The position numbers were made by a program, and so were the translations under genes. Below the pieces are notes generated by a model that searched no databases, was not told the origin of the DNA, and was given only the letters and a program-made list of their open reading frames with translations. DNA of 34,359 nucleotides, from positions 1-34,359 of the IMG/VR virus record IMGVR_UViG_3300042154_003276; one strand, 5' to 3'. The stretch comes from a virus. Shown here in pieces: positions 1-34,359 of this stretch. Position 1 is the stretch's first letter, and each line of letters starts with the position of its first letter.

Positions 1-9
1 GCATTTTAG

Positions 10-38
10 AAGCCCCCCAACCCCCGAAGGGGGAGCTT
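10..38. repeat. GC-rich hairpin, dispersed-repeat-like
   Basis: An AAGC/GCTT outer stem encloses a CCCCC-GAA-GGGGG inner hairpin, in strong contrast to the AT-rich surroundings. From memory, hairpins of this form are scattered between genes in Flavobacterium chromosomes. It may terminate an upstream transcript or mark chromosomal DNA next to a prophage. The following 60 bases up to the first gene are A/T-rich with short 'ttactaa' repeats and show no clear promoter. Confidence 0.5.
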
Positions 39-98
39 AGCAACTTGGGCGAGCAACGGAACTAATAACTTCTTACTAATTACTAATCACTAAAAAAA

Positions 99-1298
99 AT
101 GAGTACAACAATAGCAACACAGGACCAACTACAAGAAGTAATTGTTAACGGGTCAGAAATTCTACAAAAAAGTGAATTAAGAGTATCTAAAGCTTTGAGC
201 GTTGGAGAGAAATTAATCAATGAAATCAAAGCCAACGGCATGAGTGCTGAGCTTGACGAAAGAGCCAATAAGTTCTTGGTTAATTGCAGAAATGCAAAAT
301 CAGAAATCGAAGCCGAAAGAAAACCAATCACAACTTTTTTCGACACCATAAGAAAACAGTTTACAGAAATTGAGGGGAATTTAGATCCCAAAAAAGCAGA
401 CACTTATCCTGCAAAATTACAAGCTCATCGTGATGCTTATGTTAAGAAACTTCGTGAAGAAGAAGAAGCCAAAAAACGTGAGGCACAGGCTAAATTGGAC
501 AAAGAAAATGAAGTAATCAATATTAGAACTTCAATCGATGCGCAATTATCGGAATATGTTCAAGCGCATATTTTGGAGCGAAAACAAAAACTTCAATCTT
601 CATTCAATGGTATCACTTTGGACACTTTTGAAGCTAAACAAAAAGCCTTAAAAAATCTTTCCATTACTTATGATCGAGCGCATTTTGATTCCTTTTCTCC
701 TAGTTACAATAGAAAGTATGTGACCCAAGAAGAAGGTATTGAAATTCTAACTGAATTTATCCAATCGAAAGACTTTGACTTAATTAAAGTACTTATTGTG
801 GACGAAATCAATAAGTTCAAATTAGAGCTAGTTGACAAACTTCCTTCACTTAAAACCTCGCTTGAGGAAATGGCAAAGGCGGGAGCTGAAGAACAAAAAA
901 GTTTAGCAGAGGAAAAAGCCAAACGTGAAGCAGCAGCAGAAGCGAAAATGAAAGCCGATGCAGAAGCCAAAGCCAAAGCCGATGCAGAAGAATTGGAACG
1001 TAAAAAAATAGCTGAACAAACTAATGCTATGATGGACAACACGGTTCTTATGGATTCGGCAGCTCCTGAAACTAGAGACGGTTTCAAACTTCAAATTCTA
1101 AACATCAAAGGAATTGCTGAGATGTTTACATTTTGGTTGCAAAATGAAGGTATCAATTTAGAAATTGAAGAAATCGAAAAGAAATCAATCACTCAAATGA
1201 AGGCTTTTTGTGAAAAGGCAGGACATAAATCGGGCAATATTATTGTGAGTGATAATGTGAAGTATGAACCAGTTTATAAAGCCGTTAATCGTAAGTAA
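99..1298 (+). CDS. Early coiled-coil protein, DUF1351-like layout
   Basis: This 399-aa protein opens the early operon. Residues 1-110 are a helical region of the kind seen in early phage proteins that lie beside recombination nucleases (DUF1351-like by layout only). A charged coiled coil rich in Glu, Lys and Ala follows, a long Ala/Lys/Glu stretch sits near residues 265-310, and the last 80 residues look globular. There is no signal peptide or membrane segment. The start is the first ATG after an A-rich leader. The RecE-like nuclease lies two genes downstream, so a helper or single-strand annealing role in phage recombination is possible but is only inferred from position. The DUF assignment is weak; the gene itself is secure. 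Confidence 0.85.
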   Translation: MSTTIATQDQLQEVIVNGSEILQKSELRVSKALSVGEKLINEIKANGMSAELDERANKFLVNCRNAKSEIEAERKPITTFFDTIRKQFTEIEGNLDPKKADTYPAKLQAHRDAYVKKLREEEEAKKREAQAKLDKENEVINIRTSIDAQLSEYVQAHILERKQKLQSSFNGITLDTFEAKQKALKNLSITYDRAHFDSFSPSYNRKYVTQEEGIEILTEFIQSKDFDLIKVLIVDEINKFKLELVDKLPSLKTSLEEMAKAGAEEQKSLAEEKAKREAAAEAKMKADAEAKAKADAEELERKKIAEQTNAMMDNTVLMDSAAPETRDGFKLQILNIKGIAEMFTFWLQNEGINLEIEEIEKKSITQMKAFCEKAGHKSGNIIVSDNVKYEPVYKAVNRK

Positions 1299-1299
1299 G

Positions 1300-1524
1300 A
1301 TGAGTTATTTTTTAAATAAGCAAATAGAAGTAATAGAAAATCAATTGATTGAATGGTGCAAAAACACAAAGTACAGCCAAGGTGATTCTTATATTGTCAG
1401 AATAACTAGAAAGGGGTTATGGGCGGTTAGTTATTCTAATGATTATCCCATGCAACACGGAAATGGTATGGAGTATATTTTAACTCAAGAAGAGTTTGTG
1501 GAAGCAACTAAAAAAACAAAATAA
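1300..1524 (+). CDS. Small hypothetical early phage protein
   Basis: This 74-aa protein is read from the ATG at 1300, which overlaps the end of the preceding region closely. An upstream in-frame ATG at 1264 lies inside the preceding gene and was not chosen. The protein has one predicted amphipathic helix at the N-terminus followed by an aromatic-rich beta-like part (WAVSYSNDYPMQHGNG). No family is recognised. Its stop shares one base with the ATG of the RecE-like nuclease, so the two are probably translationally coupled. A nuclease-accessory role is only a positional guess. Confidence 0.7.
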   Translation: MSYFLNKQIEVIENQLIEWCKNTKYSQGDSYIVRITRKGLWAVSYSNDYPMQHGNGMEYILTQEEFVEATKKTK

Positions 1525-2156
1525 TGGATCCTTATTTCGACAGAAACGAAGTCAGTAATTCAGATTTGAGTTGGCTAAAAAGTTACTGGGAACCTCAAAT
1601 GCATGAGGTGGTAAAACAAAAGGCTTACAAGTTCGGAACGCTACTCGATGCCATAATTACAGAACCATTCAAAGTTGATTTTTTCAAGCTCCAAGTTGAC
1701 GGAGTTCAATATTCAGAAGAGGATTTTGAGAAAGTGGCACAAATGAAAAAAGCATTTTTCAATCATCCATTGGCTGCCAACATTCTGAAACAATCCGATA
1801 CTCAAAAGGTAATGATTGAAAGACGAAAATTTCAATATGAAGAGGTAGAATTTGAATTGAATACCCGTTGCAAATGGGATTTGTGGATGCCTGATTTAGG
1901 ATGGGGCGGTGATCTAAAAACGACCACCGCCACCACTCAAAAGCAATTCGAGGAAGCAGTTCGATATTTCGATTACGATAGACAACGGGCCTGGTATATG
2001 GACATTGCAGGAAGTAACCAAGATATATTGATTGCAGTTTCGAAAGTGAATTACAAAGTGTTCACAGTACCCATTCGTAGGGATGATGAACTTTATAAAA
2101 TTGGAAAACATAAGTATAACGAGCTTGCTTTTAAATGGTGGGCATTATTTGAATAA
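1524..2156 (+). CDS. RecE/exonuclease VIII-like PD-(D/E)XK exonuclease
   Basis: The product is a 210-aa nuclease of the phage RecE/exonuclease VIII C-terminal type (DUF3799-like). This family degrades double-stranded DNA ends to leave 3' single strands for annealing. The family signatures are in order: FGTLLDAIITEP near residues 38-48, Asp119 in CKWDLW, Asp130 and Lys132 in GGDLKTTT, and Gln154/Tyr158 in YDRQRAWY (the QxxxY motif of RecB-like nucleases). About 210 residues is close to a minimal catalytic domain; the long N-terminal extension of E. coli RecE is absent. No RecT or Red-beta partner is recognisable nearby, so the annealing protein may be one of the unassigned early genes. Confidence 0.85.
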   Translation: MDPYFDRNEVSNSDLSWLKSYWEPQMHEVVKQKAYKFGTLLDAIITEPFKVDFFKLQVDGVQYSEEDFEKVAQMKKAFFNHPLAANILKQSDTQKVMIERRKFQYEEVEFELNTRCKWDLWMPDLGWGGDLKTTTATTQKQFEEAVRYFDYDRQRAWYMDIAGSNQDILIAVSKVNYKVFTVPIRRDDELYKIGKHKYNELAFKWWALFE

Positions 2157-2158
2157 GA

Positions 2159-2455
2159 ATGAGCAAAAAAAAGAAAAACACCAAAGTGCAACACGTCACT
2201 TACAACGTAAAGGAATTTTTAGCAAGTGATAGCATTAGGTCGATGAGTGCGGTTCATACCAAAATATACAAAGATGGTACTGCAATAGTTAGAATTTCGG
2301 ATTGTCATAATTCCATTAAAATTTGGAACGATTTGAACGACAGAGAAGAAGTTGTTGAAATGGCTGAAAAGGTAACTCAATTGATTAAAGTATTAAGTGA
2401 TTTTGAAAGTGAAATTATTACACGATTTGGACTTAAAGCTATTGTAAAAAAATGA
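2159..2455 (+). CDS. Small basic hypothetical protein
   Basis: This 98-aa protein starts with a Lys-rich tail (MSKKKKNTK) and continues into a compact mixed alpha/beta sequence. The tail could contact nucleic acid, but no known motif is present. It begins three bases after the nuclease stop and overlaps the next gene by four bases (ATGA), so it is part of the early operon. No family is recognised. Confidence 0.7.
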   Translation: MSKKKKNTKVQHVTYNVKEFLASDSIRSMSAVHTKIYKDGTAIVRISDCHNSIKIWNDLNDREEVVEMAEKVTQLIKVLSDFESEIITRFGLKAIVKK

Positions 2456-2844
2456 ATAACAACACTATTTCCACTACATCAGAAATCAAAACTGAATTAA
2501 TCCAAATACAGGATTTTCTTGAAATAGAATTATCTGAGGATATTCAAGAAGCTGTTTTGCGGGGAAGTACTTTGGCAGTCTATATGGCTCGGTCGGGTAA
2601 ACTTCTTGCAGATGCAAAAATCCACCACGACAGGAAATTGAGAAGCGATATTGTAGAGCAAATCAAAAGTATCAATTCTATGGCACCAAGTGTGGCGGTA
2701 AAGTTTACCAATACTTTGGTTGAAAACGAAAGTTACTTAGTCAATTGGGCAACCAGAATCAATGCCAGCTGCACACATCAGCTAGACTGGTGTAGAACAT
2801 TAATAAGTAAAGCCAAGGCAGAAATGCAAGCTTTTAACGGATAA
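2452..2844 (+). CDS. Hypothetical helical early protein
   Basis: The product is a 130-aa, mostly helical protein without signal peptide, membrane segment or recognised motif. It overlaps the upstream gene by four bases (ATGA coupling). A 20-base AT-rich gap follows, then the next early gene. Similar small helical proteins are common between recombination and replication genes in Bacteroidota phages, but I cannot assign a function. Confidence 0.7.
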   Translation: MNNNTISTTSEIKTELIQIQDFLEIELSEDIQEAVLRGSTLAVYMARSGKLLADAKIHHDRKLRSDIVEQIKSINSMAPSVAVKFTNTLVENESYLVNWATRINASCTHQLDWCRTLISKAKAEMQAFNG

Positions 2845-2864
2845 CAATTTAATTTTTAAAACCT

Positions 2865-3413
2865 ATGAGTACTACTATTACAACAGCAAAAATCAAAAAC
2901 AAATTATTCCTTGCCTACGGGTATTCTCAAAGAATTGAAGGAGTAGAAAACAAAATTACAACCTCATCCGATGCACCTATCCACGATGATTTGCGTAATG
3001 CCTTTTTGAGGCTCATTCCTCACTTTGCTTTAATATGTGAAGAAATTACAGAGGACGTGGCAAGAACTGCCATCAAAACAGGATTCATAAAAAATCAGCA
3101 AGAAGAAAATCCTTTGAACCGATTTGATGTTATGGGCTTTTCGATTGGAGGTTCAGGAGATTCGGAAGGTGTTACTATTTCGGGCTCAAAATGGCTTGTG
3201 AGTGGCAAAGTAGTCAACTTTAATACGCCATTCGTGAAATGGGAGGATGATTATGTTTTCAGCGATGAATTGATTGAAGCGGTTGATATTCTGAAATCCG
3301 AAGTATATGAGTATTTGGAAGGTAAACAAGCTCCAAAATTGCAACAGGCTATGACCTTTATGAGTGAGGATGAAGAGGATGAGGAAAAAGAAGCTTTTTC
3401 AGATGCTATGTAA
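2865..3413 (+). CDS. Conserved Bacteroidota-phage protein of unknown function
   Basis: This 182-aa protein matches, from memory, a recurrent early gene in Bacteroidota phages. An N-terminal part contains 'DAPIHDDLRNAF' followed by 'IPHFALICEEI'. A Gly-rich core 'FSIGGSGDSEGVTISG' comes next, then 'VNFNTPFVKWED' and a short acidic tail. The pattern is well conserved in my recollection, but no activity is established for it. The gene sits between the RecE-like nuclease and ParB-like genes, so a recombination or replication accessory role is plausible. It could also be the missing annealing partner, for which there is no motif evidence. Confidence 0.8.
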   Translation: MSTTITTAKIKNKLFLAYGYSQRIEGVENKITTSSDAPIHDDLRNAFLRLIPHFALICEEITEDVARTAIKTGFIKNQQEENPLNRFDVMGFSIGGSGDSEGVTISGSKWLVSGKVVNFNTPFVKWEDDYVFSDELIEAVDILKSEVYEYLEGKQAPKLQQAMTFMSEDEEDEEKEAFSDAM

Positions 3414-3608
3414 ATGAAAGCACGGCACAAATACAGAGCGATGTGTGGCAAACTCGATAGTGTAGGGTTTGCCATTTACATCAGCAGAGTTGACAAGAAG
3501 TGCTACAACTTCATAGTTAACGGAGAAGTAAAAAAAGTCTATAAACAGCGAAAGAGTTGTAACAGACAAATTGAAAAACTATTTAAAAATTTTAATCAAA
3601 ATGAGTAA
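3414..3608 (+). CDS. Small basic hypothetical protein
   Basis: The product is a 64-aa, strongly basic protein (many Lys and Arg, with three Cys) whose ATG directly follows the preceding stop. It overlaps the ParB-like gene by eight bases. Charge suggests nucleic-acid contact, but no fold is recognised. Confidence 0.6.
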   Translation: MKARHKYRAMCGKLDSVGFAIYISRVDKKCYNFIVNGEVKKVYKQRKSCNRQIEKLFKNFNQNE

Positions 3609-5145
3609 AGAAATCCAAAACATTCCATTAGATACTATCTATCCAAGTCCAACAAATCCAAGAAAACACTTTGATGCTAAAGCATTAGAGGAATTAGCAG
3701 AAAGCATTAAAGAACACGGTGTATTGCAACCCATATTAGTGAGAGAGATTATAGATGGTTTTGATTCAAAAGGAAATCAACAATATTCAATCGTATATGG
3801 CGAGCGAAGATATAGAGCTTCAAAACTGGCAGGATTGAAAACTATTCCTGCTGAGGTTCGATTTATGGATGACGAAAAGGCTTTTGAAATTCAGATCCTG
3901 GAAAACCTACAACGTGAGGACATCAATCCTTTGGACGAAGCCAGAGCTTTTGAAAGTTTAATGAAAAAAGAAGGTCTTGATTGGCTGGCATCCAAAATCA
4001 ACAAATCCAAAAAATACGTGCTGGATCGGGTGAAGCTATTGGATTTGTGTGACGAAGCAAAACAGGAGTTAGAAATGGGAGTTTTGCCGCTTGGACACGC
4101 TGTTTTACTATCAAAAATTGACATTGAAAAACAGGAAAAAGTTATCAAATCAGCTGGTTTATTTAGCGGAGAATCTATGACAGAAGGGACTTCTAAAGTC
4201 TATTGCACTAAAACACTTTCTCAACTTAAAAACTATATTGCTGGTACAATGTTATCGTTCGACAGAGTAAACTTCGACCTTGAAGATGCTGAATTATTAG
4301 CAGCTGCTGGAAGTTGTCAGGCTTGCCCAAAAAGAACTATCAATCAAAACCTTTTGTTTGGCGACATTACTGATAATGATATGTGTACTGATAGTTTTTG
4401 TTTCAATGCAAAAATTCAAAAGCATACAGAAAATCAAATTGAAATTGCAAAAAAAGCTTTTGGCGATGTTCAACTGGCAGAAACTGACAGATGGAGTAGT
4501 CAAATTATTTTGCAGGAAACTAAAGAAAAAGTTAAGTACCATGAAAAGAAAAACGATACTTATACCGTTCCTGTTGTCATCACAAAAACCGACAATTATG
4601 GTATTCACAATATTGGGAAAATTGTATGGATAGAAGCTCCAAAAGAAGAGGAAGAGGAAGAGGAAAAAGAAGCTAAGCCAACAGGCCCACAACCATGGGA
4701 GATTCGTTCAGCCAATGAATTTGATGAATTAACAGTACCAAGATTTAATGAATTGATAGGCGCTTGCGTAGGTACTCCTTTTCGTGCTACTCAAGTTGCT
4801 AATGCTTATCTAGTCGAAAGATTTACAGAACTTCGTTTAAGAATCCTATTAATAATTGCTCATATTTTAGGAATTCAAATCTTAGAAAAAACATCCTTTT
4901 TTGAAATTTTAGCTTCAAACAAAGACCTAACTAAGGATGAAGATTATTGCAGAAGTTTTGAATTAGCCACTGCAATTGTAAAAAATTGTTCTTTAGAACT
5001 CGCTTTAGCGGTTTTGAAAATCGAGGATGTTATAAATTGGGATTTGAACGAAAACGAATCGGTTCCTGAATGGGAATTGACAATTACCAAAATCTATACT
5101 ATTCTAGGTTTAGAAATACCACAAGTTGAATCTGAAGAAGAGTAG
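3601..5145 (+). CDS. ParB-like nuclease/partition-domain protein with four-Cys cluster
   Basis: This 514-aa protein is read from the ATG at 3601. Residues 1-90 are a ParB/Spo0J N-terminal domain with the GERRYRA box at 67-73, which forms the nucleotide (CTP) pocket in canonical ParB. Residues 100-150 form the central helix-turn-helix region (ENLQREDINPLDEARAF, then a helical pair). A second part carries Cys239, Cys242, Cys262 and Cys267, a likely zinc site. An acidic Glu/Lys-rich linker lies near residues 340-360, and the C-terminal 150 residues are helical. Canonical ParB is about 280-300 aa, so this is a longer phage version. No ParA is present, so plasmid-style partition is not indicated. 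Pairing with the adjacent SNF2 gene suggests a role in phage replication or transcription control. Confidence 0.85.
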   Translation: MSKEIQNIPLDTIYPSPTNPRKHFDAKALEELAESIKEHGVLQPILVREIIDGFDSKGNQQYSIVYGERRYRASKLAGLKTIPAEVRFMDDEKAFEIQILENLQREDINPLDEARAFESLMKKEGLDWLASKINKSKKYVLDRVKLLDLCDEAKQELEMGVLPLGHAVLLSKIDIEKQEKVIKSAGLFSGESMTEGTSKVYCTKTLSQLKNYIAGTMLSFDRVNFDLEDAELLAAAGSCQACPKRTINQNLLFGDITDNDMCTDSFCFNAKIQKHTENQIEIAKKAFGDVQLAETDRWSSQIILQETKEKVKYHEKKNDTYTVPVVITKTDNYGIHNIGKIVWIEAPKEEEEEEEKEAKPTGPQPWEIRSANEFDELTVPRFNELIGACVGTPFRATQVANAYLVERFTELRLRILLIIAHILGIQILEKTSFFEILASNKDLTKDEDYCRSFELATAIVKNCSLELALAVLKIEDVINWDLNENESVPEWELTITKIYTILGLEIPQVESEEE

Positions 5146-5147
5146 TT

Positions 5148-6827
5148 ATGGAAATAGTAGAATTTTTAAACGAGTTCCATATCACTAGCAGTTTTGGTAG
5201 ATTCAAAGAGCGGGAGCGGGAAATGATTAAATCCATCAAAACTATTGATGGTGGAAATGCCTACCGTTGGAACAATGACAAAAAGGTGTGGGTTATCCCT
5301 ATTGGATTCAAAGAACAAGTCTATGCCATGGGTAAAGCTTGTAGATCCTCGCACATTCAAATTAAGGATAATCTACCCGAAAGGGTAGATACTATCCCAG
5401 CACTTCCAAAACTGGAGATTACTATTCCACTCAAAAAAGGAGCAATGCGTAATTACCAAGAAGAGGGTGTGGCTAGAGGATTGCAATTGAAAAGATTCAT
5501 TAATGGCGACCAACCCGGGTTAGGTAAAACACTTCAATCAATTGCAACTGTTTATGGAGGCGAATTGAAAGGCGATGTTACTTTTCCTGTATTGGTAGTT
5601 TGCCCATCGGCACTAAAAATTAACTGGAGTAGAGAGTTTGAAATGTGGACCGACAAGAAGGCAATTGTGCTAAATGATGGAATTAAGACTACTTGGCACA
5701 GATGGTGGGAGATGGGTATGGCTGATGTATTCATAGTGAATTACGAATCCATGAAAAAGTATTTCGTTACTGATATGCCCGAAAAGAAAAACTTAGTGCA
5801 CAGTAGTCAAATAATCATGGACCCCCGCGTAAAATTGTTCAAATCAGTAATTATTGACGAAAGCCACCGGATGAAAGATCCCAAATCTATTCAAGCCAAA
5901 ATTTGCATCAATATTACCAAAGGAAAAGAATACATCATATTACTTACAGGTACTCCAGTAGTGAACAAACCAATTGACTTATTTAGTCAATTGGCTGTAA
6001 TGTTTAAGTTGGCTCACTTCGGTGGTGCAGATGGATTCAAACAACGCTATTGCGAAGGAGGTCGTGGTGCTTCTAATCTTGCCGAATTGAATTATCTATT
6101 GAATATGACTTGTTTCTTTCAAAGAAAAAAAGAGGAAGTATTGAAAGATTTACCAGCCTTGACGCGCCAAACGATTATGTGTTCGATTACCAATAGGGCA
6201 GAATTCAATAAGGTTAAAAATGATTTTTCGAACTACCTTAAAAATTCAGACTTGACTGATGCCGAAATCAAAAGGAAAGTAAATGCAGAAGTAATTGTGA
6301 AGATTACCATGTTACTACAACTTTCAGCTATTGGCAAAATCGAAGCGGCCCAGGAGTATATCGATGAGGTAGTAGATTCAGGCTTAAAAATCATTATCGG
6401 GGTCAAACACCAAATCATTGTAGATATGTTGATGAAGCTATACCCAAAAGCTGTGTGTGTTACTGGAAAGCAAAATGCCATCCAAAAGCAAGTAGCCGTG
6501 GACGGATTCCAAACTAATCCTGGAATAAACATCATCATAGTGAATTACAAAGCGGGGGGTGTGGGTATCACGCTTACAGCTGCATCAGAATTGCTGTTAT
6601 TGGAACTGCCTTGGACAATGGCAGACGTAGAACAATTCGAGGCACGTGCGCACCGTATGGGGCAATCATCGGGTGTTAGGTCAACTTCATTGTTAGGGGA
6701 AAATACCCTCGATGAATGGATGTATGATATTATCCAAGAAAAAAAGGTAATTGCAAATGCAGTAACAGGCACGGAGGACGATATTCCTGTAAGTATGATT
6801 AATAAGGTCATGGACTTATTCAAGTAA
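5148..6827 (+). CDS. SNF2-family helicase, HARP/SMARCAL1-like
   Basis: This 559-aa superfamily 2 ATPase starts three bases after the ParB-like gene. Residues 1-75 resemble a HARP-like domain ('AYRWNNDKKVWVIP'), as in SMARCAL1-type annealing helicases. The motor follows in order: Walker A GDQPGLGKT (120-128), DESH (237-240), LTGTP (266-270), then the second RecA-like half ending in motif VI-type ARAHRMGQ (499-506). SMARCAL1-like enzymes rewind single-stranded bubbles and remodel stalled forks; phage members are usually found in replication modules, as here. All visible catalytic motifs are intact. Direct fork remodelling by this protein is inferred from the family. Confidence 0.9.
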   Translation: MEIVEFLNEFHITSSFGRFKEREREMIKSIKTIDGGNAYRWNNDKKVWVIPIGFKEQVYAMGKACRSSHIQIKDNLPERVDTIPALPKLEITIPLKKGAMRNYQEEGVARGLQLKRFINGDQPGLGKTLQSIATVYGGELKGDVTFPVLVVCPSALKINWSREFEMWTDKKAIVLNDGIKTTWHRWWEMGMADVFIVNYESMKKYFVTDMPEKKNLVHSSQIIMDPRVKLFKSVIIDESHRMKDPKSIQAKICINITKGKEYIILLTGTPVVNKPIDLFSQLAVMFKLAHFGGADGFKQRYCEGGRGASNLAELNYLLNMTCFFQRKKEEVLKDLPALTRQTIMCSITNRAEFNKVKNDFSNYLKNSDLTDAEIKRKVNAEVIVKITMLLQLSAIGKIEAAQEYIDEVVDSGLKIIIGVKHQIIVDMLMKLYPKAVCVTGKQNAIQKQVAVDGFQTNPGINIIIVNYKAGGVGITLTAASELLLLELPWTMADVEQFEARAHRMGQSSGVRSTSLLGENTLDEWMYDIIQEKKVIANAVTGTEDDIPVSMINKVMDLFK

Positions 6828-7003
6828 TGCAAACCGAGACCTTAGAAGTTGTTTGTGCTGCATCAATTCAAGAGCCAAACACTTGGTACATTTTCAGAAT
6901 TAACGGGATAGAGGTCAAGATTGTACTGGTTGGAAATCAATTTAAGGCAAGCAAGGAATTGACCGATACAGAGATAGAATATTTACACACAAATTTAAGA
7001 TAA
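6827..7003 (+). CDS. Small hypothetical protein (58 aa) in early operon
   Basis: An ATG at 6827-6829 overlaps the SNF2 stop (TAATG) and opens a 58-aa frame that ends directly before the ATG of the replication initiator. The sequence (beginning MQTETLEVVCAAS) looks like a small beta-rich fold with a C-terminal helix. The perfect fit between both neighbours, with one-base overlap upstream and no gap downstream, argues that it is real. Function is unknown. Confidence 0.65.
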   Translation: MQTETLEVVCAASIQEPNTWYIFRINGIEVKIVLVGNQFKASKELTDTEIEYLHTNLR

Positions 7004-7705
7004 ATGAATTACATAGCTGAAATCAACTCGTTCTATGATTGGCTCGAAACAAACACTATTTCTGATTCTGCGATTAACTTATGGCACGCATTGATGGCTG
7101 TAAATAACAAGACAGGATGGAAAACGGAGTTTACTGTAGCCATATCAACCTTGGAGGGTAGAACAAGATTAAGCAAGTCTTCTATAATAAGAGCAAGAAA
7201 CCAACTCAAACAAGTAGGAAGGATTGATTTTAAGGAGCGAAAAGGAAATCAAAGTTGTATTTATTTAATAACTGCGTTTCACACAGACACGCAAAGTGTA
7301 ACACAAACCGTTACACAAACCGACACACAAACCGTAACACAAACCGACACCATTACTAAACTAAACAAAACTAAACTAAACAAAACTTCTCTTTTAGAAA
7401 AAGAGAGCAAAAGGAAAATTTCATTTTCACCACCCTCTTTGGAAGAAATTCAGAATTACATTTTAGAAAAAGATTTTAAAACTGTAAATGCTGAATCGTT
7501 TTTAAATTTTTATGCTTCCAAAAATTGGTACGTCGGAAAAAACAAAATGAAATCTTGGCAGATGGCACTATCAGGCTGGGAAAGTAGAAACAAAGAAAAA
7601 ACAAATCAAAATCAAAATGCAAATGGAAAACAAGCTCCAAACACAAAGCAAGCCTACGAGTTTAGCGTTGATAGGGTTATCGAGACCTACGCTGGCAATT
7701 CTTAG
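7004..7705 (+). CDS. Winged-helix replication initiator, DnaD/phage replisome-organizer-like
   Basis: This 233-aa protein has a winged helix-turn-helix at residues 20-90 (INLWHALMAVNN through LSKSSIIRARNQL to a wing ending CIYLIT). A Thr/Gln repeat linker covers residues 94-127. The C-terminal region at about 145-195 (ESFLNFYASKNW...GKNKMKSWQMALSGW) is a pattern common at the end of phage DnaD-like initiators. Such proteins bind the phage origin and recruit the host helicase. The linker DNA forms four exact-period 12-bp repeats followed by an AT-rich tandem repeat, so the origin may lie inside this gene as it does in lambda O. The 3' end overlaps the next gene by 89 bases in another frame. 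Confidence 0.8.
   Translation: MNYIAEINSFYDWLETNTISDSAINLWHALMAVNNKTGWKTEFTVAISTLEGRTRLSKSSIIRARNQLKQVGRIDFKERKGNQSCIYLITAFHTDTQSVTQTVTQTDTQTVTQTDTITKLNKTKLNKTSLLEKESKRKISFSPPSLEEIQNYILEKDFKTVNAESFLNFYASKNWYVGKNKMKSWQMALSGWESRNKEKTNQNQNANGKQAPNTKQAYEFSVDRVIETYAGNS
7301..7348 (+). repeat. Four 12-bp iteron-like direct repeats inside initiator gene
   Basis: Four tandem copies of ACACAAACCG plus two variable bases run without interruption from 7301 to 7348. Copies 2 and 4 end in AC, copy 1 in TT and copy 3 in TA. They code for the TQTVTQT/TDT linker of the initiator. Period, strictness and position just upstream of a melted-looking A/T-rich repeat fit initiator-binding iterons. Confidence 0.75.
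7355..7384 (+). repeat. 15-bp tandem repeat, AT-rich, possible origin unwinding element
   Basis: ACTAAACTAAACAAA occurs twice head to tail, starting seven bases after the iteron-like array, and is followed by more A-rich DNA. It encodes TKLNKTKLNKT in the initiator linker. A role as DNA-unwinding element is inferred from its place beside the array. Confidence 0.6.
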
Positions 7706-8456
7706 CGAAGATTATCCAAAGGTTAAAAGCATTGAATCAAAACAGGAAATAAACGGATTGCTTAATTTTTTAATCACGATTTTAAACATCAAAGTTTCAA
7801 GTGAAGAAGAAAAATTGCAGCTCGATAAGCAAATGGTTTTGATTTTCGATTTGATAAAATCAAAGTTTGGAAGCTTAACTGTTCAGGAAATCAAAGAAGC
7901 TTTCAAGATGTTTGTATCAGGAGAGTTTCCAGATTTGAAAGTATTCCGAATGCTCGACTGTATTGTGGTGGCAGATGTGCTAAACGCCTACCGTGAGTTC
8001 AGAAATGAAAGTTTGAGGGCCTACGACCAGAAAAAAAAATTATTAATTGAACAACCTCAACCCATGAGCGAAGAAGAAATAAAACAGAATTTCGACAATC
8101 TGGTGAAATTGATTTTTGAGGATTTAAAAGCCAATGGATTCAGTTCCGATGCTTGGTTGCTTTATGATTGTTTAGAATGCAATGGACTGATTAAAATTTC
8201 AGTAAAAGAGAAAAAAGAACTCTATGTCAAACAGGCGAAAATATATCTATTTGAAGCATCGCAAGAGGCAAATCAAAGGCATTTTCATTCTGCCAAATCA
8301 GTCATTCAGGATATTACCAACAAAATTGCAAAAGGAAAAATCATTAGATCCGTTGCTAATCGATGCAAGTCGATTGTGGTATCAGAATTTTTGAAGAATT
8401 ATTTAAACGATTTTGAAATTTTTAAAACCCAAATCAATGGCTTGGACAGAAAATGA
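7617..8456 (+). CDS. Hypothetical replication-region protein
   Basis: The product is a protein of up to 279 aa, helical and charged, with no Walker motif, zinc site or signal peptide. The longest frame starts at 7617 inside the initiator gene, overlapping it by 89 bases; an ATG at 7623 is a close alternative. Residues from about 30 onward (SEDYPKVKSIE) look like the beginning of the folded domain, so the first 25 residues may be poorly conserved. From memory, a protein of this kind follows the initiator in other Bacteroidota phages. A helicase-loader or primosome role is only positional inference. Confidence 0.7.
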   Translation: MQMENKLQTQSKPTSLALIGLSRPTLAILSEDYPKVKSIESKQEINGLLNFLITILNIKVSSEEEKLQLDKQMVLIFDLIKSKFGSLTVQEIKEAFKMFVSGEFPDLKVFRMLDCIVVADVLNAYREFRNESLRAYDQKKKLLIEQPQPMSEEEIKQNFDNLVKLIFEDLKANGFSSDAWLLYDCLECNGLIKISVKEKKELYVKQAKIYLFEASQEANQRHFHSAKSVIQDITNKIAKGKIIRSVANRCKSIVVSEFLKNYLNDFEIFKTQINGLDRK

Positions 8457-8913
8457 TTTAAAAAACCTGAAAGTAAAGGGTTTTATAGTGGAAGATGGTA
8501 CGAAGTATCAAAAAGACAAAACAAAGCCTGAGAAGCAACAAAAGGCGTCAAAAAAGGTGCGTATTGAGAAAGTTTCGGTTGAGAAAAACACCATCTTTTC
8601 CATTTTGGATGCTTTTAAGCTAAAAAATCAAATAGACGATTATGTGGTGGAGTTCAAATTTGACGAAGTGAGAAGGTTCCGTTTTGATTGGGCAATACCC
8701 AGTTTGAAGCTAGCAATTGAATACGAAGGGGTGTTCTCCCAAAAGAGCCGTCATACTACCGTGAATGGCTTTTCGGAGGATTGTGTGAAATATAACCTTG
8801 CAGTATCGCTTGGCTGGAGAGTACTACGCTACACAGCTATTAATTACTTGGATTTACAAACGGATTTAGAGAAAATATTGAAAAATCAAAACCTCAACAA
8901 AATCAAGGGTTAA
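8437..8913 (+). CDS. PD-(D/E)XK endonuclease, Holliday-junction-resolvase-like
   Basis: This 158-aa protein is read from the ATG at 8437, overlapping the previous gene by 20 bases; an in-frame ATG at 8413 lies deeper in that gene. A Lys-rich N-terminal 50 residues precede the nuclease core. Core residues are Asp84 in FRFDWAIP, Glu95 and Glu97 in AIEYEG, then SRHTTVNGFSEDCVKYN with His106 and Lys118, and a closing GWRVLRYT strand. This is the small nuclease that ends replication modules of many Bacteroidota phages, probably resolving recombination junctions in place of RusA. The exact substrate is inferred. Its last 23 bases lie in the 69-bp direct repeat. Confidence 0.8.
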   Translation: MAWTENDLKNLKVKGFIVEDGTKYQKDKTKPEKQQKASKKVRIEKVSVEKNTIFSILDAFKLKNQIDDYVVEFKFDEVRRFRFDWAIPSLKLAIEYEGVFSQKSRHTTVNGFSEDCVKYNLAVSLGWRVLRYTAINYLDLQTDLEKILKNQNLNKIKG

Positions 8914-8959
8914 GTTAACATTGCTCCGACGGTGGAGACAAAAATAAATAAAATGCAAA
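8891..8959 (+). repeat. 69-bp direct repeat, left copy
   Basis: This stretch matches 10493-10561 with one mismatch (T at 8945, C at 10547). It spans the last codons and stop of the resolvase-like gene, a short intergenic segment (TTAACATTGCTCCGACGG...) and an ATG at 8953. Here that ATG opens only an 11-codon frame ending at 8988; in the right copy the same ATG starts a 100-aa gene. Confidence 0.95.
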
Positions 8960-9004
8960 CGTTCTACCTACCAATCTTTTTAAACTGAATTGGGACACTT
9001 TTAT

Positions 9005-9042
9005 AATCGGCAGTTTTTGTGCATTTGAAGCCGATTTTTTTT
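9005..9042 (+). terminator. Rho-independent terminator ending the early operon
   Basis: AATCGGC (9005-9011) pairs with GCCGATT (9030-9036) around an 18-base loop, followed by a run of T up to 9042. It lies about 90 bases after the resolvase-like gene and just before the cassette promoter. The loop is long, so it is a moderate-strength call. Confidence 0.65.
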
Positions 9043-9100
9043 AAATATTAATAGCGATATAAGGAAAAACGAAAATAATTGAAAAATAATTACTTTTTTA

Positions 9101-9133
9101 TTTGGTTTTAATATAACATATATGTTATATTTG
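9101..9133 (+). promoter_or_regulatory. Bacteroidota-type promoter overlapping 20-bp palindrome operator
   Basis: A TATATTTG -7 element (9126-9133) and an upstream TTTG (9101-9104) resemble the Bacteroidota sigma-A promoter, with a 21-base spacer. The perfect palindrome ATATAACATATATGTTATAT (9111-9130) covers the spacer and most of the -7 box. A second inverted repeat, GATAAC-atgaa-GTTATC (9140-9156), follows near the expected transcription start and shares the ATAAC/GTTAT half-site. The XRE protein encoded at 9768 is the natural candidate repressor. Confidence 0.7.
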
Positions 9134-9205
9134 TACTCAGATAACATGAAGTTATCACAAACTTTAAAAAGAGGCGGCAACTCGAAAATACGGCGAAAAA
9201 TTATT

Positions 9206-9592
9206 ATGTGTAAATTAGAATCTATTAAATGGGCAATTGTTAAATCAAACAAAAAGATTTCTAAAACTTTAACTGCAAAACTTTCTAAAATTAGATTTGG
9301 CTCAGCGCAAGAAAACACTTTTTCTTTTTATTATTTTAATGATGATGATTTTAAAAATATTATTCAAATATTGAAATCTTACAAAAATCAAAAGTTTGAA
9401 ATTGTTAAGTTTTTTGACAAACAGTTTGGATTAACTGTAAATTCTTGGATTGGTTTTTCTCCTGAATTTGCTGAAAAAGTTGAGGAATTACCATTATCAA
9501 ATATTTTCAGTTGGTTCGATAACAATTCGAAAAGAATTTCTATAACGCCTATAACAAAAAAGCAATTTGATAATATCATTAAAATTAACTAA
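9206..9592 (+). CDS. Cassette gene 1: hypothetical 128-aa protein
   Basis: The frame is open from 9122, but that ATG lies within the promoter palindrome, upstream of the likely transcript start. The ATG at 9206 gives 128 aa; one at 9146 is possible but sits in the second inverted repeat. The protein is Lys/Phe-rich and basic at the N-terminus, with aromatic patches (FSFYYFNDDDF, FGLTVNSWIGF) and no signal peptide. Codon use is more A/T-rich than in the flanking phage genes. It is the first gene after the promoter and is followed by a small acidic gene and a regulator, a layout that suits an effector gene. No family is recognised. Confidence 0.65.
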   Translation: MCKLESIKWAIVKSNKKISKTLTAKLSKIRFGSAQENTFSFYYFNDDDFKNIIQILKSYKNQKFEIVKFFDKQFGLTVNSWIGFSPEFAEKVEELPLSNIFSWFDNNSKRISITPITKKQFDNIIKIN

Positions 9593-9606
9593 AAAAGCAA
9601 AATATT

Positions 9607-9768
9607 ATGAAAAATTATACAATAAGAGATAGAGAAGCCGGAAATGTAATTGATACTTTTACATCTTTAGAGGAAGCAAAAAAAGAGCTTAAAAAATTTG
9701 AAGAACAAGACAAGACGGACGGTAGCTACACAGAAGATTTTTACGAAATTATTGAAACAATAGAGTAA
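9607..9768 (+). CDS. Cassette gene 2: small acidic protein (53 aa)
   Basis: ATG at 9607 opens a 53-aa frame, 14 bases after gene 1, whose stop overlaps the ATG of the XRE gene (TAATG). The sequence begins MKNYTIRDREAGNVID and continues with an amphipathic, Glu/Lys-rich helix and an acidic tail. It resembles small phage or plasmid proteins with the layout 'YxxRDxExGxxIDxFxxxEEA', of unknown function. Small size, acidity and coupling would suit an antitoxin or modulator, but nothing proves it. Confidence 0.7.
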   Translation: MKNYTIRDREAGNVIDTFTSLEEAKKELKKFEEQDKTDGSYTEDFYEIIETIE

Positions 9769-10076
9769 TGAATGTAAACCAAAAAAACCAAAACGAGCAA
9801 TGGATGTTGCTCGTTTTGTTTCTTAAAGAAATTGCAGCTCAAAAAGGAATTTCTATTAATGAAATTGCGGAACGTTCCAAGATGGAGCAATCCAGTGTAA
9901 GCCGTTTTTTTTCTTTAAAATTCAAACCAACGCTGCCAACTTTTTTAGAAATCGCAAAAGCAATCGGGGTTAATTTTTTCTTTGAAGATAAAGAAAGTAA
10001 AACAGATTTGAATATTGCAATGGAGCGAGCAATGGAAGAACTTGGACGTAGAGTCGATAAATTACCAAAGAACTAA
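9768..10076 (+). CDS. Cassette gene 3: XRE-family helix-turn-helix regulator
   Basis: This 102-aa protein has a Cro/C1-type helix-turn-helix at about residues 15-72 (ISINEIAERSKMEQSSVSRF as the two core helices, then PTLPTFLEIAKAIGV). A Lys/Glu-rich helical tail may dimerise. The start at 9768 overlaps the previous stop. An alternative ATG at 9804 lies in the loop of a hairpin formed by the first codons and would still leave the DNA-binding domain intact. It probably represses the palindromic promoter at 9111-9130. It could instead act on phage promoters elsewhere. Confidence 0.85.
   Translation: MNVNQKNQNEQWMLLVLFLKEIAAQKGISINEIAERSKMEQSSVSRFFSLKFKPTLPTFLEIAKAIGVNFFFEDKESKTDLNIAMERAMEELGRRVDKLPKN
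9790..9817 (+). terminator. Terminator-like hairpin inside the start of the XRE gene
   Basis: AAAACGAGCAA (9790-9800) pairs perfectly over 11 bp with TTGCTCGTTTT (9807-9817) around loop TGGATG; the A-tract/T-tract ends are typical of an intrinsic terminator. It occupies codons 8-17 of the XRE gene. It may attenuate expression of the regulator relative to the two upstream genes, or control its translation. Confidence 0.6.
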
Positions 10077-10158
10077 TATTTCTAAATTCTGAACACAGCT
10101 AAAGAAAAGCTAATGTTTTAATAGTCCTTGCACCTTGATAGAAAGAGCGTTTACTTAG

Positions 10159-10178
10159 CCTTGTAATTAAAAACAAGG
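10159..10178 (+). promoter_or_regulatory. Leader hairpin before truncated amidoligase
   Basis: CCTTGT (10159-10164) pairs with ACAAGG (10173-10178) around an A/T loop, ending five bases before the ATG at 10184. The 107 bases from 10077 hold no gene or clear promoter, but an AGCT-containing inverted repeat (near 10098) and an AAGG/CCTT pairing potential suggest a structured leader. A role in translation control is speculative. Confidence 0.35.
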
Positions 10179-10183
10179 TATCA

Positions 10184-10573
10184 ATGACAACTCAAGAAAT
10201 TTTAAACAGCTCGCTTAACAAAACTCAAAAAGGCTATAAACTTTATGCACTTGGACACACTCGCACAGAGGTGGCAGAATGGCTTACAAATGGCAATTAT
10301 GGATTTGCTCACAACATTTGGAAAAAATGGTCAGAAAATCAAATTCCCGTAACTCATAACTTGCCATTTGAGTATAACTTCAATCGTTCTTTCGGAATTG
10401 AATTAGAAATTTACGGAGCCAGCCGTGAGGATTTAATCAGAGAGATTACAAGAGCTGGTGTAGAGATTGAAGGACAATCTTACAATCACAACACCTCAAC
10501 AAAATCAAGGGTTAAGTTAACATTGCTCCGACGGTGGAGACAAAAACAAATAAAATGCAAAACGGAAATTTAA
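10184..10573 (+). pseudogene. 3'-truncated amidoligase gene
   Basis: The frame encodes 129 aa. Residues 1-103 look like the N-terminal part of a phage amidoligase: a helical lead-in, then RSFGIELEIYGASRED (the FGxExE strand that begins the ATP-grasp-like fold) and REITRAGVEIEGQSYNHNT. Functional relatives I recall run to roughly 300 aa, with the catalytic core beyond this point. Here the homology stops exactly where the 69-bp repeat begins (10493), and the last 26 codons are the repeat and following DNA read out of frame, giving a basic nonsense tail. The enzyme would be inactive, so this is a broken gene marking the cassette's right junction. Confidence 0.75.
10493..10561 (+). repeat. 69-bp direct repeat, right copy
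   Basis: This is the second copy of 8891-8959, with one mismatch. In this copy the upstream reading frame is that of the broken amidoligase, and the ATG at 10555 starts an intact gene. After the repeat the two copies differ by one extra A and then diverge. Confidence 0.95.
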
Positions 10574-10857
10574 TGATAATCCTATGTGGAGGAATACTAA
10601 TGATAGCAGGTGTATTGTTAGAATTTTTTTATAATCCAGAAAGAAAAAAATTAGAAAAAGAATATATCAACCTTTTCAAAAAAGAAGCAAATGCACCTTT
10701 TGTTGATGCAAAAAATAATCAAGAGTACATGATTGGATATGCTCAAAGGACTGTTTTAACTAAAAACCAAGATATAAAAGCTACAGACGAAACTTCATTT
10801 GTGGAAGATTTGATTAAGTATTACCACATTGAAATCATAGAAAATAATTTGAATTGA
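10555..10857 (+). CDS. Small membrane-anchored hypothetical protein
   Basis: This 100-aa protein starts at the ATG at 10555, which is conserved in both repeat copies; an in-frame ATG at 10534 lies within the repeat and outside the natural leader. Residues 5-24 (LMIILCGGILMIAGVLL) form one membrane segment near the N-terminus. The rest is hydrophilic and Lys/Glu-rich, probably cytoplasmic. Before the cassette arrived this gene directly followed the resolvase-like gene, so it is an old member of the early region. It is followed by a strong terminator. Function is unknown. Confidence 0.7.
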   Translation: MQNGNLMIILCGGILMIAGVLLEFFYNPERKKLEKEYINLFKKEANAPFVDAKNNQEYMIGYAQRTVLTKNQDIKATDETSFVEDLIKYYHIEIIENNLN

Positions 10858-10884
10858 TTACCTAGTTAGATTATTAATTACGCT

Positions 10885-10913
10885 AAAACCGCTCTTGTCA
10901 AGCGGTTTTTTTT
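10885..10913 (+). terminator. Rho-independent terminator
   Basis: AAAACCGCT (10885-10893) pairs with AGCGGTTTT (10901-10909) around loop CTTGTCA, followed by more T. It separates the early and cassette region from the packaging and structural genes. Confidence 0.85.
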
Positions 10914-10947
10914 GTAGCTTAAAAAGTTATAAAATAACCAAATTGAT

Positions 10948-10955
10948 TATATTTG
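10948..10955 (+). promoter_or_regulatory. Probable promoter (-7 box TATATTTG) for packaging region
   Basis: TATATTTG fits the Bacteroidota TAnnTTTG -7 consensus and lies 45 bases before the endonuclease gene, just after a terminator. No clear TTG -33 box is visible at the usual distance, so activation by a phage factor is possible. Confidence 0.5.
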
Positions 10956-11000
10956 CGCAATAATTTGTATATTGTAATGTAATAAAAAATAGACAATTGA

Positions 11001-11681
11001 ATGATAAAAAATGGTAAAATAGTTTGTTGTAGTCAATGTGAGCAAGAAGTTTATAAACCATTGAATATTATTTTAAGAAGTAAAAATCACTTTTGCAGTC
11101 CAACTTGTGCAAATGATTTTCAGAAAAGAAATAAAGTATCTTTTGAATGTAAAACTTGTCAAAAAGAATTTCATAAAAGTAAATCGGAATTAACCAAAGC
11201 CGAAAGCCGAAATCATAAAATCCAATATTGTAGTATTGATTGTCGAAATAAGGATACTGCTAGAATGACTCAAAAGGCGCAATCAATGAATGAAATTCAA
11301 TTCAATAAAAAAGGATTGAACAAACTTGAAATTGCAGGGCGTGAATGGTTACAAGCTTTAGGATTTATCCACAATGTAGATTTCTTTGAGCAAATTTTAT
11401 TATTCGATAAATTCACAGTAGATGTATATTTTCCTAAATACCTTTTCGTGGTTCAGTTTGACGGTTTCTACTGGCACTCAAAACCAAAAAGAGTAAAACT
11501 AGATAGTTCGCAAGATGCTTACTTGAATAAGGCAGGTTTGAGAGTTTTTAGAATAACTGATATACAAATGAAGTCAAAAGATTATTCTTTGTTTCAAAGT
11601 AAAATGAATGAGTTTCTAACAGCATTTAATCCAGATTTAAATAGAACTCAAATAGTATGGAATTCTCAAATAAAAAATTAA
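11001..11681 (+). CDS. Zinc-finger Vsr/EDxHD-like endonuclease beside terminase
   Basis: This 226-aa protein has two four-Cys zinc sites at the N-terminus (Cys10, 13, 32, 36 and Cys50, 53, 77, 81). A Vsr/DUF559-type PD-(D/E)XK nuclease domain follows: Glu110 in a helix, Asp141 in TVDVYFP, Asp154 with Trp158-His159 in VQFDGFYWH, Asp172, then a closing RVFRIT strand. Freestanding homing endonucleases of this general kind often sit beside terminase genes, and Vsr-like (EDxHD) members are known among them. It may be a mobile homing nuclease or may assist packaging, as HNH proteins do next to terminase in HK97-type phages. It has its own promoter and starts 2 bases upstream of the terminase pair's operon. 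Confidence 0.8.
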   Translation: MIKNGKIVCCSQCEQEVYKPLNIILRSKNHFCSPTCANDFQKRNKVSFECKTCQKEFHKSKSELTKAESRNHKIQYCSIDCRNKDTARMTQKAQSMNEIQFNKKGLNKLEIAGREWLQALGFIHNVDFFEQILLFDKFTVDVYFPKYLFVVQFDGFYWHSKPKRVKLDSSQDAYLNKAGLRVFRITDIQMKSKDYSLFQSKMNEFLTAFNPDLNRTQIVWNSQIKN

Positions 11682-11682
11682 A

Positions 11683-12189
11683 ATGGCAGCTACTAAAAAT
11701 AACCAATGGTGGAAGTTGAGAGCTAAACATGGTAGGGATAAAATATTTCAAACTCCTGAATTGTTATGGGAATCTTGTACAGGTTATTTTGAAGAGACCG
11801 ACAAAAGAAAGTGGAATAAAACTGAATATAAATCCAGCGGAAAAGGTTTTAGAAAAATTCAAATCCCCACCGATACCCCTTATACTATAAACGGACTTTG
11901 TCTATACCTTGGTATTGATTTAAAAACATGGAACAACTATAGAAATCTTGTAGAGTATAAAGATTTTTTCCCAGTCATTACACAGGTAGAACAAATAATC
12001 TATATTCAAAAGTTTGAAGGTGCATCCGTTGGAGCATACAATGCCAATATAATTTCGAGAGAGTTAGGACTTGCAGATAAAACAGTTTTGCAGGGAGATA
12101 GGGAGAATCCTTTATTTGATAAAGTACAGATAGAAGTGATAAACACAGGATTCAAAATAGCCAATTCCGAAGACGATATAGATGTATGA
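11683..12189 (+). CDS. terS: Terminase small subunit, P22 gp3-like
   Basis: This 168-aa DNA-packaging protein recognises phage DNA and hands it to the large subunit. Residues 20-60 hold the LLWESCTGYFEE helix. PYTINGLCLYLGIDLKTWNNY at about 71-91 is the helix-turn-helix typical of gp3-like small terminases. A helical region with GAYNANIISRELGLADK follows, which is the usual family pattern before the tail. The C-terminal 30 residues are acidic and probably contact the large subunit, whose gene overlaps by eight bases. Confidence 0.9.
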   Translation: MAATKNNQWWKLRAKHGRDKIFQTPELLWESCTGYFEETDKRKWNKTEYKSSGKGFRKIQIPTDTPYTINGLCLYLGIDLKTWNNYRNLVEYKDFFPVITQVEQIIYIQKFEGASVGAYNANIISRELGLADKTVLQGDRENPLFDKVQIEVINTGFKIANSEDDIDV

Positions 12190-13342
12190 TGTAGGCCCTT
12201 TATTCGATGCTAATTTCAACTGCACCACCAAAATTGCAGTCAATCAGGGAGGAACTTCCTCGGGGAAGACCTATACACTTTTGCAAGTTCTGAACACATT
12301 GGCAATTGAAGATCCTGGTTGTATTATTACTGTAGTGGGCCAGGACATTCCCAACCTGAAAAAAGGAGCTATCCGTGATGCACAACACATTGTTTCTAGT
12401 TCCCCAGTGCTTCAATCCTTTATAAAATCCTATAATAAATCCGATCGTATTTATGAGTTTCATAATGGGACGATAATTGAGTTCACATCTTATTCAGATG
12501 AGCAGGATGCAAAGTCTGGTAAGCGGGATTACTTATTCATGAATGAGGCTAATGGTATTGATTATCTCATCTATTGGCAGCTAGCCATACGAACACGGAA
12601 AAAAATTTTTATTGATTACAATCCAACGGCAAAATTTTGGGTGCATGACAAACTAATCGGGCAAAATAATGTAACATTATTCGTTTCAGACCACCGCCAC
12701 AACCCATTCATTTCGGATGAACTACACCAAGAAATAGAGGCTATTGATGACAAAGAGTTATTCAATGTATATGCCCGTGGAAAGACTGGACAAGTAAGAG
12801 GCTTGATTTATCCAAATTACCAACTATGTAGTGGAATTCCCGAATTTGTTGATACTAATTACGGATTGGACTTTGGATTCAACCATAAGATGGCACTGAT
12901 TGAAGTAGGTAAATGGGACAAACGATTGTACTGGAATGAGGTTATACTTCAAAGTGGTTTGACAATTAGTGGTTTGATATATCTAATGGAAGATATGGGC
13001 ATAAGCAAAACTAAACTAATCTATGCCGACCATGCTAATCCTGATAAAATTCAAGACTTGCGAGATGCTGGATATAATGTTTTATCAGCCGAAAAGGAGG
13101 TAAAAAACGGCATCGATTACGTCAAAGGTCATCAACTTTTCATTACTGATTGGAGCAAAGGATTGATTCGTGAAGCCAATCAATACAAATGGAAGGAAAC
13201 TAAGGACGGAACTGTATTGGATGAGCCTGTCAAATTCATGGATGACGGTATGGATGCAGCTCGGTACGGAACCTACTCTCATAGGGGGCATTCAGGTGTA
13301 GTTGTCTCTAATTCAGATTATGACATATTGGACGACCTATAA
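12182..13342 (+). CDS. terL: Terminase large subunit, PBSX-type (Terminase_3)
   Basis: This 386-aa packaging motor and nuclease starts inside the small-subunit gene. The ATPase has Walker A GGTSSGKT (23-30) and a Walker B-type strand YLFMNEA (117-123) with catalytic Glu122, where Asn replaces the more common Asp before it. The coupling segment includes IDYNPTA (144-150). The RNase H-like nuclease domain shows Asp230 in YGLDFGF, Asp283 in YADHANP and Asp354, Asp355 and Asp358 in FMDDGMDAARY. It is slightly shorter than the usual 400-430 aa but complete. The portal gene it should dock to lies 16 kb downstream. Confidence 0.93.
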   Translation: MYDVGPLFDANFNCTTKIAVNQGGTSSGKTYTLLQVLNTLAIEDPGCIITVVGQDIPNLKKGAIRDAQHIVSSSPVLQSFIKSYNKSDRIYEFHNGTIIEFTSYSDEQDAKSGKRDYLFMNEANGIDYLIYWQLAIRTRKKIFIDYNPTAKFWVHDKLIGQNNVTLFVSDHRHNPFISDELHQEIEAIDDKELFNVYARGKTGQVRGLIYPNYQLCSGIPEFVDTNYGLDFGFNHKMALIEVGKWDKRLYWNEVILQSGLTISGLIYLMEDMGISKTKLIYADHANPDKIQDLRDAGYNVLSAEKEVKNGIDYVKGHQLFITDWSKGLIREANQYKWKETKDGTVLDEPVKFMDDGMDAARYGTYSHRGHSGVVVSNSDYDILDDL

Positions 13343-13393
13343 AAAAATTTGTCTTAAATATAACCCATTAAGCTATTTTATAACTTATTTAGT

Positions 13394-13401
13394 TAAATTT
13401 G
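13394..13401 (+). promoter_or_regulatory. Possible promoter with 11-bp direct repeat
   Basis: TAAATTTG fits the -7 box, 31 bases before the next gene, in the largest gap of the packaging-tail region. AAATTTGTCTT occurs at 13345-13355 and again at 13395-13405, exactly 50 bases apart, with the second copy overlapping the -7 box. The repeat may bind a late regulator. No -33 TTG is visible. Confidence 0.4.
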
Positions 13402-13432
13402 TCTTTTAAATTTTAATCAAAAAAACCTAATT

Positions 13433-13954
13433 ATGGAAGAAAATGGCAACATCAAAGAAGTAATCGCAATACTGGAGGAATCTAAAAAACAAATCAGTGA
13501 ATTGCTAGAATCTAATCCAACACTACAACTTCGCGTTACATCAACATTTGATAGGCTATCCAACGGACTTAAAGTAGTGATTGGAGAACCGATATCAGAC
13601 AACACTCAAGAGGGTTTTAAAATGGAAAAATTGGAATCAGTTTTCGGTAGAAAAATCCACGAAAAAAAGGAGTTGAAAGTTCAAAAAACCGATAAAAAAG
13701 AGGTGGACTTATTGAGAGAAACAGCTGCAGTTCTATACGACACTTTCCCAGAACAACAAAGCAAAGAGTTGATAGAGAGACTTACAGATATGGAAGTAAG
13801 AGCAGTCGCCAAATTAGCAGGATTGCAAGTTACTTCTACTCAACCCGCTAAAATTACCGTAGTATTCATTGAAAAAATCAAAGAAGCTATTGTGAATCAG
13901 AAAGAGTTGAAAGCAGCTCAGGAGGCTGAACTGGCTAAATCAGACAAAGAATAA
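13433..13954 (+). CDS. Hypothetical structural-region protein
   Basis: This 173-aa helical protein has Glu/Lys-rich coiled-coil segments at residues 5-30 and 140-170. It has no Cys, no signal peptide and no recognised family. It follows a possible promoter and shares one base (TAATG) with the tail assembly chaperone gene, so it is cotranscribed with tail genes. A scaffold or chaperone-like role would fit its helical composition but is not shown. Confidence 0.7.
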   Translation: MEENGNIKEVIAILEESKKQISELLESNPTLQLRVTSTFDRLSNGLKVVIGEPISDNTQEGFKMEKLESVFGRKIHEKKELKVQKTDKKEVDLLRETAAVLYDTFPEQQSKELIERLTDMEVRAVAKLAGLQVTSTQPAKITVVFIEKIKEAIVNQKELKAAQEAELAKSDKE

Positions 13955-14616
13955 TGAAATTCCAATTCCAAAATAAAGAATACAATTTCCCAGCGAGCCT
14001 TTCGGATATATCATTAGGGCAAAGAATTGATTTCAACGATTTGTACGGCAAAGAAATGATGGAAAAACAAAACACAATTGATTCTACGGATGAGGTTTAT
14101 TTGTTAGAAAATCATTTGGAAATGGCTTGTAAATCATTTTCTTTTTTCTCTGGAATTGCTTTGGATGAGGTATTTAAAATACCAATGAATCAGGTTTTAA
14201 ATGTGTTTGAAAACTGTTTAAAATCCCTTTTAGAACAACAGGGGGAAATGGAATTGACTGTTGAGTTCTTTTGGAATGATGCTATATGGATAATAGAACA
14301 GCCAAAACTTAACTATCAATCTGAAATGACGTTCAATGAGTTTTTAACATCAAAGCAAATCGTCAAATCAATGGTTGATTTAGGTAACGGTCAGTGGGAG
14401 GTGTTACCTTATTTGTGTGCTATCTTTTTGAAAAAAGAAAACGAAGCTTTTGACGAAGCGTGGTTGTCAGAGGATAATGAACGAATTGAATTAATGAAAA
14501 GTTTGCCTTTGGATATTGCCTTGCAGGTAGGTTTTTTTTTGAGCAGTTCAATGAATTTGTTTTTGAAAACTTTTCAGTCTTTGGAAGCGGTTCAGGAGGA
14601 AAAGGACCCAATTTAA
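13954..14616 (+). CDS. Tail assembly chaperone, short form (gpG-like)
   Basis: This 220-aa protein has an N-terminal beta-like strand pair (MKFQFQNKEYNFP) and a SDISLGQRIDF segment that I recall from Bacteroidota-phage tail assembly chaperones. Helices with PYLCAIFLKKENEAFDE and LMKSLPLDIALQVGFF follow. By analogy with lambda gpG it should coat the tape measure during tail assembly. Near its end, G plus nine T (14531-14540) provides a slippery run. The -1 frame continues for 92 more codons with sensible sequence, so a longer G-T-like form is expected. The zero-frame tail after the run is 25 residues. Confidence 0.75.
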   Translation: MKFQFQNKEYNFPASLSDISLGQRIDFNDLYGKEMMEKQNTIDSTDEVYLLENHLEMACKSFSFFSGIALDEVFKIPMNQVLNVFENCLKSLLEQQGEMELTVEFFWNDAIWIIEQPKLNYQSEMTFNEFLTSKQIVKSMVDLGNGQWEVLPYLCAIFLKKENEAFDEAWLSEDNERIELMKSLPLDIALQVGFFLSSSMNLFLKTFQSLEAVQEEKDPI

Positions 14617-14816
14617 AAGCCCATTTTGAGAAATGGGGATGGATGAGTTTCTTAACATTCGTTGCCGAAAAAGGAACTATTTTTTATATCAATAATAACA
14701 AAAGCAATCTTGAAAATATCAAAGCATCCAAGTTATACGATGTGTTGATTTGGGCAAGCGAACAAAAAGACTACGATGAAACAATAAACAGCTATTACGA
14801 TAGCTTAAACCCTTAA
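13954..14816 (+). CDS. Tail assembly chaperone, -1 frameshifted long form (gpGT-like)
   Basis: Joining codons 1-195 (13954-14538) to the -1 frame from 14538 gives a 287-aa product ending at the TAA 14814-14816. The extension begins FEQFNEFVFENF, passes a Gly/Ser linker (GSGSGGKGPN) and ends with KWGWMSFLTFVAEKG and ASKLYDVLIWASEQ. This is the pattern I know from extensions of tail chaperones, where the T part recruits tail tube protein. Without frameshifting, 14617-14816 would be an orphan coding-quality stretch with no start codon of its own near 14540. The alternative explanation is a homopolymer sequencing error that would simply fuse both parts. Confidence 0.7.
14532..14540 (+). other. 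Slippery T9 run for programmed -1 frameshifting
   Basis: Nine T follow GG in the zero-frame reading GGT TTT TTT TTG. The heptamer T TTT TTT allows both tRNAs to re-pair after a -1 slip. The next codons in the new frame are GAG CAG TTC. Confidence 0.7.
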
Positions 14817-14826
14817 AAACAACTTT

Positions 14827-15270
14827 ATGAACACAAACAAATTAATGCAGGATTTCGAGACAAAATTTAGAGAAGAACTTCAAAAGGTGGAGTTCCCACA
14901 AGACAGTATTGTCGATTCATTTTATGATTACAAAGGAATTGCAATAGCATCTAAATCAATTATGAAATTAGGGTGTGATGTAGATACGTACGAGAAGTTG
15001 ATCGGAATTACTTCAGGAACTTCAATTGATTTATACACAATTTCATTTGCAATTAATGCAATTGAACAAAGTTCTCCTTTTGATTTGGACTTGCAACCAA
15101 ATGAGTATTTAGACCTAATTAAACAAACCCGTGTAATGGCTTCAAAATGGAATGAATTGGTAGAACCAATAAAGAAGAGAGTTTCTGACGAATTGCAACC
15201 AAAAGGAGCACGACCACCAATGTCTGTGATTCCAAATGGTCGAGGCGACCGTAAAATAGGCAAACGATAA
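14827..15270 (+). CDS. Hypothetical tail-region protein
   Basis: This 147-aa protein has an N-terminal helical part, a central region with 'CDVDTYEKLIGITSGTSIDLYTIS', and a basic Gly/Arg-rich C-terminal tail (RPPMSVIPNGRGDRKIGKR) that is probably disordered. No family is recognised. It starts 10 bases after the frameshifted chaperone stop and shares one base with the following 34-aa membrane peptide gene. A tail or head-completion role is possible by position only. Confidence 0.7.
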   Translation: MNTNKLMQDFETKFREELQKVEFPQDSIVDSFYDYKGIAIASKSIMKLGCDVDTYEKLIGITSGTSIDLYTISFAINAIEQSSPFDLDLQPNEYLDLIKQTRVMASKWNELVEPIKKRVSDELQPKGARPPMSVIPNGRGDRKIGKR

Positions 15271-15374
15271 TGGTAAAAAAATTCCAAATAATACAAGGAT
15301 GTGCTACGCTATTAGTTTTCGGACTAATAGCGTTTGGTCTTGGTATCCTGTTTTGTAAATACTGGCTATGTTAA
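15270..15374 (+). CDS. 34-aa single-pass membrane peptide
   Basis: ATG at 15270 overlaps the previous stop (TAATG) and the frame ends seven bases into the next gene. The peptide (beginning MVKKFQIIQ) has one hydrophobic segment at about residues 11-29 rich in Leu, Phe and Gly, flanked by Lys residues and a Cys-containing end. Tight coupling on both sides supports it as a gene. It might assist lysis or membrane contact, but its position away from the holin-like gene makes that uncertain. Confidence 0.55.
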   Translation: MVKKFQIIQGCATLLVFGLIAFGLGILFCKYWLC

Positions 15375-15625
15375 ATCCTATTCACATAATAAAAGGCTGG
15401 TTTGCCAGTAAGATACACGCTTCTAAACGGGTGGAGGAAATCAGTAAGAAACGCCTTTTGGAATGTGAAAAATGTGTCTATGCTAAGCCTAAAAAATGGC
15501 TCAAATTTATCAATGGCGAAGCCAACGAAATTGAAACTTTAGCTTGTGACAAATGCGGATGTCCTGTAGTAGAAAAATCATTAGTCATGGACGAAGTTTG
15601 TCCGCTTAATAAATGGAAAGAATGA
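15368..15625 (+). CDS. Zinc-ribbon-like small protein
   Basis: This 85-aa protein carries CEKC (near residue 33), CDKCGCP (near 60) and a final VCP, a Cys pattern expected for a small zinc ribbon. The N-terminal 30 residues form a Lys-rich amphipathic helix. Similar small Cys-rich proteins ending in 'CPLxKW' occur in Bacteroidota phages, from memory, with no known role. Zinc binding is inferred from the Cys spacing. Confidence 0.75.
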   Translation: MLNPIHIIKGWFASKIHASKRVEEISKKRLLECEKCVYAKPKKWLKFINGEANEIETLACDKCGCPVVEKSLVMDEVCPLNKWKE

Positions 15626-15687
15626 GAATAATTATAGACTACCTGAAATTGCAACTACTATTTATTAGTTTAAAATTAATGCCATGA
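15622..15687 (+). CDS. Possible 21-aa hydrophobic peptide
   Basis: ATG at 15622 overlaps the preceding stop (ATGA) and its own TGA overlaps the next ATG (ATGA). The peptide MRIIIDYLKLQLLFISLKLM is amphipathic to hydrophobic. The double ATGA coupling is suggestive. At this length the frame may only serve to re-start ribosomes, or be chance. Confidence 0.3.
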   Translation: MRIIIDYLKLQLLFISLKLMP

Positions 15688-16226
15688 ATGAGCTTGATAT
15701 TTATGAATTGTTTAAAAAAATACTATCTCGATCCAAAACAATTGAAGGAAGATTTAGTGTTGCTGTAGGTTATGGTAATGATTTAAACACCAATAATCTA
15801 GGAGAAATTGTCAAAGATGCTCTTGGTGGGATTGTAACCAATAAAAAATATCCTTTGGCACTCATGATGCCGCCTTATGAGATTGTTCCGGATAGCACAA
15901 AAGGTTGGTCAAGATTTAAAGTTAGATTGTTTTTTTTAACCCTGCAATATTCTAATAACGGTATAAAAAGCCCCAACCAATTCAGTAACACGTCTGAATA
16001 CACAATACTACAAGACTGGAAGGATATGCGCCAATGTGCTGGGGATTTCAGGAGGTATATAGATGAATATCTTATATGTGAACACCTTTTAAATAAGATT
16101 AGAATCCCTGATAATTCTACCGAATCCTACGAACGATTTTCAAATGTGGGCAATGACAAACTGGTAGCGGTTATGATCGCTTTTGATATTGAAATATTTA
16201 ACCCTTGCGAACTAAAAGACTACTAA
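15684..16226 (+). CDS. Hypothetical neck/tail-terminator-like protein
   Basis: This 180-aa soluble mixed alpha/beta protein has no signal peptide. It contains 'YPLALMMPPYEIVPD' followed by 'SRFKVRLFFLTLQY', and ends with strands 'VAVMIAFDIEIFNPC'. An alternating strand pattern of this kind, just before a gp10-like gene, is typical of tail-terminator or neck proteins in siphophages. The assignment is by position and general pattern, not by a motif. It is the best candidate here for the tail terminator. Confidence 0.6.
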   Translation: MNELDIYELFKKILSRSKTIEGRFSVAVGYGNDLNTNNLGEIVKDALGGIVTNKKYPLALMMPPYEIVPDSTKGWSRFKVRLFFLTLQYSNNGIKSPNQFSNTSEYTILQDWKDMRQCAGDFRRYIDEYLICEHLLNKIRIPDNSTESYERFSNVGNDKLVAVMIAFDIEIFNPCELKDY

Positions 16227-16499
16227 ATGAGCACAATAAAAGAAATAGCAAAAAAAATACCCGATGAGGTTCGAAGCTTGAGAGTTTTGACTGTAGCGAA
16301 TCCAATTCATAACGCTACCAATTCACTTAATGATCCCCACATGAAATTATTAACCGATGTATGGTACACATTCATTGAGCCTAATACAGAGAGAAGTACT
16401 TGCCCCATTTGTTTGGATAATATTCGAACCAATTTCAGGCAAATGCAGGAGGTATTAATTGAACTAGAGGAAGATTACCAAAAACTTGAAATGCTGTGA
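16227..16499 (+). CDS. Small hypothetical protein with CPIC motif
   Basis: This 90-aa protein begins directly after the preceding stop. The C-terminal third has CPIC near residue 60 followed by a Glu-rich helix; with only two Cys it could bind zinc as a dimer, or not at all. The stop overlaps the GTG start of the gp10-like gene. It is likely a small structural or assembly protein of the head-tail joining region. Confidence 0.7.
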   Translation: MSTIKEIAKKIPDEVRSLRVLTVANPIHNATNSLNDPHMKLLTDVWYTFIEPNTERSTCPICLDNIRTNFRQMQEVLIELEEDYQKLEML

Positions 16500-16996
16500 A
16501 CACAAAATCATTATTAGCCAAAGTCAATACTCTACTTGAAAAAGCTTTCAAAAATGAAATAAAGCAGCAAGGGCATTCTAATACTGGAGCTTTAGAAAAT
16601 TCCATCAAAGGAGTAGTTCGGGAAACGGAATTGGAAGGAACTATATTCGATTACGGACAAATATTAAATGATGGTACTAATCCAAATCGGATTCCTTTTG
16701 CGAGTGGGAGCGGTGCAAAAAGCAGTAAATACATCGATGGATTAACTGCTTTTTTTATGTCGAAAGGATTAGGATTGAAAGAAGCTAAAAGTGCCGCATT
16801 CGCCACGGCAAAAGTTCAAAAAAAGGAAGGTATGAGTACTTCGGCTTCAAAAAGATTTTCCAAAAATGGCAAGCGCCAAAATTTCATTAATGATGTAATG
16901 GCAGAAAAGGACAGCCAAATCAATACAATGATGACACAGGGAATGGATACGATTTTTGATACTTATTACAACAAACAAAAAACAGAAGAAATATAA
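16496..16996 (+). CDS. HK97 gp10-like tail completion protein
   Basis: This 166-aa protein reads from a GTG codon at 16496, coupled to the previous stop (GTGA); no ATG is nearby. 'GHSNTGALENSIK' and 'DYGQILNDGTNPNRIPFASGSG' are the arrangement seen in gp10-like proteins, which sit at the head-tail interface. The rest is a Lys/Ala-rich helical region. Family-level assignment is moderate; the gene is secure. It shares one base with the following TSP1-carrying tail gene. Confidence 0.7.
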   Translation: MNTKSLLAKVNTLLEKAFKNEIKQQGHSNTGALENSIKGVVRETELEGTIFDYGQILNDGTNPNRIPFASGSGAKSSKYIDGLTAFFMSKGLGLKEAKSAAFATAKVQKKEGMSTSASKRFSKNGKRQNFINDVMAEKDSQINTMMTQGMDTIFDTYYNKQKTEEI

Positions 16997-18366
16997 TGCC
17001 AATAACCGCTATTACATACCAAAATGAAGCTGATTCACTAAATGCAGCATACCGACCAATTGTATTTCGGTGCAAAGCAAAAATTCCTGATGCCACTGTT
17101 GCAAATTATGCACCGCCTGTTGTATATGCCGATGTGTATATCAATGATGTGTACTATAAAACACTTTCAAAAACGGCTTTTGTTGCTAATGATGGAATTG
17201 CTCCGGAATACGAATTTGACGTTCAGGATGCAATTCAGGAGGTAATGAGCTATAATTTACCGCCATTGAACGGCTTTACTCTTTTAGAATTGACAAATTC
17301 TATCAAAAAAGTTTTTGTCAAATTCCGAAATACCTATTTAGATGCTAATGGGTTTATTGTTTCTGAGCTGATGTCACCAGTTCAAGGTACATCACTACAA
17401 GTTCCAGTTTCAGGACTAGGTACAAAATCAAACGAAATCTATTGCTATAATTCCACTATCCAGCACGAGGATAGTCAAGATTTTAAAACCTTTTTATCGG
17501 GATGGAAAACAGGAGCTTGGAATACAGATAGTTTTCCACTAACCAAAAGACCAAAAATAGTAAATCTATGCACAAATGACAGTTCCTACTTTCCAATTAC
17601 TACTAGTTCAGAAGTGAAATGTTTCCAGATGAGCTATAGATTGAAAGGGCAATCGATTTGGAAAACAGCTGAATATTGTTACCCGACTAATTGCGTTGTA
17701 TCGGAGTGGTCGGAGTGGTCGGCTTGTGTAAATGATAGTAAAACAAGAACAAGAACTATAATTACACCAGCAGCTTATGGAGGTACACAATGTCCTGTTT
17801 TATCCGAATCCCAATCATGTTCTATTCCTATTCCTATTTGCGAAGTATCTGTTTTGAATAGCATAATTTATATACCAGACCAGCACACAATTAATGGAAC
17901 AATTACTTCAGAAGTTTGGTTGGAATATTCAACCAATTCAGGAACTACTTGGAATAGAGTAGTGACACCATTTCCAGCTGGCACTACAATAATTACAAGC
18001 CTACTACCTAAGAATGCGGACTTACAAATAAGACTTGTATCAGAGTGTAATGAATCATTGATTAGTAATGTAGTCGAGTATGATTATATAGCACCTCCCC
18101 CTACAGTTTATCAACATGAATTCGGTCAAGGTTACAGTGGTTCTGATATATGTCAGCGACCAAATACTGGAACTATTGGTTATTCATTAGATGCTGAACT
18201 TGTTATCGGTAGCAGAGTATATTATGATGTGAATTTAACTAATGAATTCTATGCAGGATGGATTGGATTTGGAAAAGTTGGTTATAAGTCAGGAAATAAA
18301 GTTTATGCTTTTAAATTAAATTATTGGGAAGCAGAAGGGGTCACAAGTATTAATACATGCCCTTAA
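16996..18366 (+). CDS. Tail protein with thrombospondin type-1 repeat
   Basis: This 456-aa protein has an N-terminal part (1-180) with 'DSLNAAYRPIVFRCKAK' followed by beta-strands, a layout I recall from minor tail proteins of Bacteroidota phages. Residues 233-275 are a thrombospondin type-1 repeat: Cys233, Trp238 and Trp241 in the WSEWSAC layer, Cys244, Arg251 and Arg253 in RTRT, Cys266 and Cys275. A fibronectin-like region (about 280-375) and a beta-rich C-terminal domain (380-456) follow. There is no signal peptide. TSP1 modules bind glycans or proteins, so a role in host adhesion is inferred. The nearby 18414 gene looks like its functional partner. Confidence 0.75.
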   Translation: MPITAITYQNEADSLNAAYRPIVFRCKAKIPDATVANYAPPVVYADVYINDVYYKTLSKTAFVANDGIAPEYEFDVQDAIQEVMSYNLPPLNGFTLLELTNSIKKVFVKFRNTYLDANGFIVSELMSPVQGTSLQVPVSGLGTKSNEIYCYNSTIQHEDSQDFKTFLSGWKTGAWNTDSFPLTKRPKIVNLCTNDSSYFPITTSSEVKCFQMSYRLKGQSIWKTAEYCYPTNCVVSEWSEWSACVNDSKTRTRTIITPAAYGGTQCPVLSESQSCSIPIPICEVSVLNSIIYIPDQHTINGTITSEVWLEYSTNSGTTWNRVVTPFPAGTTIITSLLPKNADLQIRLVSECNESLISNVVEYDYIAPPPTVYQHEFGQGYSGSDICQRPNTGTIGYSLDAELVIGSRVYYDVNLTNEFYAGWIGFGKVGYKSGNKVYAFKLNYWEAEGVTSINTCP

Positions 18367-18413
18367 AAAAATAACTGCTTGTGGTTAAGCAATTATAAAT
18401 TAAAAAATGCAAA

Positions 18414-19049
18414 ATGCAAAAAAGAACACTATACATACCCGAGGGCATTCCTAACATTCAAAATATGCTTCCTTCTGTTGATTTTAGTCAAGTGGAAGAA
18501 TACTACATTACCGTTTATGATGCTATATCAGGAGCATTAAGCAGCGGTTTCAGTGACGGTTATGATATTGGCACTGATGGTGGCCCCATAGCTACAACCC
18601 GCATCAATAAACTAGATGCTTGCTGTTGCGAGGATAAAGTACGTATTCATTTTGTCAACTCCCTTGGAGAAATTGATGCTATTAATTTCAGCCGCCCTGA
18701 AGAAGTGACAGAAATCAAATCCGACACTTGGGAAAAAGCGTTGCAATTCCCTTTAGACAGAACCAAAGGAGGAACTACCCGCCATGGCATAAAGTCGAAT
18801 GAAACGATAGAAGCAGAAACCAAATGTTACCCCGAATCAGACCAGTATTGGATTAAGGAATTGTTTGAAGCTCCAATGGCATGGATAGAGACTTACTTAC
18901 CTAACGGATTTAATTCGCCTACGCAAAAAGAACTAATTCCTATCGAAATTTTGGACGCCAAATTCCCTGTTCGAAAAGTCGAAAAAAGGTATGAATACTT
19001 AGTTAAAATCAAATTCTCAATGGCTAATTCTAACATCAATTTACGATGA
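18414..19049 (+). CDS. Hypothetical tail protein
   Basis: This 211-aa protein has 'EEYYITVYDAISG', then 'DACCCEDKVRIHFVNSLGE' and 'AINFSRPEEV', and ends in strands 'RYEYLVKIKFSMA'. I recall these segments as the C-terminal part of tail proteins that start like the 16996 product. This pair may therefore represent a protein split in two. The ATG at 18414 was chosen; an ATG at 18407 is out of frame. The 47-base gap before it contains a small TGCTT/AAGCA hairpin. It overlaps the next gene by four bases (ATGA). Confidence 0.65.
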   Translation: MQKRTLYIPEGIPNIQNMLPSVDFSQVEEYYITVYDAISGALSSGFSDGYDIGTDGGPIATTRINKLDACCCEDKVRIHFVNSLGEIDAINFSRPEEVTEIKSDTWEKALQFPLDRTKGGTTRHGIKSNETIEAETKCYPESDQYWIKELFEAPMAWIETYLPNGFNSPTQKELIPIEILDAKFPVRKVEKRYEYLVKIKFSMANSNINLR

Positions 19050-21430
19050 ACAAATACGTAAAAATAAAATTAGACAATCAAGACTTAGACTTTGACGGCA
19101 AAGCAGGATTTCCTATTGTCATTGATTATCAATTGGAAGATACCCAAGACTTTCAAAAAAAAAAGTCATCGGAAATTATCGGTCTAAAGATACCAGCCAC
19201 TCTCAACAATCAAAAGGTTTTAAACACATTTCACAATACTTCTGTAGAGGATAATACACCAAATCAAAGCTATAGAAATATTAAAAACATCGTGGCAGAA
19301 GCCAACGGTGCCGAAATATTTATAGGTAAAGCAATCCCAAAGAAAGCCACCAAAAGAGGAAAAATACCCATTTCGTATGAACTGAATTGTTTTGGTAATA
19401 ATGGGGATTGGATTATCGATTTGAAAGACTTAACGCTTTTCGAGTTAATGAAACACATCAGTTTTACCTATGATAAAACCACTATAGAAAATTCATGGAA
19501 CTTCGATGGAACTGACGAGAACTTACCGTATGTTTTTGCGCCGGTAAAATACGGGGATTGGTTAGATCCGGTTAATTCAAATAACAGAAACTATTCTATA
19601 GACAACATGAAGCCCAGTCTATCCGTTTATTGGTTGTTATACTGGGGATTCCAAACAGCGGGTTATAAAATTCAAAGCAATTTTTTCAATACAAATTACT
19701 TCAGGAGGTTAGTTACTCCTTGGACTTACGGTGCTTTTCTAAGTTCTGAAGGGACAAAGTATGAAATACATAAATTTCTAGCAAAAAGTTTAGATGAAAG
19801 AACTTTCACAAGTGATACTTGGTGTAATCTTTTAGTATATGACAATGTAGATAGTGGTTGTTTTGACAATAACAATACTGTAGCCAACGGTAACTACACT
19901 GGCAACAATGAACTTAATGGAGTAGGGCACGGAGGAGGAGACGAGATGCGTTGGACTTACAACACACCACATTTCGGATTAATTGAAGTCAACTTATTAC
20001 TTACATTAGATTATAGTTATAGATTCGATGTTAATACTAATGGTGAGTTAGACGTGTATTGGTATAAGAAAGATGCGGTTTCTGGGGCAACAACTCAAAT
20101 TCAATACACAAGAATATTTTATCATGGAGAAAATACAGAAGGACAGGATACAGTAGATGTTAGACTATCCCAGAATGTAAACAATGGAGATATGATAATC
20201 TGCCGAGTTTGGGCGGGTATAGATGGCGATTCAAGTGATATAGGTTATTTTGGTGACACCTACAGAATCACCCTTAAGGTAGCGGAATTTTCGTTAGAAT
20301 ATTTCAAAATACCACTTGGAGGAGAGATAAACTTTGATTCTTATTTGACGTTTCAAAAAAACAAATTTTTAGATTTATTTAAAGGTGTTTCCGATTCTTT
20401 CAATCTAGCAATTCAGACTGATCCCGTCAACAAAATAATTCTAATAGAGCCATCCCATGATTACTCGCTAACGAACAATCTAGCTATTAAGAACGAAGGT
20501 TATTTTACCAAAAACACACTAAAATTAACCGAGGATATATCCGAAGATTCAACAGTAGAACTGTATGACGATAATGCACGGGAATTTGTATTCAAATTCA
20601 AAGACGACACCAGTGATGGAGCTCTAAAAGTAGTCCAAGACCGTTATCAAATCACACTAGCATGCGCAAAATACTTGTTTTCGGAGCGGTTCAAAGCTGA
20701 AAAAAAGGAGTTCGAAAACCGTTACTTCTCCCCAGTTATGCACTATTTCGTTGATGACTTTGCCAAAGTAACTGGTATATCCCCTCAGATGATTTGTATT
20801 GTTCCAGAGAACATTTCGAACACATCCAGTTCAGAAGCGCAAAACACATTTTCCCCAAAATTAGCATTTTACAAAGGATTAGTTAGCGGTGTGGGCGGAT
20901 GGAAATGGGAAGGAGTGAACAAAACAGCCTATCCCTATATGTTTGCCGTTAATTATAAACCCGGAGGAGATAATGATCCAATACTATCTTATTCCGACGA
21001 AAAGATAGGACAAGCTGGTAGTTATGTAGTTGGTAAAGGACTACTGAAAAGATTTTTTTGGCAACGATTGGCAATTATGAACAACGGACAATGGTTGAAT
21101 ACTCAGTTTATGCTCAATAACAAGGATGTGACCAATTGGTATCATAGAGAGCGAATAGACTTAGACGGAGAACTATGGGAATTGATTTCAATTAAAGGAT
21201 ATAACACTATGAGCAGCAAATCAACAAAATGTGTTTTAAGAAAGTGGGTGCCAATTTCCAAACGAGAACTAGATAATACTTTTCCAAGCGAAAAGAGTGT
21301 GTTGACTAGTGCTTTAGCTGTTGTAAATCCAGTAACTGGCAGTACTAGCAGTACTGAAATTGATAAAGTTTTCGACACGCAATACAATCGATTAATATGT
21401 TTGGCAACGGACATTCCTAAACCGCAATAA
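19046..21430 (+). CDS. Large tail protein (distal tail/baseplate-like)
   Basis: This 794-aa beta-rich protein has no signal peptide. It begins MNKYVKIKLDNQDLDF, an N-terminus I recall from large tail proteins of Bacteroidota phages. Aromatic-rich and Asn/Gly-rich strands fill the middle (residues 250-430). A further conserved-looking part covers 440-760, including ITGSTSS-like low-complexity linkers near the end. Its position directly before the tape measure is unusual for a baseplate protein, which normally follows it, but the size and composition fit a distal tail or tail-tip protein. Assignment is based on context; no enzyme motif is seen. Confidence 0.7.
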   Translation: MNKYVKIKLDNQDLDFDGKAGFPIVIDYQLEDTQDFQKKKSSEIIGLKIPATLNNQKVLNTFHNTSVEDNTPNQSYRNIKNIVAEANGAEIFIGKAIPKKATKRGKIPISYELNCFGNNGDWIIDLKDLTLFELMKHISFTYDKTTIENSWNFDGTDENLPYVFAPVKYGDWLDPVNSNNRNYSIDNMKPSLSVYWLLYWGFQTAGYKIQSNFFNTNYFRRLVTPWTYGAFLSSEGTKYEIHKFLAKSLDERTFTSDTWCNLLVYDNVDSGCFDNNNTVANGNYTGNNELNGVGHGGGDEMRWTYNTPHFGLIEVNLLLTLDYSYRFDVNTNGELDVYWYKKDAVSGATTQIQYTRIFYHGENTEGQDTVDVRLSQNVNNGDMIICRVWAGIDGDSSDIGYFGDTYRITLKVAEFSLEYFKIPLGGEINFDSYLTFQKNKFLDLFKGVSDSFNLAIQTDPVNKIILIEPSHDYSLTNNLAIKNEGYFTKNTLKLTEDISEDSTVELYDDNAREFVFKFKDDTSDGALKVVQDRYQITLACAKYLFSERFKAEKKEFENRYFSPVMHYFVDDFAKVTGISPQMICIVPENISNTSSSEAQNTFSPKLAFYKGLVSGVGGWKWEGVNKTAYPYMFAVNYKPGGDNDPILSYSDEKIGQAGSYVVGKGLLKRFFWQRLAIMNNGQWLNTQFMLNNKDVTNWYHRERIDLDGELWELISIKGYNTMSSKSTKCVLRKWVPISKRELDNTFPSEKSVLTSALAVVNPVTGSTSSTEIDKVFDTQYNRLICLATDIPKPQ

Positions 21431-21432
21431 AA

Positions 21433-24400
21433 ATGGCAGAAATTAAAAAATTATACAATATTAGCCTAATTGGCGAAAAAGAATTGGTCATTAAAATGGA
21501 TGCGGTGAACCGCAGTTTTGATAACGCTAAAAAAAACTTTTTAGAGCTTAAAGCCACATTGGCCCAAGGTAACTTATCCACCGAGGAAATGAAAAACCTC
21601 AAGACAGCTATGGAATTAGCACGTTTGGAAACCATCAAGTTAAATCAGGAAAGAATCCGTTTAACCAATGACGGACGTGCGCTTTCTAATGCGCTTAAAC
21701 AAGAACGAGCAGACCGTATAGCTAACAATCAATCATTATCACAAAGTACCAATGAATATAAAGAAGCGACGAAACAACTTAATATTCTAAGAAACGATGC
21801 AAAAGCTTTAGGAAAGGAATTAGGTATTGAATCTGAAGTATTCATTCAAGCAGCAAAAAAAGTTAATGTGCTCGATAAAGAAATCAAAGAGATAGATGCT
21901 GCACTAGGACAATTCCAAAGAAACGTAGGTAACTATCCAAAAGAAATCAATATTGGGAAAATATCAACTGGAGCAATTGACTCTCTAAGAAATGCAGGTT
22001 TAGGCGATTTACTAGGTAACCAACTGGACCAAACAAAAGGAAAAGTAATTCAGTTAAATACCGAATTTGCTGAAATGAAAGCAAGGCTAGACCGAGCACG
22101 CTTGGACGGTGTTCAAGATTTAAACGCATTGGAATCAGAAATCATTCAGAACCGAATTGAAACGGATAGGTTGAATAATGAAATACAATCATCACAGACA
22201 CATCTCGCTGGAATGGGTAGTGTTGGAACTGGAGTGTTTAGTCGAATGGGTGGAGATATTAAAAGCATGATTCTAGGTTATGTAGGTTTGCAGGCCACTA
22301 TGTCAACAGTATCTAGCACGGTCACACGGTCTATAGAATTCGATTCTGTAAATACAGCCATTGCATCCGTTTCAAAAGAAACAGGAGATTATGCTGTAAA
22401 TCAGAAATTCCTAGAAGATACCACCGAAAGATTAGGATTGAAGTTACTAGACACTTCCAATTCCTTCAAACTGTTTTTTGCGGCTAGTACACAATCAGGG
22501 ATTTCAGCAGAAAGCACACGGGAAATATTTGAATCGGCATCAGAAGCTGCTTCTACTATGAAGCTAAGTCAAGAAGCTACTAATGGAGTGATGTTAGCCT
22601 TTGGACAAATTGCGTCCAAAGGAAAAGTACAAGCAGAAGAATTGCGTGGGCAAATCGGGGAACGTATTCCAGGAGCATTTGGAATAGCAGCCAAAGCAAT
22701 GGGAGTTACCACAGCGGAACTCGACAAGATGATGAAAGATGGTAAGCTAATGGCGAATGATTTTCTACCAAAGTTTGCAAAACAATTAAAAGAAACGTAT
22801 GGAGCTGGTCAAGAACCAGTAAAAGGACTTCGTGCCGAACTGAATCGATTAGACAATTTTATATCCAAAGTAGCCAACAATAAGAGCTTCACTAATTTTA
22901 TTTCGTTTTCAATCAGTTTACTTTTTGGATTTGTATCTGTTGTTACCAGTATTCCATTCGGTTGGTGGATTGGAATGATGGGTTTTCTAACTGTGGCTTA
23001 TTGGTCAAATATTGTGGCAATAGCAGCCAGCACAGTAGCTACTATTGCCAAAATGGGAGCGCAAGTCAAACAAATAGCAATACAAGCCATATCCAATACG
23101 TTAATTTTAGCATCAACAATAATCAACTACGCTGCGGCTGTAGCTATTTATGCAGTAGCTTATTCGTATCAGTTTCTAAACATAGTTTTAAATGTTTTAA
23201 CTACCATTTTTCCTGTTCTTAGAACGGCTATGTTAGCTTTAAACTCTACTATTCTAGCCACACCCATCGGTTGGTTAGTAGCTGGTATAATTGCAGTAAC
23301 GGCAGTTTCAAAAGCCTTTGGAAACGAAGTGGATAATACATCCAAAAAAATACGAGCACAAGGCGAAGCACTAAAATTAACAGCTGCTCAAATGCGTGTG
23401 AATGCCGAAATCGAAAAGAAAGCAAATGAGGCTACATCAGAAAGAATTGCCAAAATACAAGTACTTACCCAAATTGCATCCGACTTGAATAATAGCGATG
23501 CTTCACGCAAACAAGCACTGGAAGAATTGATTGCTATTGACGGAAGATATAAAACTGCTCTGGATGGTAATATCATTAAGACAGGAAAACTAAATGAAAT
23601 TACAAAAGAGTTAACTGCATCCATACTAGAACAAGCCAAAGCAGAAGCTGCTAGAGCAATGCTAGTAGACAAGCAAAAACAAATTTTAGACAATGATTTT
23701 AAAAGATCCGAAGCCAAAACCAAAATAGGCAAGGAAGGAACTTTTAAAGCAATTGGTAAAGATGCGTTAAACATTTTCGGAATTGGAGAAGGTTCTACCA
23801 GTACAGAAAGTAGAAATCTTTACGACAAAAACACAGAACTAAAAGAACAAGTCAATTACTTAGCCAGTTTAGTAGCTAAAGAAAAAACCAAACCAAAAGA
23901 CAAAAATCCAGACGGTACTCCACCGATAAACCCTGAAGATCCAAAGAACCCCAAAGACCCTTCAAAATTATCAGGAGGGCAAAAAGATTATTTGCGTGAT
24001 ATTAATGCGCTTCGTGAGGCTAATTTGTCCGAACTGAAAAAACAACGTCTTGAGGGATTAATCACAGAGGAAGATTTTCTTAAAAAATCATTGGCGGTCA
24101 ACATTAAGTACAATGATCAGATATTAGCACACTTCAAAGGAACTGATGCTGCAACTCGAAAACTTCGAGCAGATACTGCATCAGATACTATTGATAAACG
24201 AATTGAAACAAATACTAAACTCTTCAAAATTCAAGAGGACGAAATAAAACAAACGCTAGAAAATCAATCAAAATTATCGCAAGATAAATTGAATAATGTA
24301 AACAATGATCCGTATGCCTCAGACGTGGATAAAGCCGAAGCAGAAAAAGTGTATTGGGAGGAAATGGTAAAGAACCAAACGGATTTTAATGTTAAAATGG

Positions 24401-25869
24401 ATTTGCTTGAAAAAAAATTACATATCGAATCCAAGAAAAATGCACAGGACAGAACAAATAGTTTGATTAAAGTTCAAACGGATTTAAACACCAAAATAGC
24501 ACAACTTTCTAAAGTAAAATTCGATAGTTTGATAACTGGTGTATATGAATTAAAAACCTATCGAAAAAATAACGCTGAGATTGAAGCATCCAAACAGCGT
24601 ATGCTTATTTTAAACGACAAAAGCCTATCTCAAAAAGAAAAAGAACGTGAAATTGATAAAATCAATACAGCTTTAGCACTCGCCAACGTCAATGCTGAAT
24701 TAGGAGCAGTAAATGCGGTCATTAAATTTTATGAAGATAGAAAAGCAGTTCAAAAATTAACGAATGACGAACTTAAAAAATACAATGATTTACTCAAGCA
24801 AAAAAAGTTATTGGAAGAAGGCAAAGCTGTAGCCGAAAATGATGAAACGACAACAGGAGCAACTCAATTAGCCTTACCCACATCAGATGGATTGCAAAAG
24901 AAATTAACAGGTAGTTTATCTAAATCATTTGGTTTAAATGAAGGAGAAAGTGCCTTACTAGGCGAATCGATAGCGCAATCATTCGACCTGGCCAGTCAAG
25001 CAATGAGTTCTTATTTTGAGGGCGAAAAACAGGCTGTAGAACAATCTAAGCAATTAGCTTACCAACGTATTGATTTAGAGAAAAAACAGTTATTAGCAAA
25101 GGCACAAAGCCAAGCCGAACGAGAAAGTATCGAAAAGCAAGCGCAAATCAAAAAAAATAAAGCAGATAAAGAAGCGCACGAAAAATTGAAGAAAATTAAA
25201 AAGCAAGAGCTTACAATTGCCTTTGCAATGCAGTTAGCCAATATAGCCGTAGCTGCAGCTTCTAATCCTTTGAACGGGGTTACCTTCGGTGCAGCTGGGA
25301 TAGCAATGTATGGTTTATTAGCGGCTATTGCTACAGCGGGTTATCTTATGAACATGGCTAACGTGAATAAACAACAATTTGCCCGTGGGGGTAGCTTACC
25401 TACTCGTGGTGGGGAATTCGTGGGTAATTCACACGACAATGGTGGAATTCCTGTCGGGATGAATGAATTCGAGGGAGATGAATTAGCCATAATCAATAAG
25501 AATTCCGCTCAATCGAATAAAGTATTTACCGTTACGGGTACACCCAAACAAATAGCATCAGGCATCAACGAAATTGGCGGAGGTGTATCGTTTGCTTCGG
25601 GTGCAATATTCAAGAAGTATGCAACGGGTGGTTATTTTGGCAGTTCAGTGCAACCTCCAGTATTCAGAAGTTATTACGAAAACAGGACTAGCCAAAGCAA
25701 TAATTCTAATAATGGAAATTCAGAACGATTGGATAGAATTGAACAAATGCTAGAGCATACTAATACTACTTTAAGCCGTGAAGTCCACAGAAAAACTGTT
25801 GTATCCAGCAGGGATATGAGTGACTTTCAGAAAAACGACGACAAACAATCCCAAATAGGCACGCTATGA
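21433..25869 (+). CDS. Tape measure protein
   Basis: This 1478-aa protein is the ruler that sets tail length. An N-terminal coiled coil (1-180) is followed by a tape-measure N-terminal-type domain at about 290-475, with FAASTQSGISAESTREIFES and RGQIGERIPGAFGIAAKAMG as clear family signatures. Hydrophobic segments at about 486-540 and 551-626 are followed by long coiled coils (640-1230) and another hydrophobic stretch (1260-1312). The Gly-rich C-terminus 'RGGSLPTRGGEFVGNSHDNG' is typical of Bacteroidota phage tape measures. At about 0.15 nm per residue the tail would be near 220 nm, so a long-tailed siphovirus is expected. Confidence 0.92.
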   Translation: MAEIKKLYNISLIGEKELVIKMDAVNRSFDNAKKNFLELKATLAQGNLSTEEMKNLKTAMELARLETIKLNQERIRLTNDGRALSNALKQERADRIANNQSLSQSTNEYKEATKQLNILRNDAKALGKELGIESEVFIQAAKKVNVLDKEIKEIDAALGQFQRNVGNYPKEINIGKISTGAIDSLRNAGLGDLLGNQLDQTKGKVIQLNTEFAEMKARLDRARLDGVQDLNALESEIIQNRIETDRLNNEIQSSQTHLAGMGSVGTGVFSRMGGDIKSMILGYVGLQATMSTVSSTVTRSIEFDSVNTAIASVSKETGDYAVNQKFLEDTTERLGLKLLDTSNSFKLFFAASTQSGISAESTREIFESASEAASTMKLSQEATNGVMLAFGQIASKGKVQAEELRGQIGERIPGAFGIAAKAMGVTTAELDKMMKDGKLMANDFLPKFAKQLKETYGAGQEPVKGLRAELNRLDNFISKVANNKSFTNFISFSISLLFGFVSVVTSIPFGWWIGMMGFLTVAYWSNIVAIAASTVATIAKMGAQVKQIAIQAISNTLILASTIINYAAAVAIYAVAYSYQFLNIVLNVLTTIFPVLRTAMLALNSTILATPIGWLVAGIIAVTAVSKAFGNEVDNTSKKIRAQGEALKLTAAQMRVNAEIEKKANEATSERIAKIQVLTQIASDLNNSDASRKQALEELIAIDGRYKTALDGNIIKTGKLNEITKELTASILEQAKAEAARAMLVDKQKQILDNDFKRSEAKTKIGKEGTFKAIGKDALNIFGIGEGSTSTESRNLYDKNTELKEQVNYLASLVAKEKTKPKDKNPDGTPPINPEDPKNPKDPSKLSGGQKDYLRDINALREANLSELKKQRLEGLITEEDFLKKSLAVNIKYNDQILAHFKGTDAATRKLRADTASDTIDKRIETNTKLFKIQEDEIKQTLENQSKLSQDKLNNVNNDPYASDVDKAEAEKVYWEEMVKNQTDFNVKMDLLEKKLHIESKKNAQDRTNSLIKVQTDLNTKIAQLSKVKFDSLITGVYELKTYRKNNAEIEASKQRMLILNDKSLSQKEKEREIDKINTALALANVNAELGAVNAVIKFYEDRKAVQKLTNDELKKYNDLLKQKKLLEEGKAVAENDETTTGATQLALPTSDGLQKKLTGSLSKSFGLNEGESALLGESIAQSFDLASQAMSSYFEGEKQAVEQSKQLAYQRIDLEKKQLLAKAQSQAERESIEKQAQIKKNKADKEAHEKLKKIKKQELTIAFAMQLANIAVAAASNPLNGVTFGAAGIAMYGLLAAIATAGYLMNMANVNKQQFARGGSLPTRGGEFVGNSHDNGGIPVGMNEFEGDELAIINKNSAQSNKVFTVTGTPKQIASGINEIGGGVSFASGAIFKKYATGGYFGSSVQPPVFRSYYENRTSQSNNSNNGNSERLDRIEQMLEHTNTTLSREVHRKTVVSSRDMSDFQKNDDKQSQIGTL

Positions 25870-26084
25870 AATTAGACCAGAAATACAAAAACACAGCCCT
25901 CGAAATGGCAATCAATGACTTTGAAAAGTTCTGCAATTACGCTGGGGTAGATAGTAAGCAGTTGTCCGTGTGTATCGAGAGGGAACGTGGATTGACACTA
26001 CAACAAATTGCATTAAAATTACAATTACCCAAAAGCACTGTCAAAGACGTTTGCGATCGATGTGTCGTAAAACCAAATAAATAA
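25866..26084 (+). CDS. Small helix-turn-helix protein
   Basis: This 72-aa protein overlaps the tape measure stop by four bases (ATGA). Residues 42-65 (RGLTLQQIALKLQLPKSTVK) look like a sigma-70 region 4-type or homeodomain-like helix-turn-helix. As the last gene before the head module it could regulate the capsid operon whose leader follows. It could also be a structural accessory protein that merely resembles one. No second domain is present. Confidence 0.65.
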   Translation: MKLDQKYKNTALEMAINDFEKFCNYAGVDSKQLSVCIERERGLTLQQIALKLQLPKSTVKDVCDRCVVKPNK

Positions 26085-26122
26085 GAAGAAAAGGTAAAAA
26101 TAAAACCAATAGCGGAAGTCTA

Positions 26123-26181
26123 TACCTGTCTTTCAGGTAGTTCTCATAATAGTAATAGTCTCTACTCGGATAGTAGAGACT
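26123..26181 (+). terminator. Double hairpin between tail and head modules
   Basis: TACCTG (26123-26128) pairs with CAGGTA (26134-26139), and AGTCTCTACT (26157-26166) pairs perfectly with AGTAGAGACT (26172-26181) around CGGAT. A T-rich but not pure-T stretch follows. It may terminate the tail transcript or act as an RNA-processing site. The rest of the 26085-26315 gap holds GTACGA-ACTAC-TCGTAC (26244-26260), another inverted repeat, and no convincing TAnnTTTG promoter. Confidence 0.5.
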
Positions 26182-26241
26182 TTCTATTTGATAATAAAAA
26201 TCTTCTTTAATTTTCACATCTCAAAACTACAAAAAAATAAT

Positions 26242-26319
26242 ATGTACGAACTACTCGTACGTAATAATAACTTATTTGCTTATTCGATAGCTATCATTCG
26301 CAACTTTGTTGTGTTATGA
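26242..26319 (+). CDS. Possible 25-aa leader peptide before prohead protease
   Basis: ATG at 26242 opens a 25-codon frame (MYELLVRNNNLFAYSIAIIR...) whose TGA overlaps the protease ATG (ATGA). Its first codons form the GTACGA/TCGTAC inverted repeat. The coupling suggests a translated leader, but the frame may be chance. Confidence 0.25.
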   Translation: MYELLVRNNNLFAYSIAIIRNFVVL

Positions 26320-27437
26320 AAAACCACTTACAAATATTCAACTATTCCGTTCAAAACTCAAACGAGAATATCCTTGATGTTCACATCGACGGAACCATTG
26401 TAGATGCTGAAACGCAACAAATATACCAAGATTGGTGGGGCGATACTACATCTGTTTCTTTCAAATCCATTCGGGACCAGGTTATTCAATCGGGTAAAAA
26501 ATCAATCAATTTTTGGGTTAATTCCTGTGGTGGACACATCGGTGATGCAATGGCAATTCATGACTGGATTGTTATGCTCGAAAACCAAGGATATTCCATT
26601 ACTACCAACGGTATAGGAATGATATGTAGTGCTGCTACTTATATCCTTTCTGCTTCTAAAAACAGTACCATTTCTAAGAACTCATTCTACATGATTCACA
26701 ACGTATCGGGTGGGGTTTATGGCGATGTAAATGTGATTGAAAACTACGCTAATACCATGCGCAAGTTCAACGATACTATTGTTGACTATTATGCTAATCT
26801 AACTGAACAAGACAATCAAACTATTATTGATTGGATGAATGCCGAAACTTGGTTTACAGGCACGGAAGCAGTAGAAAATGGTTTTGTGAAAAACCTAATC
26901 GAAAATCAAGATTTTACCAACTCAATTAGCCAAGATTCTTTCCCTTTCCAAAATGAATCGGCTTTGAAACTGTACAATTCATTTGTTAAAAAAGAGACTG
27001 AAAATAATTTTAACCCTGAAAATTTAGATATGAACAAATTTGTACAAGCGATTGTAGATGCTTTTAAAACACAAAATTTGGTAGTTACCGAAGATGGAAA
27101 AGCACCAGCGCAATTAACAGAAACAACTCTTACAAATGCTTTGACAGAAGCATTGAAAGATTTTAATGAACCTACAGAGGAACAATTGAGTACTTCTGTA
27201 AGTAACTTTTTTGCAGAAGGATTACCAGAAACCATCACGAATCAAATTGCAACTGCAATCACAGAGGCAACTAAAGACTTTGCAACCAATAAGAAAATTA
27301 CAGAGTTGGAAACCGAAGTGGAAGAGCTTAAAAAAGATTTGGTTAACAACGCTGGCGGTGCAAAACCAAGAAACAATAACCCAGATAATGCTGGAAATTA
27401 CGAACACGAAGGAATCTCTTGGGGTTCTGAAAAATAA
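26316..27437 (+). CDS. ClpP-like prohead protease with scaffold-like tail
   Basis: This 373-aa protein has residues 15-200 forming a ClpP/S14-type serine protease fold: NSCGG at 69-73 (oxyanion region), the catalytic Ser105 in GMICSAAT, His128 in FYMIHN, and the family's closing 'AETWFTGTEAVENGFV' helix-loop at 176-191. Such enzymes mature procapsids by cleaving scaffold and capsid N-termini. Residues 230-345 are helical with heptads (ITELETEVEELKKDL), then a Pro/Asn-rich end. The size and order suggest a protease fused to its own scaffold, which would explain why no separate scaffold gene is seen. The fusion is inferred. Confidence 0.88.
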   Translation: MKNHLQIFNYSVQNSNENILDVHIDGTIVDAETQQIYQDWWGDTTSVSFKSIRDQVIQSGKKSINFWVNSCGGHIGDAMAIHDWIVMLENQGYSITTNGIGMICSAATYILSASKNSTISKNSFYMIHNVSGGVYGDVNVIENYANTMRKFNDTIVDYYANLTEQDNQTIIDWMNAETWFTGTEAVENGFVKNLIENQDFTNSISQDSFPFQNESALKLYNSFVKKETENNFNPENLDMNKFVQAIVDAFKTQNLVVTEDGKAPAQLTETTLTNALTEALKDFNEPTEEQLSTSVSNFFAEGLPETITNQIATAITEATKDFATNKKITELETEVEELKKDLVNNAGGAKPRNNNPDNAGNYEHEGISWGSEK

Positions 27438-27446
27438 TCTTAAAAA

Positions 27447-27845
27447 ATGACTGCAATAGACAATTCAGGTTTTTTAAATGTATGCCACAATTGTGGTGGA
27501 GCGGGATTTACACCCGGTATTAGTTACGCATTTGTGGCGGCAACTAAAAAATTAACGGTTACCAATACTTCAACTTTCCCAGCGGGAGATTCTTTGAATG
27601 TGGTGAATATTACTGTTACTGATCGTTTTGGAAACAGTAAAACGGCACAAATCACAACAGCTCCTGTAGTGGTTGATTTAGTTGTGCCTTTCGATGTAAG
27701 CTTAGGCTTCAATATTCAGGCTACTGTTGTAAGCAACAAGCGATTATTAGCTGATTTATCTGCTTATGATGTGGCTTCTACAATTGGAGCAGCTTCTGGA
27801 GTTCTTGGAAACGCAGATATCGAAACAGACGAGGCAGACGAGTAA
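27447..27845 (+). CDS. Probable head decoration or small capsid protein
   Basis: This 132-aa protein lies between protease and major capsid genes, where decoration proteins usually sit. It has a CHNCGGAG motif at the N-terminus (two Cys, His), then beta-rich, Thr/Val-rich sequence with an Ig-like alternation, and an acidic C-terminus (ETDEADE). No named family is recognised. The role is inferred from position and composition. Confidence 0.6.
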   Translation: MTAIDNSGFLNVCHNCGGAGFTPGISYAFVAATKKLTVTNTSTFPAGDSLNVVNITVTDRFGNSKTAQITTAPVVVDLVVPFDVSLGFNIQATVVSNKRLLADLSAYDVASTIGAASGVLGNADIETDEADE

Positions 27846-27865
27846 TTAATTTTAAAATTATACAA

Positions 27866-28882
27866 ATGGAACCATTAATAGTAAATAGCCACGCATTGTA
27901 TGAGTTGATTGTACATCCTCATTTCAATGATTTGATGGCTGGATTCACAGGATACTACAACGGAACTCTTCAAGAGTTTACAGTATTCAATAAAGTATCA
28001 TTGGCAAAGGGCACCCCTATCATTGACATCTTTACAAAAACAAACATTTTGCAACGTAAAGACGCATCATGTAAAACCAATTGGAAGCAAATCGCCAAAG
28101 GCTCAACTCGTAAAGTTACGGTTGATGAACTCTATGGAGCTACCGAAGATTGTCAAGAGGAATTCTACGTAGGTTGTTTGAAAGATTTCCGAAATAAGAA
28201 CCCAATGTTTAAAGACATTACTTTGACTTTCTTCAAGAAAATCATCGGAATGGACATTGCAACCAATTCTTATTTTGGAGATGTTACACGTCCTGAAAAT
28301 GACGAATTCTCTATCAATAAATTTGACGGTATTTTCACAAAATACGCTGATTATATTGCAGGAGAAGAGCAATACAAACCTGTAGTTCTTGGAGCTATTC
28401 CTTCAACAGTTACACCTGCACAGGCTTACGCCATATTTGATGAAGCTTTCCAAAAAAGAACTCGTGTAATGCGTGCCCAATTGAAAACGGATTTAGGTTT
28501 CTATGTGGATGAAAATCTAGCGGAAGCTTTGCAAAAGTACTACGCATCTATCCAAGAAAAAAACGGAGAAATCGGGTATTACGTTGATGGTATTCCAACT
28601 CTGAAATTCAGAGGAGTTCCAATATATGTAGAACCTACATGGACGCCTGTTTTGGAAAGTTTGAATGATGGAAACGATGCACACGCATTGATTTTCACAT
28701 TGAGAAACAACTTCATTTTCGGGACGAATGACGAATACGGTGGAGGTGCTAGCTTGAACCAAGGTTTACGTGTTTGGTGGTCCGAAGACGATGAGGTGTG
28801 GAGATACAAAATGCACTTATGTGCAGGTACTGAAATTGCCAGTCCACAAAACACTGTTTTTGCAATTACCAATATTGTCTAA
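27866..28882 (+). CDS. Major capsid protein
   Basis: This 338-aa protein sits immediately after the protease and decoration genes, at the usual size for an HK97-fold capsid protein. It contains the helical and beta pattern expected of that fold, with 'RTRVMRAQLKTDLGFYVDENLAEAL' like the spine helix region and 'GIPTLKFRGVPIYVEPTW' like the P-domain strands seen in many Bacteroidota capsid proteins. No scaffold domain is present at its N-terminus. No other protein in the window is a better candidate. Confidence 0.8.
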   Translation: MEPLIVNSHALYELIVHPHFNDLMAGFTGYYNGTLQEFTVFNKVSLAKGTPIIDIFTKTNILQRKDASCKTNWKQIAKGSTRKVTVDELYGATEDCQEEFYVGCLKDFRNKNPMFKDITLTFFKKIIGMDIATNSYFGDVTRPENDEFSINKFDGIFTKYADYIAGEEQYKPVVLGAIPSTVTPAQAYAIFDEAFQKRTRVMRAQLKTDLGFYVDENLAEALQKYYASIQEKNGEIGYYVDGIPTLKFRGVPIYVEPTWTPVLESLNDGNDAHALIFTLRNNFIFGTNDEYGGGASLNQGLRVWWSEDDEVWRYKMHLCAGTEIASPQNTVFAITNIV

Positions 28883-28900
28883 TCTTAAAATAAAAAAATT

Positions 28901-29470
28901 ATGCTTTGCGTAACACTTAAATCATATACCAAGCCATGCGGTGGAGTAAGCGGGGGAGTTTCTAGAATATGGGTATTCGACCCATCAGACTTCAATTTCA
29001 CTCAGGTCGCTGCAAAAGATCCTTATACAGTTCTAGCTCTTAGAGCTGGAGCAACAGCTTCGGGAGGTGCAAAATTATTCCCTATCAATTTCCAACGAAA
29101 AGAAGTGGAATTCAAATTCAAACACACCGTAACTGGTTGTTCGGTAAAATATGAATTTGATATCAGTGTGCAGCTTCCTGGTTTAACCAATGACTTGACA
29201 TCTTATCTTATGAGTTTAGATACTGCTGGATGCTGTTGTGGTTTAGGCTTAATCATAGAACTTAATACTGGAGTAGTATTAGTTGTTGGTGAGCGCTATG
29301 TAAATGCTTCATTGATCCCTTATTTTGAGGTTAAAATGGACGGAACTGATGGAACTTCAGGAAAGAAATTTGAAGATTTTCAGGGTGCGAATGTGATGTT
29401 TAAAGGAGAGTACAATAGAGCGGCATTTGAATATACTGGTGGAATTGATTCTTTAATAGCGTTTCAATAA
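28901..29470 (+). CDS. Probable tail tube protein
   Basis: This 189-aa beta-rich protein contains 'KEVEFKFKHTVTGCSVKYEFDISVQLPGL' style alternating strands, an unusual Cys-rich patch (TAGCCCGLGL) and a late segment 'KKFEDFQGANVMFKGEYNRA', a pattern I associate with tail tube proteins of Bacteroidota phages. It is placed between capsid and portal rather than beside the tape measure. A second decoration or head-tail protein is the alternative. It is probably made in large amounts given its place after the capsid gene. Confidence 0.55.
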   Translation: MLCVTLKSYTKPCGGVSGGVSRIWVFDPSDFNFTQVAAKDPYTVLALRAGATASGGAKLFPINFQRKEVEFKFKHTVTGCSVKYEFDISVQLPGLTNDLTSYLMSLDTAGCCCGLGLIIELNTGVVLVVGERYVNASLIPYFEVKMDGTDGTSGKKFEDFQGANVMFKGEYNRAAFEYTGGIDSLIAFQ

Positions 29471-29473
29471 GCC

Positions 29474-29728
29474 ATGAGAGTTAAGGATGAACACAAAGAC
29501 AGAGTCATTGGTTTCAATGGCTCTGGTCTTCCTTTAGGTCAGAGAAATGACTTGGAGGTTTTAGCTGAAATTGCATTGAAAAGCAATGATAAGAGCTTAC
29601 TTGACCTTTTTGAAAAGTTGCCCAATATTGCCGAAATTGAAAAATCAAAATCAAAAGACTTTTTAGAAAGAACAACAGAATATGAAAATACAACCAGCAC
29701 AAAGCAGCCAAAAGGTAACGGTAAGTAA
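29474..29728 (+). CDS. Small hypothetical head-region protein
   Basis: This 84-aa charged helical protein has a Lys/Glu/Ser-rich C-terminal half that is probably disordered. It begins three bases after the tube-like gene and overlaps the portal gene by 47 bases. From position it may be a chaperone or connector for the portal. No family is recognised. Confidence 0.65.
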   Translation: MRVKDEHKDRVIGFNGSGLPLGQRNDLEVLAEIALKSNDKSLLDLFEKLPNIAEIEKSKSKDFLERTTEYENTTSTKQPKGNGK

Positions 29729-31049
29729 CGTCCAGTTAGACGTTAAAAACCCAATACCATTTGAGCCAACTGGCAAGTCCTCGGCTTTTCTTTACGTACC
29801 TTCTAAAAATAAAAAATACGTTCCTTTTTTAGCCCCAGATGATAATTTTTTTCAATTATTATTTGAGGCTAAATTATTAAGTCCCACCAATAACTCGTGT
29901 GTCAATTCAAAAACGGATTACTGCTCAGGAGACTTGTATTTTACTGAAGGAAATGAAGATGTTGATTTTACCGATTGGTGTAAAAGGGTCAACAAAAAAG
30001 GACAAAGTTTGCATAAAGTTCTAAAGTCGATTTTCAATAACAAGTTTACCGTTGGTAACAATTTCGTGGAAATTATCCGAGTTAAAGCGGGTAGCAAAAA
30101 AGAAATTCGAGTGATAAACCGTCCTTTTCTAGATTGCAGATTATCTGAACCTAATGAAGATGACATTTGCGAAAGCGTTTTTATCTCCAAAAAATTCAAC
30201 AAAAATACCGCTTGGTCATTGGTTGACGATGAAGCTGTAGAATTACCCATTTATTACGGAGATACCAAAATGAAATGGTATCAAAGCGACAAAGGAACGG
30301 AGCATTGTGTAATTCATATAAAAAATGAATTGCCCGGATATGAGTATTATGGTATGCCAAACAATGTGTCAAGTTTGCCACAACAAATTTTGGAATACAA
30401 AGCAGCACGCCACAATATTGATGATTTCGAAAACAACTTAGTGGTTGGAGGTGCAGTATTCTTAGAAGGTAATATCTCTCAGGACGAAGCCAACAAAATA
30501 GGTAAAGAGATAATCAAAACACATACTGGAGATGGCAAGCGTGGAAGATGGGCAGTTATTGCAGGACAAAAAGGAATTACAGGTTCAAAGCTAGAATCCT
30601 ACGACACAAAAAAAGACGGTTCCTACATAGAATTGGATAAAATCATAGAAAGCAAAATCATCGATTCAAACAATTGGGATTCTACCCTGTATGGACAACA
30701 TCAATCAGGAGGATTAGGCAGCAATGGTTTTGCTTATTTGAGTTCGATATTTGACACAAAGTACAAAACTGTCATCGAGCCAGCACAAAAAGAAATCATG
30801 AATGATTTTATAAAGCCACTTTTTGAAATATATGACAATTGGGTGGGGACAAAATGGAGTGATTTCCCTTTAGGATTCAAAAAAATATCTCCTGCATCCT
30901 TCGTTGGAGAAATTGACATCAACGGGATTTTAACTATAGATGAAGGTAGAAAATTGATAGGGGAGTTACCACTGGAAGATTCAACGAAAGGAAGTGAAAT
31001 TATAGGAGCTAAAGCCAAAACAAATGTATCGAATCAACAGACTAAATAG
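29682..31049 (+). CDS. Portal protein
   Basis: This 455-aa protein is the dodecameric DNA channel of the capsid. Family patterns include 'NNFVEIIRVKAG' with basic strands near 125-140, 'PGYEYYGMPNNVSSLP' near 225 (the segment before the wing of PBSX/Mu-type portals), a long stem helix region, and 'INGILTIDEGRKLIGELPLED' near 415, the usual C-terminal pattern of such portals. The start at 29682 overlaps the previous gene by 47 bases; no later ATG precedes the conserved part. It is followed by a connector-like protein overlapping by 26 bases. Confidence 0.85.
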   Translation: MKIQPAQSSQKVTVSNVQLDVKNPIPFEPTGKSSAFLYVPSKNKKYVPFLAPDDNFFQLLFEAKLLSPTNNSCVNSKTDYCSGDLYFTEGNEDVDFTDWCKRVNKKGQSLHKVLKSIFNNKFTVGNNFVEIIRVKAGSKKEIRVINRPFLDCRLSEPNEDDICESVFISKKFNKNTAWSLVDDEAVELPIYYGDTKMKWYQSDKGTEHCVIHIKNELPGYEYYGMPNNVSSLPQQILEYKAARHNIDDFENNLVVGGAVFLEGNISQDEANKIGKEIIKTHTGDGKRGRWAVIAGQKGITGSKLESYDTKKDGSYIELDKIIESKIIDSNNWDSTLYGQHQSGGLGSNGFAYLSSIFDTKYKTVIEPAQKEIMNDFIKPLFEIYDNWVGTKWSDFPLGFKKISPASFVGEIDINGILTIDEGRKLIGELPLEDSTKGSEIIGAKAKTNVSNQQTK

Positions 31050-31731
31050 AAATGTGCTTATAGTTCCAGATGAGGTATTATTCCATTCTGCAACAGACCA
31101 TGTTATAGACGAACGACAAATTTTGCAAAACATAATAGTAGCAGAAGAGCGATTCATTGCTAATTGTATTGGAGACCTTTTTTATGAGGATTTCATAAGT
31201 CAAAAAAACAAAGTTGTTACCAATGAAAATCAACAGGAAATATTAGCTAAAATCAACGCTGTAGAAAACGGAACGAATAGTTACAATCTATACAACACAG
31301 ACATTCCAGTAGGTACAATTATCAATGCGATTGAATTTGTAGATAATAAAGAATACGTGAAGTTATGGGATAGATTCCTTTGGAAATTGACTGCTGAATG
31401 TGTTGACATGATGACAATTGTGCCTAGCTGGTTACGTCATACATCGGCAGGACAACAGCTCAACAATCCTAAAGTAATCGGAGGAAACGAAGGAGGTGCA
31501 GCAAGTGGCGACATGAAGGATATTAAGTTCAAGATTGATATTGCTATTCAAGACAGAATCGACCCATTGATGGAACGAATGCGACTGTGGATTTGCCAAA
31601 ACAAAGACAAATATCCATTGTACACCAAGGATTGTGGAGGGATAAACTGCACAGAAACTAATACTAATAGTACTCCAGATGGAATTGCTTTCGCTCGAAA
31701 AACTGATTTTGTATTTGGAATTTACGATTAA
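31024..31731 (+). CDS. Head-tail connector-like protein (DUF6712-like)
   Basis: This 235-aa helical protein contains 'VAEERFIANCIGDLFYEDF' and later 'KFKIDIAIQDRIDPLMERMR', matching my memory of the DUF6712-type proteins that follow portal genes in Bacteroidota phages. Helical connectors of this kind close the head beneath the portal. The C-terminal 30 residues have Cys residues and an Asn/Thr-rich linker. The gene starts inside the portal gene. The family name is from memory. Confidence 0.65.
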   Translation: MYRINRLNRNVLIVPDEVLFHSATDHVIDERQILQNIIVAEERFIANCIGDLFYEDFISQKNKVVTNENQQEILAKINAVENGTNSYNLYNTDIPVGTIINAIEFVDNKEYVKLWDRFLWKLTAECVDMMTIVPSWLRHTSAGQQLNNPKVIGGNEGGAASGDMKDIKFKIDIAIQDRIDPLMERMRLWICQNKDKYPLYTKDCGGINCTETNTNSTPDGIAFARKTDFVFGIYD

Positions 31732-31742
31732 AAATAGAAACG

Positions 31743-31847
31743 ATGACAGGAATAGCATTTGAAAAAATAAAAGATATATGTATCAACGTAGTTAAACTCA
31801 TTCAGGCTTCGTTTTCTGATGGATTTAGCCGTGGATTTGAAATTTAA
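31743..31847 (+). CDS. 34-aa hypothetical peptide
   Basis: ATG at 31743 opens a 34-aa frame (MTGIAFEKIKDICINVVKLI...) ending with FSRGFEI, in the 128-base gap between the connector gene and the 31860 gene. It reads as one amphipathic helix and a short tail. Composition is coding-like; function is unknown. Confidence 0.45.
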   Translation: MTGIAFEKIKDICINVVKLIQASFSDGFSRGFEI

Positions 31848-31859
31848 AACCCAAAATTT

Positions 31860-32138
31860 ATGAAAACAGCTGAAATTATCGCTCTGATAGATACTGATTT
31901 AGGAGATAACACAACTAAGAAAATCACACCTGCTATATTGAGGAATGTGTTGAAAAAAGTAACGCATTCCATACGCTTCATCCCCCACGGAGAAATGCTC
32001 GTTTTCGAACAAGCAGGAAAAACAACACCTGGAACTTTAGCACCGGGCGATTATTGCATGCTTCGCATTGGCAATGAAATTATCAACGCCAACTATTTGG
32101 GGGGGGATATTGGCAACCCTTCCTCCTATGACATTTAA
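31860..32138 (+). CDS. Small tail-fibre-region protein
   Basis: This 92-aa protein begins MKTAEIIALIDTDLGDNTTKKITPAILRNV, a lead-in I recall from the N-termini of tail fibre or baseplate proteins in Flavobacterium phages. The rest is beta-rich with 'GTLAPGDYCMLRIG'. It is likely an attachment module for the adhesin-like protein encoded next, perhaps split off from a longer fibre. The call is from recall and context. Confidence 0.6.
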   Translation: MKTAEIIALIDTDLGDNTTKKITPAILRNVLKKVTHSIRFIPHGEMLVFEQAGKTTPGTLAPGDYCMLRIGNEIINANYLGGDIGNPSSYDI

Positions 32139-32166
32139 CCAATTATTAATTAAATATTTTTTACAC

Positions 32167-32994
32167 ATGAAAAAACTGATTTTTATTTTATTTGCCTTTT
32201 TGGCAATTTCGACAAATGCACAAACAATTCCTGTGCACCCAACAATTAAATTAACTAAGCTTACTGCTGGCGGAAGTAATGACGACATCCTAACCATCGG
32301 TACTGATAAAGTGGTTAAAAAAGTGGCTAAGTCTAGCTTAGTTCCTGACATTTCGGGGAAAGAAAATACTATTGCTCCTGGGACCTCTTCTCAGTATTTT
32401 AGAGGAGACAAAACTTGGGTAGAATTTCCAAGTGTAAGTGTTGAACCGCTAGAGTTTGATAGTTATAAAAGAACTGTTTGGAATACTGGCAAAGGCTCTA
32501 TTTATCTGAATACATCATTCGGAAGAGATGCATTTAGGAGTAATTCTACTGGACAATATGATACTGCTTATGGATACTTTGCTCTAGGTTTAAATAGTCA
32601 AGGAAATCAGAACACTGGCATTGGAAGTTATGCCTTATCTAACAATCTTACAGGGTCGGATAATACTGCAGTAGGTATCGAAGCTGGAGCTTTGGTTAAC
32701 ATTGTTAGTGCTAACGGATCGCCAAGTAAAGGGGTATATATAGGGAAAAGAGCTAGTGCTGGTAACTGGTCTGAAAATAACACAAATGAAATTGTTATAG
32801 GGTGTGAAGCTATAGGCGCAGGCTCTAACACCGCTACACTTGGAAATACTGACATTGTCAAAACGGTATTAAGAGGTAAAATCAATACTGCTAGTATGCC
32901 TGTATATGCTGATAATGCAGCAGCTACAACTGGAGGTTTAGCCGTGGGAGACCAGTATCGCACCAGTACAGGTGTTTTAATGGTTAGATATTGA
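32167..32994 (+). CDS. Secreted adhesin-like repeat protein in late operon
   Basis: This 275-aa protein is read from the ATG at 32167, because residues 1-18 (MKKLIFILFAFLAISTNA) form a clear Sec signal peptide with cleavage before Gln19; the frame is open further upstream inside the previous gene. The mature part has a fibre-like linker ('GTSSQYFRGDKTWVEF'), then trimeric-adhesin-like repeats near residues 100-190 (NTGIGSYALSNNLTGSDNTA), and ends 'GGLAVGDQYRTSTGVLMVRY', common at the C-terminus of Flavobacterium tail proteins. A signal peptide on a phage tail-like protein is unusual: it would be exported by the host or displayed on the cell. Fibre or cell-surface role is open. Confidence 0.75.
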   Translation: MKKLIFILFAFLAISTNAQTIPVHPTIKLTKLTAGGSNDDILTIGTDKVVKKVAKSSLVPDISGKENTIAPGTSSQYFRGDKTWVEFPSVSVEPLEFDSYKRTVWNTGKGSIYLNTSFGRDAFRSNSTGQYDTAYGYFALGLNSQGNQNTGIGSYALSNNLTGSDNTAVGIEAGALVNIVSANGSPSKGVYIGKRASAGNWSENNTNEIVIGCEAIGAGSNTATLGNTDIVKTVLRGKINTASMPVYADNAAATTGGLAVGDQYRTSTGVLMVRY

Positions 32995-33003
32995 CATTTC
33001 AAA

Positions 33004-33033
33004 AAGAGCAAAGAGTATCAACTCTTTGCTCTT
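33004..33033 (+). other. Perfect 13-bp stem-loop between adhesin and holin-like genes
   Basis: AAGAGCAAAGAGT (33004-33016) pairs with ACTCTTTGCTCTT (33021-33033) around ATCA. On the + strand it is followed by A-rich rather than T-rich sequence, so it is not a classic + strand terminator. On the - strand a short T-run follows, but no gene reads that way. It may stabilise or process the mRNA between fibre and lysis genes. Confidence 0.55.
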
Positions 33034-33055
33034 CAAATAAAAAATAAAACCCAAA

Positions 33056-33268
33056 ATGAGAAAGCAATCAAAAAAATACAGCTTGAATTGGCGAGACATT
33101 GCCAAAGGGGCTATTTCTGCAATTGCAGTGCCTGCTTTTGTAGTCATCCAACAATCTATAGATTCTGGGCACATGGAAATCAATTGGAAACTGGTAGCTA
33201 TGCAAGCTATCGGTGGATTACTAGCTTACATTAAAATTTCCTTTTTCTCGGGAGACAAAAATAAATAA
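33056..33268 (+). CDS. Holin-like membrane protein
   Basis: This 70-aa protein has a basic N-terminus, a hydrophobic segment at about 16-33, a short polar loop, a second hydrophobic segment at 46-64 and a Lys-rich end. Two membrane segments with a charged C-terminus fit a class II holin. It starts 22 bases after the stem-loop. No endolysin gene follows within the window, so the lysis assignment relies on topology. Confidence 0.6.
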   Translation: MRKQSKKYSLNWRDIAKGAISAIAVPAFVVIQQSIDSGHMEINWKLVAMQAIGGLLAYIKISFFSGDKNK

Positions 33269-33269
33269 A

Positions 33270-33602
33270 ATGAGCCACCAACACATCCATAAACAAATCA
33301 CTATTGATCCGTCTATTGCGGTAGATATCGACATTGACCGTGTGGCTCACAGTGAGCGTGTAGCCGTGCGGTTTACTGCCGATGCCGACTGGACAGGTAC
33401 GTTTGAGTTGGTAGTTTATAATTCAGCTGCCAAAAACTCGTTTGTGAAACCAGCGGGTGCGCTTACTGTTGTGGGCAAAGTGATGACGTGGGTAATTGAA
33501 CCCTTGGCGCAAAGCCTTAGCGATAGAACGCATTTCTATGAGATTGTAGAAACGCAATCCAAACGAATTATTTTCAGGGGAAATCTTAAAATCACGAAAT
33601 AA
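33270..33602 (+). CDS. Hypothetical tail-appendage protein
   Basis: This 110-aa beta-rich protein contains 'RFTADADWTGTFELVVYNS' followed by 'VVGKVMTWVIEPLAQ' and 'THFYEIVETQSKRIIFRGNL'. The alternation resembles the small N-terminal domains of baseplate upper proteins that hold fibres. It shares one base with the next gene (TAATG), and both lie before a larger fibre-like gene. Confidence 0.65.
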   Translation: MSHQHIHKQITIDPSIAVDIDIDRVAHSERVAVRFTADADWTGTFELVVYNSAAKNSFVKPAGALTVVGKVMTWVIEPLAQSLSDRTHFYEIVETQSKRIIFRGNLKITK

Positions 33603-34000
33603 TGATAGTTACCATTGAATGTGATAGTCCGCAGGTAGTTTTTTGCAATTCGCCAATTCCAATAAAGGTAATTGTGGATTTGTATAAACACGGCATTGAC
33701 GGCAAAAGTGCCTACCAAATTGCTGTAGAAAAAGGATATACGGGTACAGAGGAAGAATTTGCACAAATGCTTATTTCAATTGATAAAAAAGAGGACAAAC
33801 TCAACTTCTGGACATTAATTCATGGAGCTACTGCACGTGAGCTTTTGGTAAAAGATGCAGCAGGCAAAAAATACAAATACAGTTATGGAACGGTAGTTTT
33901 GTATCGCTTTATAAAAGCCGATAAAACCGACGATAGTTTCTATACAGAAATTGAATTGACTAACAAAATTGCCACAAAAAAAGTGGTTGTAAATTTATAG
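33602..34000 (+). CDS. Tail-fibre-associated protein
   Basis: This 132-aa protein contains 'GIDGKSAYQIAVEKGYTGTEEEFAQ' (split here by Ile-Asp-Gly), a motif widely found in phage tail fibres as a short helical module after a beta segment. The remainder is beta-rich. With its upstream neighbour it probably forms the base of the fibre whose main protein begins at 34003. Confidence 0.7.
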   Translation: MIVTIECDSPQVVFCNSPIPIKVIVDLYKHGIDGKSAYQIAVEKGYTGTEEEFAQMLISIDKKEDKLNFWTLIHGATARELLVKDAAGKKYKYSYGTVVLYRFIKADKTDDSFYTEIELTNKIATKKVVVNL

Positions 34001-34002
34001 AT

Positions 34003-34359
34003 ATGGCATTTGCTTTTTCAGTAGCACCAACTGCAGGAGTTGGAACAATCAGCATAGCTCGTAATGGCATGACCGTTACGGGTATCGGCACGAACTTTCA
34101 AAGTCCATCACTTTTAGGTCAAATCATTTTGGTAAATGGTTTTAATTCACGAGTTACAGCCGTAGCAAGTGGTAATTCTATGACGATAAACAGAGTACCA
34201 AGTTGTGAAATCACAGGCGAAGCGTTTTCGTTTTGCGCTAGTGGCACTAACATTAACCAATCAGGTGTTGACACAGACCCATCGGGTTTATCCGCTTTAC
34301 TTGGTGTAAATACTTATCGTGTAGGTATACAAGCCGTTTATGATTTAGGCGTGTTAAGA
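34003..34359 (+). CDS. Tail fibre or tail-surface protein, 5' part (cut by window edge)
   Basis: ATG at 34003, two bases after the preceding stop, opens a frame with no stop to the end of the window (119 codons). The N-terminus (MAFAFSVAPTAGVGTISIA) and the repeated 'GIGTNFQSPSLLGQIILV' style beta-strands resemble phage tail-surface proteins. The gene continues past the right edge, so size and function are not known. Confidence 0.6.
   Translation, partial: MAFAFSVAPTAGVGTISIARNGMTVTGIGTNFQSPSLLGQIILVNGFNSRVTAVASGNSMTINRVPSCEITGEAFSFCASGTNINQSGVDTDPSGLSALLGVNTYRVGIQAVYDLGVLR

Follow-up and report, generated by a model that had tools for sequence, protein, structure and literature searches.

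The window, by which we mean the whole stretch of DNA that was analysed, is a virus record of 34,359 bp that encodes terminase, exonuclease VIII-like, ParB-like and SNF2-type helicase genes and for which megablast detected no close relative among deposited phages. The features considered here all lie within a single gene and are as follows.

7004..7705, plus strand: initiator gene P0001, encoding 233 aa with a winged-helix N-terminal domain (NTD), a repeat-coded linker and a small C-terminal domain (CTD), from the open reading frame and its translation
7004..7282, plus strand: NTD-coding part, a predicted winged helix-turn-helix (AF2 mean pLDDT 95.3)
7175..7213, plus strand: codons of the predicted recognition helix, residues 58-70, from the AF2 model
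7289..7298, plus strand: decayed iteron ACGCAAAGTG, a 7/10 match in 12-bp register with the array
7301..7348, plus strand: four 12-bp iterons, ACACAAACCG+NN, starting at 7301, 7313, 7325 and 7337
7349..7357, plus strand: spacer between array and tract, from the sequence
7358..7387, plus strand: pentamer tract (AAACT/AAACA)x6, 80% A+T, a candidate unwinding element, from the sequence and the 5-bp periodicity of homologues
7433..7579, plus strand: conserved CTD core P..F..FYxSKNWYVGKNKMKxWxxAxxxW, a candidate helicase-recruiting module that recurs on unrelated NTDs

Comparison with PHROG profiles relates P0001 to phrog_19658, a replication initiation protein (1.4e-10), and to phrog_186, a DnaD-like helicase loader (E=4.7e-9, residues 2-154), while the match to an O-like PHROG is weak (E=0.0011). 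In Pfam, HTH_36 was detected at 2.5e-4, under the family cut-off, and the protein matched neither Phage_rep_O, the O-type N-terminal model typified by lambda O, nor the DnaB_2/DnaD C-terminal domain. RepA_N (PF06970) was also absent from the Pfam matches, and resemblance to that family is structural only: the replication structures that superposed best on the predicted NTD in Foldseek are the RepA_N NTDs 4pt7, 4pql and 5kbj (TM 0.60-0.64, rmsd 2.3-3.0 A), with weak E-values of 5e-3 to 2e-2. A weak similarity to TubR was observed in the same way, and sequence comparison of P0001 with solved structures gave no match. The AF2 model of the CTD was of low confidence and had no Foldseek match, thus lending no support to a helicase-recruiting role.

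Two neighbouring genes deserve mention. An open reading frame of 279 aa (7617-8456; phrog_26016, annotated as unknown) overlaps the 3' end of the initiator gene by 89 nt in another frame and matches no Pfam family at cut-off; its product is a candidate replication partner. Two genes upstream of the initiator lies a ParB-like protein (3571-5145; ParB_N and HTH_ParB) with a GAAGAG repeat near the 3' end of its gene, possibly a second user of repeat DNA or a sign of plasmid-like maintenance.

The original prediction had described four uninterrupted 12-bp repeats in the linker-coding part of the initiator gene, and ACACAAACCG is indeed present as four exact copies, all in the array and none elsewhere in the window. 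When one mismatch is allowed, six matches are obtained against 1.6 expected, the two additional ones being distant from the array. The array also accounts for the top two scores, 93 and 77, among the 31 TRF tandem-repeat rows of the window. A 15-bp AT-rich duplication, likewise described previously, is perfect at 7355-7384 (ACTAAACTAAACAAA, TRF score 66), but the sequence is better read as six 5-bp units over 7358-7387 in the order AAACT, AAACA, AAACT, AAACT, AAACA, AAACT. Array and tract both code for the linker between the winged-helix NTD and the small CTD. Instability of the tract is at the 97th-98th percentile of window DNA, yet it is not the window minimum, and no exact DnaA box was found near tract or array. 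The suggested GC-skew analysis was performed and revealed no switch across the window, skew being almost uniformly positive; it is uninformative as origin evidence because nearly all window genes point one way.

Homologues were collected by scanning viral and genome contigs with the whole protein and with the NTD alone, yielding 122 genes after removal of near-duplicates, which are not independent lineages and which derive from phages and prophages of Bacillota and Bacteroidota. Among the first 21, nearly all carried a 12-bp array with a different word, followed by an A-rich tract of 5-bp period. In the DNA that follows the NTD in all 122 genes, autocorrelation reaches 0.68 and 0.65 at lags 12 and 24, compared with about 0.37-0.43 at all other lags from 6 to 30. 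In a reduced set of 42 representatives with NTD identity below 60%, the best lag was 12 or 24 in 32 and 11, 22 or 23 in 4 more, whereas in control stretches of the same genes lag 12 or 24 was best in only 2 (NTD-coding) and 5 (CTD-coding). Fitting gave a clear 12-bp consensus for 97 of the 122 homologues but not for the other 25, in which arrays are decayed or not visible. Most 12-bp units remain in frame, and where the tract is clear it begins, in most homologues, 6-19 bp past the fitted array.

Periodicity of this kind exceeds that imposed by the encoded peptide. The 12-bp periodicity of the 122 genes is 0.703, compared with 0.602 in synonymous-codon shuffles, with 70 genes above their shuffles at p<=0.05 and only 44 singly at p<=0.005. 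In several arrays, a slip of 1 bp brings copies of one word into two or three different reading frames. Thus, a Clostridiaceae prophage (L143) that carries the window's own 10-mer reads ACACAAACCG in two frames, as NTNR and as TQT; GGCACA occupies three frames in L010; and CCAATGGAC occurs five times in L364 at exact 11-bp steps and in all three frames. The last of these contigs (L364:2001-2264 and upstream) holds an initiator-like gene whose NTD is of another type and which, besides the CCAATGGAC copies, has a GATAG-type 5-bp tract. Out-of-frame 9-mers were found in 27 linkers, a number to which the tract itself contributes, versus 7 and 8 in control stretches, and their offsets of 23, 35, 11 and 47 (12n-1) identify slipped iterons. 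Past the array, scores at lags 5, 10 and 15 are 0.72, 0.65 and 0.61 as opposed to 0.45-0.56 at other lags, the lag-5 value being 0.719 versus 0.577 in synonymous shuffles (Wilcoxon 1.5e-16, uncorrected for relatedness). The tract is not a codon repeat, as a codon-level period must divide by three and the tract period is 5. In these comparisons, array and tract are demonstrably constrained at the level of DNA, independently of reading frame. The proposal that homologues would conserve the repeats in DNA while the linker peptide drifts was therefore strongly borne out, in the 12-bp spacing, the differing words, the frame slips and the 5-bp tract, and the linker DNA of homologues supports the originally proposed reading of the iterons as an origin within the initiator gene.

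Divergence of the iteron word follows divergence of the NTD. Iteron similarity is about 0.44, which is background, at NTD identities below 50%, increasing to 0.64 at 70-80% and 0.72 above 80%. Where NTD identity is 70% or more, iteron similarity is 0.651 with unrelated CTDs and 0.689 with homologous CTDs, while for homologous CTDs joined to NTDs below 60% identity it remains at background, 0.43. After regression on overall identity, iteron identity is best predicted by NTD columns 63, 58, 62, 47, 42, 25 and 59, and residues 58, 59, 62 and 63 lie inside the recognition helix (58-70) predicted by the independently made AF2 model. Columns 57-67 stand above the rest by 5.61 t-units, the maximum being 1.61 in permutations that did not preserve phylogeny. 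Combined, these results are strong but not conclusive evidence that iteron identity is coupled to the recognition helix of the NTD and not to the CTD, a covariation that indirectly favours the winged helix as the domain that binds the array.

CTDs of the family are of several unrelated kinds. A DnaB_2 CTD is present in AP45, PLE3 and L143, and a DnaB_2/DnaD domain also in pBac41, while that of the window is an unannotated module of ~65 residues which, in viral contigs, is fused to several other NTD types. Tract type (AAAC or AAAG) was the same in 0.98 of NTD-matched cases with unrelated CTDs, an agreement explicable by physical linkage alone, and with respect to the CTD it was the same in 0.52 against a background of 0.54. 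A role for the CTD as reader of the C/G position of the tract is unsupported; tract type tracks the NTD, not the CTD. In effect, the DNA coding for the NTD, the array and the tract behave as one exchangeable cassette joined to swappable CTDs. The cassette is found in the cultured phages AP45, PLE3 and Riemerella PT33 and, inside a probable replication gene, on the plasmids pBac41 (L342) and pHsw2 (L344), a location that is only suggestive of origin activity. On pHsw2 the cassette gene is adjoined by a MOBV relaxase and a primase gene. In a single assembly of Aquibacillus salsiterrae the initiator gene is present at least 4 times, each time on a different contig (L177, L179, L181, L185), which suggests several prophages or plasmids.

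The tract was also searched for as plain DNA, blind to protein, with open reading frames of at least 450 nt taken into account. This gave 39 distinct matches embedded in open reading frames, about 36 of which are in initiator-type genes, comprising the NTD family of P0001, Lin1244_N (4) and DUF1376 (2). Proteins of the latter two types would be initiators, judging from their layout of array and tract. Lin1244_N is unrelated to the NTD family of P0001 and is initiator-like. In a set of 20 Lin1244_N genes whose tract is clear, that tract is mostly AAAG[TAG] and scores 0.855 at lag 5. Upstream of it a word recurs at 11 bp (0.60 versus about 0.33-0.46 at most lags, lags 6 and 22 being likewise raised), and its copies often occupy two frames or all three. 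A scan for relatives of the DUF1376 type returned the query locus alone, and that family is therefore represented by two examples. Pure (AAACT)n runs were also seen outside long open reading frames, in viral contigs L048, L050, L108, L109, L110 and L120; as far as could be seen, these intergenic runs are unlinked to initiator genes and are unexplained by the origin model.

We consider it very probable that 7289-7387 is a phage origin inside its own initiator gene, in the style of lambda O, SPP1 gp38 and pSK41, and forms an exchangeable cassette of reader and origin. In this mechanism, replication of a tailed phage would start at 7289-7387, within the gene of the protein that recognises it. The 12-bp iterons, arranged head to tail, would be bound by the winged-helix NTD of one or more protomers stacked on the array, and this stacking may strain or open the adjacent A-rich pentamer tract. 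The CTD could then recruit the host replicative helicase or its loader. That the origin fires at 7289-7387 is what we infer from sequence.

Array binding could alternatively serve autoregulation, copy control or partition instead of an origin, the protein bound being the initiator or another DNA-binding protein. A ParB-like protein is encoded nearby (3571-5145), the NTD is weakly TubR-like in Foldseek, and a TubR-type winged helix is known to wrap the direct repeats of tubC centromere sites (PMC5016525). We nevertheless regard this explanation as unlikely, as it leaves the conserved downstream A-rich tract of 5-bp period unexplained, the layout recurs in the unrelated, initiator-like Lin1244_N family and covariation implicates the NTD of the initiator, not ParB. 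Less probable still, to the point of being strongly disfavoured, is that slippage produced the repeats as a low-complexity protein linker devoid of DNA function. Tandem repeats in linkers do grow by slippage and most 12-bp units are in frame; the period, however, stays at 12, not 9 or 15, across divergent genes, copies shifted in frame and the excess over synonymous shuffles are not accounted for, and neither are the 5-bp period of the tract and the coupling to the recognition helix.

Within the origin interpretation, the pentamer tract may simply be DNA of a generic kind that melts easily and is read by no specific factor, an alternative to which we give somewhat less than an even chance. High A+T content and instability at the 97th-98th percentile are compatible with it, as are the difference of the unit between groups (AAAC or AAAG) and the requirement for the AT-rich tract of lambda in unwinding (PMC7466680), whereas the strict 5-bp period above synonymous shuffles, its presence across unrelated NTD families and the retention of C or G at the fourth position are not expected of such DNA. 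Tentatively, and as a possibility that we favour less than we doubt it, the (AAA[C/G]N)n tract may be a widespread, unnamed origin element, a single-strand recognition sequence resembling the DnaA-trio but of period 5. It would then be common to several unrelated initiator NTD families in phages of Bacillota and Bacteroidota and have one common reader, either the initiator oligomer, the helicase or the loader.

Lambda, SPP1 and RepA_N plasmids already provide examples of an origin within the gene of its initiator. The iterons bound by lambda O lie inside the O gene, unwinding depends critically on their AT-rich flank, and the single strand of that flank is likewise bound by O (PMC7466680). The window shares with ori-lambda the mid-gene position of its putative origin and the order of iterons followed by an AT-rich tract (PMC7466680), and a likeness can be seen by eye between GACACTATTACAAAAG after lambda iteron 4 and GACACCATTACTAAAC in the window. 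In contrast to the 12-bp direct repeats of the window, lambda iterons are 18 bp with an irregular spacing of 20-24 bp according to the record annotation, and are imperfect inverted repeats (PMC7466680). In SPP1, gp38 binds direct repeats of oriL in gene 38, beside an AT-rich unwinding element, after which helicase loader and helicase act (PMC6316719). By published description, not sequence, the window resembles gp38/oriL in its putative own-gene origin, direct repeats and AT-rich element; it differs in that SPP1 supplies a loader and a DnaB-type helicase itself, neither of which was recognised among the scanned window genes.

The origin of pSK41 is located within rep, where the encoded linker is dispensable (PMC5703833). 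The RepA_N systems pSK41 and pTZ2162 are like P0001 in having a winged-helix NTD, that of P0001 being of similar predicted fold; they also have Rep boxes inside rep, a linker peptide that can be dispensed with and a variable CTD (PMC5703833, PMC7145576), the likeness to pSK41 being one of description. RepA_N iterons, however, are mostly semi-palindromic (PMC7145576), and P0001 has no PF06970 match. The NTD of P0001, like Bacillota homologues that include AP45, PLE3 and L143, is related by sequence to DnaD-like phage loaders (phrog_186; HTH_36 and DnaB_2/DnaD), whereas the CTD of the window is the ~65-residue unannotated module and not DnaB_2/DnaD. The single-strand element of DnaD (DRE) consists of TnnT pairs (PMC10201434). 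DnaA-trios and the DRE, which belong to the bacterial basal unwinding system and are read as single strands (PMC10201434), resemble the tract as short-period repeated elements beside double-stranded sites of the initiator, and the T-rich strand of the tract has TnnT every 5 nt, a resemblance to the DRE core that is trivial for T-rich DNA. The tract differs from DnaA-trios in its period, 5 versus 3, and in having no DnaA box nearby.

No description of a 12-bp (or 11-bp) and 5-bp grammar across phyla was found in the open-access literature, most subscription papers being outside this scope, and in the same literature recognition-helix coupling and the pentamer tract are likewise undescribed. The array-tract grammar across phyla and the pentamer tract thus appear new within that literature. 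They provide a rule by which origins may be found from sequence alone, namely a winged-helix NTD, an array of 11 or 12 bp and an A-rich 5-bp tract in one open reading frame. The family also offers roughly a hundred naturally occurring combinations of winged helix and iteron that could serve for learning a code of DNA recognition. Mosaicism of initiators would be explained by reader and origin travelling together while CTDs are exchanged, and the pentamer tract poses the testable question of what reads a strand with a 5-nt period.
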